64,000 bases of DNA from Brevibacillus humidisoli (GTDB lineage Bacteria > Bacillota > Bacilli > Brevibacillales > Brevibacillaceae). Positions 1 through 64,000 of the stretch are shown piece by piece. A program made the translations under genes and the position numbers. Numbering within the stretch: the first letter of the stretch is position 1; each line of letters begins with the position of its first letter. The notes under the pieces were generated by a model, which was not told the origin of the DNA, made no database searches, and saw only the letters and a program-made list of their open reading frames with translations. The stretch is from contig NZ_CP087263.1 of NCBI RefSeq assembly GCF_020923435.1, forward strand, positions 3,243,970 to 3,307,969. The letters run 5' to 3'.

Positions 1-1041
1 GGCCAGAGCCTGACGAATCGCCGACAAGTCGTTACGCTGCAGTCCGTCGATCAACTCTTCCAGCATCCGCCACCACACGTTGTCACCGCTCTCTGCCCCC
101 TGCTCTCCCCCCTCCTCAGGGATTAGCAGGAACGCCTTGTGCTGGCGTGTCAAATCGAAATGGATCGCCTTTCTCACCTGTTCGTAGCGGCGGGCAAGCT
201 GGTGGATGGAGAGCCGTTCCCTGTACAGGCCAACGCTTATGGAGAATTGCAGGACCTCTTCCACTTGCCGCTGCATTTTCTCCGCCCACTCCCTCAGCAG
301 ATCGAGAGCAGATACCATCTGTCCGTTTTGTTCGGTCAGGATGCACCATTCGCCTTCCCGCACCTGCAGGACCGCCGCCCGGACAGTTCCCGATGTCAAC
401 ACGTCCTCCAGTACGTTTTGTACCGCGAAGTTCCACAACTCGCGATCTTTCTGACTCCAGAAGCGAGCCTGCTGGGCGTAGTCATCCATGTCCACCACCA
501 GCAGGTGATAGACCGGCTCGTCGTAGTGAATCTCTTGATCGAGCAGCAGATACTGCCCATGCGTCATCGACAGGCCCATCAGGGAATGAAGCAAAAACTT
601 TTTGTACGCCAGTTCCCTCGCCGCCATCAGCCGTTTTCGCTCTTCTTGGCGCTCTTGCTTCTCCAGTCGGATCTGCTCGCTCACCCGTCTGATCACGTCG
701 TGCAGTTCCTGATAGTTGATCGGTTTGACGATGTAATCCCTGACGCCGCTTCGGATGGCGGAACGCGTGTATTCAAAGTCTTTATACCCGGTCAGCATGA
801 TGATTTCGCAGGGCTTTTTCCCCTCCCTGATCCGCTCCACCAGACCGATCCCGTCCATCATCGGCATGCGGATATCGGTCAGCACCAGATCGGGGGTGTG
901 ACGGTTGTACAGTTCCATCGCTTCGATGCCATTGCGGGCCAACCCGACGATCTCCACGCCAAGCGCCTCCCACGGAACCACCACTTGCAAGTTTTTTAAA
1001 ATGTTGACCTCGTCATCGACCAGCATCGCTTTAATGTCCAT
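1..1041 (-). CDS. YesN-type response regulator, C-terminus beyond window edge
   Basis: The open frame runs off the left edge, leaving 347 codons without a stop. The N-terminal 120 residues are a CheY-like receiver: acidic pair in MLVDDE, phospho-acceptor Asp in LVLTDIRMPMMDG and the conserved Lys in DYIVKPI. The rest resembles the linker of YesN regulators. Their AraC-type DNA-binding domain would lie outside the window and is not seen. I chose ATG at 1041 because GAGGTG lies six bases ahead; ATG at 1047 is possible but has no spacing. The start is ten bases after the kinase stop, so the two are probably translationally coupled and form a sensor-regulator pair controlling the adjacent sugar importer. 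Confidence 0.9.
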   Translation of the reverse strand, partial: MDIKAMLVDDEVNILKNLQVVVPWEALGVEIVGLARNGIEAMELYNRHTPDLVLTDIRMPMMDGIGLVERIREGKKPCEIIMLTGYKDFEYTRSAIRSGVRDYIVKPINYQELHDVIRRVSEQIRLEKQERQEERKRLMAARELAYKKFLLHSLMGLSMTHGQYLLLDQEIHYDEPVYHLLVVDMDDYAQQARFWSQKDRELWNFAVQNVLEDVLTSGTVRAAVLQVREGEWCILTEQNGQMVSALDLLREWAEKMQRQVEEVLQFSISVGLYRERLSIHQLARRYEQVRKAIHFDLTRQHKAFLLIPEEGGEQGAESGDNVWWRMLEELIDGLQRNDLSAIRQALA

Positions 1042-1051
1042 CCCCATCACC

Positions 1052-2833
1052 TCACCTGTACTTGGGAATCGTACACTTGATGGTGGTGCCTTCCCCCGGA
1101 TAGCTGCAGATGTGGATCCCGTATGCTCTGCCGTACTGGATGCGCAGTCGGTCGGCCACGTTTTGCACGCCAAGGCCCCACCGTTCTTTCTTGCGTCCCG
1201 CTGCCTGTGCTGCGGGAATTTTCGGTGCCTGTTCATAGACAAACGTCGCCAGCACCTCATCGGCGATTCCGCTGCCATTGTCCTGAATAAAAAAGATCAG
1301 CCGATCCGCTTCCTCACGAGCCGTAATCGTAAGCTGTCCTCCAGCCGTCATCTGTTCAAACCCGTGCTGGATGCTGTTTTCCACCAGTGGCTGCAGGGTC
1401 AGCTTGAGAACCTTGTACTCCATCAGCGATTCCGGGATGTTGATCTGATAGTCGAACAGCTCCTCAAAGCGGTACGCTTGAATCTCCAGATAGCTTTTCA
1501 GATGGGCGATCTCCGTCTGGATCGGCACATGCTCCTCGCCGCTGATGCTGATCCTGAGGATGTTGCCCAGTCGGTAGATCATCTGGCTTACCTTTTGACC
1601 CTCGTTTTGCACCGCCAGCACATTGATCGACTCCAGCGTGTTAAACAGAAAGTGCGGGTTGATCTGTGCCTGCAGCAGCATGAGCTCCGCTTTTTTCTTC
1701 CGTTCCTGTTCCCGTTTCACCTGTTCCAACAGCCTCCGGATCGTCACCACCAGGCTGTTGAAGCCGGAGGAGAGTCGGGACGTCTCATCCTGGCCGTTTA
1801 CTTCCGCCCGGACGTTTAAATCGCCCCACTCCACCTGTTTCATCAATTGCACGATCTGGATGATCGAACGGGCGATCCGGTTGACGAACAGCATATTAAA
1901 CAGCAATGCAGCCACCAGACACAGCAACAGGATCCCGCCCACCCATTTGGCCAACAGCACGCTCTCGTAGGTCAGCGATTCCCACGAAGCCGCTGAGACC
2001 AGATACCAGTCGTCAACGGGCAGCTTGTAGATGGACATCAAGCTCTCCTCTCCGTCTACTCTCGCCTTGAAGCTCTGATACTCCGGTGTCAGGTGAAACG
2101 TCTCCTCGACGAAGTAATGCAGATTCTGCCCATTGAGATGCTGGGCGGCGTCAAACAGCACCAACCCATCCTGATTGACCAGCATGTAGCGATTGCTCTG
2201 TTTGCCGTTGGCGCCAAACCCTTGGAAAATCCGCTCCAGCTCCGATACGTGCACCTGCATGAAGAAAAACGCTTTGTCTTCGAAATCTTCCATGTCTTTG
2301 ACCAAGCGAATCTGGGTAAACAACACCTTGTTTCCGGTCAGCTCACGGAATTCGAACGGCCCGATCCAGACCGGGCGCCCGTTTTGCTCCCTCACCTGCT
2401 GCATGATCGGCTTTTCCAGCACCCGCTGAAAAGGAATCACCTCGTTGGGATTGCGAAAGGTCTTGTAGACAGTGCCGTCCATCTTGTACAGAGCAACGAA
2501 GGTGACCGCGGGATAACGGAAAAACAGATTGGCCATCTCCCATTCCGCCTGGTTCTTGACGATCTGGTCGTTTGCCTTTTCTCCGTCAAAGCTGGTGAGC
2601 AAGTGTCGCTGGATCACCGGATTGGTGATGCCCGCATTGGAGATGTTGTTCAGTTCGTTGAACAGATAGTAGATGTTGCGGCTGATCGCTTTCATGGTTA
2701 CTTCCGCATGTTCTCCGTAGCTCTTTTCGATCAGGTTCTGGGAGAGCCAAAACGTAACCGATCCCAAAAGGATCAACGGGATGATAATAAACGTGATGAA
2801 GGCGATCAAAAGCCGCTGCCTGATGTTTGTCAT
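1052..2833 (-). CDS. YesM-type sensor histidine kinase
   Basis: This 593-residue membrane kinase has a transmembrane segment near residues 8-28, an extracellular sensor of about 260 residues, a second segment near 290-315, a HAMP linker, and the His_kinase domain with phospho-acceptor His in INPHFLFNTLESINVL (about residue 394). The ATP-binding part shows NSIQHGF (N box), DNGSGI and GLGVQNV (G boxes). This is the LytS/YesM class, which typically pairs with AraC-type response regulators such as the next gene. It begins six bases after the permease at 2840-3673, so it belongs to the importer operon. The signal is unknown but is probably linked to the imported carbohydrate. Confidence 0.93.
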   Translation of the reverse strand: MTNIRQRLLIAFITFIIIPLILLGSVTFWLSQNLIEKSYGEHAEVTMKAISRNIYYLFNELNNISNAGITNPVIQRHLLTSFDGEKANDQIVKNQAEWEMANLFFRYPAVTFVALYKMDGTVYKTFRNPNEVIPFQRVLEKPIMQQVREQNGRPVWIGPFEFRELTGNKVLFTQIRLVKDMEDFEDKAFFFMQVHVSELERIFQGFGANGKQSNRYMLVNQDGLVLFDAAQHLNGQNLHYFVEETFHLTPEYQSFKARVDGEESLMSIYKLPVDDWYLVSAASWESLTYESVLLAKWVGGILLLCLVAALLFNMLFVNRIARSIIQIVQLMKQVEWGDLNVRAEVNGQDETSRLSSGFNSLVVTIRRLLEQVKREQERKKKAELMLLQAQINPHFLFNTLESINVLAVQNEGQKVSQMIYRLGNILRISISGEEHVPIQTEIAHLKSYLEIQAYRFEELFDYQINIPESLMEYKVLKLTLQPLVENSIQHGFEQMTAGGQLTITAREEADRLIFFIQDNGSGIADEVLATFVYEQAPKIPAAQAAGRKKERWGLGVQNVADRLRIQYGRAYGIHICSYPGEGTTIKCTIPKYR

Positions 2834-2839
2834 ACGTGC

Positions 2840-3673
2840 CTATCCTTTCACGCTGCCGGCTGTAACTCCCTCAATGATCTTCCGCTGCAGGATCAGGTAG
2901 ACGATCACAACCGGGACGACGCTGAACATGATCGCCGCCGACAACAGCGAGTAATTGGTCTGAAACGCATCCTTAAACACCGACATGCCGACGGGAAGCG
3001 TCCGCAAACTCTCTTTGGACAGCATCAACATAGCCATGATGAATTCGTTCCAAATGTTGATGAAGTTCAGAATAAACACCGTCGCCAATGCCGGGCTGCT
3101 GACCGGCAGTATGACTCGAAAAAACAGGCCGACAGCACCAAGCCCGTCCATCACCGCCGCCTCCTCCAGTTCTCTCGGGATGGAGCGCATGAAGGCTGCC
3201 AGGATGAAGATGGTGACCGGCAGGGCAAACGTCGTATTGATCAGGATCAACGAGAGGTGGTTGTCAATCAGGCCCATCTGCTGTACGAGGCGATACAGCG
3301 GAATCAGCAGAGCGCCGCCTGGTACCACCAAGCCCAGAAGAAACAATTGGTAGACCATCGTGCTCATCCTGGGAAAGTTCATCCGGGCGATCGCATAAGC
3401 GGCTGCCGAGCCAACCAACAGGATCAGCAGGCTGGTCACCACGCTGATGTACAAGCTGTTCAAGAAGTAGGTGCTCACCTTGGCCGTTTGCCATGCTTCG
3501 ACGTAGTTTTGCCATTGCAGTTGGGCAGGCAAGCCCCACGGGTCCTCCGTGATTTCCCGCGGTGTCTTGAACGAGGAGATGGACAGCCAGACCAGCGGAT
3601 AGAGGGTGATCAGCAGGTAAGCGCTGAGAACGAGATGAGCAACGAGATTTTTTCGCAGGAGCGAGGAAAACAT
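2840..3673 (-). CDS. Carbohydrate ABC transporter permease, MalG/CUT1 type
   Basis: This 277-residue inner permease subunit has about six transmembrane helices and the cytoplasmic EAA loop (EELEEAAVMDGLGAVGLF), which docks onto the ATPase. The C-terminus ends in GVTAGSVKG, as usual for MalG-like subunits. It starts directly after the stop of the MalF-like permease (3674) with no gap, so the two are translated together. No ATPase is encoded here. CUT1 importers of Bacilli commonly borrow a shared MsmX-type ATPase, so this is expected. The substrate cannot be told from sequence. Confidence 0.93.
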   Translation of the reverse strand: MFSSLLRKNLVAHLVLSAYLLITLYPLVWLSISSFKTPREITEDPWGLPAQLQWQNYVEAWQTAKVSTYFLNSLYISVVTSLLILLVGSAAAYAIARMNFPRMSTMVYQLFLLGLVVPGGALLIPLYRLVQQMGLIDNHLSLILINTTFALPVTIFILAAFMRSIPRELEEAAVMDGLGAVGLFFRVILPVSSPALATVFILNFINIWNEFIMAMLMLSKESLRTLPVGMSVFKDAFQTNYSLLSAAIMFSVVPVVIVYLILQRKIIEGVTAGSVKG

Positions 3674-4558
3674 CTAGTATTCCACCTCCTTCTGCTTGCG
3701 GGACAACAACTGGATGACCCAGGCGAACAGCAGGGTGAGAATGAAGATGGCAACCGCAATCGCGCTGCCGTATCCGTACTGGTACTCCTGGAACGCTTTT
3801 TTCAGCATGTAGGTGGCCATCACTTCCGTCGTGCCGAACGGTCCTCCTTCCGTCATGACGAGGACGATGTCAAGCGCTTTCATCGAACCAGACACGGAAA
3901 GCATAAAGATGACTACGAGCACGGGGCGAATCAGCGGCAGCGTGATAAAGCGCAGCTTATGCAGGGCACTAGCCCCATCAATGTCAGCCGCTTCGTCAAT
4001 CTCGCGCGGGATGTTGAGTATCGCCGCCAGGATCAAGACGATGTAAAAGCCGTTCCACTGCCAGGCGTTGGCGATCAGGATGCTGATCATGGCCCAGTTA
4101 GGGTCGGACAGCCAGTACTGTGTTAACGAGTCGAGATTCAGGAGGCGAAGCACCGTATTTAACAGTCCAACATCAGGATGATAGATAAACAGCCACAGCA
4201 CACCGACGACAGCCGTAGACAGGATCGTCGGCAAAAACACCCCGGTTCGGTAAAACTGGCGAAACCTGCGCACTCTGCTCAGCATAAACGAGATACAGAT
4301 GATGATCGGCAGGCCGATAAACGTGCTGAATAAAATGAAGTAGATGTTGTTCAGAAAGGCTTTGCGAAATGTCTCATCGGAGAGCAGTTCCATAAAGTTG
4401 TGCAAACCGATAAACTTCTTTTGGGAAATGCCATCCCATTGAAAAAAGCCGTAATAGAGCGACTCGACAATCGGAATGCCCATAAAGACGATGTAGAGGA
4501 GAATTGCAGGTAGCAAAAACATAAGAAACAGAAACAGTCTTGTCAATACTTTGTTCAT
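3674..4558 (-). CDS. Carbohydrate ABC transporter permease, MalF/UgpA type
   Basis: This 294-residue integral membrane protein of the CUT1 family is the partner of the MalG-type subunit that follows. It has a short N-terminus, a first helix near residues 10-30, a periplasmic-type loop, and the EAA motif EIDEAADIDGASALHKLRF at about residues 188-206. It lacks the large MalF P2 domain, as is usual in Gram-positive importers. It lies 86 bases downstream of the binding-protein gene, with a stem-loop (4604-4627) in the gap that probably lowers its expression relative to the binding protein. Confidence 0.93.
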   Translation of the reverse strand: MNKVLTRLFLFLMFLLPAILLYIVFMGIPIVESLYYGFFQWDGISQKKFIGLHNFMELLSDETFRKAFLNNIYFILFSTFIGLPIIICISFMLSRVRRFRQFYRTGVFLPTILSTAVVGVLWLFIYHPDVGLLNTVLRLLNLDSLTQYWLSDPNWAMISILIANAWQWNGFYIVLILAAILNIPREIDEAADIDGASALHKLRFITLPLIRPVLVVIFMLSVSGSMKALDIVLVMTEGGPFGTTEVMATYMLKKAFQEYQYGYGSAIAVAIFILTLLFAWVIQLLSRKQKEVEY

Positions 4559-4603
4559 CTCTTACCCCCATCCATGGCGCAGCCAACCCCCTTTTGCAGA
4601 AGA

Positions 4604-4627
4604 GGAGCCACTCGGCAAAGTGGCTCC
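4604..4627 (-). terminator. Intercistronic stem-loop between binding protein and permeases
   Basis: A perfect 9-bp stem GGAGCCACT/AGTGGCTCC with a six-base loop lies between the binding-protein stop (4645) and the permease start. No run of T follows on the minus strand, so a leaky attenuator or an mRNA-stabilising hairpin is likelier than a full terminator. Such hairpins are common after the binding-protein gene in ABC importer operons. Confidence 0.6.
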
Positions 4628-4644
4628 TTTTGGTTGACAGCATG

Positions 4645-6012
4645 CTACTCCTTGCTCTGGTTGGCTTTGTCCTGCTCCTTCTGCATTTGTTCGGCGACCT
4701 GCTGAGGCGTCTTCACCTTTCCGATCAACTCTTGCAGGGCGGTTTCCGTCGCCAGTTTGACCGACGGCTGAACAATCGCGTCGTACGCTTTCCAGGAGCT
4801 GCTCGAATCGTTGATCGCCTGGATCACTTCGGCCAGCAGCGGATCGGCCCCTGACGTGTCGGACAGTTTGGTCGACGGCAGCAGGCGGTCTTCCACCAGG
4901 AAGCGACGGGTGACGTCTTCCGAGAAGTATTCCTGAATGAAGGCGTACACCATCTCTTTCTGTTCGTCAGTTAAGTCGCTGGAGAACCCAAAGCCATTGG
5001 AGTAACCGGCGTTGATCGAATTCTGATCCCCTTTTCCGCCGTCAATCGCCGGAAAGCGGAAGAAGCCGATGCTGCCTTTGAGGTCGCCAGCTTCGTCACT
5101 GCTGAAGCGGGTGGCGTCCCAACTGCCGGTGTAGACCATCGCCGCCTCCCCTTTCAGGAACCGTGCCCCCTGATCGGAGTAGGGCAGGCCCAGTGCCCCT
5201 TTGGTGAAGAAGTCATTGTCTCCGAGATAGGCGAAATCTTCAAACGCTTTGACTGTTTCCGGATCGGTCCACTTGCGCTCGCCGGTAACCAAGCCTTCGA
5301 TCCCGGCAATCCCGGCGTTTCGTTCCCAGATGACATTGAACAGCATCGCATTGACCCAGCCGTCTTTGGCCGCCAGCGCAATCGGTGTCTTGCCGGCTGC
5401 TTTTACCTTGTTGCCGAGATCGATCAGTTCATCCCAAGTCTTCGGAATGCTCAGGTTCAACTCTTCAAACATTTTTTTGTTGTAAAAGAGCCCTTCCGCG
5501 TATCCGCCGATCGGCAGACCGTAGACTCGTCCGTCCACCGTAAACTCTTCCAGGCTGACGAACCTGTCCTCCAGTCCCGACTCTTTGAGGAAGTCGGTCA
5601 GATCGAGCAGACGCCCCGCTTTGACGTAGAGCTTGGTATCCGCCCCGCCAAACATCTCAAAGATCTTCGGCGGGTTGCCGGCCGCCATCTCCGCTTTCAG
5701 CTTCTGGTCGCGGTTGACGACTTCATCGACACCCTCTACCTCAAACTTCAATCCCGGATGCTTCTGCTCCAGTGATTTGAGCACGTCCATCATGATTTCC
5801 AGCCGCTTCTTGCTCGTTTCTTTTATCTGGGTATGGCGAAAAGAGAGCACCACTTCTTTTGCAGCACTGTCACTGGTACCGCCGCCTGCCGCCTCTCCAC
5901 CACCGCCGTTGCTCGCCGACGGGTGGGAATTCGTCTCGGCCCCGCCACAAGCAGCCAGTGCGATGACGAGCAGCATCAGCAGGAGACGAAACAATCTACT
6001 GGTCTTTTTCAT
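4645..6012 (-). CDS. Carbohydrate ABC transporter substrate-binding lipoprotein
   Basis: This 455-residue family 1 extracellular binding protein is the first gene of the importer/two-component operon. The signal peptide ends in a lipobox (VIALAACGG), so the mature protein is anchored through Cys near residue 22. A Gly/Ser-rich linker follows, then the two-lobed binding fold, with typical blocks such as GGYAEGLFYNKKMFEELNL and AAMVYTGSWD. It captures a sugar or oligosaccharide outside the cell and hands it to the two permeases. The sugar itself cannot be assigned. Confidence 0.94.
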   Translation of the reverse strand: MKKTSRLFRLLLMLLVIALAACGGAETNSHPSASNGGGGEAAGGGTSDSAAKEVVLSFRHTQIKETSKKRLEIMMDVLKSLEQKHPGLKFEVEGVDEVVNRDQKLKAEMAAGNPPKIFEMFGGADTKLYVKAGRLLDLTDFLKESGLEDRFVSLEEFTVDGRVYGLPIGGYAEGLFYNKKMFEELNLSIPKTWDELIDLGNKVKAAGKTPIALAAKDGWVNAMLFNVIWERNAGIAGIEGLVTGERKWTDPETVKAFEDFAYLGDNDFFTKGALGLPYSDQGARFLKGEAAMVYTGSWDATRFSSDEAGDLKGSIGFFRFPAIDGGKGDQNSINAGYSNGFGFSSDLTDEQKEMVYAFIQEYFSEDVTRRFLVEDRLLPSTKLSDTSGADPLLAEVIQAINDSSSSWKAYDAIVQPSVKLATETALQELIGKVKTPQQVAEQMQKEQDKANQSKE

Positions 6013-6030
6013 CTAGTCCCCCTCTTTCTA

Positions 6031-6060
6031 ATGGAATCGGTTTCATTTGTGTTCATTATA
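6031..6060 (-). promoter_or_regulatory. Promoter -10 with cre site for the sugar importer
   Basis: On the minus strand a perfect TATAAT (6060-6055) is followed after eight bases by ATGAAACCGATTCCAT (6046-6031), which fits the catabolite-responsive-element pattern WTGNAANCGNWNNCW. No convincing -35 was found. A cre at the transcription start is the classical position for CcpA repression, so the importer is probably shut down when preferred sugars are present. This is inferred from motif match only. Confidence 0.65.
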
Positions 6061-6233
6061 AAAGTGGAGGGATTTTCCGGGTAAGTCGAAATATCTCAAA
6101 TGGAGGGGGAGAATTGTCTAGCCTGGGGGCGGGCGGGGGTGGCTGGCGTTGGGGTGGAAGGGAATGGTTTTCGAGAGAGGGATTTCTGAAAGGGCGGGAT
6201 GCGGATGGATTGGATCGGGGAGGGGGTTTGTGC
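6061..6233. other. G-rich intergenic stretch, no gene seen
   Basis: This lies between the importer promoter and the distal end of CRISPR array 1. It is strongly G-rich on the plus strand around 6120-6230. I see no start with a ribosome site, no RNA gene and no clear terminator. Confidence 0.5.
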
Positions 6234-6603
6234 TTGTAGAATCCTTATAGGTACGATATAAACCGACCCAATCGAGGCAGCCAAGCGCATTTGTGCGAGC
6301 TAGTTTCAATTCCTCATAGGTACGATACAAACTTGAATATTACATTGTTTTTCTCGAAGACTTCTTCGTTTCAATTCCTCATAGGTACGATACAAACGCC
6401 TGACCGCGTTGGTGATCTTCTCCAGATGCTCCAAGTGTTTCAATTCCTCATAGGTACGATACAAACAGGTACGTCCGCGAATTGTGCCAGCGGTATGAGG
6501 AGAAAGTTTCAATTCCTCATAGGTACGATACAAACAAATCTAAAATCCTATTGACTAATTTAAAAATATCATAGTTTCAATTCCTCATAGGTACGATACA
6601 AAC
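6234..6603 (-). CRISPR. CRISPR array 1 (5 perfect repeats plus 1 degenerate)
   Basis: Perfect 30-bp repeats lie at 6303-6332, 6368-6397, 6437-6466, 6506-6535 and 6574-6603, with 35-39 bp unique spacers. A decayed repeat at 6234-6263 keeps its right half but has lost the left. Decay on the left marks the leader-distal end, so the leader is on the right and the array is read on the minus strand. In that orientation the repeat starts GTTTGTATCG and ends ATTGAAAC, the typical 8-nt 5' crRNA handle of type I-B/III repeats. No cas gene lies nearby. Confidence 0.97.
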
Positions 6604-6794
6604 CCCAACAATAACCATAATATCAACATTCTATCTTTACCACTATTCTCCCGCAAGAGGGAAAAACGAAACAAAGATAAGTCGATTTACATCCCATTCC
6701 CATCGATTATCTCACAATACCTGCAGTTTCCTCGTTTTTTCCTTTTGTCGTCGATCCCCCGGGTTTTATACGCTACTGGGGGTCGACGACAAAA
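6604..6794 (-). promoter_or_regulatory. CRISPR leader 1 with conserved long hairpin
   Basis: AT-rich leader to the right of array 1. At 6743-6794 it holds an inverted repeat (outer arms TTTTGTCGTCGA and TCGACGACAAAA) with an inner C-rich/G-rich stem and a loop carrying AAAACC. The same structure occurs at 10997-11044 beyond array 2. Blocks TGCAGGTA and GGTTATT are also shared between the two leaders on the minus strand. It could be a transcription start region, a protein site for adaptation, or a terminator insulating the array from the upstream DinB gene. Confidence 0.75.
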
Positions 6795-6865
6795 TGATCA
6801 AGCGCTGCTCCGGTCAATATCGACTCCCGCAAACAGTGCATGCAGTCAAACTTTCTCGCACGCGG

Positions 6866-7396
6866 TCATCCCTTTTTGTTCAAGATCCCTAAGTATTCTT
6901 TCCAAGGCCCAACATCCACCCTGTACCTCTCGGCCATGACCCGCACGATCTGAGCCATATGCGTGAAATCGTGAACCACCCACGTAGAAATCAGTTCTCT
7001 CACTTTCACTGCACCAAATGCAGGGTGTGAACCTGTCAATTCCAGATGCACAGCAGGATCTACGAGCGCCTTCAGTCTGGTTATATTTTCTGCTCTCACC
7101 GTTTTAAACTCTTGCAGCTTTTCTTCAATCGTCGTTTCGGACTTTTGATTCAAGTGGGAAAACCGATCAAATGGGGGAAAAGGTTTGTTTTCCCCTTCCT
7201 GAAGAATTGTTTCCAATCGCGGGATCCAGTTATGCTTCTCAGCCTCGATGAAGTGTTCAATCACTTCCGTGGCATTCCAGGTTCCTTCGCCTTCATTGCA
7301 TTGCAACCATCCGTCAGACAAGCCGGATAAAAAATGCTCCAATGATTGTGGGGTGCGCTCCAGAACCTCAATCGCTTCTTTCATATCAAAGTTCAT
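6866..7396 (-). CDS. DinB superfamily protein
   Basis: This 176-residue protein of the DinB/YfiT four-helix-bundle superfamily has the metal-site histidines in [13 protein letters not shown] (about residue 48) and HDFTHMAQI (about residues 149-153). Members include bacillithiol-dependent S-transferases and uncharacterised damage-inducible proteins. Which reaction this one performs cannot be told. Start ATG at 7396 has a ribosome site AAGGAGCA. The gene points toward the leader of array 1 and stops 70 bases before its hairpin; a second DinB-type gene has the same position relative to array 2. Confidence 0.85.
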
Positions 7397-7559
7397 ATGA
7401 CTGCTCCTTCCTATAATTTATCGCAAGCAACTCTTTACACAAAGCACCCTGCAACAAGCTCTTGCACAACCTGCAGCCCCTATGGTCTGCCTAGCGTTGT
7501 TCATCATAGCGCCGGTTAGGTGGTTGGCGCCAACGCACTGTCGGTTGCGGCACATTTGT

Positions 7560-8279
7560 TCAGTCGCAGTTTTCCAACGCTGTCAAAATCCGATCCGGAC
7601 GGACAAGCAACGGGTTTCGCAAACTCGCCTTGCGGATCATGCCCTCGGCAACAAAATCTTTCAATTGTTCGGTTACGGTTTCCCGAATGCTCCCGGCCAT
7701 ACTGGCTAACTCCTGATGGGTCAGTTTGATCTCTAACTGAACCCACCCTTCTCTAGATTCCTTTTCATCATGAATCGCTTGTTCATTCCCAAACTTCTGA
7801 CACAGCTTGTGCAACAAATAAAGGAGTCTTTTTCTTACGCTTCCATACGCCATCAGTTCGAGCATTTCCTCGATTTCTTTTAAACGTAAGGAAACCAGCT
7901 CAATCAATCTTAGTCCCAGTTCCGGCTTTGCGGTGATGATCGTTTCGAATTGGTTTTTGTCGATCGTACAAATGATCGAGTCCACTATCGTTTCTGCATA
8001 CAGATTTTCCGATCCTGTCGTAAAAGAGCCTACTTCACCGAAAAGATGTCCATCTCCTAAAATGTCAACTGTTAACTCCTTCCCCCCTTTCGATATCCGG
8101 TACAGACGAACCATTCCTGATTTCACAAAAAACAAGCGCTTTTGGGGCATGTGCGGAGAGGCCACGATCGTTTTTCTGGTAACGGTGTTGGCCGGGGTAA
8201 CAGGTGCGAGAGATTCTAATTGTTCCAGATCCAAGTCCTTGAATAAGTTGATCCGCGATAAATATTTTATTTTGTCCAA
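7560..8279 (-). CDS. Crp/Fnr family transcriptional regulator
   Basis: This 239-residue protein has an N-terminal cyclic-nucleotide-binding-type beta barrel (about residues 10-125), a dimerisation helix rich in Leu/Glu, and a C-terminal winged helix with recognition region LTHQELASMAGSIRETV (about residues 185-202). No N-terminal Cys cluster of the FNR iron-sulfur type is visible, so an oxygen-sensing cluster is not supported. It begins with TTG, preceded at good spacing by GGAGGG. It is divergent from the DoxX gene at 8394, which it may control. Confidence 0.9.
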   Translation of the reverse strand: MDKIKYLSRINLFKDLDLEQLESLAPVTPANTVTRKTIVASPHMPQKRLFFVKSGMVRLYRISKGGKELTVDILGDGHLFGEVGSFTTGSENLYAETIVDSIICTIDKNQFETIITAKPELGLRLIELVSLRLKEIEEMLELMAYGSVRKRLLYLLHKLCQKFGNEQAIHDEKESREGWVQLEIKLTHQELASMAGSIRETVTEQLKDFVAEGMIRKASLRNPLLVRPDRILTALENCD

Positions 8280-8393
8280 TCAGGGCCCTCCTGACAGTCA
8301 CTTTGTAGCCCAGCCTACATTCATGATGGCAATCCCACTATATACTGTACTAGAAAAGGGACCCTGCTGAACATCTGAAAGGAGAGTGTGTGT

Positions 8394-8741
8394 TTGGATA
8401 CGCTCGTGTTTATCAGTCAAATCATCTTGATTGCGATGTTTGCGTTCTTAGCCGGTATGAAGTTTCTCGGGACAAAAGCGACCATCCAGCATTGGAATGA
8501 CTATCGGTATCCGCTCTGGTTTATGTATCTAACCGCTGCTCTTGAGGTTATGGGCATGATGGGGGTATTGGCGGGGATCTGGTATCCTGTTCTTTTGAGA
8601 TACGCTGCGGCTCTGCTTGTACTGCTCATGCTTGGAGCGATCCACGCGCATCTGTTCAGGGCCAGACATAAACCGGTTATGGCGATCAATGCATTGCTGA
8701 TGTTAGTATTGTCCGTGTTTCTTATTGTTGTTCAACTGTAA
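8394..8741 (+). CDS. DoxX-like small membrane protein
   Basis: This protein of about 115 residues has four predicted transmembrane helices and the DoxX-like pattern FLAGMKFLG...HWNDYRYP, followed by a helix AALEVMGMMGVLAG. DoxX-like proteins are poorly characterised membrane proteins, some linked to redox or thiol stress. I prefer TTG at 8394, nine bases after AGGAG (8380-8384); GTG at 8388 in the same frame is only three bases from it. It is divergent from the Crp/Fnr gene, suggesting shared control. Confidence 0.8.
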   Translation: MDTLVFISQIILIAMFAFLAGMKFLGTKATIQHWNDYRYPLWFMYLTAALEVMGMMGVLAGIWYPVLLRYAAALLVLLMLGAIHAHLFRARHKPVMAINALLMLVLSVFLIVVQL

Positions 8742-8907
8742 AAAAGGTTGCTGGTTGTGGGCGCGGACTTGGCTAGCTGCTGCGAATGGCTCTGGAGAGA
8801 GAAGCTATACATCATCTATATGCATTTGAAACCATCGATTTGAGTCTTTCTACATGCACCGTGTGCAGGCATATCACTGCTAATTACGTTTTCTATTGGT
8901 TTCTGAT

Positions 8908-8934
8908 AAAACCTTCTTGAATGGAGGTTTTTTT
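8908..8934 (+). terminator. Rho-independent terminator after the DoxX gene
   Basis: An inverted repeat with arms AAAACCTTC and GGAGGTTTT (one mismatch) runs into a T tract on the plus strand. It lies 170 bases past the DoxX stop and just before the distal end of CRISPR array 2. The rest of 8742-9015 shows no gene. Confidence 0.55.
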
Positions 8935-9015
8935 GCATGAATGGGGTAGGGAGATTCAATGAAAGGCAACAGAATGAGTGAAATCGCAGGTTTTTTTTAT
9001 ATAGAGTCCGGTTCG

Positions 9016-10876
9016 GTTTCAATCTCCTCATAGGTACTAAACAAACCCGATGGTTGCTGCCGAGATACATGGATTTCCATGTGGAGTTTCAATTCCTCAT
9101 AGGTACGATACAAACATGTGAACCTGTGCTTCTGCCCGTACTTCCTTGGTGTCGTTTCAATTCCTCATAGGTACGATACAAACACATCGGGCACAGCCCA
9201 ACATACCGCAACGTGAGGGGTTTCAATTCCTCATAGGTACGATACAAACCATCAGCCGCCAAGTGGCCGGAACTACGCGATGAACCAAGTTTCAATTCCT
9301 CATAGGTACGATACAAACGATTTTATCTTCCCTTCAACTTTGATCTTAGATAAATAGTTTCAATTCCTCATAGGTACGATACAAACTTTCGGAAAGCAGC
9401 ACCTCGCAGCCTTGTTTTCTCAGGTTTCAATTCCTCATAGGTACGATACAAACTGGAGCAACTCCACTGCGTGCAGTGCAACCGGTTGTTTGGTTTCAAT
9501 TCCTCGTAGGTACGATACAAACTGTGTTCCATCCGTCGCTGTACCAACGGGAGTTTGAGTTTCAATTCCTCATAGGTACGATACAAACCATCCTCATGTG
9601 CGGAGACTCAACAAACAAGCAGGATGGTTTCAATTCCTCATAGGTACGATACAAACCGCGACAAACTGGCCGGGGAATACGTGGACTTTCGAGGGTTTCA
9701 ATTCCTCATAGGTACGATACAAACTGGACGACTCTGGAGTCGGTGGCGGTGTCACGGACCGTCGTTTCAATTCCTCATAGGTACGATACAAACTCGAGTG
9801 GAATCGCCATTTTTCCGTCGTTCGTGACGCGCAGTTTCAATTCCTCATAGGTACGATACAAACGTTGGAGTGGACGACGATGAACGAGAGTCCAACTGGT
9901 TTCAATTCCTCATAGGTACGATACAAACAAAAAAAACTTTTGCTGCCTGCGCCCCAGCAAAACGGTTTCAATTCCTCATAGGTACGATACAAACTTGTTC
10001 ATGCTACGTGGAGTGCTGAACATATTCCGATGAGTTTCAATTCCTCATAGGTACGATACAAACATCTATCTGAGTGCGCTGTTTGCAGCGTAGTAGCAGT
10101 TTCAATTCCTCATAGGTACGATACAAACTCGGCTGTACAACCTAAGTTCTGCCTTTCCGGGATACCTAGTTTCAATTCCTCATAGGTACGATACAAACCG
10201 AGGTGCTGAACACTCTATTCACACGAATAGTGGAAAGGTTTCAATTCCTCATAGGTACGATACAAACAGTATATTCTACCAAAGTTAACGCTGGCTATCT
10301 ATTGTTTCAATTCCTCATAGGTACGATACAAACCTGCGAAACTGCTCTATCAGCAGATCGGGTTGTTAACGGAGTTTCAATTCCTCATAGGTACGATACA
10401 AACGGGAGAATTGTTGTCCTATCCATTCAGAAGGGGGGGTCTGTTTCAATTCCTCATAGGTACGATACAAACAAGCTCCAATTCCACATCTACCCTAGTA
10501 CGAGCAGGAGGGTTTCAATTCCTCATAGGTACGATACAAACCTGCATCCCTAGTGAAACGAGATACTCTTTTATGACGTGTTTCAATTCCTCATAGGTAC
10601 GATACAAACGATGCTGCCCAAAGTCTCCATGATGCCAGCAATGTGTTTCAATTCCTCATAGGTACGATACAAACGCGGAATAAATCGTCGTCCGACATAG
10701 CCGTGTATTGTTTCAATTCCTCATAGGTACGATACAAACCTTCGCCTCCATTGTAATAGCTTTGATACCGCCAAAAGTGTTTCAATTCCTCATAGGTACG
10801 ATACAAACACCAGCAGGGAGGGATGATGGATGAGGACTGAAGCGCTGTTTCAATTCCTCATAGGTACGATACAAAC
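9016..10876 (-). CRISPR. CRISPR array 2 (28 repeats, 27 spacers)
   Basis: Counted repeat starts: 9016, 9086, 9154, 9220, 9289, 9357, 9424, 9493, 9559, 9627, 9695, 9764, 9834, 9899, 9965, 10034, 10099, 10169, 10238, 10304, 10374, 10443, 10512, 10580, 10645, 10710, 10779 and 10847. All are the same 30-bp repeat as array 1, except the first (9016-9046, 31 bp with an inserted C and changes near its right end) and the one at 9493 (A to G). Spacers are 35-40 bp and all differ. The degenerate copy again lies at the left, so the leader is on the right and transcription is on the minus strand. Confidence 0.98.
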
Positions 10877-11044
10877 CCAAAAAACCCCTGCCGTAATAAC
10901 CTTTCTTAAAAATACACCATCTTACCAAAAAACTCCATACCTACCTGCAAACTTCACTTCCCTCCTTCTCCCACAACACTTTTGCCAAAAAAGCATTTGT
11001 CGTCGATCCCCAGGGTTTTCTACACTACTGGAGGTCGACGACAA
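10877..11044 (-). promoter_or_regulatory. CRISPR leader 2 with conserved long hairpin
   Basis: This is the AT-rich leader of array 2. A 48-bp imperfect palindrome at 10997-11044 has perfect 10-bp outer arms TTGTCGTCGA/TCGACGACAA, a C-A mismatch, an inner six-pair stem and a loop with AAAACC. It matches the element in leader 1 in sequence, structure and distance from the first repeat (about 120-140 bases). No gene lies between this element and the DinB-like stop at 11164. Confidence 0.75.
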
Positions 11045-11163
11045 CATTATCAGCAGTCTTTTACATAATCAAGAGAAGCCCGGATTCTCCGATGACAGGG
11101 AAAGTGCGAGCCAGGATCTAGCCCAACCTCGCTCACCATCGACTCCCTGTCATCAAGGCGATC

Positions 11164-11643
11164 TTAGATAAAAAACGGAAGCTGTTCAGCCCCAACCATC
11201 CGAGCGTACAAGAAAAGCTGTCCCTTGTGATGTATCTCGTGATCGATGGCAAGTTTGACCAGCTTTTTCCTCGGTCCATGCAGGTTGGGATGCGGCGAAG
11301 CATACTCTTTTTCCAATTCTTCATCGGTCATCGAAGCAAACGTATCCTTCGTCTGTTCGGTAAAGCTCTGAACAGCCCGGCGTACATCTGCCATCGTATG
11401 GCATTCTTCCACAGAGGGCATAGTGATCTTGCCTTCTCCGCTCTTGGCGGTGCTGACGAACATGTCGGTCGATGCGGCGATGTGCAGGGCCAGTTCGCCC
11501 AGTCCCATCGCCCCCGACCACGGTTTATAACCAATCTGGCCATCCGGGATTGCATCTAGCAGTCGTTGCAATGCCTCGCGATGCTTCAACCATTCCTTCA
11601 TCATCTGTTCCGATAGACTCATCGTTTCATCACTCCACTTCAT
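11164..11643 (-). CDS. DinB superfamily protein (second, different subfamily)
   Basis: This 159-residue DinB-like protein has ELALHIAASTD with a His near residue 54 and the C-terminal pair LAIDHEIHHKGQLFLYARM, which supplies the usual metal ligands. The HEIHHKGQ signature fits the DinB family proper better than the gene at 6866, with which it shares fold but little sequence. The function may be thiol transfer or hydrolysis but is not established. It points toward leader 2, stopping 120 bases from the hairpin. Confidence 0.87.
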   Translation of the reverse strand: MKWSDETMSLSEQMMKEWLKHREALQRLLDAIPDGQIGYKPWSGAMGLGELALHIAASTDMFVSTAKSGEGKITMPSVEECHTMADVRRAVQSFTEQTKDTFASMTDEELEKEYASPHPNLHGPRKKLVKLAIDHEIHHKGQLFLYARMVGAEQLPFFI

Positions 11644-11803
11644 TTTATGTCGGAGATGTGTTGGCCGTATTGCCGGAATATTTTACCGATGGTAGCATGA
11701 AGAAATATAGCATACCAACCGAGAACCCGTATTGTAAAAACACGACATTGCGCTTCATGTAACCGTAAGATGTAAGATAGTCGTTCTTTTTGGGGGGATC
11801 AGA

Positions 11804-12622
11804 TTGCATTCACATGCGGAAATACCGAGAGGCATCTTAAACGCAAGCGCAGCGGAGAACAAGTTCAGACTTACGTGGTATCCCCCGTCTACCGAGCTTA
11901 GCCTTGTTGTAGAGCGTTACTGGATCGTCGAGTGGGATTTGACGGGACAGGAACCGTATCGCCAGGAGAAGCTTCCCCATCCTTGCGTCAACCTGGTCGT
12001 TGAGAAGGGAAACACCCGAATCTTCGGAGTAGAGCGGGAGAAGACATCTTATCTGCTGCAAGGGAAAGGCAAAGTCTTCGGCATCAAGTTCAAACCAGGC
12101 TCCTTTTACCCCTTTGTCCAAACGCCTGTTTCTACCTTTACTGACGGCTCCCTCAGCATTCGCGAGGTTTTTGGCGTAGACGGCCACTTGCTGGAGCAAG
12201 AGATCCTATCCTCCCCAGACGCGAAAGCAATGGTTCAGCTTGCGGAAAACCTGATCCGTCGAAAACTCCCGGGGATCGACGAGAATGTCAGATTGATTCA
12301 TCAGATTGTTGGCCGAGCCATTGCCGATCCCGAGATGATGAAGGTTGACGATCTCTCCAGAGAATTCGCTGTCCATCCAAGAACATTGCAGCGGCTGTTC
12401 CGTCAATACGTCGGGGTAAGTCCGAAATGGGTCCTGAAACGGTATCGACTGCATGAAGCAGCGAACAGAGTAGAAAGCGGGGAAGTGCCTGATTGGCGCA
12501 AGCTGGCACTGGATCTCGGGTATTATGATCAGTCCCATTTCATCAGGGATTTTAAAAGGATGATTGGTTCTTCTCCACAGGAGTATGCGAGCAGATGCGC
12601 TGGAGGCGCGGGGTACAGCTAA
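11804..12622 (+). CDS. AraC family transcriptional regulator (DUF6597-type N-terminus)
   Basis: This 272-residue protein has an N-terminal effector-like domain (about residues 20-140, with ERYWIVEWDLTGQEP and LPHPCVNLVVEKG typical of DUF6597) and a C-terminal double helix-turn-helix (about 165-265) with the AraC signature LALDLGYYDQSHFIRDFKR. The start is TTG at 11804 after a GGGGGGA block. It probably regulates a nearby stress or adaptive-response gene; the divergent DinB-like gene at 11164 is a candidate target by position. Confidence 0.9.
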   Translation: MHSHAEIPRGILNASAAENKFRLTWYPPSTELSLVVERYWIVEWDLTGQEPYRQEKLPHPCVNLVVEKGNTRIFGVEREKTSYLLQGKGKVFGIKFKPGSFYPFVQTPVSTFTDGSLSIREVFGVDGHLLEQEILSSPDAKAMVQLAENLIRRKLPGIDENVRLIHQIVGRAIADPEMMKVDDLSREFAVHPRTLQRLFRQYVGVSPKWVLKRYRLHEAANRVESGEVPDWRKLALDLGYYDQSHFIRDFKRMIGSSPQEYASRCAGGAGYS

Positions 12623-12685
12623 AGGCAGGGAGCGGTCTTCCGTCTCAAATGAAAAACCGAAACCGCAAAGAGAAACGAAATGAAC

Positions 12686-12717
12686 AAAAAAACCGCGTGA
12701 CCTAGACAATCACGCGG
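12686..12717 (-). terminator. Terminator overlapping the 3' end of the yisL-like gene
   Basis: An 8-bp perfect stem CCGCGTGA/TCACGCGG is followed by seven T on the minus strand. The upstream arm lies inside the last codons of the YisL-like gene, whose TAG stop is in the loop. The same hairpin may also end the convergent AraC transcript. Confidence 0.85.
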
Positions 12718-13064
12718 TAGCCGATCAGAATCACCACAACAAACAAGACAAGACAGCCGATCAGGAAACCAAGGCTGGGACGTTGCTTGGACGCCCGTAC
12801 CATCGCCATCTCTGCCAACGAGATCGTGGCGATGCCAAGAAGCCCTTTGATGTAATAGAGCGGGTCATCGGTACGAAAGGCGAGCAGCATCCAGATTCCC
12901 GAAACAGCAATAATCACGTACATCAGGCGGAGGATCATCTGGATCACTTTGGCAATCTTCTGCTTGTCCAGACGGTACAAGACGTACCCGATAATCAATA
13001 GTACGAAAGCGACTTCCCATGCGCCGACATGAGACTGAATCAGCGGATTGTATAATTGACCCAA
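12702..13064 (-). CDS. YisL family (DUF1516) membrane protein
   Basis: This 120-residue protein with four transmembrane helices matches the YisL/UPF0344 family in length and in blocks such as KVIQMILRLMYVIIAVSG and KGLLGIATISLAEMAMVR. The family's function is unknown. The gene stands alone, convergent with the AraC gene, and its own terminator overlaps its stop codon. Confidence 0.85.
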   Translation of the reverse strand: MGQLYNPLIQSHVGAWEVAFVLLIIGYVLYRLDKQKIAKVIQMILRLMYVIIAVSGIWMLLAFRTDDPLYYIKGLLGIATISLAEMAMVRASKQRPSLGFLIGCLVLFVVVILIGYRVIV

Positions 13065-13246
13065 CGTTGATTCAACTCCTTATTACCAAATAATAAGCCA
13101 TATCTATTTTACTATATCATACCAGCAGGGAGTTGGGCTAACCGAGGTGTGTCACTTCTGGGAACAAACACCGGGGTAACACGGGTACACATAGTAAACA
13201 GAGACAGACTGAGGAAACCCTCCTTCGCTTGATCCGTCCCCAACCA

Positions 13247-13807
13247 TCAGCTTTCCATCGCTTTCGCCAATGCGTAGAGCTTGTTGATCGTCTTCCAGTT
13301 CCGCACGGTCGCTGGTACGCCCAGCTTGTGCAGATTGCCGGCAAGCTTGGAATTGCGCACACTATTACGAAACAAAAGATAGAACTCCCGGCCTACAATC
13401 CGGTACTCCTCGCGTTCGCTGTTGTACGCACTGAGTCTTTGCACTCCTTCGGGTGACGAGGCTTCGGGCAGCAGAGCAACATAGAGACTCTCTCCTGCCG
13501 AAGATGCTTCGGCTTCCCGTACTGCCTCCTCGGAAAACGGGCAGTTGCCGATAATCTGCTCCAGTTCAGCGGACGTTCTCAGCACCACGGTGACCGTAAA
13601 CCCGAATACCGCAGAGAACTCCTGTTCAATCCGCTGGCGCAGCGATGCTTCCCGTTCGTCCGATATAAACAGGACATTGCCGCTTTGAATATAGGTCTGC
13701 ACCCGCTCCAACCCCATCGTTTCAAACATGCGTCTTAATTCGGCCATCTTGATCAGATTATTGCCGCCTACATTGATCCCTCTCAGCAGTGCGATATAAA
13801 CCGTCAT
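13247..13807 (-). CDS. DUF1697 family protein
   Basis: This 186-residue protein begins MTVYIALLRGINVGGNN, the hallmark start of DUF1697, followed by an IQSGNVLF block near residue 45. The family is widespread and of unknown biochemical role. ATG at 13807 is preceded by AGAAGGGGGAT, so I prefer it to the in-frame codon at 13849. It is a single-gene unit. Confidence 0.88.
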   Translation of the reverse strand: MTVYIALLRGINVGGNNLIKMAELRRMFETMGLERVQTYIQSGNVLFISDEREASLRQRIEQEFSAVFGFTVTVVLRTSAELEQIIGNCPFSEEAVREAEASSAGESLYVALLPEASSPEGVQRLSAYNSEREEYRIVGREFYLLFRNSVRNSKLAGNLHKLGVPATVRNWKTINKLYALAKAMES

Positions 13808-14224
13808 ACCGATCCCCCTTCTCTTTTCTGTTTTTAGTAGGCTTAGCAAGTGTACGTATCTATGAAACTCCCATTATCAAGTCCATCTCACGTAGTACTT
13901 CCTCTTGATCGTGATAACCGCTGATTCCTCTTCATACGTTTTTCGCCCTATTGATGCAGTAATCGTACTGTACGCGATTCATCCAAACCTTGTATTGTAA
14001 AAAAGCGACAATTGCCAACCTGCATACATGTTCTGCATGTAAAAACCTCTCCAGAACGTAACGGAGAGGCAGTGAGGTAACATTTATTCTCTTTTAGCGT
14101 GTTGTCATTACCTAATAATTGACTGCTGTCGGTAAAAATTCACAATCATTTAAGGAGTACCACATCCCAACCATTCGTTGTCATCCCGATCCTCCTTGTC
14201 GGAAAGGATACTCACCAGCAACGC
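13808..14224. other. Intergenic region with terminator, no gene seen
   Basis: These 417 bases separate the DUF1697 gene from the end of the hydroxyproline operon. They hold the terminator at 14041-14069. I find no coding frame with a ribosome site. Confidence 0.5.
14041..14069 (-). terminator. Terminator of the hydroxyproline enzyme operon
   Basis: A 7-bp stem CCTCTCC/GGAGAGG with a ten-base loop is followed by TTTTT on the minus strand, 155 bases beyond the stop of the last operon gene (14225). Confidence 0.7.
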
Positions 14225-15211
14225 TCACCACAACACTACACGCTGGCCGATCTCCCTTTCCCTTGCACGCTCGTATATCTGTCTGGCGACGACGACATCC
14301 ATTGCGGCCAATCCAACCGATTTAAACACGGTCAGCTCCTGATCGCGCTCGCGTCCCGCTCTGGTTCCCGCAACGATTTCGCCCAGTTCGGCGTGAAGCT
14401 GCTGACTGGTAAAAACGCCCTGCTCGATCGGTACAATCAGGTCACCCGTCTCTTCCAAGGCCGCTTCACGTGATTCTACCACTACTTTATCCGCACCAGC
14501 GATGATCTCCGTCGGCAGTTCCTGCATCTCGGGCCGAAACGAACCAATCGCATTGATATGGGTACCAGCGGACACAACCTCCGCCGAGAAAACAGGTGTG
14601 GCATGGTTGGTAGCCGTGACCACAATATCGGCGCCCGCCACTGCCCGATCCGCCTCGGCAACCACCTCCAGCCGGACACCGGTCACCTGCTGCCGCAATC
14701 GTCCTGCCAACTCCTCCGCTTTTGCCGGAGTGCGGTTATAGAGACGAATCTCCCGGAGCGGCCGAACGGCCAAGATCGCTTCGATTACCCCTGTTGCCTG
14801 CGCCCCCGTTCCTATCACACCAAGTACAGAAGCGTCCGTGCGGGCGAGGTGCCGTGTCGCCAATCCGGCGGCGGCACCGGTGCGCAGAATCGTCAGCTGA
14901 GAGGCCTCCAGCAGTGCCAGCGGTTCTCCCGTATCGACATCGGAGAGGATCATCACACCGTAGATCGTCTCCTTTCCCTTTCCTTTATTCATCGGGAACA
15001 CAGATACAAACTTGCCCCCCAAACTGTCGGTCGCCTGCACCAGAGCCGGCATGAACAGCGAGGTCCCGTTTGCTTGGGAGACCGGTATGGCCGTGCGGAT
15101 CGGAACGACCGCCCGGCCAGCGGAGGACTCCCGCAGAGCCACTGCCACTGCTTGGATCGCTTCTTCCATCGTGATCAACTGCCGCAGATCAGCGGCACTG
15201 AGCACAAGCAT
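14225..15211 (-). CDS. Ornithine cyclodeaminase/mu-crystallin family, probable pyrroline-2-carboxylate reductase
   Basis: This 328-residue NAD(P)-dependent enzyme has a nucleotide-binding fold with SVLGVIGTGAQATG (about residues 130-143) and an ENR-like arginine region REIRLYNRTPAKAEEL. The family includes ornithine cyclodeaminase, alanine dehydrogenase and delta1-pyrroline-2-carboxylate reductase (LhpI). In a hydroxyproline cluster, and directly next to a proline-racemase-family enzyme, the LhpI role is likeliest: reducing pyrroline-2-carboxylate, made by trans-3-hydroxyproline dehydratase, to proline. It is the last gene of a minus-strand operon. Family assignment is firm; substrate is inferred. 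Confidence 0.88.
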   Translation of the reverse strand: MLVLSAADLRQLITMEEAIQAVAVALRESSAGRAVVPIRTAIPVSQANGTSLFMPALVQATDSLGGKFVSVFPMNKGKGKETIYGVMILSDVDTGEPLALLEASQLTILRTGAAAGLATRHLARTDASVLGVIGTGAQATGVIEAILAVRPLREIRLYNRTPAKAEELAGRLRQQVTGVRLEVVAEADRAVAGADIVVTATNHATPVFSAEVVSAGTHINAIGSFRPEMQELPTEIIAGADKVVVESREAALEETGDLIVPIEQGVFTSQQLHAELGEIVAGTRAGRERDQELTVFKSVGLAAMDVVVARQIYERAREREIGQRVVLW

Positions 15212-15278
15212 CCCATCACTCCTTTGCGGTCGTTGCGATGAACTGTGATTGTAGTGATCTGTCGTTCTACCGTTGCGG

Positions 15279-16283
15279 CTATCGAAGCAAAAAGCCTTCA
15301 GCCAATGGATCGGTTGGGTCTACCACAAACTGATGCAAACCCGTCACAAACGCCCTCCCCTCGATTCTCGGCACAATCGCCGGGAACTGGGCCACCTGGG
15401 TCGTGCTCAACACCTCTGCGACAAACTGACTGCCGACAATCCCTTCGTGCACAAAACGCTTTCCCACAGGCAGCATGCCTCTCTGATGCAAAGCAACCAG
15501 CCGGGCGGCAGTGCCGGTACCACAGGGAGAGCGGTCGATTTGGGCATCCGCAAAGATTGTCACGTTGCGCAAGTCGGAGTCGGCCCGCTGCGGTTGATCT
15601 GAGATGATCACTCCGTAGATGCCCTGCAGTTCCTGCTCCTCCGGATGGACCACATCCAGCTTGGCCTCCACCTGCTCTTTGATCATGCGTCCCCACTTTT
15701 GCAGTGCGGGTAGTTGATCGATCTCCACCTTCACCTCCAGGTCTTTGGCCTGCACAATCGCGTAAAAAGCTCCGCCAAAAGCGACATCTACCGCAAACCG
15801 CCTTCCCTCGCACTCCAGCTCCAGATCCTGAGCGTAGACAAAGGACGGCACGTTTTCAAAAGAAACGGATGTCACTTCTCCCCCTGTCCAGGTGGCCCGA
15901 GCGATGATCTTACCTGCCGGACTGTCGATCACAATCGGCCGCGCAGGATCTTGCAGCTGCAAATAACCGGTCTCCAGCACAACTTTGACCACGGCGATCA
16001 CACCATGTCCGCACATCGTGCTGAAGCCCTCGTTGTGCATAAACAACACGCCAAAGTCGGAGTCTTCCTGCACCGGTGGCGTAATCACGCAGCCGTACAT
16101 CCCGTGGTGTCCGCGCGGTTCATACATCAACACCTGACGAAGGTGATCAAGATGTTCGCGAAAATACGCCCTTCGCTCCATGATCGTGCTGCCCGGAAGC
16201 GGTGGAATTCCGCTGGTGATGATCCGCAGCGGTTCTCCCCCTGTGTGCGTATCGATCGTGGTAAACAACTTGTTTATCTTCAT
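15279..16283 (-). CDS. Proline racemase family enzyme (candidate trans-3-hydroxyproline dehydratase or epimerase)
   Basis: This 334-residue protein starts MKINKLFTTIDTHTGGEPLR, and its two active-site motifs are FSTMCGHGVIAV and DRSPCGTGTAAR. Both catalytic cysteines are present, as in proline racemase and 4-hydroxyproline 2-epimerase. Known trans-3-hydroxyproline dehydratases usually carry Thr in the second motif. Yet its overall sequence differs from the paralogue at 18882 and it sits beside a pyrroline-carboxylate-reductase-like gene, which would suit a dehydratase. The function is therefore left open between dehydratase, racemase and epimerase. Confidence 0.87.
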   Translation of the reverse strand: MKINKLFTTIDTHTGGEPLRIITSGIPPLPGSTIMERRAYFREHLDHLRQVLMYEPRGHHGMYGCVITPPVQEDSDFGVLFMHNEGFSTMCGHGVIAVVKVVLETGYLQLQDPARPIVIDSPAGKIIARATWTGGEVTSVSFENVPSFVYAQDLELECEGRRFAVDVAFGGAFYAIVQAKDLEVKVEIDQLPALQKWGRMIKEQVEAKLDVVHPEEQELQGIYGVIISDQPQRADSDLRNVTIFADAQIDRSPCGTGTAARLVALHQRGMLPVGKRFVHEGIVGSQFVAEVLSTTQVAQFPAIVPRIEGRAFVTGLHQFVVDPTDPLAEGFLLR

Positions 16284-16321
16284 ACCACTGCCCTCCCCTC
16301 TGTCGGACGCGAACCGGACAC

Positions 16322-17764
16322 TTAGAAGCTGTGTTTGATTGCACAGGTTTTGATTTCACTGTAAAAGTCGAGTGCGGCCTGGCCTTGTTCGCGGGAGTGG
16401 GAACTGGACTGCTTCATTCCGCCAAACGGCGCTTGATACTCCACCCCGGCCGTCTCCTGATTGACCCGCACCATGCCGGCTTCCGCCTGTTCGAGGAACT
16501 GAAATGCCCGCGACAAATCTTGAGTAAACAACGATGCGCTCAGTCCATATACGCTCCGGTTGCACAACTCAATCGCTTCGGCAAAGTCATCTGCCGGAAG
16601 CACCACCGCTAGCGGGCCGAACACTTCCTCCTGCACCAGCGAATGATCAGGCGTAAGACCGGTTACGACGAGTGGATTGATGTAATACCCTCTCTCCTTG
16701 ATCGTCTCCGGCGTGACGCACTCGGCGACCAGTTCCGCTTCTCTCCGTGCTGTTGCGGCAAAGCCGCCAACCTTCTCGTATTGATCAGCGGATGCGACTG
16801 GTCCCAGATACGCGTCTGGATCGAGAGCAGATCCCACTTTTACAGACGTGATCGCTTCCTGCAGCAGCTCGACAAATGTGGGATAGATCGCCCGTTCGAC
16901 GATGATTCGGCTCGTTGCTGTACACTTTTGTCCCGCCGAACGAAACGCCCCGCTCAAGATGATCGGGATTGATCGTTTCAGGTCAGCGTCACGCAGTACA
17001 ACCGCCGCATTTTTCCCGCCCATCTCCGTCTGATACTTGATATTGCGCCGGGCGCAGCTTTCTGCCACCACTCTGCCGGTAGCGGTAGAACCAGTAAAGC
17101 TGACGGCCTGCAGATCTACCTCTTCTAAAAGCGTGCTGCCAATCTCTCGCCCTTTGCCGATGACCACATTGAGCACCCCTGGCGGCAGCTTTGCCGCAGC
17201 GAACAACTCAGATAACCTGGTCGCCGTGAGCGAACCGATTTCGGACGGCTTCCAGATCACGGTATTGCCGCAAATCAGGGCCGGGGCGATTTTCCAGATC
17301 GGGATCGCCACGGGGAAGTTCCACGGCGTGATGACGCCGACGACACCTAGTGGGACCCGTTTGGTGTACTGCAGCACATCCCTGTCAGCTGAGGGAATGA
17401 GACTGCCGTTGGCGCGCATCCCTTCGGCAGCATAGTAGCGGAGCAGATGGATGCCTCTGGTTACTTCCCCGCGCATTTCACTGATCGGTTTGCCCATCTC
17501 TTGGCTCGCCAACTTAGCCAGTTCCTCGCTGTTCTCCGCAACAACGGCGGCCATGCTGTACAAGTACTCCCCCCGCGCCGCTCCAGACAGTCCTGCCCAC
17601 TGGGGAAAGGCAGCCTGCGCCGCCTCTGCTGCTGTTCGCACGTGGGACTGGTCAGACAGGCGGATCTGTCCGACCGCCTGCGCCGTATCAGAGGGGTTTT
17701 GCACAACGATCGCTTCCCCCTGCGGCGTGATCCACTCCCCGCCAATCCAGTTTTTGCTCTCCAT
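16322..17764 (-). CDS. Aldehyde dehydrogenase, probable alpha-ketoglutarate semialdehyde dehydrogenase
   Basis: This 480-residue NAD(P)-dependent aldehyde dehydrogenase has the cofactor and substrate motifs VITPWNFPVAIPIWK, FTGSTATGR and EMGGKNAAVV (general-base Glu), with the catalytic Cys in RSAGQKCTATSR. In the hydroxyproline pathway the semialdehyde of 2-oxoglutarate is oxidised to 2-oxoglutarate, so that role fits the neighbours: a deaminase gene 70 bases upstream and an epimerase-like gene downstream. Cytoplasmic. Confidence 0.92.
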   Translation of the reverse strand: MESKNWIGGEWITPQGEAIVVQNPSDTAQAVGQIRLSDQSHVRTAAEAAQAAFPQWAGLSGAARGEYLYSMAAVVAENSEELAKLASQEMGKPISEMRGEVTRGIHLLRYYAAEGMRANGSLIPSADRDVLQYTKRVPLGVVGVITPWNFPVAIPIWKIAPALICGNTVIWKPSEIGSLTATRLSELFAAAKLPPGVLNVVIGKGREIGSTLLEEVDLQAVSFTGSTATGRVVAESCARRNIKYQTEMGGKNAAVVLRDADLKRSIPIILSGAFRSAGQKCTATSRIIVERAIYPTFVELLQEAITSVKVGSALDPDAYLGPVASADQYEKVGGFAATARREAELVAECVTPETIKERGYYINPLVVTGLTPDHSLVQEEVFGPLAVVLPADDFAEAIELCNRSVYGLSASLFTQDLSRAFQFLEQAEAGMVRVNQETAGVEYQAPFGGMKQSSSHSREQGQAALDFYSEIKTCAIKHSF

Positions 17765-17832
17765 CTCCTCCTACCTCCTGTTCTTTGGGCATGATCGTAT
17801 CCAAACCAGCTTTCCAATGAAACGCTTTACCG

Positions 17833-18714
17833 TTAGCTCGTTACAGGTCTTACCGCATCCTCATAGGCCTGCTTGATCGCCGCCAGGTCCGCCTGAGCCA
17901 GCGGCAATCGGGGCGGCCGCGTCGGTCCTGCGGGCTGCCCGGCCAGCTCCATCATGTACTTGATCGCCTGCACCAGTTGCGGGCTGGCGTCATAATGGAA
18001 CAGCGGCAGCAGTTGCCGGTAGAGCGGCAATGCTTGATCCACCTTGCCCGCTCTCGCCCATTCAAACAGCTTTACGCCTTGCTCGGGAAGTGCGTTGGGC
18101 ACTCCGGAAATCCAGCCTGTAGCCCCTGCGATGGGTCCTTCCATCGCCAAGTCGTCCACACCGATCATCACTTCCAAATCGCTCTCGCGCAGGATGTCAT
18201 GCACCCGTCGGACGTCGCCGGAGAACTCTTTTACACCGACCACGTTCTCCAGCTTGCTCAACTTGGCCAGCAAGACAGGGGTGAGATCGGTCGGATAATC
18301 ACGCGGATTGTTGTAGGCGATGATCGGAATGCCCACGCCGGACAGCGCTTCATAGTGGGCGATAATCTCGTTCTCCAGCGGCTTGTAGCTGACCGGCGGC
18401 AGGGCCATCACCCCGGCCGCTCCCGCTTCCTTGGCGTGACGAGCCCACTCCACCACCTGCTTGGTCGATGGCGCTCCCGTCCCGACGACGACCGGAACCC
18501 GTCCCGCTGCCGCCTTGATCACGGTTTCGACAACCTTGGCCCTCTCTGCCGCTGTCAGAGTGGCATACTCGCCCAACGACCCGGCGGGAACCAAGCCATG
18601 AACCCCCTTTTCGATCAGCCAATTGGACAATTCGTGCAGTCTCTGATAATCCACCTCATACTGATCGGTAAACGGTGTGACGATCGCCACATAAACACCT
18701 GGAAAATGTGCCAT
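17833..18714 (-). CDS. DapA-family lyase, probable 1-pyrroline-4-hydroxy-2-carboxylate deaminase
   Basis: This 293-residue (beta/alpha)8-barrel of the dihydrodipicolinate synthase/N-acetylneuraminate lyase family shows the Schiff-base Lys in NVVGVKEFSGD (about residue 164) and the proton-relay Tyr in IPIIAYNNPRDYP. The N-terminus MAHFPGVYVAIVTPF is typical. In this operon the likely step is hydrolytic deamination of pyrroline-4-hydroxy-2-carboxylate to alpha-ketoglutarate semialdehyde (LhpC reaction). True lysine-pathway DapA is less likely from context. Confidence 0.9.
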   Translation of the reverse strand: MAHFPGVYVAIVTPFTDQYEVDYQRLHELSNWLIEKGVHGLVPAGSLGEYATLTAAERAKVVETVIKAAAGRVPVVVGTGAPSTKQVVEWARHAKEAGAAGVMALPPVSYKPLENEIIAHYEALSGVGIPIIAYNNPRDYPTDLTPVLLAKLSKLENVVGVKEFSGDVRRVHDILRESDLEVMIGVDDLAMEGPIAGATGWISGVPNALPEQGVKLFEWARAGKVDQALPLYRQLLPLFHYDASPQLVQAIKYMMELAGQPAGPTRPPRLPLAQADLAAIKQAYEDAVRPVTS

Positions 18715-18780
18715 ACATTCTTCCTCCTCTTCTCGTGTTTGAAATGGTCGTGAATCGACAATCGGTCCCTTGCTTGTTGG

Positions 18781-18829
18781 TTGTAGCTCGTTGCTTGTAG
18801 CTCGTTGCTTGTAGCTTGTAGCTTGCAGC
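18781..18829. repeat. Short tandem repeat, 14-bp and 7-bp units
   Basis: Two exact copies of TTGTAGCTCGTTGC (18781-18808) are followed by two TTGTAGC and one TTGCAGC. The block lies between the deaminase gene and the epimerase gene of the hydroxyproline operon, in a 167-base gap that is otherwise empty. Such arrays can change copy number by slippage; no function is evident. Confidence 0.85.
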
Positions 18830-18881
18830 TCCTGCCTGTTGCTGCAACATGCAGTGGTGCGACGGGCAACTGTCTGCAGAG

Positions 18882-19904
18882 TCAGTGGTCATCCGCAGGC
18901 GGTATCAGCAGAAACCCTTCCCGCAGCTCATCGTCAGGGTGGTAGAAGAAGGTATGCATGCCCATCAACCAGGCGGAGCCTGTGATCTGCGTCACCACGG
19001 CCTGCAGTCCGCTCACCTCCGTCTGCCGCAACACCTTGCTGCGAAACAGGGAACCGACGATGCTTTCGTGGACAAACTCCTCGCCGATCCCGATCTCTCC
19101 TTTGGCAAACAGGGTGGCCAGCTTGGCTGAGGTTCCCGTGCCGCAAGGAGAGCGATCGATTCCGCCGGGCGGCACCACCACTGTATTTTTGACATGGGCT
19201 GCGGGATGGACGGGATCGGTATAAAACTCGACATGGGTCAATCCCTTGATGAACGGCGCTTCCGGATGAACGACCGAGACTTGCTGGTTGATCGTCCGCC
19301 GAATCCGCACCGCTGCATCGACGATCTGCGAGACGTTGGCGGGAACTAGTTCAAGACCTAGCTTGCGGGCGTCGGTAATGGCGTAAAAGTTGCCGCCGTA
19401 GGCAAGGTCACAAGCGACTTGGCCGATCCCCTCTACCTCCACTTCCACCTGTCGATACAAAAAAGCCGGGATGTTCTGGAAGCTGACAGATGTCGCCTTT
19501 CCTCCTTCCACCTGAATGCTGACCTCGACCAGACCGGCTGGCGTATCCAGTTTCAGCGTGGTGATCGGCTCCCTCGCCGCAACGATTCCCGTCTCCACCA
19601 AGGCGGTGCAAAACCCGATCGTGTCATGGCCGCACATCGGCAGATAGCCGCCTGTCTCAATGTAGATCACGCCCACATCTGCCTCTGGATGAACCGGCTC
19701 CACCAGCAGTGCCCCTGACATCACCTCGTGCCCGCGTGGTTCAAACATCAGCAGCTTGCGAATCCAGTCGTACTCCTGCTTCATCTGCAGCATGTTTTCC
19801 GCCATCGTGCTGCCTGTCAGCTTGGGCAGCCCGCTGAGTACGGTGCGGGTGGGATTTCCACCGGTGTGGGTGTCCACCGTGGTAAACACTTTGCTTGCTC
19901 TCAT
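18882..19904 (-). CDS. 4-hydroxyproline 2-epimerase (proline racemase family)
   Basis: This 340-residue enzyme has motif 1 YLPMCGHDTIGF (first catalytic Cys) and motif 2 DRSPCGTGTSAK (second Cys), the Cys/Cys pair of racemases and epimerases. The expected reaction is trans-4-hydroxy-L-proline to cis-4-hydroxy-D-proline, the entry step of the pathway whose other enzymes are encoded around it. I use ATG at 19904, behind AAGGATGTGAG and five bases after the upstream stop, rather than 19949, which would overlap the FAD gene by 41 bases. Proline racemase activity cannot be excluded. Confidence 0.9.
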   Translation of the reverse strand: MRASKVFTTVDTHTGGNPTRTVLSGLPKLTGSTMAENMLQMKQEYDWIRKLLMFEPRGHEVMSGALLVEPVHPEADVGVIYIETGGYLPMCGHDTIGFCTALVETGIVAAREPITTLKLDTPAGLVEVSIQVEGGKATSVSFQNIPAFLYRQVEVEVEGIGQVACDLAYGGNFYAITDARKLGLELVPANVSQIVDAAVRIRRTINQQVSVVHPEAPFIKGLTHVEFYTDPVHPAAHVKNTVVVPPGGIDRSPCGTGTSAKLATLFAKGEIGIGEEFVHESIVGSLFRSKVLRQTEVSGLQAVVTQITGSAWLMGMHTFFYHPDDELREGFLLIPPADDH

Positions 19905-19908
19905 CGGC

Positions 19909-21087
19909 TCACATCCTTTCTCGAAAACGGTCGTAGCGCAGCGGTTCAACCGGGACGCTGGTCGGCTGTTCCGTCAGCATCTCGCTGATCAGCTTGCCGG
20001 TAATGGCCGCCAGACTGATCCCATCTCCCTCGTGGCCGGCCGCGATGTAGTATCCTGGCACTTCCTCCACTGCGGAGATGATCGGCAGATGATCCCGCGT
20101 CCACGGACGCAGCCCGCAGTAGGTGCGGATCAAGGTAAAGTCGGCCAACCCGGGGTAGAAGCGGATCGCCCGGCGGGCCATCAGCCTGACGACCGTCCAG
20201 TCCACGCGGGTGTCCAATCCGACAAACTGCCTGCTGCTGCCGATCAGAAAATTCTGACTCTCGGTCGGCTCAAACACAAGCGCTACCCCGTACTTTTCCG
20301 TCTCCGCATCTACCTGACGCGTACCGCCAAACTTGGAGATCAGGTAGCCGAATTCCATCACTTTCCTGAGGCCCAGGGGGACGGCACGGGAGGCGACGAT
20401 GAGATGCCCTTTGCGAGGCAGAATCGGCACAGTGACACCAACCATCTCACCAATCCTGGGCGCCCAGACACCTGCCGCATTCACCACTTTTTTAGCCGTC
20501 ACGACGCCGCCTGTCGTCTCCAGTCGGAACCCCTGACCGGATGAATCGCGCTGGATCGCCGTCACCTCCTGTCTCAGCCGGAAGCTGGCCCCGTACTCCT
20601 TCGCCCCTTGAGCCAGGGCAAAGGTCAGCAAATAGGGGTTTACCGTGGAATCGGTTGGACACTCCAGTCCTCCCTGCAGGTCATCTGCAAAATACGGAGA
20701 TTCCTGCCGAATATCGGACTGATCCAGCATACGGAACGGGAGGCCGGCTTCCTTTTGCCTATTCACCCACTGCTCTGCGGCACTCATCTCCTCCTCTGTC
20801 TCGCAGACCAGTATGCTGCCAAGTGCCCGGTACTCAAACGGGTGTTTCAGCTCTTTGCTCAATTGCTGTACGAGCTGCTGACTTTTCAACGACATCTGGC
20901 TGTCAAAACCAGGATCTTTATCGATCGCCAAGATGTTGCCGTCACACCGTGAAGAGGTACCGCTGGCCAATTCCCCTTTTTCGATGACCGTCACCTGCAA
21001 GCCGGCCTTTGCGACGTAGTAGGCGATCGCACTGCCTATGATCCCGCCTCCGATAACGGCAACTTCGGTATGCGATGTCTGTTCCAT
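19909..21087 (-). CDS. FAD-dependent D-amino-acid dehydrogenase, D-hydroxyproline dehydrogenase subunit
   Basis: This 392-residue DAO-family flavoenzyme has an N-terminal dinucleotide motif VAVIGGGIIGSAIAYYVA, an ATG motif region (VVNAAGVWAPRIG) and a C-terminal GHEGDGISLAAITG. It likely oxidises cis-4-hydroxy-D-proline to pyrroline-4-hydroxy-2-carboxylate, together with the 2Fe-2S and second FAD subunits at 28031-30041 (compare LhpB with LhpE/LhpF). The start at 21087 is supported by GAGGGAGAGACGGAG just upstream; the longer frame to 21264 would run through the promoter and a tandem repeat. It is the first gene of the enzyme operon. Confidence 0.88.
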   Translation of the reverse strand: MEQTSHTEVAVIGGGIIGSAIAYYVAKAGLQVTVIEKGELASGTSSRCDGNILAIDKDPGFDSQMSLKSQQLVQQLSKELKHPFEYRALGSILVCETEEEMSAAEQWVNRQKEAGLPFRMLDQSDIRQESPYFADDLQGGLECPTDSTVNPYLLTFALAQGAKEYGASFRLRQEVTAIQRDSSGQGFRLETTGGVVTAKKVVNAAGVWAPRIGEMVGVTVPILPRKGHLIVASRAVPLGLRKVMEFGYLISKFGGTRQVDAETEKYGVALVFEPTESQNFLIGSSRQFVGLDTRVDWTVVRLMARRAIRFYPGLADFTLIRTYCGLRPWTRDHLPIISAVEEVPGYYIAAGHEGDGISLAAITGKLISEMLTEQPTSVPVEPLRYDRFRERM

Positions 21088-21141
21088 CTCCGTCTCTCCC
21101 TCAGTGAATAGTGGGAAAATGTGTGATTCGCTTTCCCCGTT

Positions 21142-21158
21142 GTGCAAGGAATATGCCA
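21142..21158 (-). promoter_or_regulatory. Sigma-54 (-24/-12) promoter of the enzyme operon
   Basis: The minus strand reads TTGGCATATTCCTTGCA, with GG and GC exactly 12 bases apart, matching YTGGCACGRNNNTTGCW at all key positions except CACG (CATA here). The predicted start is near 21131, 44 bases before the ATG at 21087. A sigma-54 activator gene is divergently encoded at 21384. Confidence 0.82.
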
Positions 21159-21188
21159 AACAGTAGAGAACGTTATCTGTTGGACAAT

Positions 21189-21230
21189 GAATAGGTAAAA
21201 GTGAATAGGTAACAGTGAATAATGAACAAT
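21189..21230. repeat. Tandem 14-bp repeat, three copies
   Basis: The copies are GAATAGGTAAAAGT, GAATAGGTAACAGT and a diverged third copy GAATAATGAACAAT. They lie between the sigma-54 promoter and the candidate activator sites, so they set the spacing of the DNA loop between them. Confidence 0.75.
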
Positions 21231-21301
21231 TGTGGATGGGTACTTGGCTGACGGAAGCTGCCATTCGCAGCGGTGGCTGGTTGTTTTTGTGTCTACTTTT
21301 T

Positions 21302-21331
21302 TTGACAACAATTAGTGCGAATGTATAGAAT
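21302..21331 (+). promoter_or_regulatory. Sigma-A-type promoter of the sigma-54 activator gene
   Basis: TTGACA (21302-21307) is followed after 16 bases by TATAGA (21324), or after 18 bases by TAGAAT (21326). The -10 lies inside the palindrome TGTATAGAATACA, so binding by the activator there would block its own transcription. Confidence 0.65.
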
Positions 21332-21358
21332 ACAAGAAAATGTATAAATTTTTATACA
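21322..21358. promoter_or_regulatory. Candidate activator-binding palindromes (UAS)
   Basis: Two palindromes built on TGTATA half-sites: TGTATAGAATACA (21322-21334) and TGTATAAATTTTTATACA (21341-21358). They lie 165-215 bases upstream of the sigma-54 promoter, the usual range for an enhancer-type site, and directly ahead of the activator gene. A related ATACATGTAT sits between the other two sigma-54 promoters. Confidence 0.65.
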
Positions 21359-21383
21359 ATTATCGAGAGGAGGAGAACAACAG

Positions 21384-23003
21384 ATGATGCATAAACTTCC
21401 GCCGGTCTATCAACTGATTCAGTCTGATCTGAGCCCTTTGCTTGGGGAGCAAGCCGTTTGCGTAGAGGAGCTGCGCCTCCAACTCCCTGTCGCTCGCCAT
21501 GACCAACCCTGGTCGGAGCTGATTCCCCTTTTTGCAGAAAGTCCCTACATCCTGATGGAGGATGCAGTTGGCACCCTGTTAGGTTATCTGGCGCAAAGTG
21601 ACGCACTGCAAGCCGTGTTTTGCTCTTACGAATACCTACAAGCGTATTTTGAGACCATCCTCGACACCACGGATGCCTCCGTCACTGTGATTGACGAACA
21701 CGGTCGTGTTGTGGTCTGGACGGAAGGAGCCGAGCAGATTTTTTCCCTGAAAGCAGCTGACGTGATTGGCAAACCGATCACACAGTTCTTCCCTGTAGAG
21801 ATGCTGCAAACATTAAAAACGCTTCGAACCGGTGAATCGGTGCATCGACGGCAGCATCAGCCGCGCGAAGACTTGTTTGTCCTGATCAATACCAAACCGA
21901 TTCGGCTGCATGAGCGGATCGTCGGTTCCGTTGCGTCCGAAACCGATGTGACCAGCCAGGTCCGGCTTAACCAGGAACTGTACAACGCCACGAAAAAAGT
22001 GCACCACCTGCAGCAAGAGGTGGCCAAACTAAGTCCGTCGCCCGATCCCTTTCACCAAATCAAGGGGACCAGTCTGGCGATTAGGCAGATCAAGGAAATG
22101 CTCAAAAAAGTGGGCTCTACGCACGTAACCGTCCTGATCCTAGGAGAAAGCGGCGTCGGCAAGGAAGTATTCGCCAAGGCGACCCACGATATCCGGGAGG
22201 CGGCAGGTGCACCGTTCGTCGCCATCAACTGCGGCGCGATCACACCCACGCTGTTTGAGAGTGAACTGTTCGGATACGAAAAGGGTGCTTTCTCCGGAGC
22301 CGATCAAAAAGGCAAAAAGGGCATGATCGAGCTGGCACGCGGCGGCACGCTGTTTCTCGATGAAGTAGGTGAAATGCCGTTGGACATGCAGGTAAAGCTG
22401 CTCCGCGTGCTGCAAGAGAAAAAATACTTCCCGGTCGGCGGGACCAGACAGATCGAGGCGGACTTCCGCGTCATCGCCGCCACCAACAAAGACCTCGCCG
22501 AGTTGGTGAAGGAGGGGAAGTTCCGCGAAGATCTTTTCTACCGGCTAAATGTAGTCACGATCAAGATCCCGCCGCTTCGCGAACGCATCGAAGATATCAT
22601 CGAATTGAGCCACTTTTTCCTGTATGAATTCTCCGTACGCTACAACCGACCCGTTCAGGGGATTTCCCAAAACGTGATGCAGGCCCTGCTGCAGTACGAC
22701 TGGCCAGGGAACATCCGTGAACTGCGCAACACGATCGAACGATTGGTCGTCTTCGCCACCGACGGGATCATCAAAGAGGAAGACCTGCCTTTTTCCCTGC
22801 AGACCAAACAACGAACCCCCTACACATCCATCCGCGACGACCTTGTCTCACTGGAACAGGAACTAAACCAGTATGAAAAACGAGTGATCCAGCACGCTTT
22901 GGATCAGGAGCATGGAAACAAACTGGCTGCTGCCAAGCGTCTAGGTATCTCTCGCGCTACGCTGTACAACAAGATGAACAAGTTGGGTATTCCGATCAGC
23001 TGA
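21384..23003 (+). CDS. Sigma-54-dependent transcriptional activator with PAS domain
   Basis: This 539-residue activator has an N-terminal region of about 85 residues of unclear type, a PAS sensor (about 90-205, with VTVIDEHGRVVVWTEGAEQIF), and an AAA+ ATPase with Walker A GESGVGKE, sigma-contact loop GAFSGA (Ser for Thr in GAFTGA) and Walker B GGTLFLDEVGEM. The C-terminus is a Fis-type helix-turn-helix (about 511-535, RLGISRATLYNKM). It is flanked by the hydroxyproline operon and the importer operon, both with sigma-54 promoters, so it is the likely specific regulator of the pathway. The PAS domain may sense hydroxyproline or an intermediate. GAGGAGGAG precedes the ATG. Confidence 0.93.
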   Translation: MMHKLPPVYQLIQSDLSPLLGEQAVCVEELRLQLPVARHDQPWSELIPLFAESPYILMEDAVGTLLGYLAQSDALQAVFCSYEYLQAYFETILDTTDASVTVIDEHGRVVVWTEGAEQIFSLKAADVIGKPITQFFPVEMLQTLKTLRTGESVHRRQHQPREDLFVLINTKPIRLHERIVGSVASETDVTSQVRLNQELYNATKKVHHLQQEVAKLSPSPDPFHQIKGTSLAIRQIKEMLKKVGSTHVTVLILGESGVGKEVFAKATHDIREAAGAPFVAINCGAITPTLFESELFGYEKGAFSGADQKGKKGMIELARGGTLFLDEVGEMPLDMQVKLLRVLQEKKYFPVGGTRQIEADFRVIAATNKDLAELVKEGKFREDLFYRLNVVTIKIPPLRERIEDIIELSHFFLYEFSVRYNRPVQGISQNVMQALLQYDWPGNIRELRNTIERLVVFATDGIIKEEDLPFSLQTKQRTPYTSIRDDLVSLEQELNQYEKRVIQHALDQEHGNKLAAAKRLGISRATLYNKMNKLGIPIS

Positions 23004-23078
23004 TCTCATACAGATCCCCCTTTACCTCGTCGCCGCTTTCTCGTCGGCACCCTCTCACGACGAAATCGGTCACACGTG

Positions 23079-23795
23079 TTACACGCCCAGGTAAGCTCTC
23101 ACTACCTTTTCGTCACGGCTTAATACCTCGGCTGTATCGGCAAGCATGATCTTGCCAGTCTCCATGACATAGCCGCGCGTGACCAGTCGCAACGCTGCCT
23201 TGGCATTTTGCTCGATCAGCAGCACCGTCGTGCCTTGTTCGTTGATCTGTTTGATGATGCCCAGGATCTCCTGCACAATGATCGGGGCAAGACCCATCGA
23301 CGGCTCATCCAGCATCAGCAATTTTGGTCTGGCCATCAAGCCGCGGCAGATGGCCAGCATTTGCTGTTCGCCGCCGCTCAAGGTGCCCGCCAGCTGACTT
23401 TTCCGCTCCTTGAGCCGGGGAAACAGGGAAAAGGCCCGTTCAATCCCCTGCCGGACGAACGGCTTATCTTTTCGGACGGTAAACCCGCCTAATTCCAGAT
23501 TCTCCAGCACGGTCAGACCGCCAAAGATCCGTCGGCCCTCTGGAACGTGAATTACGCCTCTGGACACGATCTGGTGCGGTTTCATGCCCGAGATGTTTTC
23601 CCCGGCAAACCAGATCTCTCCTTTCTGTGGCTGCAGCAGCCCGGATATCGCCTTTAGCGTCGTACTTTTCCCAGCTCCGTTGCTGCCCAATAGCGCGACA
23701 ATCTCACCCTCTCGCACCTCCAGACTGATTCCTTTCAATGCTTCGATCTTTCCGTAAAACGCATGAATGCCATCGATCCGCAGCAGTGTGCTCAA
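23079..23795 (-). CDS. Branched-chain-type amino acid ABC transporter ATPase LivF
   Basis: This 238-residue ATPase has Walker A LLGSNGAGKSTT, ABC signature LSGGEQQMLAI and Walker B LLMLDEPSMGLAP. The length and the ending VVRAYLGV are typical of LivF. Its start overlaps the LivG stop by four bases. Last gene of the importer operon, convergent with the sigma-54 activator. The gene context suggests the importer takes up hydroxyproline or proline rather than leucine. Confidence 0.93.
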   Translation of the reverse strand: MSTLLRIDGIHAFYGKIEALKGISLEVREGEIVALLGSNGAGKSTTLKAISGLLQPQKGEIWFAGENISGMKPHQIVSRGVIHVPEGRRIFGGLTVLENLELGGFTVRKDKPFVRQGIERAFSLFPRLKERKSQLAGTLSGGEQQMLAICRGLMARPKLLMLDEPSMGLAPIIVQEILGIIKQINEQGTTVLLIEQNAKAALRLVTRGYVMETGKIMLADTAEVLSRDEKVVRAYLGV

Positions 23796-24562
23796 ACCAC
23801 CTCCTCCTTTCCCAGGTACGCTTCGATCACGCGCGGGTTGTTCAAGACTTCGTCTGGCAAGCCTTCCGCGATCTTGTTGCCGTAGTCGAGCACGATCACC
23901 TGCTCGGAGATCTGCTTGATCAAGGCCATATCGTGTTCGATGATGAGTACAGTCAACTCGTAGGTGTCGCGGATGCGGCGGATCAGCTCAACCAGACGTG
24001 CTTTTTCCTCGTAGTTTAATCCGGCTGCCGGTTCGTCCAGCAGCAAAAAAGTAGGCTGGGTAGCCAGCGCGCGGGCGATTTCCAGATGGCGCTGCGCCCC
24101 GTATGGGAGGTGTTTGGCCAACCGGTAGGCGTACTCATCGATCCCGACAAAGCGGAGACACTCGTGTGCCACTTCCTCGATCCGCTCTTCTTCCGCCCGC
24201 TGCCGCCGGGTCCGCAGCAAAGCTCCCCAGACCCCTTGACGGGTACGGCAATGCATGCCGGATTTCACATTGTCCAGGACCGATACATGGGGAAAGAGGC
24301 GCAGATTCTGAAAGGTACGAGCGAGACCCATCCGCGTAATCTGGCTGGGCTTCCTGTTGTTTAAACGTTTGTCATCCAGGCGTATCTCGCCCTCTGTGGG
24401 CTGATAAAAGCCGGTGATCATGTTGAATACCGAAGTTTTCCCTGCGCCGTTAGGTCCGATGATGCTGGCAATCGTCCGGGAGCCAATCGTAAAAGAGAGC
24501 TGATTGACAGCGACCAGGCCACCAAAGCGAAGCATCAGGTTATCTACATGCAGAACAGACAT
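23792..24562 (-). CDS. Branched-chain-type amino acid ABC transporter ATPase LivG
   Basis: This 256-residue ATPase has Walker A IIGPNGAGKTSVFNMITG, a LivG-specific insertion (GMHCRTRQGVWGALLRT) and Walker B FLLLDEPAAGLN. Its signature region reads LPYGAQRHLEIARAL, the LSYGxQR form usual for LivG. I start at ATG 24562, after GGGAGGATGCG; the longer frame to 24610 would overlap livM. The partner of LivF on the cytoplasmic side. Confidence 0.93.
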   Translation of the reverse strand: MSVLHVDNLMLRFGGLVAVNQLSFTIGSRTIASIIGPNGAGKTSVFNMITGFYQPTEGEIRLDDKRLNNRKPSQITRMGLARTFQNLRLFPHVSVLDNVKSGMHCRTRQGVWGALLRTRRQRAEEERIEEVAHECLRFVGIDEYAYRLAKHLPYGAQRHLEIARALATQPTFLLLDEPAAGLNYEEKARLVELIRRIRDTYELTVLIIEHDMALIKQISEQVIVLDYGNKIAEGLPDEVLNNPRVIEAYLGKEEVV

Positions 24563-24581
24563 CTCGCATCCTCCCTTTGGG

Positions 24582-25583
24582 CTATGATAGTTCGCGGCTG
24601 CGGCCGTCACTCTCCGTCAGCGAACCTGCAGCTGCCGCCGATTTGTCCCTGCTCTGCCGCTCCGGGACCGCTTCATATCTGGCTGGCCAGACCCCTTGCG
24701 GACGGTAGATCATCATCACGACCAGAGCGGCCCCGAAGATCAGGTACCGCCAGTCCTCGGCCGAACGCAGTACCTCCGGCAGCACGATCACCAGCAATGC
24801 GCCCAGGACCACGCCAGGAATGCTGCCCAATCCCCCCAGAACCACTGCCAACAAAATCATGATCGACTGCATGAAGCTAAAGCTAAGCGGAGCGATCGCG
24901 CTCATCTTGACGGCGAAGACAGATCCGGCCAGACTGCCGATCACTGCACCGATCGAATAGGCCAACAGCTTCATCCTGATCCGATTGATCCCCATCGCCT
25001 CGGCGGCATCTTCATCCTCGCGAATATACATCCACGCCCGGCCGATTCGAGACCGGCCCAACCGGGAGACAGCCAGGATCGTGAGGATGGCCAACAGCAG
25101 GATCAGATAGTAGAAATCGCTCTGCCCGGAGAGTGTATAGCCGACAATGCTCGGCCGGGGAATCCCGTAGATCCCCGAAGCAGATCCGGTAATGTCCAGA
25201 TTGATCGCCAGTATCCGGATGATTTCTCCAAAACCAAGCGTCACGATCGCCAGATAGTCGCTGCGCAGACGCAAGGTGGGAGCTCCAATGATCACACCGC
25301 TAATGGCAGCCAGCAGAATGGCGACGGGAATCGTCATCCAGAACGACCATCCGTACACCGTCATCAAAATCCCCGTCGTGTAGGCACCTACCGCAAAAAA
25401 AGCGGCGTAGCCCAGATCGAGCAGACCGGCAAAGCCAACGACAACATTAAGTCCCTGGCTAAGCACGACGTAAAACAGGACCAGTGTGGCCACATCCAGC
25501 CAGTAGTTGTTTACGCCGAAGGGAAACACGATGGCCAGCAGCAGCAGCAATAGTTGCAACAATCGTCTCACTTGCTGTTTCAT
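24582..25583 (-). CDS. Branched-chain-type amino acid ABC transporter permease LivM
   Basis: This 333-residue multi-pass permease has the conserved blocks GLLDLGYAAFFAVGAYT, LRLRSDYLAIVTLGFGEI and GMGINRIRMKLLAYSIGA-like EAA loop sequence. A hydrophilic C-terminal tail of about 30 residues extends past the core. It is three bases from LivH upstream and 19 bases from LivG downstream. Confidence 0.93.
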   Translation of the reverse strand: MKQQVRRLLQLLLLLLAIVFPFGVNNYWLDVATLVLFYVVLSQGLNVVVGFAGLLDLGYAAFFAVGAYTTGILMTVYGWSFWMTIPVAILLAAISGVIIGAPTLRLRSDYLAIVTLGFGEIIRILAINLDITGSASGIYGIPRPSIVGYTLSGQSDFYYLILLLAILTILAVSRLGRSRIGRAWMYIREDEDAAEAMGINRIRMKLLAYSIGAVIGSLAGSVFAVKMSAIAPLSFSFMQSIMILLAVVLGGLGSIPGVVLGALLVIVLPEVLRSAEDWRYLIFGAALVVMMIYRPQGVWPARYEAVPERQSRDKSAAAAGSLTESDGRSRELS

Positions 25584-25586
25584 CCG

Positions 25587-26492
25587 CTACATCCTCTCCG
25601 TCACTTTCTCGCCCATGATCCCCGTCGGCTTTAGCACCAGAATCAGAATCAGCACGGAGAAGGCTACGACATCTTTCCACGATCCACCGATCAAAAACGT
25701 GCCGGCGGTCTCCATCATGCCCAGGAGGAAACCGCCAAGCATCGCGCCCGGGATGCTGCCGATTCCGCCTAGTACGGCCGCCGTGAATGCTTTCAGACCA
25801 ATGATAAAGCCCATCATGAAGTTTACCGTTCCATAGTAGGCGCCCGACATCACACCAGCTCCAGCCGCCAGACTGGCACCGATAAAAAAGGTAAGCCCAA
25901 TCACGCGATGCACATCGATCCCCATCAGGTGGCACGCCGTTTGATCAAGCGCGATAGCGCGCATAGCCTTCCCGTAGATCGTGCGCTGAATGAACAGCTG
26001 CAGACCGTACATTAGCAAGGCCGATATGGCAATCAATGCAGCCTGCGTATACGAGATGTGGGCCCCGAAAATCTCCCAGCCGTCCTGTGGCAGCTGCAGC
26101 GGATAGACCAGAAAGTTGGGACTCCAGACGATCATCGCGCCATTTTCCAGAAACAGGGACACACCAATCGCCGTGATCAAGATGGACAGGCGCGGCGCGA
26201 GAAGCAGGGGACGGTAGGCCAACCTCTCCATCCCCATGCCGATCACGCCAACCAGAAACATCGCCAGTAGAAAAACGACCCCAATCCCCATCAAACCGGC
26301 AGCACCCGTACCGTCACCGGTCAGCCAGGAGAGCAGACTAAACCCAATAAAGGCACCTAGCATGTACAGATCGCCGTGCGCAAAGTTGAGCAGCTTGATG
26401 ATCCCAAACACCATCGTGTAGCCCAAGGCAATCAAGCTGTAAAAGGCACCGACTACCAGACCGTCTACCAGTGTTTGCAGTACTACTTCCAT
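25587..26492 (-). CDS. Branched-chain-type amino acid ABC transporter permease LivH
   Basis: This 301-residue permease has about eight helices and the family blocks YSLIALGYTMVFGIIKLLNF, ALDQTACHLMGIDVHRVI and VLGGIGSIPGAMLGGFLLG. It pairs with LivM to form the channel. It is 56 bases downstream of the binding-protein gene. Confidence 0.93.
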   Translation of the reverse strand: MEVVLQTLVDGLVVGAFYSLIALGYTMVFGIIKLLNFAHGDLYMLGAFIGFSLLSWLTGDGTGAAGLMGIGVVFLLAMFLVGVIGMGMERLAYRPLLLAPRLSILITAIGVSLFLENGAMIVWSPNFLVYPLQLPQDGWEIFGAHISYTQAALIAISALLMYGLQLFIQRTIYGKAMRAIALDQTACHLMGIDVHRVIGLTFFIGASLAAGAGVMSGAYYGTVNFMMGFIIGLKAFTAAVLGGIGSIPGAMLGGFLLGMMETAGTFLIGGSWKDVVAFSVLILILVLKPTGIMGEKVTERM

Positions 26493-26548
26493 ACCTTATC
26501 GATCCCCTCCGCCTGATGACTTGTCAGGTGTCTTTGCGTCGAAGCAGC

Positions 26549-27718
26549 TCATTTGGCCAGCTTAAATGTTCCCAACTCCACCTTCAGGACGGCAAAGTTG
26601 GACGTATCCAAGGTGTTTTGCTCATTAAAGGTGATGGTCTGTCCAAGTGCCTGATATCCTTTGGTCTCTTTGAGGGCTTGGCGAATCGCTTCCTGATCCG
26701 CCGAACCAGCCCGCTGTATGGCGTCCGCCAGCAGGTTGACACCGTTGTAGGTCAAAGCGGAGAATGGGCCTGGCGCCAACCCGTACGTTTTCTTGTACTC
26801 GTCCACGAATGCCTCGGCACCTTCAATAAACTCCGCTGTTGGGGTAGCTGAGATCAGCACACCCTCTGCGTTTTCCGGTCCGGCGATCTCAATCAGATCT
26901 TCACTGAAACTGCCGTCTCCAACGATAAACATACCGGGTACCTCTTTCTGGCGGAACTGTTTGACCAACAGTCCGCCTGCGGCGTAATAGCCGGTAAAGT
27001 AGACAGCGTCCGGCTCCAGTGATTTCAGCTTGGTCAGGAGCGCACTGAAGTCTTTCTCTTCCGGATTGATCGCCTCAAATGCGATGACGCTGCCACCCGC
27101 CTGCTCCACAGCCGCTTTGGCCGAATCAGCCAGGTCTTTGCTGTAGGCGGAATTGTCGTGAATCAGGGCAATCTTTTTCGCGTTCTTCTCGATCAGATAG
27201 GTTACCGCTGTCTTGGCCTGATCGGGAACCAGACCATTGATCAAAAACAGCGTATCGTAGCCTTGAGCCGGCAGCTTGGAAGAGTTGGCTGCGGTCACCA
27301 CCATGGGAATTCCAGCGTTCTGAAAGACGCCAGAAGCAGGCAAGGTAGAGCCGGAACAATAGCCCCCGACCACTGCCGAGACGTTTTGTGAGGCCAGCTT
27401 GTTGGCAGCGCTGGTCGCCATCTGCGGATCACAGCCATCGTCGGCCACTTCCACCTTTAGCTGCTTGCCAAGCACGCCGCCTGATTCGTTGATCTTGCCC
27501 ACAGCCAGTTCGACCGCATTCAGCATGTCTTTGCCGTCCGTCGCATTGTTGCCGGTGACCGGTCCAAGGAACCCGATCACAATCTCATCACCTCCACCAG
27601 CTGTCCCGCTCTCTCCCCCTCCTGCTGAATCTGTCGGCTGCGCCGAGTTGGCACACCCGCCGAGCAGCAGTGCGAATAACAAACATCCATATAAGGCCTT
27701 GCGCAGAAGCATTTTCAT
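26549..27718 (-). CDS. Amino-acid-binding lipoprotein, LivK/Leu-Ile-Val type
   Basis: This 389-residue periplasmic-binding-type protein of the type I fold has a lipobox LLLGGCANS near residue 21, so the mature form is lipid-anchored, and characteristic blocks IVIGFLGPVTGNNATDG and VVGGYCSGSTLPASGVFQ. It is the first gene of the importer operon. ATG at 27718 has GGGGG at good spacing; the TTG three codons earlier is less likely. The ligand is inferred to be hydroxyproline or proline from the shared sigma-54 control. Confidence 0.92.
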   Translation of the reverse strand: MKMLLRKALYGCLLFALLLGGCANSAQPTDSAGGGESGTAGGGDEIVIGFLGPVTGNNATDGKDMLNAVELAVGKINESGGVLGKQLKVEVADDGCDPQMATSAANKLASQNVSAVVGGYCSGSTLPASGVFQNAGIPMVVTAANSSKLPAQGYDTLFLINGLVPDQAKTAVTYLIEKNAKKIALIHDNSAYSKDLADSAKAAVEQAGGSVIAFEAINPEEKDFSALLTKLKSLEPDAVYFTGYYAAGGLLVKQFRQKEVPGMFIVGDGSFSEDLIEIAGPENAEGVLISATPTAEFIEGAEAFVDEYKKTYGLAPGPFSALTYNGVNLLADAIQRAGSADQEAIRQALKETKGYQALGQTITFNEQNTLDTSNFAVLKVELGTFKLAK

Positions 27719-27756
27719 GTGAATCAACCCCCTTTTGTGTTGTAATGTTCAGAAAA

Positions 27757-27773
27757 AGCAATCTGCGTGCCAA
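27757..27773 (-). promoter_or_regulatory. Sigma-54 promoter of the liv-type importer operon
   Basis: The minus strand reads TTGGCACGCAGATTGCT, a nearly ideal match to the -24/-12 consensus including the full GGCACG block. The predicted start is about 28 bases before the ATG of the binding protein. Confidence 0.88.
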
Positions 27774-27859
27774 CCGATTTCCTCCATAAAATGCTGCACA
27801 ACTCGTCCAAACCGTTCAGAAACGTAAACAATGAAGACAAAAAATGTGACAGAAAAATT

Positions 27860-27869
27860 ATACATGTAT
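27860..27869. promoter_or_regulatory. Candidate shared activator site between divergent operons
   Basis: The palindrome ATACATGTAT lies in ATTATACATGTATGAAT, with TGTAT and ATACA half-sites like those at 21322-21358. It is roughly central: about 90 bases from the leftward sigma-54 promoter and 110 from the rightward one. One bound activator could serve both. Confidence 0.45.
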
Positions 27870-27977
27870 GAATATTTGGACACATGTTCCCCAAACCATT
27901 ATCAGTCCTCTTGCTACCGCACACCAGCCACCATTCTTTTTCTAATGCAGGCGCCATTTGCCTAGAAGAGAAGCGAC

Positions 27978-27994
27978 TCGGCACGTTTGTTGCA
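27978..27994 (+). promoter_or_regulatory. Sigma-54 promoter of the dehydrogenase-subunit operon
   Basis: TCGGCACGTTTGTTGCA on the plus strand has GG and GC 12 bases apart and the GGCACG core. The predicted start is about 26 bases before the ATG at 28031. Confidence 0.85.
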
Positions 27995-28030
27995 TGAAAG
28001 ACTTCAGAGAAAAAGAGAGGAGAGTGGGAG

Positions 28031-28420
28031 ATGGAGCCGCAAACGACAATCGTCTGCCGATGCGAAGAAGTTACACTGGAGACGCTGCTTTCAACCGTGA
28101 AAAGCTACCAGTGCTCTTCACGCGAATTAAAACTGAGGACGCGGGCAGGGATGGGTGTCTGTGGCGGTCGCACCTGCCGCCCTCTGATCGAGGCGATCCG
28201 CGAGCAGGTGACGGGGCGAGCGAGCAGCCATCCGATACCGCTTGGCTATCAACCGCCGATCCGTCCCGTCTGCTTCGGCTTTCTGGGGCAGCACTCAGAG
28301 AACGCCCCTGCCTCAGCCGAGCATGGCGACAGAGAGCATCAAGCTACAGATGACACGGGTTCCAACGTATCAACCGGTCCTAATCTGTCAACCAGTTCCA
28401 ATCTATCAACCGGTCTTTAG
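28031..28420 (+). CDS. BFD-type [2Fe-2S] protein, D-hydroxyproline dehydrogenase subunit
   Basis: This 129-residue protein has an N-terminal BFD domain with cluster ligands in VCRCEE (CxC) and GVCGGRTCRP (CxxxxC), the pattern of the bacterioferritin-associated ferredoxin fold. The last 20 or so residues are a Ser/Thr/Asn repeat (STGPNLSTSSNLSTG) encoded by a short tandem DNA repeat and are probably disordered. In related enzymes the BFD domain is part of a multi-subunit opine or D-hydroxyproline dehydrogenase and carries electrons between flavin sites. First gene behind the rightward sigma-54 promoter. Confidence 0.85.
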   Translation: MEPQTTIVCRCEEVTLETLLSTVKSYQCSSRELKLRTRAGMGVCGGRTCRPLIEAIREQVTGRASSHPIPLGYQPPIRPVCFGFLGQHSENAPASAEHGDREHQATDDTGSNVSTGPNLSTSSNLSTGL

Positions 28421-28431
28421 GGGGGAGACGA

Positions 28432-28776
28432 ATGAATCAAACTGGCCGTATTGAATATCACCCGATCCTTGGAGCAAATCCGGCGAGCGAATCGGTATCG
28501 TTTCGCTTTGATGATCGTCCCTTGACCGGCCGAAAAGGGGAAACCGTGGCAGCCGCTCTCTTGGCCAACGGAATCCGTACGCTGCGCCGACACGAGGAGA
28601 CAGGAGCGCCGCGCGGCATCTACTGCAATATTGGACACTGTATGGAGTGCCGGGTCACGATTAACGGAATCACAGGTCTCCGGGCTTGTCTGACATTGGT
28701 AGAAGAGGGGATGGCAGTTGCGTCTGGCCACCCCCTGCCCACCCCTTTCCGCCAGCAAGGAGGGGAGAGTGGATGA
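28432..28776 (+). CDS. 2Fe-2S ferredoxin-like subunit of the dehydrogenase
   Basis: This 114-residue protein of the Fer2_4 (HcnA/SoxA-N) type has a plant-ferredoxin-like cluster with Cys in GIYCNIGHCMECRV and a later Cys in GLRACLT. The FDDRPLTGRKGETVAAALLA block is typical of small subunits of hydrogen-cyanide synthase, opine oxidase and D-hydroxyproline dehydrogenase. It overlaps the next gene by four bases (ATGA), so the two are translated as a unit. Confidence 0.9.
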   Translation: MNQTGRIEYHPILGANPASESVSFRFDDRPLTGRKGETVAAALLANGIRTLRRHEETGAPRGIYCNIGHCMECRVTINGITGLRACLTLVEEGMAVASGHPLPTPFRQQGGESG

Positions 28777-30041
28777 GCAGCAAAAGTTTGCCCGACACGG
28801 CGGATGTCCTGATCGTCGGTGCCGGTCCAGCCGGCCTTAGCGCCGCGATCACGTGTGCCGAGCACGGTCTTGGCGTCATCGCTGTGGATGAATATGTAAA
28901 GCCAGGTGGACGACTGCTCGGTCAATTGCACCAGGAACCGGACGGCCACTGGTGGAACGGGATCACGGAAGCGGAGCGACTGTTGGATCAAGCAGCCCAT
29001 CTGGGCGTATCGATCGTCTGCGGCGTTTCCGTCTATCACGTTGAGCGGATCGGGGAGGAATGGCTGGTGTCGACAAGCGAAGGTGCGGTAAGGGCTGCGG
29101 CACTGCTGTTAGCCACCGGAGCGACAGAAACAGGAGCACCTATCCCCGGCTGGACCCTTCCTGGGGTCATGTCGATTGGAGCGGCCCAGGTCATGACCAA
29201 CGTCCAGCGCGTCCGCGTTGGTCATCGGGGAGTGGTCATCGGGCTGAACATCTTGTCCATGGCGATTACCCGTGAACTGCAGGTAGCCGGTATTGACGTC
29301 AACCGCGTCGTCCTGCCGGTGGCCAGCCCCATCAACCACAAAGCTTCCCACCCACAGTTGGTGCTGGAATCACTGCTGCAGGCCGCCCACCTCGCTCCGT
29401 CTCCTTTTATCAGATGGGGCAGCAGATGTTTGACCACAGATTGGCTAAAACGTCTCGCTGTGCGATGTTATCCCAGACGGGGAGTATCAATGTGGGGGAT
29501 TCCTGTGCAGCTGCGAACCGCAGCTGCGGAAATCGTCGGACAGGAAAAAGTGGAAGCGGTCCGTCTGATCGATGTCAGCCCGGACGGTCTGCCGCTTCCG
29601 GGAAGCGAGCGAGAGGTTGCTTGTGACTTTGTCTGTATCGCAGGGGGGCTTTCTCCGCTGGCGGAACTAGCTGCGGTCGCCGGATGTCCGTTCGCCTATG
29701 TCCCGGAACTGGGCGGTCACGTTCCCTTGCATAACGAACGGATGCAGACTCCGTTGAAAGGACTGTACGTGGCCGGCAATATCACCGGTATTGAAAGCGC
29801 CAAGGTGGCGATGGCCCAGGGGACGGTTGCCGGCCTGTCTATCGCTGACGAACGAGGGCGTCTCGGTGAACCGGCGAAGCTGCAGCAAGCCGTGCAGCAT
29901 GTGACAGAGGTGCGGCGGCAGGCCATCATCCAGTTTCACCCGGCTATCGAGCAGGGACGCTCAACCGTAGTTCAGTTGTTTGAGAAACATCTTGCCGGCT
30001 CTGCTTCTGCTGAACACGTACAGCAGCAAAAAGAGGCCTGA
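28773..30041 (+). CDS. FAD/NAD(P)-dependent oxidoreductase subunit of D-hydroxyproline dehydrogenase
   Basis: This 422-residue flavoprotein has motif VLIVGAGPAGLSAAIT, a second dinucleotide region around GHRGVVIGLN, and a C-terminal GLYVAGNITGIESAKVAM. It matches HcnB/OoxA/LhpE-type subunits. Together with the two small iron-sulfur proteins and the DAO-type subunit at 19909 it would make the full complex that oxidises cis-4-hydroxy-D-proline. ATG 28773 overlaps the previous stop and has AAGGAGGGGAG upstream. Its TGA stop lies inside a palindrome duplicated at 34485. Confidence 0.9.
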   Translation: MSSKSLPDTADVLIVGAGPAGLSAAITCAEHGLGVIAVDEYVKPGGRLLGQLHQEPDGHWWNGITEAERLLDQAAHLGVSIVCGVSVYHVERIGEEWLVSTSEGAVRAAALLLATGATETGAPIPGWTLPGVMSIGAAQVMTNVQRVRVGHRGVVIGLNILSMAITRELQVAGIDVNRVVLPVASPINHKASHPQLVLESLLQAAHLAPSPFIRWGSRCLTTDWLKRLAVRCYPRRGVSMWGIPVQLRTAAAEIVGQEKVEAVRLIDVSPDGLPLPGSEREVACDFVCIAGGLSPLAELAAVAGCPFAYVPELGGHVPLHNERMQTPLKGLYVAGNITGIESAKVAMAQGTVAGLSIADERGRLGEPAKLQQAVQHVTEVRRQAIIQFHPAIEQGRSTVVQLFEKHLAGSASAEHVQQQKEA

Positions 30042-30055
30042 TTCAGGCCTCTCAG
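30032..30055 (+). terminator. Palindromic terminator containing the stop codon
   Basis: AGAGGCCTGATTCAGGCCTCT is nearly perfectly palindromic and holds the TGA of the oxidoreductase gene (30039-30041). The 24-bp stretch is repeated in exact inverted form at 34485-34508, at the other end of the IS-flanked block. Confidence 0.8.
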
Positions 30056-31491
30056 ATTGCTGACAAACCCCCTCTCTGCCAGAGCAGAAGTGGGGGTTTG
30101 TCGTGAAACATGCAAAAAACTAAGGTGCCCGTAAGGGCAAATCGCCCTCCATTCCCTTTATTCCAGAGCCAATTGGCCAGCTTTTTCAGATTCATAGCAG
30201 CAAAAGCGAGCATCGCCTGCATTGTCACTTTTTTCAATCCACGCAAAGTGGTCCAACGCAAACCATGCTTTTCCTTTAAATCAGCAAATACACGCTCAAT
30301 GGTTTCCTTTCGGCGTGTATACAGCCGTTTATTCACTTCTGTATGTCTCAGATGTTCCACTTCTTCCAGATAGTCTGCCCATATATGGCGACTGATACGT
30401 TTTACAGCCTCACGGCTTTCCGTACATTGGAAGCGAAGGGGACAATGGCTACATATCTCAGAATCAGAACGGTACATGCGGTACCCTTCTCGGGTAGTCG
30501 TTTCGTAGGACAAAACCTGTCCGGCAGGACAGATAGAACAATCGAAATATTCATCATACACATAGTCGTGTTTGCGGAAAAAACCTTTCTTCGTGTGAGA
30601 GCGGGTATAGGGCATAACAGGACGAACGCCTTCGTCCAAGAGATATTTGCTTATGTATGGGGTTTTATATCCGGCATCTACCGCTACGGCATTCGGCTTC
30701 CCCACGTTTTCAATCGCTTGTTCAAACACATTGGTAAACACTTGGCTGTCATGGATGTTGGCGGCTGTAACGACCGCGCTCACGACAAAGCCATGTTCGT
30801 CACTTGCGGCATGGAACGAGTAAGCAAATGTCTGCTCTTTCTCGTTTTTGACAAACCATCCGCTGTCGGGGTCAGTCGTGCTCTGCTTCACCTCCTTCCA
30901 CTTTGTATCCGACTTTTTTGGCAACGGCTTTTTTCCATGTTCGATGCGGTCTTGATTCAGTTCATCGTGCAGCTGCTGCTGGTACTTCTTTTGCTCTTCC
31001 TGAACCCGCTGCTTGCTGTACTTTCTTTTGTTGGCATGGGCCTTGACGTGGGTGGAATCGATGTAGAGGGCAGAAGGATCAACAAAGCCATGACGACATG
31101 CTTCTTCGAGAATGCGAGTAAAAATTTGTTCAAACAAGTCCGTACCTTGAAAACGGCGGACATAGTTTTTTCCGAATGTGGTGAAGTGAGGGATTGGTTG
31201 GGTAAAATCGTATCCCAAAAACCAACGATAAGCGACATTGGTTTCGATTTCTTTAATCGTTTGGCGCATGGAGCGAATGCCGAACAGATACTGAATAAAT
31301 ACCATTTTGATGAGTACAACGGGGTCGATACTGGGTCTGCCGTTGTCCGGAGAATACCGATCTTTCACCAAATCGTAGATGAAGGAAAAATCAATGGCTT
31401 TTTCGATTTTCCGAACCAAGTGATCACGAGGAACCAATTCGTCTAGCGAAACAACCGATACTTGATAACGGCCTTCGCCCTGTTGTTTCAT
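30052..31491 (-). CDS. IS1182-family transposase (copy 1)
   Basis: This transposase of about 479 residues is of the IS1182/DDE type: N-terminal DUF772-like region (FSFIYDLVKDRYSPDNGRP), catalytic Asp in LYIDSTHVKAH and AVDAGYKTPY, a Cys cluster (CSICPAGQ, CSHCPLRFQC) and the C-terminal Glu region KETIERVFADLKEKHG. I prefer ATG 31491 with GAGGTG six bases upstream. The frame has no stop inside the element; it reads out through the left IS end and stops in the flanking hairpin region. Confidence 0.93.
   Translation of the reverse strand: MKQQGEGRYQVSVVSLDELVPRDHLVRKIEKAIDFSFIYDLVKDRYSPDNGRPSIDPVVLIKMVFIQYLFGIRSMRQTIKEIETNVAYRWFLGYDFTQPIPHFTTFGKNYVRRFQGTDLFEQIFTRILEEACRHGFVDPSALYIDSTHVKAHANKRKYSKQRVQEEQKKYQQQLHDELNQDRIEHGKKPLPKKSDTKWKEVKQSTTDPDSGWFVKNEKEQTFAYSFHAASDEHGFVVSAVVTAANIHDSQVFTNVFEQAIENVGKPNAVAVDAGYKTPYISKYLLDEGVRPVMPYTRSHTKKGFFRKHDYVYDEYFDCSICPAGQVLSYETTTREGYRMYRSDSEICSHCPLRFQCTESREAVKRISRHIWADYLEEVEHLRHTEVNKRLYTRRKETIERVFADLKEKHGLRWTTLRGLKKVTMQAMLAFAAMNLKKLANWLWNKGNGGRFALTGTLVFCMFHDKPPLLLWQRGGLSAI
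30062..30102. terminator. Hairpin beside the left end of IS copy 1
   Basis: An 11-bp perfect stem GACAAACCCCC/GGGGGTTTGTC with a loop of about 19 bases. It could end transcripts in either direction. It forms the last codons of the transposase reading frame of copy 1. Confidence 0.6.
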
Positions 31492-31583
31492 ACATGACAC
31501 CTCTTGGCAATTATTTTCCACGTACATTATTCTACAAAAAACGTGTAGACCTTGTACCTTACGGTACTTTGTCTACACGCTGA
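30115..31583 (-). mobile_element. IS1182-like insertion sequence, copy 1
   Basis: Limits were set by comparing both copies: sequence identity starts at AAAAAC (30115) and ends at CACGCTGA (31583), about 1.47 kb. The right end carries a near-palindrome of about 38 bases (arms CGTGTAGAC/GTCTACACG at 31541-31579), the left end a small hairpin TGCCC-GTAA-GGGCA. No ordinary direct target duplication was seen. Exact ends are uncertain by a few bases. Confidence 0.85.
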
Positions 31584-31616
31584 AAAAAGGTAGCCAACGC
31601 CAACGCCACCTTTTTT
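31583..31616. terminator. Hairpin next to the right end of IS copy 1
   Basis: Arms AAAAAAGGT and ACCTTTTTT enclose a GC-rich loop of about 16 bases. It abuts the IS end, so both outer and inner IS borders lie at stem-loops. Confidence 0.65.
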
Positions 31617-31782
31617 GTTGTCGCTTTTCAAAGCATGACGCAGTCGTCCACTGATTGCAGTTATATTACCATTTACATGCTTCAATGCGAACTTGCGGCA
31701 TCGGCTGCTTATATCTTCCGTCGCGTTTGTAAAATATAATTTACAAGCACCTATTAAGTTCCAATATTGAGTAGGAGTTCTG

Positions 31783-32037
31783 TTAAGTTAGAAAGTAAAT
31801 GGCTAAAGCGATTACGTATAGATAGGCTAATCGGATATTCCATTTTTCACATAGTCTTTGCACCCAGCCAGAAATCCAATTTTTGGATATTTTGACCATG
31901 AGAAATAAAATTACCGCTCCGATTGTAGTCGTAACAAGTTCATGATGGGAAAAGTTGATCAGTGGCTGAATTTTAAATAAAAGTAACAAGGAGACGAAGA
32001 ACAAAAAGCTAAAATATTGCTCTCTGTTTTTATTCAT
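31783..32037 (-). CDS. Small membrane protein in IS-flanked cargo
   Basis: An 84-residue protein with two or three hydrophobic segments (QYFSFLFFVSLLLLFKI near the start, a central helix TTTIGAVILFLMV and a C-terminal helix YLYVIALAIYFL). I do not recognise the family. GGAGGTG lies seven bases before the ATG, so it is likely expressed. Base composition is AT-rich compared with the host. By position after a secreted-protein gene it could be an immunity or export partner, but this is only a guess. Confidence 0.6.
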   Translation of the reverse strand: MNKNREQYFSFLFFVSLLLLFKIQPLINFSHHELVTTTIGAVILFLMVKISKNWISGWVQRLCEKWNIRLAYLYVIALAIYFLT

Positions 32038-32050
32038 AACTTACACCTCC

Positions 32051-32091
32051 AAAATAAACATATAGGGGGAAGCCCCCTATATGTTTATTTT
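32051..32091 (-). terminator. Strong terminator between the two cargo genes
   Basis: A perfect 19-bp inverted repeat with a three-base loop: the arms begin AAAATAAACATATA and end TATATGTTTATTTT. It starts at the stop of the secreted-protein gene and would end its transcript. Confidence 0.9.
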
Positions 32092-32710
32092 ACCAATATC
32101 TCCGGTCTGTTTCATAGTACTGTACGTCTAAAGGTTTTTTATAGCTATCGTCTTCATAGTGAACGACCGTTTCATAGTAGTAGGTACATTCATCGTCAGA
32201 GTCCTCAACCTTCCATCCCCAAGCCCCTACATAAGTATCTCCCATAGCATCATCTACCCAGCCAGAAAGTCGTATTGCTGTCCAATTCACTAAAAAACTA
32301 TCAGTAACTTTGCTAGGCAACTTTTTTAATAGATAGGCAACTATCGCTTTTGCAACTTCTCTTTCCATACCATTATCATAGTGTTTATATATAGGGCCAA
32401 TTATGACTTCAGCACCACCTCCCCCTGGATCATTTATATTTGGTTTAACTACCTTATTTTTTTGACCAGTTTCCAACAATATACCTTGATAAAGTTGTTC
32501 TAATCTTTTTTCAGAAAGCTTCTGATTACCTGTGAATTTGATCCCTTTGAAGGTGTAGGAATATGTCTGTTCATTCTGAGCTTGTTTTTCTTCTAGTGTT
32601 TGTACTTGTGAAGTTTCTGATTCTGAAGAAGCTGCTGCAAGTGCCAAGGACGGGGTAACGAGTGAAATTGTTGTCACGAGTGATAACACACTAAATAAGA
32701 ATTTTCTCAA
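32090..32710 (-). CDS. Secreted protein of unknown family in IS-flanked cargo
   Basis: This 206-residue protein has a clear Sec signal peptide (MRKFLFSVLSLVTTI...SLALAAA), a Glu/Gln-rich linker, and a C-terminal half rich in Trp, Tyr and Asp (VGAWGWKVEDSDDECTYYYE). I do not recognise the family. TTG at 32710 is chosen because GGGAGGAG precedes it and it places the signal peptide at the N-terminus; the ATG at 32746 would add 12 residues and embed the ribosome site. A perfect TATAAT lies at 32750-32745. It could be a small extracellular toxin or bacteriocin precursor. Confidence 0.65.
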   Translation of the reverse strand: MRKFLFSVLSLVTTISLVTPSLALAAASSESETSQVQTLEEKQAQNEQTYSYTFKGIKFTGNQKLSEKRLEQLYQGILLETGQKNKVVKPNINDPGGGGAEVIIGPIYKHYDNGMEREVAKAIVAYLLKKLPSKVTDSFLVNWTAIRLSGWVDDAMGDTYVGAWGWKVEDSDDECTYYYETVVHYEDDSYKKPLDVQYYETDRRYW

Positions 32711-33012
32711 AGGTATCTCCTCCCATTTTTGATTTACAATTCCCATTATAAACCCTTTTTTCCATTTTGTGTATAATGTTTTTGGTTTATGGTGTACTTT
32801 GTGCGGGAAGGATAACCTACATACCCATATGCATAATGTTTAAGAGTAAGAACTTATATTACATTCGGTCGAATTCAATGGTAACCGGTTGTAAACATCC
32901 TGACAGATGCTGATTCGATTACTGCCTTTGGTAGTCGTCGCTCAAAACTGCCGATAAGACAAACTACCATTGGATTGATGCTAGAGTAACATTTCATTCC
33001 ATTTAATACTAT
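32711..33012. other. Cargo promoter region and IS flank, no gene seen
   Basis: It holds the likely -10 of the secreted-protein gene and AT-rich sequence up to the left end of IS copy 2. It encodes the divergent C-terminal tail of the copy 2 transposase frame (32875-33012), not an independent gene. Confidence 0.5.
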
Positions 33013-34395
33013 AAAAACAAAGTTGCCCGTAAGGGCAAATAGCCCTCCATTCCCTTTATTCCAGAGCCAATTGGCCAGCTTTTTCAGATTCATAGCAGCA
33101 AAAGCGAGCATCGCCTGCATTGTCACTTTTTTCAATCCACGCAAAGTGGTCCAACGCAAACCATGCTTTTCCTTTAAATCAGCAAATACACGCTCAATGG
33201 TTTCCTTTCGGCGTGTATACAGCCATTTATTCACTTCTGTATGTCTCAGATGTTCCACTTCTTCCAGATAGTCTGCCCATATATGGCGACTGATACGTTT
33301 TACAGCCTCACGGCTTTCCGTACATTGGAAGCGAAGGGGACAATGGCTACATATCTCAGAATCAGAACGGTACATGCGGTACCCTTCTCGGGTAGTCGTT
33401 TCGTAGGACAAAACCTGTCCGGCAGGACAGATAGAACAATCGAAATATTCATCATACACATAGTCGTGTTTGCGGAAAAAACCTTTCTTCGTGTGAGAGC
33501 GGGTATAGGGCATAACAGGACGAACGCCTTCGTCCAAGAGATATTTGCTTATGTATGGGGTTTTATATCCGGCATCTACCGCTACGGCATTCGGCTTCCC
33601 CACGTTTTCAATCGCTTGTTCAAACACATTGGTAAACACTTGGCTGTCATGGATGTTGGCGGCTGTAACGACCGCGCTCACGACAAAGCCATGTTCGTCA
33701 CTTGCGGCATGGAACGAGTAAGCAAATGTCTGCTCTTTCTCGTTTTTGACAAACCATCCGCTGTCGGGGTCAGTCGTGCTCTGCTTCACCTCCTTCCACT
33801 TTGTATCCGACTTTTTTGGCAACGGCTTTTTTCCATGTTCGATGCGGTCTTGATTCAGTTCATCGTGCAGCTGCTGCTGGTACTTCTTTTGCTCTTCCTG
33901 AACCCGCTGCTTGCTGTACTTTCTTTTGTTGGCATGGGCCTTGACGTGGGTGGAATCGATGTAGAGGGCAGAAGGATCAACAAAGCCATGACGACATGCT
34001 TCTTCGAGAATGCGAGTAAAAATTTGTTCAAACAAGTCCGTACCTTGAAAACGGCGGACATAGTTTTTTCCGAATGTGGTGAAGTGAGGGATTGGTTGGG
34101 TAAAATCGTATCCCAAAAACCAACGATAAGCGACATTGGTTTCGATTTCTTTAATCGTTTGGCGCATGGAGCGAATGCCGAACAGATACTGAATAAATAC
34201 CATTTTGATGAGTACAACGGGGTCGATACTGGGTCTGCCGTTGTCCGGAGAATACCGATCTTTCACCAAATCGTAGATGAAGGAAAAATCAATGGCTTTT
34301 TCGATTTTCCGAACTAAATGATCACGAGGAACCAATTCATCCAGTGAAACAACCGATACTTGATAACGGCCTTCGCCCTGTTGTTTCGAAAGCAT
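32875..34395 (-). CDS. IS1182-family transposase (copy 2)
   Basis: Nearly identical to copy 1 with the same DDE motifs. Differences seen: two extra residues after the start (LS before KQQGEGR), Arg to Trp in WLYTRRKE and Arg to Leu near the element end. Beyond GGLFALTG the frame runs into flanking DNA for about 45 residues before stopping. Start ATG 34395 by analogy with copy 1. Both copies look intact, so the block may still be mobile. Confidence 0.92.
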   Translation of the reverse strand: MLSKQQGEGRYQVSVVSLDELVPRDHLVRKIEKAIDFSFIYDLVKDRYSPDNGRPSIDPVVLIKMVFIQYLFGIRSMRQTIKEIETNVAYRWFLGYDFTQPIPHFTTFGKNYVRRFQGTDLFEQIFTRILEEACRHGFVDPSALYIDSTHVKAHANKRKYSKQRVQEEQKKYQQQLHDELNQDRIEHGKKPLPKKSDTKWKEVKQSTTDPDSGWFVKNEKEQTFAYSFHAASDEHGFVVSAVVTAANIHDSQVFTNVFEQAIENVGKPNAVAVDAGYKTPYISKYLLDEGVRPVMPYTRSHTKKGFFRKHDYVYDEYFDCSICPAGQVLSYETTTREGYRMYRSDSEICSHCPLRFQCTESREAVKRISRHIWADYLEEVEHLRHTEVNKWLYTRRKETIERVFADLKEKHGLRWTTLRGLKKVTMQAMLAFAAMNLKKLANWLWNKGNGGLFALTGNFVFIVLNGMKCYSSINPMVVCLIGSFERRLPKAVIESASVRMFTTGYH

Positions 34396-34488
34396 ACATG
34401 ACACCTCTTGGCAATTATTTTCCACATACATTATTCTACAAAAAAACGTGTAGACCTTGTACCTTGCGGTACTTTGTCTACACGCTGA
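33013..34488 (-). mobile_element. IS1182-like insertion sequence, copy 2
   Basis: About 1.48 kb, in the same orientation as copy 1, differing by a 6-base insertion near the transposase start, one extra A in the A run at the right end and a few substitutions. With copy 1 it encloses 1.4 kb of AT-rich cargo and forms a composite-transposon-like block. Its right end abuts the palindrome carrying the cutC stop. Confidence 0.85.
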
Positions 34489-34508
34489 GAGGCCTGAATC
34501 AGGCCTCT
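34485..34508 (-). terminator. Palindrome with the cutC stop, inverted copy of 30032-30055
   Basis: CTGAGAGGCCTGAATCAGG and the following CCTCT form the exact reverse complement of the left-hand palindrome. The cutC TGA (34501-34499) lies in its centre. It is followed on the cutC side by CCCTTTT. Confidence 0.8.
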
Positions 34509-35200
34509 CCCTTTTCTTGACGCATAGCTTCTATTAGAGCACTTACTCTGCCCGGATCAACCGGTTTCAGAGCCTGCTGATCGACACGCACACCGGTCCC
34601 GAAGTGGACTTCTGTCACCCCTGTCTGCTGGAGAAAAGGTGTAATCGTATCCACCTTTAGACCACTGCCCGCCATGATCGTCAGATGAGTATCCCGTGTC
34701 AAGTCGACCAACTGCTTCAGCCGATCGATGGCATCAAGCGCACTTTTTTTACCGCCCGAGGTTAAAATGCGGCGTATCTGAGGATATCCACGCAGCAGCT
34801 GCAGGGACTCTAACTGATCTACCGCCTCGTCAAAAGCGCGATGGAATGTCACATCCAAGCCGTCCGCTTCTGCGAGCAGTGCTTCCAGCGTATTTCTGTC
34901 AATCTGCCCCGCTTTATTCAACGCTCCGATCACGATTCCCGCCGCTCCTAACTGCTTGGCAGCCTTCACGTCGCTGATCATCGTGCGTACGTCTGCCCCG
35001 TCATAGCAAAACGATTGGCTATGCGGGCGAATCATCACGTTAACCGGAATGGAGACGGCTTGCACAACCTGCTCGATCAGCCCGTAGCTGGGCGTCAGTC
35101 CGCCTTCCAGGATGCCGGTAATCAGTTCCAGCCGATCAGCCCCTCCCTGTTCGGCCAGCTTGGCGTCGGCTGCGGTGGTCGCGATCACTTCCAGGATCAT
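34499..35200 (-). CDS. cutC: CutC family protein
   Basis: This 233-residue TIM-barrel protein has the family start MILEVIATTAADAKLAEQGGADRLEL and conserved blocks GGLTPSYG, IPVNVMIRPH, VTFHRAFDE, ILTSGGKKSALD and IMAGSGL. CutC was linked to copper homeostasis in E. coli, though the direct role is disputed. ATG 35200 with GAGGGAGGAAAA upstream fits the family start; the longer frame to 35293 does not. Its last codons and stop sit in the palindrome shared with the oxidoreductase gene at 30041, which was probably its convergent neighbour before IS insertion. Confidence 0.92.
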   Translation of the reverse strand: MILEVIATTAADAKLAEQGGADRLELITGILEGGLTPSYGLIEQVVQAVSIPVNVMIRPHSQSFCYDGADVRTMISDVKAAKQLGAAGIVIGALNKAGQIDRNTLEALLAEADGLDVTFHRAFDEAVDQLESLQLLRGYPQIRRILTSGGKKSALDAIDRLKQLVDLTRDTHLTIMAGSGLKVDTITPFLQQTGVTEVHFGTGVRVDQQALKPVDPGRVSALIEAMRQEKGEA

Positions 35201-35373
35201 TCGGTTTTCCTCCCTCTCGCTCTCTACAAGCGACAAGCGCCAACATGATGGCAAAAGCCTGTCGTCTGTTGCTTCATGCACCCAGTATAGCACGTCTATA
35301 CCTGCAGCAACATCCAGACTCTGCCATCATAGTTGGTCTGACCCCTTGATCTGTAATCGCTCCGGCCTAACAG

Positions 35374-36390
35374 TTATTCAAAATATCCGAGCAGTTCGTC
35401 AACCATCAGATTGGCCGCTTTCACACCACCCGCCGTATTCCAGATGGCGTCGCTTACCTCATGCACGTTGTTTTGTTTGACGACCTCAAGGTTTTTCCAA
35501 AGCGGATCGTTCATCCATTCTTTTGCTGTGTCCGCTCCCTTTGATTCGCCCGGATTATCCTCCCAGACAAAGTAGAACAAGATATCCCCGTCCATCTCAG
35601 GGATTCGCTCTTTGGTCACTTCCTCTGTCAGCATGTCCTTTTGCTGTGATTCCGGACGATTAAAGCCAAGCTGCTCCAGAATCACCCCGGAGAACGAATC
35701 TTTGTAATAAATCCGTGCGCTTCCCGGCAAGAACCGGACAATCGACACCTTGGAAGAGAGTTTGTCACCCAGTTTTTCCTTGGCATCGGCAATCTTTTGA
35801 TCAAAATCGCTCATTACCTGTTCTGCTTCTGCCTGCTTGTTGAGGGCCTCTGCATACAGCATGAAGTTCTCTTTCCAACTGCCGGAGAAGGTCTCGGAAA
35901 AGACAGTCGGAGCGATTTGCGAAAGCTGATTGTACACCTTTTCCTGACGAACTTTGCTGCCGATGATCAGATCAGGCTGCAGGCTGGCGATCAGCTCAAT
36001 GTTGGGCTGCATCTCATCCCCGACTACAGTGACGCCCTCCATCTCCGCTTTGATGTGTTCGTACCACGGATCACCCAACCACGACTTGACCGCTCCAACT
36101 GGCTTGACGCCAAGAGCCAGTAATGCCTCTGTCCCTTCATTGGTCAGGATGACAACCTTTTCCGGGGTTCCCTTGATCTTTGTCTCACCCATCGCGTGTT
36201 TGACAACTCTTGCTGCCTCCTCTTGCGGAGCAGTTCCAGAAGACGAGTTTTCCGTGTTCTCAGCAGGGGCAGAAGCATTGTTTGAACCGCTCTCTGGTGT
36301 CGCTTGATTCCCGCACCCTGTCACCATCATCAAGATCAAGACCAATGCAGTTGCAAAAAATCCAGTGTAAAAACGATGCTGGCGTACCAT
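35374..36390 (-). CDS. Iron-siderophore ABC transporter binding lipoprotein
   Basis: This 338-residue binding protein of the FepB/FhuD class has a signal peptide with lipobox ILMMVTGCGN, a low-complexity linker, and the TroA-like two-lobe fold with blocks RVVKHAMGETKIKGTPEKVV and IELIASLQPDLIIGSKV. It captures a ferric siderophore outside the cell. It is divergent from two FecCD permease genes with two Fur boxes between. ATG 36390 follows AAGGAGGAGAATGTG. Confidence 0.92.
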   Translation of the reverse strand: MVRQHRFYTGFFATALVLILMMVTGCGNQATPESGSNNASAPAENTENSSSGTAPQEEAARVVKHAMGETKIKGTPEKVVILTNEGTEALLALGVKPVGAVKSWLGDPWYEHIKAEMEGVTVVGDEMQPNIELIASLQPDLIIGSKVRQEKVYNQLSQIAPTVFSETFSGSWKENFMLYAEALNKQAEAEQVMSDFDQKIADAKEKLGDKLSSKVSIVRFLPGSARIYYKDSFSGVILEQLGFNRPESQQKDMLTEEVTKERIPEMDGDILFYFVWEDNPGESKGADTAKEWMNDPLWKNLEVVKQNNVHEVSDAIWNTAGGVKAANLMVDELLGYFE

Positions 36391-36465
36391 CACATTCTCC
36401 TCCTTGTTTTTCTGTAGTGATGCAAGCCAGTTGTATGGAGGTAAACAGCTTCTCATCACATTTAG

Positions 36466-36480
36466 TGAAAACGATTATCA
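36466..36480 (-). promoter_or_regulatory. Fur box of the binding-protein gene
   Basis: TGAAAACGATTATCA fits the 7-1-7 Fur pattern TGATAATNATTATCA with three mismatches. It lies 76 bases upstream of the binding-protein ATG. Confidence 0.75.
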
Positions 36481-36575
36481 TTAAACACGCAATACTTTAC
36501 AGTGTAAGCGGAAGTACTGTCATGGATTTTTTGTCATCTCCCGTTCATTGACTAGCGTGCTTCCTACCCCTAATA

Positions 36576-36590
36576 TGATAATGATTATCA
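36576..36590 (+). promoter_or_regulatory. Perfect 7-1-7 Fur box of the permease operon
   Basis: TGATAATGATTATCA is an exact match to the Bacilli Fur consensus, 55 bases before the permease start. It predicts iron repression of both divergent units. Confidence 0.92.
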
Positions 36591-36644
36591 ATATTTTTTT
36601 GTTTCAGAACATGCTGGTTTTTTGGCCTAGAAAGGAAGTTGTTC

Positions 36645-37655
36645 GTGATTTGTGTGCTGCAGAGTCGTTTCTGGAAGACGACCATCCTGATCCTCGGTCT
36701 GCTCGTATTGCTGCTCAGTATGCTGGCCAGCATCTTGTACGGAATCAACAACATCAGCTTGCAGAGCGCGGTCGACGCCTATTTGCACTTTGACGGTTCA
36801 GACGAGCATCTGATCGTGAAGCAAACACGCGTACCGCGAGCATTGATTGCGGCCGCCGTAGGAGCTAGCCTGGCCATCGCTGGTGCCTTGATGCAGGCGA
36901 TTACGCGAAATCCGCTCGCCTCTCCTTCCATTTTGGGGATTAATACCGGAGCAGGTTTGTTTATCGTCGCTTTCAGTTTTTTGTTCGATTCTGCCTTTTC
37001 CCTGATGGAATACATATGGATCGGCTTTCTGGGAGCTGGCGTCACTACCATTGTCGTCTACCTGCTGGGATCGGTAGGCCGCGATGGAATGACACCGCTC
37101 AAGATAACACTGGCCGGATCAGCCATTTCCACATTTGCCTTTTCCATTACCTCGCTTATCTTGCTTTTGACCAACAAATCACTGGACGAATATCTGCATT
37201 GGCTGGTAGGATCAGTCGCCGGGCGCGACTTGGCACATCTGGTCGCTGTGTTTCCCTATATCTTGATCGCGTGGATCGGCTCTTGGTTTGTCGCCAAACC
37301 GATGAACCTGCTCGCCATCGGTCAAGATGTGGCAGTGAGTTTAGGGCAGCGAACCGGTTTGACCAAAGCGGCAGCTGCCTTGCTGATCGTCCTGCTTGCC
37401 GGAGGTTCTGTCGCCGTGGCCGGTCCGATCGCCTTTATCGGCATCATCATCCCCCACATCTGCCGCTATCTGGTGGGAGTGGATCATCGCTGGCTGCTTC
37501 CGTATTCTGCCGTCGTCGGCGCCATTCTGCTGGTCACGGCTGATCTGGCTGCCCGCTTTGTCCTGATGCCAAAAGAAGTGCCTGTCGGCGTCGCCACCGC
37601 ATTGATCGGGGTGCCTGCCGTGATTTACATCGTGAGAAGGAGAAAATATGAGTAA
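36645..37655 (+). CDS. FecCD-type siderophore ABC permease, first subunit
   Basis: This permease of about 336 residues has blocks RVPRALIAAAVGASLAIAGA, RNPLASPSILGI and GPIAFIGIIIPHICRYLVG, all FecCD hallmarks, and about ten helices. I prefer GTG 36645, six bases after AGGAAG; TTG at 36639 lies too close. It overlaps the next permease by eight bases. Confidence 0.92.
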   Translation: MICVLQSRFWKTTILILGLLVLLLSMLASILYGINNISLQSAVDAYLHFDGSDEHLIVKQTRVPRALIAAAVGASLAIAGALMQAITRNPLASPSILGINTGAGLFIVAFSFLFDSAFSLMEYIWIGFLGAGVTTIVVYLLGSVGRDGMTPLKITLAGSAISTFAFSITSLILLLTNKSLDEYLHWLVGSVAGRDLAHLVAVFPYILIAWIGSWFVAKPMNLLAIGQDVAVSLGQRTGLTKAAAALLIVLLAGGSVAVAGPIAFIGIIIPHICRYLVGVDHRWLLPYSAVVGAILLVTADLAARFVLMPKEVPVGVATALIGVPAVIYIVRRRKYE

Positions 37656-38688
37656 GTATCTTTCCCTGCGTTCGCATAAACCGCCGTTTTCTTTCCTAAT
37701 CCACAAAAAAACGCTGCTGGTCACCCTGACCCTGCTGGTTGTGCTCGTACTGGCGGCCCTGCTCTGCGTCGGCATAGGCAGCTTGTTCATCCCCCCTTGG
37801 GAAGTAGTCAAGACGTTGTTCGGCGCTGGGGAAGAGGCCCATCGGCTGGTTGTCATGGACCTGCGGCTGCCCCGGATTACGATGGCGATTCTGGTAGGCG
37901 CCTCTCTGGCAGTGGCTGGAGCGATCCTGCAAAGCGTGGTTCGCAATCCGCTTGCTTCCCCCGACATGCTAGGCATTACCCACGGAGCGACAGCAGCAGC
38001 CGTGGCCTTTATCACCGTATCCGGAGGGAAGTACAGCGTCAACTGGCTCCCGTTGGTCGCCTTGTTCGGCGCCTTCTTTACCGCTGCGATCAACTACCTG
38101 ACCGCGTGGAGAAAAGGGGTCTCCCCCCTCCGACTGGTGCTGATCGGCGTCTCTCTCTCCGTCGCCATGTCAGCCCTTACTTCTTTTATTATGGTGGCTG
38201 GTCCAACCTACCTGGCTTCCCAAGCGCTAAGCTGGATGTCGGGTACCGTCTACGGATCGGCGTGGGGACATGTCCTAGCGCTGCTGCCGTGGGTGATTGT
38301 CTTGATCCCGCTTTCCTTTGCCTTCTCCTCCAAACTGAATGTGCAGGAATTGGGCGATTCGGTCGCTACCGGACTTGGTGATCCTGTTGAAAAACATCGG
38401 CTGCTGTTGATTGCCATAAGCGTTTGCCTGGCCGGTTCGGCGGTAGGAATGGCCGGAGGCATCACGTTTATCGGACTGATGGCACCCCATATTGCCAGAA
38501 AGCTGGTGGGTCCGACGCTTGACGGTCTGTTGCCGGTATCCGCCCTGATTGGCAGCTTGCTGCTGCTGTTGGCCGACTTGATTGGTAGAACCTTGTTTCT
38601 GCCCAACGATGTTCCAGCCGGTGTTTTTACCGCTGCGATCGGGGCACCGTTTTTTATCTACCTGCTGTACAGAAGCAGGAAGGGATAG
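37648..38688 (+). CDS. FecCD-type siderophore ABC permease, second subunit
   Basis: This 346-residue partner permease has RLPRITMAILVGASLAVAGA, RNPLASPDMLGITHG and GGITFIGLMAPHIARKLVG. It is translationally coupled to the first subunit by overlap. No ATPase gene follows; the next gene is an oxidase. The ATPase must be supplied from elsewhere (YusV/FhuC-like), which is known for several Bacilli siderophore systems. Confidence 0.92.
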   Translation: MSKYLSLRSHKPPFSFLIHKKTLLVTLTLLVVLVLAALLCVGIGSLFIPPWEVVKTLFGAGEEAHRLVVMDLRLPRITMAILVGASLAVAGAILQSVVRNPLASPDMLGITHGATAAAVAFITVSGGKYSVNWLPLVALFGAFFTAAINYLTAWRKGVSPLRLVLIGVSLSVAMSALTSFIMVAGPTYLASQALSWMSGTVYGSAWGHVLALLPWVIVLIPLSFAFSSKLNVQELGDSVATGLGDPVEKHRLLLIAISVCLAGSAVGMAGGITFIGLMAPHIARKLVGPTLDGLLPVSALIGSLLLLLADLIGRTLFLPNDVPAGVFTAAIGAPFFIYLLYRSRKG

Positions 38689-38810
38689 AGAAGAAAACGT
38701 TTCACCCTCTCGCCGCCGTTTGCAAGAGATACATAATCACTTGGAATCGGCGCACACTAAACTAGTAAAGAACGGAATGAATACCAGTTTGGTGGAGAGG
38801 GTGTTCCCAA

Positions 38811-40166
38811 TTGGATGAAATCCTGTTGGCCCGGTCCATGTTTGGGATGACGATGGCCTTTCATATCATTTTTGCTACCCTTGGAGTGGGGCTTCCCCTG
38901 ATGATCCTGATCGCTGAACTCCTCTTTTGGCGTACCAAAGACAAAGACTACGAGCTGATGGCCAAACGTTGGACAAAGGGACAGGCGATCTTGTTGGGAG
39001 TGGCGATTCCCTCCGGTACGATTGCCGGTGTCCAACTATCGCTGCTTTGGCCAGGTTTTATGGAAGTGGTGGGCAAAGTAATCGCCCTGCCGTTTCAGAT
39101 CGAGATTTTTGCCTTCTTTCTGGAAGCGCTGTTTCTCTCCCTCTACGTCTACGCAGCGGACAGGCTCACCCCGTGGATGCGCATCGTCAGTGTCTTCCTG
39201 GTCTTGGTGGGCGCCACTGCGTCGGCTGTGCTGATTACCAATGTACACGCCTTTGAGGGGACGCCTGCCGGCTTTCGTCTGGTTGATGGAGAGATTGTCG
39301 ATGTAGACCCCTGGGCCGCTTTTTTCAATCCCAGCTTCTTCGTTACGGCCGGTCACGTCACCGTCTCCGCGTTTATGACCGGTGCGTTTGTGATCGCCTC
39401 TGTCGCCGCCTGGAAGATGATCAGAGCGAAAGCGCCCGGTCGCGAGTATCTGTTTCATCAAAAAGCGCTCCTGATGGGGCTGATCATCGGCGGCACCTTT
39501 TCCCTGCTCACTGCGCTCAACGGCCACGAATCGGCCCAGTATCTGCATCACTACCAACCGGAAAAACTGGCTGCCGCCGAGGGGCTGTTTGAGACACAGC
39601 CGTACGCGCCGCTGGTGATCGGCGGGCTCACCGACCCCGAGACACAAGAGGTGAAGTACGGTATCGAGATTCCCTGGATGCTTAGTTTTCTCGCCGGCAA
39701 CCGCTTTGACGAGGTGGTTGTCGGGTTGAATGACTTTCCCCGGGAATACTGGCCGCCGCTGTTTGTCCATACGCTGTTTAACGCGATGGTAGGCATCGGC
39801 AGTCTGTTGATCCTGGTCGGCTTTGTCGGCTTTGCCTGGAAAAAGCTGCTGAAAAAAGACCGCTATCCACGCTGGGCGATGTGGCTGTTCGTGGCGAGCG
39901 GTCCCCTTGCCATGCTGGGGATTGAGTTTGGCTGGATCTTTGCTTGTACCGGGCGGCAGCCATGGGTGATCTACCGGATGATGTTGACATCGGAGGCGGC
40001 CACTCGTTCGGAGGGACTTGGCGTTTTGTTTGGGCTTTTCCTCGCTGTCTATCTCTTGCTGGCCATCGTGACGATCCTGGTCTTCCTCAGCTACTTCCGC
40101 CGCCATCCCCTGCCATTTGCAAAACCGGCCAGTCAAGTCAGCAACAATGACGCGCCAAAAGGGTGA
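38811..40166 (+). CDS. Cytochrome bd-type quinol oxidase subunit I (short, YthA/CbdA-like)
   Basis: This 451-residue subunit starts with TTG behind GGAGAGGG. It has the first haem-ligand His in MTMAFHIIFATLG, the second His region SFFVTAGHVTVSAF and the GRQPW motif. The quinol loop is short, as in CIO/YthA types. In the GRQPW region the sequence is EFGWIFACTGRQPW, where CydA proteins with haem d usually have Glu two residues before Gly. This suggests the bb'-like branch that lacks haem d, but I cannot prove it. Confidence 0.92.
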   Translation: MDEILLARSMFGMTMAFHIIFATLGVGLPLMILIAELLFWRTKDKDYELMAKRWTKGQAILLGVAIPSGTIAGVQLSLLWPGFMEVVGKVIALPFQIEIFAFFLEALFLSLYVYAADRLTPWMRIVSVFLVLVGATASAVLITNVHAFEGTPAGFRLVDGEIVDVDPWAAFFNPSFFVTAGHVTVSAFMTGAFVIASVAAWKMIRAKAPGREYLFHQKALLMGLIIGGTFSLLTALNGHESAQYLHHYQPEKLAAAEGLFETQPYAPLVIGGLTDPETQEVKYGIEIPWMLSFLAGNRFDEVVVGLNDFPREYWPPLFVHTLFNAMVGIGSLLILVGFVGFAWKKLLKKDRYPRWAMWLFVASGPLAMLGIEFGWIFACTGRQPWVIYRMMLTSEAATRSEGLGVLFGLFLAVYLLLAIVTILVFLSYFRRHPLPFAKPASQVSNNDAPKG

Positions 40167-40172
40167 GACAGG

Positions 40173-41198
40173 ATGACAGATACGCTTCTCGCGATCACCT
40201 TGTTGTGGATCTTTGTGGTAATCTATTCGGTTGCGGCTGCCTTCGACTTCGGAGCCGGTTTCTGGTCGATGGTCTACCTCAATCACGACCAAACCAGAGC
40301 GACAACCATCGCCAACCGATATCTCTCCCCTTCGTGGGAGGTGACCAATGTGTTTATCGTCCTCATCGTTGTGGGATTGGTTTCTTTTTTCCCTGGGGCT
40401 ACTTTTAAGCTGGGGACGGTGCTGCTGGTTCCAGGCAGCCTGGTCGTCCTGTTGATCCTGATTCGCAGTGCCTTTATGATCTTCTCTCATCTTGTCCAGA
40501 AGTATCACAAGATGCTGAGTGTCGTCTCTGGGATTACCGGACTGATCGTTCCGGCTCTGTTGATCAGCGTGCTGCCGATCACGCAAGGGGGATATATAGA
40601 GGACATAGATGGTGTGGAACGGCTGCTGTTGGGCGAACTGCTGACCAGTCCGCACGGTTTGGCTTACGTTGGACTGGCCGTCACCAGCACGCTTTTCCTA
40701 TCGTCGCTGCTGCTCGCCGATTACTCGTACGTGGCAGGGGAAAAGCAGGCATTTGCCGTTTATCGGCGCGACGCCATCCTGCTGGGTCCGCTCACTTTGT
40801 TGATGGCGATGCTGACCCTTGTCACGATGGAGAGAGCTGCCCCCTGGCTCTATGCGAGGTTGTGGGACTACCTCCCTTGGCTGATCGCTTCTGCCGCCTG
40901 CTTTTTTGTCGGTTACATCACGCTGCTGCTTCCGCAGGAACGCCGCTTTTTGCTGCACCTGCCGCGCATCGCCGTGATCAGCGTGATCGTACAGTATCTG
41001 CTGGCCAGCTATGCCTACGGGGCCGCTCATCTGCCTTATGTCGTCTACCCGGATGTCACGATTGAATCAGGTTTTACTCACCCCAACACCTTCCGCGCCT
41101 TGTTTGTCAGCTATATCGTCGGATTCGCCCTGCTTACACCGGGGTTTCTCCTCTTTTGGCGGATGTTTATGAAAGACAGCAGATATCTGCGCCAATAG
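40173..41198 (+). CDS. Cytochrome bd-type quinol oxidase subunit II
   Basis: This 341-residue subunit has eight or nine helices and the family N-terminal blocks LLWIFVVIYSVAAAFDFGAGFW and YLSPSWEVTNVFIV. It starts six bases after subunit I and forms the oxidase heterodimer with it in the membrane. No small CydX-like frame or CydDC transporter follows. Confidence 0.92.
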   Translation: MTDTLLAITLLWIFVVIYSVAAAFDFGAGFWSMVYLNHDQTRATTIANRYLSPSWEVTNVFIVLIVVGLVSFFPGATFKLGTVLLVPGSLVVLLILIRSAFMIFSHLVQKYHKMLSVVSGITGLIVPALLISVLPITQGGYIEDIDGVERLLLGELLTSPHGLAYVGLAVTSTLFLSSLLLADYSYVAGEKQAFAVYRRDAILLGPLTLLMAMLTLVTMERAAPWLYARLWDYLPWLIASAACFFVGYITLLLPQERRFLLHLPRIAVISVIVQYLLASYAYGAAHLPYVVYPDVTIESGFTHPNTFRALFVSYIVGFALLTPGFLLFWRMFMKDSRYLRQ

Positions 41199-41235
41199 GG
41201 TTGCCTGCAGCAGGCTTGAGGCTGGCTGGACTGGA

Positions 41236-41775
41236 CTATTTCACCAGCTTGAGAATCTGTTTAAACGCTTCTCCCCGAGCGACGCGCAGCAGTTCGTACA
41301 GGGCGGTTTCCAGACAAGTGATGGCGACGCCGCTTGTTCTCATCTTTTCGATCCCGATCTGTTTGTTGGCCTCTGTACGGGAGGAGACGGCGTCTGCCAC
41401 CACCTGTACCTCGTACCCGCTCTCTTGCAGACCAACGGCTGTCTGATACACGCATATATGCGCCTCGATACCAGCGATCAGGATTTGCCGCCGGCCTGTC
41501 TGACGGACTGCCTCTATGAATGGCTGATGATCGCAGGCGTTAAACGCGTGTTTGGCAATGGGTTGAATGTCCTGCAGATGACGGGCGATCTCCTCTATTG
41601 TAGGCCCGAACCCCTCTGGATACTGCTCCAGCCAGACAACCGGAATCCCGAGAATCTGGGCCCCCTGAACCAGCTTCTCCAGTGTATCCACCATCTCCTC
41701 ACTGTCATGCACGATCCGGGCTAGCTTGCCTTGTACATCGACGACCACCAACAACGTATTTTCTCTGCTCAGCAT
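41236..41775 (-). CDS. Isochorismatase-family cysteine hydrolase
   Basis: This 179-residue hydrolase shows the catalytic triad in place: Asp in LLVVVDVQGKLA, Lys in PIAKHAFNA and Cys in GIEAHICVYQTA. YcaC-type members act on unknown amide or ester substrates. ATG 41775 follows AAGGAGGGGATC, ten codons inside the longest frame. It is a single gene, convergent with the oxidase operon. Confidence 0.9.
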   Translation of the reverse strand: MLSRENTLLVVVDVQGKLARIVHDSEEMVDTLEKLVQGAQILGIPVVWLEQYPEGFGPTIEEIARHLQDIQPIAKHAFNACDHQPFIEAVRQTGRRQILIAGIEAHICVYQTAVGLQESGYEVQVVADAVSSRTEANKQIGIEKMRTSGVAITCLETALYELLRVARGEAFKQILKLVK

Positions 41776-41904
41776 GCTGATCCCCTCCTTACGATTGTTT
41801 TTCACTCCATTTCTTGCTTACAGCAGGAACTGGCCACCTTTCCTCTCTACAACTATACGAAAAGCAGCCGCTAATCTCCTGCCGGCGATCCATGCATCAT
41901 GGAT

Positions 41905-42037
41905 CTAACCCACATGCCAGAGGCGGGTCTTGATACATACGGCAAACAGACAGAAATTGACGATAGCTGCCGCTGCAAATACGGTGGATGCTCCCCACCA
42001 GGCAATCACCCACCCAGGGGTGGTAAAATAAAAAGTG
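41905..42037 (-). pseudogene. Remnant of an MFS transporter C-terminus
   Basis: The minus strand here encodes a last transmembrane helix and tail ending in stop: FYFTTPGWVIAWWGA, then a hydrophobic run with FAAAAIVNFCLF and CIKTRLWHVG. There is no start or ribosome site, and a stop lies just upstream, so only about 44 codons remain. SgrR-type regulators commonly neighbour sugar or drug exporters of the MFS, so this may be the deleted partner. The remaining part of 41776-42096 shows nothing else. Confidence 0.45.
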
Positions 42038-42096
42038 TAGAGTTAATGCCTCGTTTTTTCGACTTTTTCAAGACAAGTAGAGATGAGGAGTGCCGC

Positions 42097-43848
42097 ATGT
42101 CCATCGTGCTGGACTACATAAAGCTGCGACAGACGTTTCCGATAGCGGAAGAAGGGGAACCGCTGCGGGTGACTATGGCCCAACTGGCCGAGATCTGGTA
42201 TTGCACCCCCCGCAACGCGAAGTTGATGATCAACAAGATGGAGCAGTTGAACTGGCTCTCCTACACTCCCGGCAGAGGGAGGGGCATCGCTTCCACGATC
42301 CGGTTTCACTATCCGTCCGACCAACTGCTGCTGGCCGAAGCAGAAAAAAGAGTGCGCCAGGGAAAACTGCATCAGGCGCTGGAACTGCTCCGTACATACG
42401 GAGATGGAACCACGCTTCAGCGTTCCTTTTTGCTGCTGCTGAACCAGTCTTTGGGGCACCAGGTGGAGTCAAACGAAGGGGAGCGATTGGAGACCCTTCG
42501 CCTGCCGATCGCCCGGACCATCAATGCGCTCGATCCGGCAGATGGTTTTTTTGCCCTGGATCTCCACCTAATCAAGCAGGTATATGATACATTGATCGCT
42601 TATGACTACAAACAACAGCGTCATCTCCCAATGCTCGCCCATCACTGGGAGTCAAATCGTACATGCAGTGACTGGGTTTTCTACTTGCGCAAAGGCGTAC
42701 GGTTTCACCACGGCAAAGAGTGCACCGCAGACGATGTCGCCTACACGATGGAACGGCTGCAGCGATCCAGCCGGGATGGTGGAGCCAACGGTTGGCTGCT
42801 GCAGACGGTCAATCGCATTCGCCTCCTGGATCGCTACACGATTCAACTTACTTTGTCCGCGCCCAATCGGCTGTTTGCGCCGTTTCTCAGTTTGCCCGCT
42901 GCATCTGTCGTCCCGGCAGATCTCGCTTCGCTCCCGTTTCGCCCGGTGGGAACAGGGCCGTTCCGGGTATTCGAATACACCGATCACCACTGTATCCTGG
43001 AAGCGAATCCCGATTACTTTTACGGGCGTGCCCACCTGGACAGGATTGAGATTCTCTCTGTGTCGGCGCAACAGGCAAACGCCCTGCTCAGCCAAGAGAC
43101 AAGCCAGTTGTTTGTCCACACAGGGGAGACAGCGAGACCAAGCCATTCCTCTTGGCGAAGCCGGGATTTCCCGTTCGCCAGCTGCAGCCTGCTCACGTTC
43201 AATCTGGCCAGACCGGGGCCACAGGCGGATATTCGGTTTCGTCAGGCACTCCACCTGCTGCTTGATCGCCACAAGATGATCGACGAGCTAGGGGAACTGC
43301 GGGTAGCTCCAGCGACAGGCTTTCATGAGAGAGGAGGAACAGGTCAAGAACAGAGTCCGGTCACTTTGTCCGCTATGGAGGCTGCGGCCAATCTGCAAAA
43401 AGGGAGGCGCCTTTTGGAAGATTCGGAAAAGGTTTGGGCTTCGCTGACAGAAAACGAGCAGTTGGCCAAGTGGTTCCCTGAGCTTCGGATGGATGAGCTG
43501 CGTGAAGGCGGGGTCATCACGTTTGACATGCAGGATGGCACGTTTGAGGAACTGCGGATTATCGAGTTTGCCATGTATTCCGTACTGGAGTATACATGGG
43601 GGGACGACCAGGTTCGCTTTGAGCTGTACCCAGATGGAGAGGGCTGTCGCTTGGTCTTGATCGAGAAGATCAACAAGATCACGGATCACACGCCAAAGGA
43701 TCTTGCCGGCTGGCACGTCTGCCTGGATGTCATCGAAGCGTTGCTGGACGGCAGCACGCTGGAAGACCGTAAAAATGAATGGGAAAAATGGCATGAGAAA
43801 TACGTGCAAGTGATCGAGAAACTCCCAAAAGGCGAATCAGAGATGTAG
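42097..43848 (+). CDS. SgrR-like regulator fused to a C-terminal SRPBCC domain
   Basis: This 583-residue chimera has, at residues 1-70, an SgrR-type winged helix (AQLAEIWYCTPRNAKLMINK). Residues about 120-440 are a family 5 solute-binding domain (RTINALDPADGFFALDLHLI, GVRFHHGKECTADDVAYTM). Near residue 441 (around 43420) this stops short after GRRLLEDS and continues at once as an AHSA1-type SRPBCC domain (EKVWASLTENEQLAKWF ... DLAGWHVCLDVIEALLDG). SgrR lacks its usual C-terminal 100 or more residues, and the SRPBCC part lacks its first strand. A deletion joining two genes is the simplest explanation. ATG 42097 has GAGGAG six bases upstream. Confidence 0.85.
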   Translation: MSIVLDYIKLRQTFPIAEEGEPLRVTMAQLAEIWYCTPRNAKLMINKMEQLNWLSYTPGRGRGIASTIRFHYPSDQLLLAEAEKRVRQGKLHQALELLRTYGDGTTLQRSFLLLLNQSLGHQVESNEGERLETLRLPIARTINALDPADGFFALDLHLIKQVYDTLIAYDYKQQRHLPMLAHHWESNRTCSDWVFYLRKGVRFHHGKECTADDVAYTMERLQRSSRDGGANGWLLQTVNRIRLLDRYTIQLTLSAPNRLFAPFLSLPAASVVPADLASLPFRPVGTGPFRVFEYTDHHCILEANPDYFYGRAHLDRIEILSVSAQQANALLSQETSQLFVHTGETARPSHSSWRSRDFPFASCSLLTFNLARPGPQADIRFRQALHLLLDRHKMIDELGELRVAPATGFHERGGTGQEQSPVTLSAMEAAANLQKGRRLLEDSEKVWASLTENEQLAKWFPELRMDELREGGVITFDMQDGTFEELRIIEFAMYSVLEYTWGDDQVRFELYPDGEGCRLVLIEKINKITDHTPKDLAGWHVCLDVIEALLDGSTLEDRKNEWEKWHEKYVQVIEKLPKGESEM

Positions 43849-43862
43849 CGCTGACCACAGCG

Positions 43863-44737
43863 CTACCCATTCTTAAATCCTTCGCCCAATACTTCATGGG
43901 CTGGAGTCAGAATCACAAAAGCATATGGATCAACAGACCGCACCAGTACTTTCAGGCGGCTTACTTCGCTCTGACTGACCACTACCAACAGCACCTTGCG
44001 TTCATCCCCCGTGTAGCCACCCAAGCCATTCAGCAGCGTAAAGCCGCGATCCAAATCGTACAGGATGGCATGACGCAGTTGGTCCGCCTGTTCCGAGATC
44101 ACATAGGCTACTTTTGAGGTGTGCAGACCCATCTGGACGAAATCAATCGTTTTGCTGGTCACAAACAGCCCAATCAGGGCGTACAGCGCCTTTTCCGGAG
44201 AAAACACGATACCGGCCAGCAAAATAACCAGGCCGTCAAACACGGCGACAGCCACCCCGAGGCTGAGGCCGGTATACTTGTGCAGGATCTGGGATGCAAT
44301 CGAAAATCCTCCGGTCGAGCCCCTGCCGCGAAAGACAATCCCGATGCCTAAGCCGACTCCGATCCCGCCGTAGATACTGGCCAAAAGTGGATTGTGCGTC
44401 AGAGGCGCGAGGTGGCTGGTCAGAACCACGAATAAGGGAGTACCGTGGAACCAACGGCCGCCTTTAAACTGTATTGCCGCTCCAGCAGCCAGAACCCCAA
44501 CAGAAACAACGGAATATTTAGCGCCCACTGGGTAATCGCCGGGGAGACCCCAAACAGATACAGCATGATCGTCGACAGCCCGGTTACGCCACCTGATGCG
44601 ATTTGATTCGGATTCAAAAACAGGTTGAAACTGGCCGCCAGAATCAATGAGCCAGCCAGCAGCAAGATGTACTCGTAGAACTGGTGCAGCGGTGTAAAGA
44701 GAGCCGCTCCTGTTTGTCTACGTTTTTTCCACCACAT
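43863..44737 (-). pseudogene. YitT family membrane protein, frameshifted
   Basis: Two overlapping frames together make one YitT protein (about 290 residues): 44737 to about 44440 gives the N-terminal helices up to AAVGSTVLP, and a second frame from there to 43863 continues with LFVVLTSHLAPLTHNPLLAS, the DUF161 core and the DUF2179 domain (RLKVLVRSVDPYAFVILTPAHEVLGEGF). One base appears missing in the C run at GTACTCCCTTATTC (about 44440). This is either a recent inactivating mutation or a sequencing error. Start ATG 44737 follows GAGGTGATG. Confidence 0.85.
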
Positions 44738-44957
44738 GTTCCCATCACCTCGGCTCAAAATGCACCAAGTTATACGATACTACGATTTCCGTTGTTCTTT
44801 CAAATGTTTCATCAAAATGAAAAGGCTATCATTTGCTTGTCCCGTTTTCGGACGAACAAAGGATAGCTTCAGCTTGGCTTTTTTGCATACGTATTTCTCC
44901 ACTTCCATAACAAAACTGAATTGTCTTACAACCGATTATGTATCGATATCGAGGGCA

Positions 44958-46445
44958 TCAAATATTTCTATTGATCCCCTCAACCATTCCAAGATCACGT
45001 TCTATGTCGGCAACCTGCTGGGCAAACTCCTTTGCTGGTAGTGGTTTGCTCACGAAAAACCCCTGCACCTCATCACAGTCATGCTGTTTGAGGAAGGAGA
45101 GATGATCACGTGTTTCCACCCCTTCGGCGTTGACCAGCAACTTCATATGGTGCGCCATTGATATAATCGTCTTCACAATGGTTGCGTCATTTGCATCGTA
45201 GATGCTGTCCCGGATAAAAGACTGATCGATCTTTAGCTTGTCCACCGGAAACCGTTTCACATAATTGAGCGAACTGTAACCAGTCCCAAAGTCATCCACG
45301 CTGATGCGAACCCCTAGCTTCTTGAGCTCCTGCAATACGGCAATCGACCGATTCACATCCATCGTGGTACTCTCCGTTATCTCCAGCTCCAGGAACTGCG
45401 GGTCGAGACCGGTTTCTTCCAACGTCTCTCGCACGATACGAACTAGATCGGCCTGAAGGAACTGCCTTGCAGAAATATTGACCGAAACTACCAGCTGTGA
45501 AAAACCGTTCTCTTGCCAGCTTTTGTTCTGTCGGCAGGCCGCACGAAGCACCCACTCTCCGATCGGGATGATCAATCCCGTCTCTTCGGCGAGCGGAATG
45601 AACTCATTGGGCGGAATGAAGCCCTTTTCCGGATGATTCCAACGAATCAACGCTTCAGCGCCAGTCACTCTGCCTGTCAGCAGGTTCACTTGCGGCTGGT
45701 AATAGAGAAGAAACTCTCCCCGCTCCAATGCCTTGTGCAAATCCACTTCCATCTGCAGTTGCCCCTGCGTCTTTTGGCTCTGCTCCCGTGAATAGAACTG
45801 ATAGCTGTTGCTGCCTAGCTGCTTTGCATACAGCATGGCGGCGTCAGCATTTTTCATCAACTCACCGACACTCTCACCGTCTTGCGGGTAGAGACTGATT
45901 CCAATACTGGCACTAACATATGCCTCGTATTCACCCAAAGAAAAGGGACGTGCCAGCTGTTCGAGGATCTGTCGCGCTGTCTGCCGCACAGCGTCCTGCT
46001 CCTTTCCCTTGAGCAGCATGACAAACTCATCTCCCCCTTGTCGGGACAGATGCTCGTCCTCTGCGAGACGCGTGTGCAGCCGCTCTGCTACCCGCTGCAG
46101 CAGCAAATCCCCCATCTCATGCCCAATCGTGTCGTTGATAATCTTGAACCGCCCCAGTGAAACCAACAAAACAGCCAGCGTACGATCTCCAGACCGTCTG
46201 GCACCGATGATGTTCTCCGCCAGAATCTGATCGAACAAGTGGCGATTGGGCAAACCTGTCAAGGCATCATGAGAGTGTATGTAATCCATGATCTCCTCTG
46301 CCTTATCGGGCCAGCTGCATCTTCTTTTCGTTTGCTGCTGACCTCTCTCTTTTGAAAATTTTACTCTACAAATGGCATATGCGATGACAACCAGGATGAA
46401 GATGAAAGCTGCGACAAAACCGTAACTTGTGACGAGATGCTCCAT
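44958..46445 (-). CDS. GGDEF-EAL bifunctional cyclic-di-GMP protein
   Basis: This 495-residue protein has an N-terminal transmembrane segment ([17 protein letters not shown]), a GGDEF domain with intact [11 protein letters not shown], and an EAL domain with [30 protein letters not shown] and [16 protein letters not shown]. Both active sites look complete. The inhibitory RxxD site before GGDEF is missing (LAED), so product inhibition is not expected. ATG 46445 follows GGTGA; GTG at 46487 has no ribosome site. It stands alone and makes or breaks the second messenger at the membrane. Confidence 0.92.
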
Positions 46446-46593
46446 TTTTTCACCAACCACATAGCATTTATTCCCCATATAGGCCACCGCAACGGCAGGT
46501 ACTATCTATCTAATTCCCTGGATAAATTTTGGATAAACTTGAAAAATCATCAGATTAGGCAGGAAGTTTCCTATTGAGAGTTTACACGCAAGC

Positions 46594-46631
46594 AAAAAGC
46601 GCTTCTCCGTGTGATCCGAAAAGCGCTTTTT
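46594..46631 (-). terminator. Terminator after the membrane-protein gene
   Basis: Stem AAAAAGCGCTT/AAGCGCTTTTT (11 bp) with a 16-base loop; T run on the minus strand, directly past the stop at 46637. Confidence 0.85.
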
Positions 46632-46636
46632 TTCTC

Positions 46637-47095
46637 TCAACTTGTATGTATTCGGGAAATCATCAGGACAAACCCGATAGCTGCCGAGATGATAGGCAGG
46701 AAGACGCCCGGTAAAATGAAAAGAGCAGGATGTTTGCCGATCCAGCGTTTTGCCGACTCATCAATCGCGAGGAAGAGGAGCGCTGGGACCACCCCCATCC
46801 AGGAGGCAGGCATTCCGCCTATCACATAGAGAGCGAGTTGGCAGACGATGGCGATACCTGCATGAACCGGATGGAGCAGACGATAGATAAGGTCTGCTGC
46901 GCAGGAAACGAGGACACCGTAGGAAACAATAATCAGAAAGCCGTAATACAGATAGAGCAGGTAGTACTGGAGAAAGGTTTGTTCCGGGTCTACCAAGCTG
47001 TACCCCGATAGCAACAGCGGGAACAGGGAAGATACAATAATGGCTGTCAGACACTTGCGCGACAGGTACAGTAAGTATCGCGGCATCGCATTCAT
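46637..47095 (-). CDS. Membrane protein of unknown function
   Basis: A 152-residue protein with four or five hydrophobic helices (CLTAIIVSSLFPLLLSGYS, YYGFLIIVSYGVLVSCAADL, GIAIVCQLALYVIGG, FILPGVFLPIISAAIGFVL). I do not recognise a family. ATG 47095 overlaps the TGA of the ABC ATPase upstream (ATGA), so the two are coupled; an earlier ATG at 47110 is possible. It may be a permease or accessory to that ATPase, although it is short for a permease. Confidence 0.7.
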   Translation of the reverse strand: MNAMPRYLLYLSRKCLTAIIVSSLFPLLLSGYSLVDPEQTFLQYYLLYLYYGFLIIVSYGVLVSCAADLIYRLLHPVHAGIAIVCQLALYVIGGMPASWMGVVPALLFLAIDESAKRWIGKHPALFILPGVFLPIISAAIGFVLMISRIHTS

Positions 47096-47862
47096 CGCAA
47101 CGACACCCATACTCGCTCATCCCGACGCTCAACGCTGATCGGAGCGTCAAAAAAGTGACTCAGCTGCGGGCCGGTGAGCACTTCTGCCGTCGCGCCTGAC
47201 TTGTACACTTCTCCACGCTTTAACAGCAGGGTGTGGCTGAAACAGGGCAAAATCTCTTCGATATGGTGTGTGACATAGATCAGCGTGGGAGCGTTGGCTT
47301 GAGCTGTGATCTGACTGATCATCGTCAGCAAGTTTTCCCGCGCGATCAGGTCGAGACCGCTGCACGGCTCGTCCAGGATCATCAGCCGGGGTCGGGCCAT
47401 CAATGCTCGGGCGATCAGGACTTTCTGCCGCTCGCCCTGCGACAGGGTAGCATAGGTGCGTGACAGCAGTGCCTCACAGCCAAGCGATACAAGCAGTTGG
47501 ACCGCTTGTTGCCGATCTTCGTCTTCAATCTTGTCATATAAGCCGATAGAGGCAAACTTACCGCTCAGTACAATCTCCTCCGCTGACTGCTGTCCGTAAA
47601 GTCTCTGCTGCAAGGAAGAACTGACCCAACCGATCTGTTTGCGCAGCTCACGCAGGTCGCATCTGCCAAACGTCTGACCAAGAACCGACACCACGCCTCT
47701 CGTTGGCCAGATGTATCCATTGATGATATTGAGAAGAGTGGTCTTGCCCGATCCATTTAGTCCGACTAGGCACCAGTGTTCTCCCTTTTTGATCTGCCAG
47801 GAGACGTCCTTTATGATTGTCTTGTCTCGTTCCCAGGTAACATTTTTGAGATCGATGATCAT
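47092..47862 (-). CDS. ABC transporter ATPase, YlmA/ModF-like
   Basis: This 256-residue ATPase has Walker A LVGLNGSGKTTLLNII, signature LSQGERQKVLIARAL, Walker B RLMILDEPCSGLD and the switch His in IYVTHHIEEILPCF. It resembles stand-alone cytoplasmic ATPases of the YlmA group, which have no clear transport partner. It is followed by a coupled small membrane-protein gene. Confidence 0.9.
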   Translation of the reverse strand: MIIDLKNVTWERDKTIIKDVSWQIKKGEHWCLVGLNGSGKTTLLNIINGYIWPTRGVVSVLGQTFGRCDLRELRKQIGWVSSSLQQRLYGQQSAEEIVLSGKFASIGLYDKIEDEDRQQAVQLLVSLGCEALLSRTYATLSQGERQKVLIARALMARPRLMILDEPCSGLDLIARENLLTMISQITAQANAPTLIYVTHHIEEILPCFSHTLLLKRGEVYKSGATAEVLTGPQLSHFFDAPISVERRDERVWVSLR

Positions 47863-47936
47863 CTCTCGTTTCTCCTTCTCCCTTGATTGCGGGTTCTTTT
47901 TTTCAGAATTATACCATAATGGCTGAGCCAGATAGG

Positions 47937-47977
47937 AAAAAAGCAGGTTCGCCGATTGCAGCGAGCCTGCTTTTTTT
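47937..47977 (-). terminator. Terminator of the giant repeat-protein operon
   Basis: Arms AAAAAAGCAGGTTCGC and GCGAGCCTGCTTTTTT with one G-T pair. It lies 60 bases past the stop at 48038 on the minus strand; the T run on both strands also allows use from the other side. Confidence 0.85.
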
Positions 47978-48037
47978 CATGCATAGAACTGAGCTTTCTG
48001 CTTGTTACGAATCCCTTTGATGGGACTCCGTCAAAGG

Positions 48038-51000
48038 TTACTGAATCAATGGTTGCTCGGTCATTTCCTGACTACCAGCAGAACCGGCTTGGTCAGTTTC
48101 TTCGGAACCCTGTTCCTCTATGGAAGAATCATCCGGTTGGGAAGTGACATCCTCATCCTCAACTTCATCTGTCATCGTTCCATCCTCTTGCTCTTCAGAA
48201 GGTTCATCACCTGTTCCGTCTTCTGCATCTCCCGGTTGATCTTCCAATTGACCATCGGGAGCAGGAGTCTCCTCAGGCACCTCATCGTCCGCCTCTTCCG
48301 GCACGGTGATGATCGAGGATGAATCCTGCGGGCCCACCGTTTCCTCGGCAATGGTGAAGTCCATGCGAATCGACTTTTTCAGCGATTCCCCATCTTCTGA
48401 GCGGATATAGCGGCGGATATGCAGGGTGTAAGTCTCTCCGGGTTCGTACCCCTCTTCTGGCGAACTGACCAGGATCGACTTTTCATCCTCACCGAGGGTG
48501 ACCTCTACATCGAGATGTCTTCCCCGATCATCGGTTACGTAGATATTCCGTTCTGTCACCGTTTCAGGATCAAGCTTCTTGCTGAAACGGATCGTCCACG
48601 ACTTGTCAACGGGGACATCCTCTTGCTCCGGCCACTCCTCATCTTGCGGCGGTGGTGGTGGCGGTGGATTTTTGATCGTAAAGTCGATCGAGTCCCTGCC
48701 GCTGCTTTCATTGCCTGCCTCATCGACAGCATCGGCCTCGATCTGATGATCCCCTACTGTCAGACCGCTTACGGAGATTCTCCATGTTCCGTCGCCCCGA
48801 ACCTTTCCACTGGCGCTAGCCGACGTGTCGCCGTCCACATAGAGCCGTACGGTGCTGTCCGGTTCGCCGGTACCGGTAAAGGTAGCCGTGCGGGAACGGA
48901 ATACGGTGCCGTCATGGGTGGTGAAGGACGGCGCTGCTGGTCCTGTCGTGTCAATGTAAATCGCTGACAAATCTCCGTTTAAGTTGTTTAGCGATTGGAA
49001 CGCTGCCAGACCTGAAGCATCCTGAATCGTTCCTCCATTCAGATCGATCGTCGGCACCAGAAGTTCCAATCCATTGCGGTCATCATCGCCCGGCTGCACC
49101 GTATAGCGGAAGAGCAATTCATCAGTGTTGCTTCCAGATTGGTAATCGGCATATATCGTGCCTCTGTTTATCTCCAGAGCCAACCGGGGTGTGCCACTTA
49201 CCGTCACCGGTTCGTCAAAGTGAACGGTAAAGTCCAGATCATCTCCCGCTTTGTAGAACCCGTCTGCCGGGAGGTCGACCGAGGTTACTTCCGGTTCGGA
49301 GGTATCTACTCGCACATTGGATGTATCTGTAGCAGGCAGTGTGGGTACAGCCTCGTTTCCTACTGCGTCACGTATCATGCTGCCATTCAATTGGATCGCT
49401 GCGCCCAGTTCGATACCATCATGGTCTTCCAGTCCGGGAGTTATGTTGTAAGCAAATGCCAGTGCATTCGTTCTGGTACCCGCCTGGTAATCTGCCTGCA
49501 CGGGCGTACCGCCGATATCCAGTTCTAACGCGGGTGTGCCGCTGTTCACAGTGACCGGTTCACTCAGATTTACGATGACCTGTAGAGTATCTCCCACGTA
49601 ATAATAACCGTCTGTGATCGAAACAGAGGTGACGGTCGGATCTGCCGCATCCACCAAGATCCCGCTGGTGCCGGCTGGTGGCAAGTTCAGCTCCGCAGAA
49701 TTGCCGATCGAATCTTGCAGTGTGCCGCCGTTCAGATCTATTGAACCAGCCACATCTATACCGTCGACGTCTACTTCTCCATCCTGTACCTGATAGGTAA
49801 AGGTAAGGGCAGTAGAATGGTGACCGGCCGTATATTCGGCGTAACGCGTGCTGCTGCCGATCGTCAGTTCGATTCTTGGCCTGCCACCGCTGGTATCCAC
49901 CAGCACCGACTCAGAGAAGGTAGGCGTAAATGTAAGCGTGTCTCCTTCTTTATACGTAGCTGCGGCGGGATATACAAAGCCGGTAATAGTTGGCGCCACC
50001 GCATCGACCAGGATGCCCGATGTGTCTCCCAAGCCGTTTAGTGCAGCATCTGCATTGTTTTGAGCTGTATCCGTGATGCTGCCGCCGTTTATGGCGATCG
50101 GTCCAGTAACCTCAATCCCGTTTTCATCTTTCCGTCCTTGTTCGATCTGGTAACGGAACGTCAGTGTGGTGGAATCAACCGCTGATACGTACGCAGCTTG
50201 AACATTCGCTCCACCGACATCCAGAGGAATATACGGCGTTCCGCCCGTTGTATCCACACTAACCGGCTCGTCATAGGTGACGGCAAAGTCAAGATTTCCC
50301 CCAGCCAGATACGTGCCAGGAGTGGGGATGACGATGGACTGAACCGTCGGTACTTGCGTATCGATCAGTATGCCGGAGGTATCCGACACATTCTGCAACA
50401 CCAGGCTGGACGCATTTCCTGCCGCATCTTGAATCGTCCCGCCATTTGCCTCCAGTGCCGTGATCGCGATGCCGTCCGCATCATTTTGCCCTGCGCCTAC
50501 TGTGTAGCGGAATGTTAGCTCATCGGAATTGGTGCCGCTCTGGTAGTTGGCGTAGACCTGACTACCGCCGACATCTAATACCAAGCGAGGGGTCCCACCT
50601 GCCGTATCGACTGTAACGATTTTGCTAAAACGGATGGTGAAATCGAGATTCTCTCCGGCTTTGTAAGCATCCGCCGCCGGTACCTCAACGGCTGCAACCT
50701 CTGGCTGGCTTGTATCGACATAGATCATCGCCGTGCTGCCTACATTGTTTAGTGTTAGGTTGGCCGCATTGCCAACAGCATCGTCGATGGAGCTGCCGCC
50801 AGCCAACTCAATACTGCCGCCCAGTGCCACGCCATCGCTGTCATGGTCTCCCGACTGTACGGCATAGCGGAATACCAAGGAATCCTGGTCACTATCGACA
50901 GCAATATACGAGGCGTATCTCGTAGTACCGCCTACGATCAATGGAATCTCTGGCGTGCCCGTCACCGTGACTGGTTCTGAAAGTTCTACGGTAAAGTCCA

Positions 51001-53602
51001 GTTCAGCTCCGGTCCCATACGTCCCATTTGCTGGTACCGTGACGCTGTTTACTGTGGGTTTAACCGCATCCACCAGTACCTGCGATAGATCTTCCACACC
51101 ATTGAGGGTGAGCCGAGCATCATAAGAGGTGCTGGCATCACGGATCGTACCGCCATTGAGATCAATCGCCCCGGCCAATGCTATACCGTCCGAGTCGAGG
51201 TCTCCCTCTGCAACCATGTAGCGAAACGATAAGGAATCACCATCAACAGCCGATTGATAGGTGGCGTATCTAGTGCCGCTGCCAATCGTTAGCTCCAATC
51301 TCGGTGTACCCGTCACCGTCACCGGCCGGGTAAAGTGCACGGTGAAATCAAGTGGATCTCCAGAAAGATAGCTGCCGTTTGCCGGAACATCCACGTCAGC
51401 AACCGCAGGCGCTTCATTCACCGTTGTCGTGATTTCGGTATGATTGTTGGTGGTATCCACATCGGCTCCACCTGTCACATCAGCAGCGTTCGTTACATTT
51501 GCCGGAGCGTTATTCGCTACGTCTACCGTGACGACAATATCTTCATACGACTCTCCTGCTGCCAGAACGGTGGACGTGGTGCAGGTTAACGTGCCAAGCG
51601 AACAGTTTCCATGCCAGATACTGCTCTCGCCACTTTCCCCGCTGATTGAGGTGACAGCAAGTCCTGCAGGCAGGGTATCTGTCACCGTAACCGTACCGCT
51701 GGTCGGTCCCGCTCCCTCATTGCTCACGGTAATGCGGTACTGGGCCCCGGTCTGCCCCTGATAGAACGGGCCGTTGTCTGTCTTGGCCACCGTGAGATCT
51801 GCACTGGAAACTACTTCAACATCAAACGTATCGGTCGCTGAATGCACGACTCCGTTAAGGTCATCCGTGATCTTGACTGTGATCGTCGCCGTACCCATCT
51901 GACCGGATGCCGGCGTAATAGATAGGTTGCGAGTTGAACCACTACCCGAAATCGTCAGATTGCTGTCAGGAAGCAGCGTCTGGTTGTTGGAAGTGGCCGT
52001 GATCGAGTCAAATCCGAGGCCATCGTCGCCAACCTCAAACGTCACCTGCTTACTTCCCCCAGCTCCAATCGTTTGATTGCCGATATCCTGAATCGTCGGA
52101 TGAGCTTCCACCGCCCCGATGTCAACGACCGCCGTGGACCCTGTATCCGCAGAGTCGAGGATTCTCGTCCTGCCATGCTGGTCAGTCGATCCTGTTGTCA
52201 CCCAAGCATTGCTGCCTGCCTCAATCGCTGGACTGCCATTGAGCAAGGCATGGGTTTTGGTAGGACCACCATTGTCCGCTAACGGGCCAAGACCAGGATC
52301 GGACACATTAATCAGATTGCTGTTGGAATTGGTTAGCCCGCCTGATCCGCCGACACCGATCAGATTGTACGAACTGGTGCTGTTAAAAGTCCCCGATCCC
52401 TTGAACACGTCGCTGGCCGCCGTGCCGGTTCCCTTATAGTTTTTGGCAATAATCGTATTGCGAGCCGTGACGTCACCGTTATCCAGATACAGACCACCGC
52501 CATCTCCTACGCTATTCCCGTCGGCATCCGCACGGTTGTCTGTGATAGTTATATTGGTGATGGTCGAAGGACTACTTGTTTCGATATAAACCCCGCCGGC
52601 ATGGTAATCGGAACGATTGCCGCTGATTGTCGCATTCTCCATTGTCATTGCTAGATGGCTAGCAACTCCGCCACCGAGGGAATCGGATCCGCTTACCTGG
52701 TTGTTGGAAATCGTCGTTTGTTCGATCATTGCTCCTTTTACTGTCCCATAGTTGATAGGATCAAGACGAATACCACCGCCTCTGCCGAAGGTTGTACCAA
52801 TACCGGCAGTATTCCCGTCAATTGTCGAATTGACAATCTCTACCGAACTGTCAGCAGCAACAATGATCCCTCCACCGCTCGTTCCCGCCTTGTTCTGTCT
52901 AATTTCAGATTTCTCGACTCGAATGGTACCATTGGTTAAACCGCTGAGGTACAGACCCCCTCCATCATTACCTGCCTCGTTGTCACTGATAATCGTGTTG
53001 TAGATGTACAGGTTGGAATTGGCTGCATCAGCTAATATTCCTCCCCCAAGACTGGCACCGTAGAAGCTCTCAACCTTACTCTTTCCATACCTGATCCAGA
53101 CCGCTTTTAGCGTGAAGTCGATCTCTCTGTCCACATTGGGGTTTACGGCAAGTACCCGATCGATTCCGGTTCCGGCAGAAGTTCCCGCCTGAATGATCGT
53201 AGTTGTCGGATCAGCCTCCCCGCTACCACCGGCCCCGATAATCGTCAGGTCATCCAGCACGTCAAGGTCACCGACCATTTCATCTCCACCGTCTTCTGTT
53301 CCTGCCAATGTAAGTGTATAGGTACCTTCAGGAAGGATGATCGTGTCTGCCCCGGCAGAAGCGTTGCTCTCCATAATCGCCGCTCGCAGCGTGCACTGGC
53401 CTCTACTGTCTTGACAAACGCCGTCACCAGGATTGCTGTCGACGGTATCCATTTGATCAGTAACCGTATGAGTGGCTGCCTCTGCAGCCACGGAAAAACC
53501 GAACAACAAAGCCAGCCCGATTCCAACACAAGCCGCAAACAGCTTCGCTCGGAACGACATGGAAAACATGTCTGTTCCGAGCCGATTCAAAGCGTGAAGC
53601 AC
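48038..53602 (-). CDS. Giant secreted repeat protein (CSLREA, beta-helix, DUF11, seven Ig-like repeats)
   Basis: This 1854-residue protein starts with GTG behind AGGAGGA. In order: Sec signal peptide (about 1-43, ending VAAEAA); CSLREA motif (GDGVCQDSRGQCTLRAAI, about 59-76); parallel beta-helix ending in a choice-of-anchor-Q-type block (SPAIEAGSNAW, about 100-495); cadherin-like region (500-598); DUF11 (600-715); seven tandem Ig-like repeats of about 118 residues (722-1550); another Ig domain; a Big_5-like domain (1654-1755); and an acidic Glu/Asp/Pro tail. No LPxTG, SLH or transmembrane anchor is seen, so it is released or held by partners. It is last in a row of genes with three tail-collar proteins. 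Confidence 0.88.
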   Translation of the reverse strand: MLHALNRLGTDMFSMSFRAKLFAACVGIGLALLFGFSVAAEAATHTVTDQMDTVDSNPGDGVCQDSRGQCTLRAAIMESNASAGADTIILPEGTYTLTLAGTEDGGDEMVGDLDVLDDLTIIGAGGSGEADPTTTIIQAGTSAGTGIDRVLAVNPNVDREIDFTLKAVWIRYGKSKVESFYGASLGGGILADAANSNLYIYNTIISDNEAGNDGGGLYLSGLTNGTIRVEKSEIRQNKAGTSGGGIIVAADSSVEIVNSTIDGNTAGIGTTFGRGGGIRLDPINYGTVKGAMIEQTTISNNQVSGSDSLGGGVASHLAMTMENATISGNRSDYHAGGVYIETSSPSTITNITITDNRADADGNSVGDGGGLYLDNGDVTARNTIIAKNYKGTGTAASDVFKGSGTFNSTSSYNLIGVGGSGGLTNSNSNLINVSDPGLGPLADNGGPTKTHALLNGSPAIEAGSNAWVTTGSTDQHGRTRILDSADTGSTAVVDIGAVEAHPTIQDIGNQTIGAGGSKQVTFEVGDDGLGFDSITATSNNQTLLPDSNLTISGSGSTRNLSITPASGQMGTATITVKITDDLNGVVHSATDTFDVEVVSSADLTVAKTDNGPFYQGQTGAQYRITVSNEGAGPTSGTVTVTDTLPAGLAVTSISGESGESSIWHGNCSLGTLTCTTSTVLAAGESYEDIVVTVDVANNAPANVTNAADVTGGADVDTTNNHTEITTTVNEAPAVADVDVPANGSYLSGDPLDFTVHFTRPVTVTGTPRLELTIGSGTRYATYQSAVDGDSLSFRYMVAEGDLDSDGIALAGAIDLNGGTIRDASTSYDARLTLNGVEDLSQVLVDAVKPTVNSVTVPANGTYGTGAELDFTVELSEPVTVTGTPEIPLIVGGTTRYASYIAVDSDQDSLVFRYAVQSGDHDSDGVALGGSIELAGGSSIDDAVGNAANLTLNNVGSTAMIYVDTSQPEVAAVEVPAADAYKAGENLDFTIRFSKIVTVDTAGGTPRLVLDVGGSQVYANYQSGTNSDELTFRYTVGAGQNDADGIAITALEANGGTIQDAAGNASSLVLQNVSDTSGILIDTQVPTVQSIVIPTPGTYLAGGNLDFAVTYDEPVSVDTTGGTPYIPLDVGGANVQAAYVSAVDSTTLTFRYQIEQGRKDENGIEVTGPIAINGGSITDTAQNNADAALNGLGDTSGILVDAVAPTITGFVYPAAATYKEGDTLTFTPTFSESVLVDTSGGRPRIELTIGSSTRYAEYTAGHHSTALTFTYQVQDGEVDVDGIDVAGSIDLNGGTLQDSIGNSAELNLPPAGTSGILVDAADPTVTSVSITDGYYYVGDTLQVIVNLSEPVTVNSGTPALELDIGGTPVQADYQAGTRTNALAFAYNITPGLEDHDGIELGAAIQLNGSMIRDAVGNEAVPTLPATDTSNVRVDTSEPEVTSVDLPADGFYKAGDDLDFTVHFDEPVTVSGTPRLALEINRGTIYADYQSGSNTDELLFRYTVQPGDDDRNGLELLVPTIDLNGGTIQDASGLAAFQSLNNLNGDLSAIYIDTTGPAAPSFTTHDGTVFRSRTATFTGTGEPDSTVRLYVDGDTSASASGKVRGDGTWRISVSGLTVGDHQIEADAVDEAGNESSGRDSIDFTIKNPPPPPPPQDEEWPEQEDVPVDKSWTIRFSKKLDPETVTERNIYVTDDRGRHLDVEVTLGEDEKSILVSSPEEGYEPGETYTLHIRRYIRSEDGESLKKSIRMDFTIAEETVGPQDSSSIITVPEEADDEVPEETPAPDGQLEDQPGDAEDGTGDEPSEEQEDGTMTDEVEDEDVTSQPDDSSIEEQGSEETDQAGSAGSQEMTEQPLIQ
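48945..51425 (-). repeat. Seven tandem coding repeats of about 355 bp in the giant protein
   Basis: Each unit carries the pattern P-x-V-x-x-V-x-V-P, LDFTV, EPVTV, GTPRL, then FRYxVQxGDxDxDGI, LNGGTIxDAxGN and a closing VD. The DNA copies have diverged clearly, so this is an old duplication that is probably stable. Confidence 0.85.
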
Positions 53603-53655
53603 GTCAGGTTCCTCCTAACTATTTTCCTCCATGCCATTTGCTCATCTGCACATGA

Positions 53656-54177
53656 CTATGGCCGTTGAGGGAAGACTCCCTCCAAGGCGATGATATAGAT
53701 TAGCCCCAGATACGGCTGCATGTTGTTGTGCGGCATACTGCCGCCTGCTGGGAGGATGGCATTTGGCGCCATCTGGGTATCTGGTGTTTCACCATAAAGC
53801 GATGCTGGGCGCAGTCCGGATGGTCTGGCCCAGATCGCCCCCTCTGGATTGGGTTGTGAACCGGAAGACTGACTTTGCGGCAGGTGGTTGTGCGTTGGCA
53901 TCTCTTGACTGATCAGGGTAACAGTGGAACTGCCGCTAACGTCACCAAGTGAACGCGGTGTAAGCCCTTGTCCTGCCCCCCAATGCATCGGTGCCCGTCC
54001 CTGCAGATTGGGCAGTGCAAACGTCATCTTGCCATCCCCGCCGTATGTGGTACCAAGCAAGGAAAACAACGCTGTGTTCTGAGTTATGTGCATTATCTGA
54101 CCGTTGCAAAAAGCCCAGCCCCTCGGAGCAAAGTTACCAGCAAAGATGCGAATCTCACCGAGAAATGGTTCTGACAT
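53656..54177 (-). CDS. Phage tail collar domain protein (MdpB-like), copy 3
   Basis: This 173-residue protein has the tail-collar core PRGWAFCNGQ and LFSLLGTTYGGDGKMTFALPNLQGRAP (in two blocks here), the HxH metal motif EMPTHNH and the C-terminal GGSMPHNNMQPYLGLIYIIA. It has no signal peptide. Microcystin-dependent protein B homologues have unknown roles; the fold is known from short tail fibres. It is nearest to the giant secreted protein gene, 53 bases upstream of its start. Confidence 0.9.
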   Translation of the reverse strand: MSEPFLGEIRIFAGNFAPRGWAFCNGQIMHITQNTALFSLLGTTYGGDGKMTFALPNLQGRAPMHWGAGQGLTPRSLGDVSGSSTVTLISQEMPTHNHLPQSQSSGSQPNPEGAIWARPSGLRPASLYGETPDTQMAPNAILPAGGSMPHNNMQPYLGLIYIIALEGVFPQRP

Positions 54178-54194
54178 TTGTGCGTTCGCCTCCC

Positions 54195-54695
54195 TTAATT
54201 CCGTGTGGGGTAAATCCCCATGATGGCAATGCAGTAGTTGAGTACGCTATACGGCTGTCTGTTTTCATGCGGTTGGCTGCCGCCCGTATTCTTGAGTGCC
54301 GTCTGGCTCATCAGTACATTTGCTTCCTGGCTGTAGTTGTTTACACCTTGAGCCGAAGCCCATACATGGCCGTCAGGGAGCGGACTGGAAGGCGGCTGTG
54401 AACTACCCGATACAACGTGGGTATGCTGCGGCATCTCCTGAATCGTCAGCGTGTGCCCCTCTTCTCCGCTGCTCTCCCCCAGTGTGATGCCGTCGCCCGG
54501 ATGTACCGGAACCCTGCCGCGCAGGTCAGGCAAACGGAAGGTTGTCTGTCCATTTCCCCCATATGTCGTCCCTAAGAGAGAGAACAGAGCCTGGTTTTGC
54601 ATGATGGACATTTCCTGCCCATCACAAAAGGCCCAGCCTCTGGGTGGAAACGAAAAAGCAAACGCACGAATCTCGCCAAGAAACGGTTCTGACAT
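54195..54695 (-). CDS. Phage tail collar domain protein (MdpB-like), copy 2
   Basis: This 166-residue paralogue has the same order of blocks: PRGWAFCDGQ, LFSLLGTTYGGNGQTTF, LPDLRGRVP, HxH in EMPQHTH and GGSQPHENRQPY. ATG 54695 follows AAGGAGGAATCAGCC; the longer frame adds an unrelated stretch. It is separated from copy 3 by 17 bases. Confidence 0.9.
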   Translation of the reverse strand: MSEPFLGEIRAFAFSFPPRGWAFCDGQEMSIMQNQALFSLLGTTYGGNGQTTFRLPDLRGRVPVHPGDGITLGESSGEEGHTLTIQEMPQHTHVVSGSSQPPSSPLPDGHVWASAQGVNNYSQEANVLMSQTALKNTGGSQPHENRQPYSVLNYCIAIMGIYPTRN

Positions 54696-54753
54696 GGCTG
54701 ATTCCTCCTTGTTGTCGTCTGTTGATTTGTCTTGCAAGTGGAGAAGCTGTTGC

Positions 54754-55275
54754 TCAATTCGGACTTGGATAGATTCCCCACAGCGAGATGATAAACGAGA
54801 TGCATTGGGCCGGCATCATATTATCATGAGGCTGTGATCCCCCTGCAGTCGCCACAGCAGATGCACTCATGGTCCCGGTTGGCCCCGATGTGGAATATTG
54901 CTGAACCGAAGACGGCGCCCACACTGCACCCGATACCGTACTTTTCTCTGCCACCTCTTGCGATTGCGCTGCCACCTGGTGTGTATGCGCTGGCAATTGA
55001 TCCACCGTCAACGTAACCGTCTCCACACCGCCCTTCTGACCGAGTGGATACGCGGTTCCAGTAGTGGGATTGGTTCCCGCATGCAGCGGGATTCGCCCAC
55101 GCAGATCAGGCAGTGCAAATGTGGTTTCGCCATCCCCGCCGTAGGTTGTCCCGATCAAGGAAAACAGTGTTGAATTTTCGCTGATGCTCAGTAACTGCCC
55201 ATCGCAAAACGCCCAGCCTAACGGCGCAAAATTGCCGGCGAACATACGGATTTCTCCAACGTACGCATCACTCAT
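54754..55275 (-). CDS. Phage tail collar domain protein (MdpB-like), copy 1
   Basis: This 173-residue paralogue has PLGWAFCDGQ, LFSLIGTTYGGDGETTF, LPDLRGRIP, HxH in QLPAHTH and GGSQPHDNMMP. ATG 55275 follows AAAGGGGGATTC. The three paralogues differ most in the middle loop between HxH and GGS, as expected if that part binds different partners. None has a signal peptide. Confidence 0.9.
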   Translation of the reverse strand: MSDAYVGEIRMFAGNFAPLGWAFCDGQLLSISENSTLFSLIGTTYGGDGETTFALPDLRGRIPLHAGTNPTTGTAYPLGQKGGVETVTLTVDQLPAHTHQVAAQSQEVAEKSTVSGAVWAPSSVQQYSTSGPTGTMSASAVATAGGSQPHDNMMPAQCISFIISLWGIYPSPN

Positions 55276-55324
55276 GTAAGAATCCCCCTTTGCTGTCACG
55301 CAATACCTTGCAGATACGAATGAA

Positions 55325-55618
55325 TCAGTCCTTTAATCGATTAAAAACCACCTGATACAAATACCCATCCTGTGTCTGTCCCACAGGTACCAAAAACAAA
55401 TCCATGGAACCTAATTTCGGGTGCTGGGCGGCATACAATTTCTGAGGCAACAAAAAATCAGAAGGGCCATGAAAGATGAGGGAAAACTGCTCTACTGCGG
55501 TGGAACTTTTGTCGGCAACTTCGATCAGTTCTAACTTCTGAGGGGTGTTTTGTTCTGGGGTGACAGTAAAATGGCTGTGCAAACACTCCTGAAAAGCGGC
55601 AACAGTAAGAGAATTCAG
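55325..55618 (-). CDS. DUF6916-like small protein, CTG start
   Basis: This 97-residue protein has the block LGSMDLFLVPVGQTQDGYLY and ends QVVFNRLKD, which I recall as the pattern of DUF6916. No ATG, GTG or TTG start lies in frame before TTG at 55582. The reading frame extends upstream with family-like sequence LNSLTVAAFQECLHSHF. A CTG at 55618, seven bases after GAGAGGTG and just after an in-frame stop, is the best start. Position between GNAT and tail-collar genes suggests a shared role; its biochemistry is unknown. Confidence 0.75.
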   Translation of the reverse strand: MNSLTVAAFQECLHSHFTVTPEQNTPQKLELIEVADKSSTAVEQFSLIFHGPSDFLLPQKLYAAQHPKLGSMDLFLVPVGQTQDGYLYQVVFNRLKD

Positions 55619-55640
55619 TACGGATCACCTCTCTATGATG

Positions 55641-56135
55641 TTAGGTTATGTAATGCGAGTGTGACTCAGTGGGGTTGGTATGCCACCTCATCGAGACGTA
55701 CAGACCGTTTTGCGCAGTGACCTCAAATCCCAGGCGGGTATACAGCCGCAGAGCCGGATTGGCGTGATACACTTGGAGCAGCAGTACTTTCCCGCTATCC
55801 GCAGCTTCCTGTTGCAGCTCTTTGAGCAGAGTCGTACCGATGCCGACATTGCGGTATTCCGGAAGAAGCGATAGGTCGACCAACAGGATCGCTTCCTTCC
55901 TGTAGTCAACAATCATCCTGCCAGCGCGATTGCTGCCATGAAGCACAATCTGATGAATCGCATTCGGGTACTCCATCTGATAAGACCGCTGTTGTAAATC
56001 AAACTGCATGCGCAGAAAGGCATCCTGTGCTGCTTCTTCCCATCCCCAGCCTGCCACTTCCTCTCGCCTGGTGCTGGCGTAGACTTGATAGAGAAACGGT
56101 TCGTCTTCTGCAGTGGCTTCAACCATCGTCAGCAA
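55641..56135 (-). CDS. GNAT family N-acetyltransferase
   Basis: This 164-residue acetyltransferase has acetyl-CoA motif A in LLPEYRNVGIGTTLLKELQQEA and the ending NPALRLYTRLGFEV. It is the first gene of the tail-collar/giant-protein row. The start is unclear: the good ribosome site AAGGAGGA stands 15 bases before TTG 56135 and has a five-codon dead-end ATG next to it; ATT at 56141 would be better spaced. A role in modifying the neighbouring structural proteins is possible but unproven. Confidence 0.85.
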   Translation of the reverse strand: MLTMVEATAEDEPFLYQVYASTRREEVAGWGWEEAAQDAFLRMQFDLQQRSYQMEYPNAIHQIVLHGSNRAGRMIVDYRKEAILLVDLSLLPEYRNVGIGTTLLKELQQEAADSGKVLLLQVYHANPALRLYTRLGFEVTAQNGLYVSMRWHTNPTESHSHYIT

Positions 56136-56289
56136 GTGAATAACATGAACTCCTCCTTCTTTTTCGCGTTTGCAAAATATTATATTGGTAAAAAAGAGTA
56201 GGAGAAAGGGAAGTTTCGAAAATTTTACCTTCCAGCGCTTTTCCTTCCTTTTGTAAAAAAGATTTACTCTACTAACGAACCATAGTGGG

Positions 56290-56508
56290 GGCGAAAGAGA
56301 AAAACAGGTGAGTTCCGCTCGTGTCAGTGCCCACGGTGAAGCCGGGATGGCCGTCTACGCTCCAACAAATCGGTACGGCGGCGAAAAGCCCTCAAGGGGC
56401 GGGGGGATTTCAGGGAAGCAGTTGGCCGCCAAGCGTATACCGCTTTGTTTCCGCTCCGACTCTGTGGGCACTGACACGAGCGGAACTCACCTGTTTTTCT
56501 CTTTCGCC
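56290..56508. repeat. 219-bp element with 45-bp perfect terminal inverted repeats
   Basis: The left arm 56290-56334 begins GGCGAAAGAGAAAAACAGG; the right arm 56464-56508 is its exact reverse complement. The 129-base centre is GC-rich and has no gene and no good promoter. It lies between the first gene of the tail-collar row and the ilvA terminator. It may be a MITE-like element or an invertible switch; no target duplication and no recombinase were seen. The rest of 56136-56623 is empty. Confidence 0.85.
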
Positions 56509-56623
56509 TTGCAACGTTTGCTTGCGTACGCAACATTTCCTTGCGTAGGTCGAATGTTTCCTATGTATGATCCCTGCATCTCCTGACCAAACTTCCGACT
56601 TATCTTTCGTTACCTCATCGCTC

Positions 56624-56662
56624 AAAAAAAAGCAGGCTTCACAATTGCTTGTGAAACCTGCT
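56624..56662 (-). terminator. Terminator of ilvA
   Basis: Stem AGCAGGTTTCAC/GTGAAGCCTGCT (one wobble) followed by eight T on the minus strand, 30 bases past the ilvA stop. Confidence 0.9.
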
Positions 56663-56691
56663 TCTCTCCAATAGAACGTTTGTACATGGAT

Positions 56692-57942
56692 CTAAACCAG
56701 AAACGAAAACAGCGAGGGATGCTTGTTTACTTCCAGGTAGTCAATGCGGTGTTGCTCCATCCGCTCGATCAGCGGCTGGTAGTCTTCCTTGTGCTTCAAC
56801 TCAATGCCGACTAGAGCCGGTCCGTTTTCCTTGTTGTTGTTCTTGGTATATTCAAATCGGGTAATATCGTCTTCTGGTCCCAGCACCCGGTCGATGAATT
56901 CACGCAAAGCACCAGCCCGCTGCGGAAAGTTGACGATAAAATAATGTTTCAAGCCTTCGTAGATCAAAGAACGCTCCTTGATTTCCTGCATGCGATCGAT
57001 ATCGTTGTTGCCGCCGCTTATGACACAGACGACGTTCTTGCCTTTGATCTGATCGCGATAAAAATCAAGCGCGGCAATCGGCAGGGCGCCTGCTGGTTCG
57101 GCGACGATGGCGTTCTCATTGTACAGTTCCAGAATCGTGGTGCACACCTTTCCTTCGGGAACCAGCACGATATCGTCCAGGACCTCCTTGCAGATCTGCC
57201 AGGTAAGCTGGCCCACCTGTTTCACCGCTGCTCCGTCAACAAACTTGTCGATGTCAGGGAGGGTGACGATATCCCCTGCTGCGATCGATTGCTTCATCGA
57301 TGCCGCCCCGCCTGGCTCCACGCCAATGACCTGCGTTGCCGGGCTAATTCCTTTTACGTACGTCCCCACTCCGGAAACCAAACCGCCTCCGCCGATACTG
57401 GTGAAGAGATAATCAAGCGGTTCTTCCATTTCATTCATGATCTCCGTCCCAACCGTCCCCTGGCCGGCGATGATCCGCCGATCGTCAAACGGATGGACAA
57501 ACGTCATGTTCTCCTGCTCGCAGGACTGCATCGCTTCGCGGAACGAGTCGTCAAAGGTATCGCCGGTCAGGATCACCTCTACGAATACACCGCCAAACAG
57601 CTTGACCTGTGAGACCTTTTGACGCGGCGTTGTCGCTGGCATAAAAATTTTCCCCTTGATGCCAAGCCGTTTGCAGGAGTAGGCCACGCCTTGGGCATGA
57701 TTGCCGGCGCTGGCGCAAACCACCCCTCTGCTGAGGGATTCTTCTGGCAAACTGCGGATAAAGTGATAGGCTCCCCTGATCTTAAACGAACGGACGACCT
57801 GCAGATCTTCCCGTTTGAGGTACAGATTGCAGTCATACCGTTCCGATAACAACGCGTTTCGCTGCAGCGGCGTTTTGCAGATGACCTCTTTTACGACGTG
57901 ATGCGCTACCATGATATCTTCCAGCGTTAATAGGTTCGTCAT
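56692..57942 (-). CDS. ilvA: Threonine deaminase
   Basis: This 416-residue PLP enzyme converts threonine to 2-oxobutyrate, the first step to isoleucine. It has the PLP-Lys motif VRSFKIRGAYHF, the Gly-rich phosphate loop SIGGGGLVSGVG, and a single C-terminal ACT-like regulatory domain (YFIVNFPQRAGALREF). The length is as in Bacillus IlvA. ATG 57942 has GGAGG eleven bases upstream; ATG 57960 is possible but without a ribosome site. It follows an ACT-domain gene behind two isoleucine T-boxes, so it is switched on when charged tRNA-Ile is low. Confidence 0.95.
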   Translation of the reverse strand: MTNLLTLEDIMVAHHVVKEVICKTPLQRNALLSERYDCNLYLKREDLQVVRSFKIRGAYHFIRSLPEESLSRGVVCASAGNHAQGVAYSCKRLGIKGKIFMPATTPRQKVSQVKLFGGVFVEVILTGDTFDDSFREAMQSCEQENMTFVHPFDDRRIIAGQGTVGTEIMNEMEEPLDYLFTSIGGGGLVSGVGTYVKGISPATQVIGVEPGGAASMKQSIAAGDIVTLPDIDKFVDGAAVKQVGQLTWQICKEVLDDIVLVPEGKVCTTILELYNENAIVAEPAGALPIAALDFYRDQIKGKNVVCVISGGNNDIDRMQEIKERSLIYEGLKHYFIVNFPQRAGALREFIDRVLGPEDDITRFEYTKNNNKENGPALVGIELKHKEDYQPLIERMEQHRIDYLEVNKHPSLFSFLV

Positions 57943-57965
57943 ATGATTGTTTGCCTCCATCTTGA

Positions 57966-58223
57966 TCAGTCTGCTTGTTCTTCCGGTTCTTTCCGCTCCC
58001 GCTCTACTTTGAGCACCTCAGCCAGCCGCTCCAATTCGCCTAAAATCCCTGTCAGCAGATCTGGTTCACAGCTGGTCACGATCAACATCCGGGACAGCTC
58101 CGATCCTTGGACAGGATGAACAGAGAAGCTGTCGATGTTCACCCCTCGCTCCGCATACAAGGCCGCTACCTTGGCCAATACACCTGGTTGATTGTCTACC
58201 AGTACATGTACCCTTTGCTGCAT
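57966..58223 (-). CDS. Small ACT-domain protein (IlvN-like)
   Basis: An 85-residue protein made of one ACT domain: HVLVDNQPGVLAKVAALYAERGVNIDS, then SRMLIVTS. It resembles the regulatory subunit of acetolactate synthase in sequence but is a single short domain. It probably binds a branched-chain amino acid and regulates a partner enzyme, perhaps IlvA itself. ATG 58223 has AAGGGTGGG upstream. It lies between the T-boxes and ilvA. Confidence 0.8.
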   Translation of the reverse strand: MQQRVHVLVDNQPGVLAKVAALYAERGVNIDSFSVHPVQGSELSRMLIVTSCEPDLLTGILGELERLAEVLKVERERKEPEEQAD

Positions 58224-58259
58224 CCTTCCCACCCTTTCGCAATTCCTCTCCCTTTCAAT

Positions 58260-58572
58260 AAAAAACACCCTGACAATCAAAACACGAAACCGTGCTTGAT
58301 TGCCAGGGCGATCGAATCGCGGTACCACCCGGCTTTTTCCTGTCGTCTCACAACAGACAGGCTTGCCCAGTCCAGCACATATGGACTGCCACCCGATAAC
58401 GGAGGTAACCCGTTGCTGTCTACTCTGCCCCCGCTCTGATCGCGGGCAGTCATTTCAACAGGAACGCTCCGAGGTGATCTTCACAGGCAGGTAACGACCG
58501 TTCTTTCAGCCAGGGAACGGCTCTCTGTGCGTCAGTGCTGCCTGCTACTTGTCCTCATCAACGCTTGTTTTT
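58260..58572 (-). promoter_or_regulatory. T-box riboswitch, proximal, isoleucine specifier
   Basis: Minus-strand leader with a conserved stem I start (GATGAGGACAAGTAG near 58555), specifier region GAAGATCACCTCGGAG with ATC at 58478-58476 (isoleucine), T-box GGGTGGTACCGCG at 58329-58317 and a terminator hairpin ending in a T run at about 58260. It ends 37 bases before the ACT gene. Confidence 0.93.
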
Positions 58573-58673
58573 AGATCATCTTCCTAATCAGTTTCCGGTC
58601 GTATCGCGACACGTTCTCGCGACAGCCGCATGTCCTAGCCCTAATCACCAGCCGCGACGGTCATATGATCTTC

Positions 58674-58990
58674 AAAAAAACTCGCCCCGGCAGCCAACCG
58701 CCACAAAACAGCGATTGACTGCCGGGGCGATCGGATCGCGGTACCACCCGGCATCTCTGTGCTCTCGCGAACAACAGACTCTGCAAGTCCGGTCTATACG
58801 ATGCGGACTCAATCCGATAACGGCGATTGTTCCCGTTGCTCCTTACTAGGGCCCTAGCGCCTGTTCAAAAGCAAAACTCCGAGGTGATCTTCGAAGCGAG
58901 TTGGCGACCGCCCTCTCAGCCTGCGGGACGGCTCTCTGCACGCCATGGCTCCTCCTACTTGTCCTCATCAACGCTTTCGTCCATGATCTT
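58674..58990 (-). promoter_or_regulatory. T-box riboswitch, distal, isoleucine specifier
   Basis: A second full T-box directly upstream: stem I start GTTGATGAGGACAAGTAGG near 58965, specifier ATC at 58888-58886 in GAAGATCACCTCGGAG, T-box GGGTGGTACCGCG at 58749-58737, and terminator with arms around GCCCCGGCAG and seven T at 58680-58674. Two leaders in series demand two uncharged tRNA events for read-through. Confidence 0.93.
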
Positions 58991-59050
58991 CTTGCGTATA
59001 TCCATTTGAACCGCTGCCTATCCGGTTCAAAACCCGTATGCTTACAAGGC

Positions 59051-59080
59051 ATTATAGAAAGTTCACTGGCGATTTGTCAA
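59051..59080 (-). promoter_or_regulatory. Sigma-A promoter of the T-box/ilvA operon
   Basis: TTGACA (59080-59075) and TATAAT (59056-59051) with an 18-base spacer on the minus strand, 60 bases upstream of the distal T-box. Confidence 0.88.
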
Positions 59081-59193
59081 TGGATGATTTCAGCCAGATG
59101 AACGGCTTTGGGGACTGGAGCTAGAAAATGATTGCAATACTAGGTATCATTAGTATCATGAAGTTTCTGAACCTCATCGGAGGTGATTGGCGC

Positions 59194-59460
59194 ATGAAGA
59201 AAGATAATCTTTACACTGGATTGATCTTTATCGGGGTTGTTTCCGTCATCATTTGGCTGTTAGCCGAGATCTATATGTTCCTTACTTACCAAGAAATGAA
59301 GATATTAATACCTATCAACGTTGGAATAATAGGTTTTTTTGCATTCATCATTTATTTTTCAATCTTAGTATCTTGGGGGAATCCCAAACACAAACTTCCG
59401 GCTCTAGTCTTAGCTATTGGGTCTGTTTTTATTTTGTTCATCATATTTATCTTTATTTAA
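59194..59460 (+). CDS. Small membrane protein of unknown function
   Basis: An 88-residue protein with three transmembrane helices (YTGLIFIGVVSVIIWLLAEI, a middle helix INVGIIGFFAFIIYF and a C-terminal helix ending FILFIIFIFI). ATG 59194 has the strong site GGAGGTGATT. I recognise no family. AT-rich relative to its neighbours, perhaps recently acquired. Confidence 0.65.
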   Translation: MKKDNLYTGLIFIGVVSVIIWLLAEIYMFLTYQEMKILIPINVGIIGFFAFIIYFSILVSWGNPKHKLPALVLAIGSVFILFIIFIFI

Positions 59461-59515
59461 ATGTGACTTCGTATTGTCCTTTCATTCTAAGAGTCAAAAA
59501 AGCAGCGTATGAGAC

Positions 59516-59560
59516 AAAAAAGCAGCTGCTGTAGCCAAAAACATTGGGCTCAGCAGCTGC
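59516..59560 (-). terminator. Terminator of hemQ
   Basis: Arms GCAGCTGCTGAGCCC and GGCTACAGCAGCTGC followed by six T on the minus strand, 35 bases past the hemQ stop. Confidence 0.85.
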
Positions 59561-59594
59561 CTGAAACGATTTTATTGCTCTGCTGCCAATCACT

Positions 59595-60347
59595 TTAGAC
59601 CTCTAGGAAGCTTTGCACTCCTTCTTCCGTCAGCAGATTGCCGACCAAAAACGTGCCAAACTCTCCGTAACGAGCGCTCACCTCGTCGAACCGCATCTCA
59701 TAGACGATCCGTTTCAGATCGAGCGGATCGTTGGCAAACAGGGTGACACCCCACTCCCAATCGTCGTACCCGATCGAACCACCGATAATCTGCTTGATCC
59801 GACCCGCGTACTTGCGGCCTGTCATCCCGTGCGCTTTCATCAGTTCGCGGCGCTGTTCCATCGTCATCATATACCAGTTGTCGTCACCGGACCGCTTCTT
59901 GTTCATCGGATAGAAGCAGAGGTGCTGCCACTTGGGGAGATTGGGATAGAGCCTCTCCCGCACGTGTGGATTGGCCTTCGGGTCCTCGCCCGGATTGTTC
60001 ACATAGTTGCTCAACTCCACCACCGAGATATAGGAATAATCAGAGCGGGTAAAGTCGGCAAACCGTGTTTTGTTAAATGTTGTTTTGATCTCGTTGAGCT
60101 CCTGCATGGTCTCGCGGAGAAACATAAAACCGAGATCCGCCTTATGTCCGAGCATCGCGTACGTAGCGGTGCTGCCCTTTCCTGCCGTTTGGTTTTCTTC
60201 CCACTCTTTCATCAAGCCGAGCAGCTGCTCAATCGCCGTCTGTCTCTCCTCTGCCGATGCTGCCTTCCACTTTTCCCAATCCAGCTTGCGGAAGTCGTGG
60301 TACGAGAACCATCCTTCAAGCGTAAGCAACGCTTCGTTGTCTGCCAT
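59595..60347 (-). CDS. hemQ: Coproheme decarboxylase (HemQ)
   Basis: This 250-residue chlorite-dismutase-fold enzyme of the Gram-positive haem pathway oxidatively decarboxylates coproheme III to haem b. It begins LLTLEGWFSYHDFRKLDW and has the family stretch FYPMNKKRSGDDNWY with the catalytic-type Tyr, then GRKYAGRIKQIIGGSIGYD and DWEWGVTLFANDPLDLKRIV. ATG 60347 after AAGGAGTTG removes ten extra residues of the longest frame. The length is as in Bacillus HemQ. No other haem gene lies in the window. Confidence 0.95.
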   Translation of the reverse strand: MADNEALLTLEGWFSYHDFRKLDWEKWKAASAEERQTAIEQLLGLMKEWEENQTAGKGSTATYAMLGHKADLGFMFLRETMQELNEIKTTFNKTRFADFTRSDYSYISVVELSNYVNNPGEDPKANPHVRERLYPNLPKWQHLCFYPMNKKRSGDDNWYMMTMEQRRELMKAHGMTGRKYAGRIKQIIGGSIGYDDWEWGVTLFANDPLDLKRIVYEMRFDEVSARYGEFGTFLVGNLLTEEGVQSFLEV

Positions 60348-60428
60348 GTGTAAACAACTCCTTTGCTTCGTCATCATGTGCCTGCAAACAGAGGTATGTA
60401 GGCTCCAAGCTCACCCTCAGTATAGCAT

Positions 60429-60476
60429 AAAGGGAAGATCGTCATCCCATACGAAATGGTGAACGAACTTCCCTTT
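60429..60476. terminator. Hairpin between hemQ and gamma-glutamyltransferase gene
   Basis: Perfect arms AAAGGGAAG and CTTCCCTTT around a 30-base loop, past the stop of the transferase gene. The T run is short, so termination is uncertain. Confidence 0.4.
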
Positions 60477-60555
60477 TGCGCTTCCAAATATGCGACTTTA
60501 GTCTAGGCTAAAGGTTAATGGATGTGCAAACGAAATCCAGATGGAGATCGGGTGT

Positions 60556-62271
60556 TTAATACCCAACAGCAGCGCCATCGCCACGCGGATCTGCGCCGCC
60601 GTATTTGATGTTTGTGTCCGGGTCGATCAAAATGGCTCCGGCATGACCCATCGTGTCCGTGTAATCTTCGACCACTTTTACCGGATGTCCGCGATCTTTC
60701 ATCTCTTGAATCACCTCATCCGGAATGCGCCCTTCCATCTTGAGGTCGTTGGACGCTGCGCCCCAAGTCCGTCCATGCAGCCATCTAGGGGCTTCAATCG
60801 CATCCTGTACGCTAAAGCCAAAGTCAACAATTCTCGTCACGATCGCAGCCTGGGTTTGGGGCTGGCCTTCCCCGCCCATTGTTCCGTATACGAGATAAGG
60901 TTTCCCGTTTTGGAACAGCATCGCCGGGTTCAGCGTGTGGAACGTTCGTTTACCTGGTTCCAGATGGTTGACATGTTCCGGGTCGAGAGAAAAGAAGCTG
61001 CCCCGGTTTTGCAGCAGTACGCCGGTATCTTTGGCTACAATGCCGGACCCAAACTCATGGTAGATACTTTGAATCACAGAGACTGCATTTCCATCCTTGT
61101 CCACCACGCCAAACCAGACGGTATCACCTTTGGGATCGAGCGGTTCTACATCCGCTGCGGCCCGATCCATATCGATACGGTCAGCCAATGCTTTGCCATG
61201 CTCTTTGGACAGCAGCTCATCCAGCGGAATATCTACAAACTCAGGGTCTGTCAGCCATTTGTCACGATCGGCAAACGCCTGCTTGGTAGCTTCTACGATC
61301 AGGTGGTAGTAATCGGCTGTTCCTTCGCCCAGTTCCTTTACATCAAAATGATTCAAAATGTTCAAGATCGACAGCGAAGCAAATCCTTGTGTATTTGGCG
61401 GAAAATTATAAGCTGTATAGCCGCGGTACTCGACGGAAATCGGATCAACCCAGTTTGCCTTATGCTCGGCAAAATCCTTTAACGTCAGAAGGCCGCCATT
61501 GGCTTGCAGATCGTCAACGATTTTCTGAGCGATCTCCCCCTTGTAGAATCCGTCCGCCCCTTTCTTGGCAACGACCTTTAATGTCTCTGCAAGATCGGGT
61601 TGTTTGAACAACTCACCCTCTGCATACGGTTGTCCGTTCTCCTTCAAGAAGACATCCGCAAACTCAGAAAAGCGCTGCAGATCTCGGAATTCCTTGTCAG
61701 TTTCATCGATGTTGACACGGGTCCAATGCTCCTGGCTAAACGTTGTCGGATAACCGTTCTCTGCGTAATCAATAGCGGGTTCCAACAGCTTATGCCAAGG
61801 CAAGCTGTTGCCCATGCTCTTCTTTCCGTAGTCATAAGCCTCCTGCCAGCCCGAAATGGCTCCCGGGACCGTGTTGGCTGCCACGTAACCTCGGGATGGA
61901 ATTTTTTCAAATCCCTGTTCTTTATAGAAATCAATCGTGGCCTTCTCACCAGAGCGACCACTTGCATTGATTGCTTTTAGCTCGCCGGTTTTGGCGTTGT
62001 AGATCAGCCAGAAGTTGTCTCCTCCGATGCCATTCATATGAGGATACACCACTCCTAATGTGGAAGCAGCAGCAACGGCAGCATCAATAGCGTTCCCCCC
62101 CTCCTCCAGTACCTGAATGGCCGCTTGTGATGCCAAATAATGCGGGGTCGTCACCATCGCATGAGGCGCCATCGTAGTTGGCCTGTTGGCTGCATTTGCA
62201 CCAGCCGCCGTAAACAGTGTCATGACAATCGCTAACGTTGCTGCTACAGAGGTTTGAAACCGTCGAAACAT
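60556..62271 (-). CDS. Gamma-glutamyltransferase, secreted
   Basis: This 571-residue Ntn hydrolase has a Sec signal peptide (about 1-28, TLFTAAGANA). The precursor is expected to cleave itself before the Thr in KGDTVWFGVVDKDGNAVS (about residue 404). The large-subunit start has MVTTPHYLASQAAIQVLEEGGNAIDA, and the small subunit IYHEFGSGIV and MGGEGQPQTQAAIV. The TVW form, rather than the TTH of typical glutathione hydrolases, resembles YwrD-like members. It could act on glutathione or gamma-glutamyl peptides outside the cell. ATG 62271 follows AAAGGAGGAGTAC. Confidence 0.92.
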   Translation of the reverse strand: MFRRFQTSVAATLAIVMTLFTAAGANAANRPTTMAPHAMVTTPHYLASQAAIQVLEEGGNAIDAAVAAASTLGVVYPHMNGIGGDNFWLIYNAKTGELKAINASGRSGEKATIDFYKEQGFEKIPSRGYVAANTVPGAISGWQEAYDYGKKSMGNSLPWHKLLEPAIDYAENGYPTTFSQEHWTRVNIDETDKEFRDLQRFSEFADVFLKENGQPYAEGELFKQPDLAETLKVVAKKGADGFYKGEIAQKIVDDLQANGGLLTLKDFAEHKANWVDPISVEYRGYTAYNFPPNTQGFASLSILNILNHFDVKELGEGTADYYHLIVEATKQAFADRDKWLTDPEFVDIPLDELLSKEHGKALADRIDMDRAAADVEPLDPKGDTVWFGVVDKDGNAVSVIQSIYHEFGSGIVAKDTGVLLQNRGSFFSLDPEHVNHLEPGKRTFHTLNPAMLFQNGKPYLVYGTMGGEGQPQTQAAIVTRIVDFGFSVQDAIEAPRWLHGRTWGAASNDLKMEGRIPDEVIQEMKDRGHPVKVVEDYTDTMGHAGAILIDPDTNIKYGGADPRGDGAAVGY

Positions 62272-62383
62272 CGTACTCCTCCTTTTGTTGTGTATCGTTT
62301 CGTGTGTATTGGCTGCATGGCGTCGGCTGTTCACACTACTTTTCCCCTCCACCACCCCCTTTCACGGTTGGAGCGAGAACAGG

Positions 62384-64000
62384 TCATACTTTAAACGTTT
62401 TGGCGATCTCGTCCAGGTGATTTGCTTTGTCGGCCAGTTTATCCATGGAGGAATGGATCTCCCTGGCCATCGCAGTCTGTTCCTCAACAGAGGCAGCAAC
62501 ATTTTGAGTATGGGAATTGGTCTCCTCGTTGAATGCCCCCAGTTCAGATACAGAACGGGATACGTCCTGTGCCCCTTTGTTGATTTCCTGGATGGTTTGG
62601 TTGACCGTATTGATTCCTTCCGCAACCTGGTTGACGTAATAGAGTATTTGATCAAAGCTCTCTCCGGCATCTTGAACCACTGCGATCCCCTGCAGGATGG
62701 CGTCACTGCCCGCCTGAACGGTGGCTTGGCTGCGCTCTGACTCATCGACGATGTTGGAAATAATCCCTTTGATTTCTTCCGCCGAGTGGGCTGACTGTTC
62801 GGCCAGTTTTCTTACTTCTTCTGCCACGACGGCGAACCCTCGTCCGTTTTCCCCAGCCCTGGCTGCCTCAATCGCTGCATTGAGTGCCAGCAGGTTGGTC
62901 TGAGAGGAGATATCGGTAATCACCGTGACAAAGTTTTCGATGTCCTTGGTTCGCTGATCCAGGGCAGTAATGACTTCATTGATTTGTGTAACCGAATGTT
63001 GGATGGCTGCCATCTGATCCATCGTTACTTCGATCTTCTGCTTTCCTTCCATACTCGCTTCTCGAGTCTTGATCGCCACTCCGTTTACGGTTGACACCTG
63101 GTGGGAGGTGTCTTCAAAGCTGGCCGCCAACTCCTCCATATAACTGGACAGGTTCTGCAGATTTTCTGACTGTTGTTCCGACCCGTTGGCCACCTCTTCG
63201 ACAGAGGATGCGATCTCCAGAGAAGCATGGTTCAGTTGGTTTGCTCCTTCGGAGAGATGGTCGGACGATTCCTTCAGGTATTTGGCCGATTCTTTCACTT
63301 CGGAGATCATCTCCGATACCTTCTCCAGAGCCTCATTGAGTGCCTGTCCCATCACGCCCAGCTCGTCTTGCCCCTTCTCCTCTACCCGGGGACTAAAATC
63401 ACCTCTCCCCATCGCTTGTACGACTTGTTTAAAACGGTTGATTCTTCTGGTAAATCCGGAAGCGATCAAGAGAGAAACAACCGTCACCAGGATAAACCCG
63501 ACTACCAGAATCACGATGGTAAATTGCTTGCTCTCTTCCGTCTGCTGATAGAATCCATCGTAGTACGATCCCATCACAATCACCCAATCCCAGGGCTCAA
63601 AGTAACGCAGGTAGGCGATTTTGGCACGTGGTTCCGGTTCGCCTGGATTTTGCCACATAAAGGTGTAGTAGCCTTCCTTCTGGTTGTACATCTCCCGATT
63701 GGGGTTTACACCGAACTCGTTGACGCTGTCCTTGATTTCCCCTTCAAAGTTTTTCGGGTGCATGACGGCGCGTATCTCGCCATTGTAGGCGAAAAAATAA
63801 TCATCCTGGCCAATCCGCGGCACATCGTCGGGGATTTTACGCGTATTGTCCGCCTGCTTTTCCCCGACCATAGCTACTCGGAACATCTCCTGCGCTTCCT
63901 GCTCGGTCAGTACGCCGCTTTGGACCTGTTTGTCCAGTGTTTCCGCCAGCAGGTAAGCGCTGTCAACCAGTGATTTGAGATGTTGTTTGTTTACTTCCAC
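62384..64000 (-). CDS. Methyl-accepting chemotaxis protein, N-terminus beyond window edge
   Basis: 539 codons, stop included, are visible; the frame runs off the right edge, so the first helix and true start are outside. Visible: a Cache-type sensor ([35 protein letters not shown]), a transmembrane helix ([19 protein letters not shown], about 165-185 here), HAMP, and the signalling domain with hairpin tip [20 protein letters not shown]. Cache sensors of this kind bind small ligands such as organic acids or amino acids. Confidence 0.92.

Follow-up and report, generated by a model that had tools for sequence, protein, structure and literature searches.

A conserved 46-bp palindrome in the CRISPR leaders of one type I-B branch is a candidate distal site for spacer insertion

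The closest described systems include the type I-E and I-F arrays, for which one source (PMC12259127) describes adaptation with leader motifs and IHF-induced folding, the folded leader bringing upstream DNA to the integrase at the leader-repeat junction. Those motifs resemble the element analysed here in being DNA motifs upstream of the array with inverted repeats; however, the present site is a single 46-bp palindrome located mostly 96-146 bp upstream, in type I-B with Cas4-Cas1-Cas2. For the type I-A system of Sulfolobus islandicus, one account (PMC9456107) reports a leader-distal motif and a stem-loop, bound by Csa3a and Cas1. According to the same source, a distal leader motif is needed for efficient adaptation and Cas1 binds stem-loop DNA in the leader, as might be compared with the present element, but in that system the stem-loop is the leader-proximal feature and Csa3a is the protein that binds the distal motif. 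The element described here bears on how the integrase locates the leader end outside IHF-using systems. To our knowledge, Bacillota generally lack IHF. The catalogues of Alkhnbashi (2016) and Buyukyoruk (2025) reportedly, judging by their titles, cover conserved leader motifs and may include the present element.

The analysis started from a 64,000-nucleotide stretch of the Brevibacillus humidisoli genome (the window), in which the original prediction had noted similar hairpins in two CRISPR leaders (Table 1). Both hairpins are indeed present, in the leaders of arrays with 5 and 27 Rfam CRISPR-DR2 matches; they align over 57 bp with 89% identity and share the outer arms TTGTCGTCGA/TCGACGACAA and the AAAACC core, just as had been claimed. 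Outside the element, the two leaders align poorly. Folding z-scores are -6.2 and -6.0 as DNA and -5.5 to -6.6 as RNA (0 of 200 shuffles equally good in each case), and a search for the arm pattern gives two occurrences in the window against none in 100 shuffles. Rfam, searched over the whole window at the gathering score, gives the element no match; at E up to 1, over 10870-11080 only, it returns two weak miRNA matches, far under their cut-offs. The element is built of palindromic 9-bp half-sites around an asymmetric core, and its array-proximal half (GGGGGATCGACGACA) is the more constant one.

Table 1. Positions of the arrays, leaders and palindromic elements in the window
Feature	Position	Strand	Remarks
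CRISPR array 1	6234..6603	-	five copies of the repeat GTTTGTATCGTACCTATGAGGAATTGAAAC, minus strand; distal repeat, at about 6234-6263, is degenerate
Leader of array 1, element to first repeat	6604..6745	-	142 bp; ends in TTGGG(G) next to the repeat
Palindromic leader element, array 1	6746..6791	-	46 bp; TGTCGTCGA-N28-TCGACGACA; A-rich core points array-ward on minus strand
CRISPR array 2	9016..10876	-	27 Rfam-matched repeats; distal repeat, at about 9016-9045, is degenerate
Leader of array 2, element to first repeat	10877..10997	-	121 bp; ends in TTTTTTGG next to the repeat
Palindromic leader element, array 2	10998..11043	-	46 bp

All four arrays located by their repeat in the window's genome have the element, and a fifth array was located via the element itself. 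More widely, 60 of 398 genomes in the class contain it, as do contigs whose labels name other phyla. Most copies are 46 bp long, and lengths of 45, 47 and 49 also occur. Among contig matches of exact length, 46 of 57 have an array repeat within 400 bp, and in 45 of these 46 the repeat lies on the side to which the core points (script rule, which mis-set the orientation of L140, judged by eye); 7 of the 11 matches that have no nearby repeat possess at most 160 bp of sequence beyond the element. Only 2 of 73 matches of other lengths were placed near an array by script, and one of these (L105) is a coding repeat. The element stands in the leader, on the far side of the leader-repeat junction from the array, and exact-length copies are seldom found away from arrays in the collections searched, which answers one doubt attached to the original prediction; the other, absence from leaders with the same repeat, applies to a few arrays with a similar repeat (G081, G206). 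None of 14 leaders with the other repeat class has the element, and INPHARED phages yield none at E 0.1.

The distribution also follows the adaptation genes. In particular, all 34 rows labelled hairpin-linked on a Cas1 tree sit in one type I-B clade of 37 (support 100/99), and the label requires 3 changes, where shuffled labels average 20.2 and 0 of 500 shuffles go as low. The label was assigned where a model match lies at most 2.5 kb downstream of cas1 or, where the model gave no match or did not cover the locus, where the arms have at most three mismatches. By a dividing line of our own choice, G111 (L254, E 0.0022, 46 nt) was scored as having the element, and G271 (E 0.0021), G157 (E 0.022) and G155 (E 1.7e-5, 48 nt) were treated as separate variants; the tree leaves out the long-branch rows G206, G114 and G177 and rows under 290 aa (G375, G367, G143b). 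The sister Cas1 branch has no element apart from variants in three genomes. Inside the clade, G081, G104 and G117b have none beside cas1, and in each of G062, G133, G153 and G359 one or more cas1 loci have the element and one or more lack it. At many loci, the element directly follows cas2. It is conserved with one adaptation module and one repeat class; the match to the Cas1 clade does not single out Cas1, because the repeat and the remaining cas genes accompany it. The element can also be used to orient arrays and to recognise those that have an adaptation module in common.

The two window elements had been thought to stand at equal distance from the repeat; in fact, array 1 has 142 bp and array 2 has 121 bp between hairpin end and first repeat base, a difference of two helical turns, and the five arrays of the window's genome show 121, 121, 142, 143 and 143 bp. 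Among 90 non-redundant leaders (of 115, 107 of them distinct), the distances fall into classes of 96-98 (10 leaders), 116-125 (44), 127-136 (13), 141-146 (22) and 153 bp (1), with clusters near 97, 121, 130 and 143 bp. The circular R of these distances is 0.47 at a period of 10.5 bp and 0.58 at 11 bp, statistics that are not probabilities because the distances share ancestry; in a jitter control on distances above 100 bp, one per locus, the observed R was reached in 0 of 20000 trials. Of 81 copies, among which L004 and L140 were oriented array-ward by hand, the 63 with a confirmed second repeat entered a checked distance set and 18 did not; over all 63, the best period is 11.6 bp, not 10.5. 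Some 25 bp, or 2.4 turns, separate the 96-98 class from the 121 class, and at 10.5 bp the 96-98 class is out of step. Clustering of distances is what a fixed or helically phased spacing to the array would give. At the leader end, G occupies position -2 in 87 and position -1 in 85 of the 90 leaders, and the junction is T-rich, reading GG-GTT across the boundary. Predicted -10 boxes, from a simple and crude consensus scan, scatter, their distance being 19-97 bp to the repeat and 25-113 bp to the element, and the element has no fixed relation to these predicted promoters. In the 42 leaders concerned, R is 0.34 (10.5 bp) and 0.43 (11 bp) both from element to -10 and from -10 to repeat, against 0.51 and 0.60 from element to repeat.

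Conservation across families, the tie to one repeat family and the clustered distances make it well supported that the palindrome is a functional leader element. The original prediction of a functional structure stands to that extent; its argument, that pairing is kept through sequence change, fails inside the main family (see below). Among the functions it had proposed, an adaptation site fits best, an insulator or terminator is possible because a T-run follows 42 of the 90 copies, and a promoter element fits worst because the crudely predicted promoters sit at scattered distances. We assign a probability of about 0.5 to the reading that the element is a leader-distal double-stranded DNA site of one type I-B branch, used by Cas4-Cas1-Cas2 or a partner to direct spacer insertion. 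This reading draws on position, near-fixed length, the repeat and Cas1-clade ties and clustered distance, all read from sequence; from them we infer a binding protein, bending and a role in spacer integration. Cas4-Cas1-Cas2, or a protein working with it, would bind the element sequence-specifically as double-stranded DNA; the leader would bend, so that the distal element and the leader-repeat junction touch one assembly, and this assembly would send new spacers to the first repeat. A single recognisable 46-bp site at discrete distances makes leader-finding directly testable in type I-B. Non-pathogenic thermophiles with this module include Geobacillus, Anoxybacillus and Parageobacillus thermoglucosidasius; in the last of these, Cas1-2 and Cas4 have been deleted and array expansion at the leader ends has been followed by PCR (PMC10551041).

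It is quite improbable that the element acts at the level of structure, as a strand folded into RNA or an extruded DNA cruciform recognised as a hairpin. The folding z-scores near -6 agree with such a role, as do the symmetric arm changes that distinguish further arm types in the subfamilies of G155, G271 and G157; moreover, one-sided arm changes leave G.T rather than A.C on the leader strand in 9 against 2 cases (p 0.065, by our reading and over non-independent rows). However, the main family lacks covariation. The inner stem was said to pair although its bases differ, but no inner pair is changed on both sides between the window copies, which differ at 4 of 46 positions, one of them inside the four inner pairs counted (C-G to T.G). 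Over 69 distinct copies (of 71; one each in L059 and L114 left out), these four pairs are unpaired in 9, 14, 12 and 11 rows; double change was as high in 113 and 141 of 500 shuffles and the covariation score in 95 of 500, and pairing stands at 94.9% against 94.4% when shuffled (24 of 500). Compensatory stem changes of the kind expected of structured RNA were not found inside the main family, and 1 of 12 divergent copies (at most four arm changes and a consensus-like core; L325 not in the set) has a compensated pair. Inner-stem covariation is not supported: the main family keeps sequence rather than pairing, although arm invariance is partly forced, loci L021-L193 having been chosen by exact arms; 17 of 18 loci not so chosen still have exact arms. 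L100, a chance match, and L001 and L012, copies of the window, were left out of the locus set. The element is also upstream of the predicted promoters and hence probably outside the pre-crRNA. Stable RNA hairpins would suit a terminator or insulator, in which hairpin and T-tract halt transcripts from cas2 or other upstream genes ahead of the array promoter. The element, like intrinsic terminators, has a stable GC-rich stem, and it is placed between cas2 and the array; a T-run of at least four within 14 nt follows it in 42 of 90 leaders (5-23 in control windows), with a T peak at about +2 to +9. The signal is confined to one strand, A-runs (12 of 90) staying within the control range of 8-22. 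Nevertheless, 48 leaders have no such T-run, the run is found in 10 of 26 copies within 600 bp after cas1 against 37 of 63 copies with a checked array (overlapping sets), and in three viral contigs a TTTT following the core strand lies on the side opposite to the array. A terminator, moreover, needs neither a loop of about 18-28 nt nor near-invariant arms, near-fixed length and clustered repeat distance, and we regard this explanation as unlikely.

Likewise unlikely is a site at which a dimeric regulator turns transcription of the array on or off. Half-sites in palindromic arrangement, with promoter-like sequences downstream of them, would suit it, and short-leader variants have, by our reading, a -35-like TTTACA in the right arm. 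Class I activators, too, typically show helical phasing; in these leaders, however, phasing to the predicted -10 is weaker than that of element to repeat. No regulator gene emerges as a constant neighbour, as judged by eye from the ORF starts of 14 loci (the window genome's operon was the exception to this procedure). Nine genomes have the element where no Cas1 was found (G002, G058, G071, G075, G087, G101, G213, G287, G303), five of them (G058, G087, G213, G287, G303) with a Cas6 match above cut-off. Such retention would fit a role in expression and counts against the preferred reading, though it may also reflect recent cas1 loss or adaptation in trans. Much less probable still is that the palindrome is mobile or recombinational (REP- or attC-like), spreading together with leaders and thereby duplicating arrays. 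Genomes with as many as 15 model matches and Paludifilum contigs with several consecutive leader-array units are in favour of this, but copies with exact arms are not scattered off the host context like a dispersed REP or MITE, exact-length copies being mostly in leaders, and ORF starts reveal by eye no transposase as a constant neighbour. The window leaders share little beyond element and junction, so whole leader-array units are not recent copies.

The element also connects arrays on plasmids and viruses to a host module. It is unlikely, on present evidence, that the element is an address tag of a portable adaptation module, such that arrays with the element at the right distance, in either orientation, are fed by the host type I-B Cas4-Cas1-Cas2, and that it has been taken up by phages and plasmids; if true, a host could load a virus-borne array with spacers. 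A core-only exact pattern gave 0 matches in viral contigs; five of these contigs nevertheless contain the element, so the pattern was too strict. In viral contigs, the element is flanked on one side by a Cas12f-like gene with a tracrRNA-like stretch and on the other by a mini-array with a repeat similar to the host repeat family, and its orientation there is reversed.

Both CRISPR arrays of the window have their leaders on the right side, since degenerate repeats mark their left ends. As originally predicted, the two leaders share the same palindrome, one copy in each, the folding of which far exceeds that of shuffled sequence; outside this 46-bp element, the leaders align poorly. The two copies had also been thought to stand at an equal distance from the first repeat, but the distances are 142 and 121 bp, a difference of two helical turns. 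A 23-nt stretch at 12263-12285, within an ORF that by eye resembles AraC, matches the complement of one half of the element at 83%, probably by chance. Elsewhere in the window, Rfam detects a tandem pair of T-box leaders (58301-58570 and 58720-58980, minus strand).

Table. Arrays, elements and related features in the window and on other contigs
Feature	Location	Coordinates	Strand	Details
CRISPR array 1	window	6234-6603	minus	repeat GTTTGTATCGTACCTATGAGGAATTGAAAC
CRISPR array 2	window	9016-10876	minus	repeat GTTTGTATCGTACCTATGAGGAATTGAAAC
Element, array 1 leader	window	6746-6791	minus	TGTCGTCGA-N28-TCGACGACA, arm-pattern match
Element, array 2 leader	window	10998-11043	minus	TGTCGTCGA-N28-TCGACGACA, arm-pattern match
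Element and six-repeat array	plasmid pAT1 (L324), Aneurinibacillus thermoaerophilus	6001-6600		
Reversed element, mini-array, TnpB/Cas12f-type gene	viral contig L158	3850-5597		
Reversed element, mini-array, TnpB/Cas12f-type gene	viral contig L160	33-1560		
Reversed element, mini-array, TnpB/Cas12f-type gene	viral contig L187	1-131		
Sister-branch leaders with inverted pair	L265, L268, L269, L276, L277, L281, L282, L286, L287, L289, L290, L291, L212			

The element accompanies one kind of CRISPR locus. In the window genome, the operon cas6-cas8-cas7-cas5-cas3-cas4-cas1-cas2 is assigned to type I-B by NCBIfam; Cas1 scores 462.8 bits against a cut-off of 304.1, while the I-B models for Cas5, Cas7 and Cas8 match under their cut-offs. 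A copy of the element directly follows cas2. A repeat search of this genome returned four arrays, all with the element (4/4), as well as a single isolated repeat-like match; the element in turn led to a fifth array, whose repeat is a variant. Among 398 genomes of the class, a nine-pair covariance model matches 60 (E 0.001), and type I-B Cas1 is over the cut-off in 57, 45 of which are common to the element-positive set. Beside cas1, the element is usual in leaders of arrays with a repeat close to CCTATGAGGAATTGAAAC and occurs in 0/14 leaders of the GTTTTATCTGAACGTAGTGGGATATAAAG repeat class. In the Cas1 tree, under rule-based labels, 34/34 hairpin-linked rows fall within one clade of 37 (support 100/99; the exceptions are G081, G104 and G117b), and three changes of label suffice compared with a mean of 20.2 after shuffling. 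Moreover, cas1 loci with and without the element coexist in each of four genomes (G062, G133, G153 and G359), so that for these four a host-wide explanation is excluded. In genome G206, which has a distant Cas1, the element is absent despite a similar repeat, and in G054 it precedes, by approx. 300 bp, a cas6-like ORF that belongs to an operon with the other repeat. Leaders of the sister type I-B branch contain a different inverted pair, roughly TTTGCAGTGAACC followed by GGTTYACTGCAAAA about 90 bp on, which varies between leaders.

Within the element, sequence rather than pairing is conserved. The inner stem had been proposed to keep its pairing while its bases differ; among 69 distinct copies, however, double changes are no commoner than in shuffles, and each of the four putative pairs is unpaired in 9-14 rows. 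RNAalifold retains only nine outer pairs, none with a double change. The outer arms are nearly invariant, partly due to how most copies were picked. Of the two halves, the array-proximal one, GGGGGATCGACGACA, varies less, and the centre, AATMGTGCAAAAACCCC, is conserved and asymmetric. Twelve copies have altered arms (distal only in 8, proximal only in 2, both in 2), and a compensated pair is found in one of the two altered in both. Such conservation looks like that of a double-stranded DNA recognition site. A structural role is nevertheless possible, because arms change symmetrically between subfamilies: genome G155 has TGTCTGTCGA/TCGACAGACA, and G271 and G157 have TCTGTGAA/TTTACAGA with one G.T pair and an unchanged core. 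In genome G120, a core-like stretch, AATAGTGTAAAATTAA, with TCGACAGAA nearby (leader L296) is perhaps a decayed variant of the element.

Element-to-repeat distances, taken from 90 non-redundant leaders, group mostly at 96-98, 116-125, 127-136 and 141-146 bp. With kinship ignored, the strength of phasing reaches 0.47 for a period of 10.5 bp and 0.58 for one of 11 bp, or 0.56 and 0.60 when distances below 100 bp are omitted; the 96-98 bp class, about 25 bp from the next, fits 10.5 bp poorly, and the best period over all 63 checked copies is 11.6 bp. A simple consensus scan predicts promoters in 42/90 leaders; their -10 boxes lie at 19-97 bp from the repeat and at 25-113 bp from the element, and phasing is lower here (0.34 for a period of 10.5 bp). 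Since predicted promoters are scattered and more weakly phased, the repeat, rather than the promoter, seems to set the position of the element. The leader end is also conserved, being T-rich with GG at the junction. Two conserved ends that flank variable DNA would fit a leader folded so that both meet one complex; the element is a likely candidate for a leader-distal site of type I-B Cas4-Cas1-Cas2 or a partner. In other systems, adaptation of an archaeal I-A type depends in part on a distal leader motif (PMC9456107), leader folding is described for I-F (PMC12259127), and for a thermophilic I-B host both an assay of array expansion and deletions of Cas1-2 and Cas4 are described (PMC10551041). 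The palindrome is not described in the titles or abstract openings found, a scope that excludes two leader-motif catalogues.

Alternatively, or in addition, the element might be a terminator, a possibility raised by an excess of T-runs: at least four T within 14 nt after the element are found in 42/90 leaders, whereas control windows give 5-23/90; A-runs show no such excess. However, T-runs are no commoner after cas2, where a terminator would be most needed (10/26 versus 37/63 checked-array copies, in overlapping sets). A further result against the adaptation reading is that the element occurs without detectable Cas1 in nine genomes (Cas6 over the cut-off in five, none in four), which would fit an expression role, recent Cas1 loss or help in trans. 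Among individual genomes, G303 gives 11 model matches, and Cas6 was detected in it but Cas1 was not; in G002, with 5 matches, neither protein was detected.

A DNA search that covered the window genome and 58 relatives matched the element in 11/59. With exact arms and a free gap of 22-36 nt, at least 120 stretches were matched in GTDB contigs and 53 in IMG/VR. Gap length tells signal from noise among these exact-arm matches. Total length is 46 in 57 of the GTDB matches listed; a strict script places 39 of them close to an array, and a fuzzier count gives 46 with the repeat within 400 bp, which includes L140, where the script's orientation was wrong, and a few copies with a single repeat only. 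Seven of the 11 length-46 matches without a nearby repeat have at most 160 bp of DNA beyond the element. L033 and L047 have no array within the 261 and 221 bp covered; L137 resembles, to the eye, a decayed locus like L034, and L100 was judged by eye to be a chance match. Only 2/73 listed GTDB matches of other lengths are array-near by script, one of which, L105, is a coding repeat; L111, at 47 nt, appears genuine on visual inspection but did not score as array-near. Element-bearing contigs include Geobacillus, Anoxybacillus, Paenibacillus, Thermoanaerobacter, Caldicoprobacter and Caldatribacterium, as well as MAGs named Sulfobacillus, Chloroflexota and WOR-3, labels that may be wrong. Several short arrays, each with its own leader element, lie in tandem on Paludifilum contigs (L082, L039 and L260) and in succession at about 25693-36965 of contig G359:C172.

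BLAST also located the element on six plasmid records, of which four are from Geobacillus and one each from [Bacillus] caldolyticus and Aneurinibacillus. It precedes a six-repeat array in both plasmids examined (6 kb either side), and no gene named cas is listed in the incomplete feature tables of these 12-kb stretches. The pAT1 table names one product as a CsxC family protein; it also includes baseplate and holin genes, which give this record the look of a phage-plasmid. On three viral contigs from IMG/VR, the element is reversed, 53 bp (L158) and 54 bp (L160) from a mini-array that in L187 is represented by part of one repeat only. In G271 and G157, where the variants are reversed, 56 bp separate the repeat from the 44-bp core element. 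Tolerance of either orientation, seen in few independent cases, would suit a palindromic binding site. The TnpB/Cas12f-type gene next to the element in L158 and L160 is over the cut-off of the TnpB model and below that of the Cas12f2 model; the best solved chain for the viral gene is 8j12, an IS605 OrfB-type protein, followed by entries named Cas12f. Judged by eye, the viral contigs also contain a tracrRNA-like stretch.
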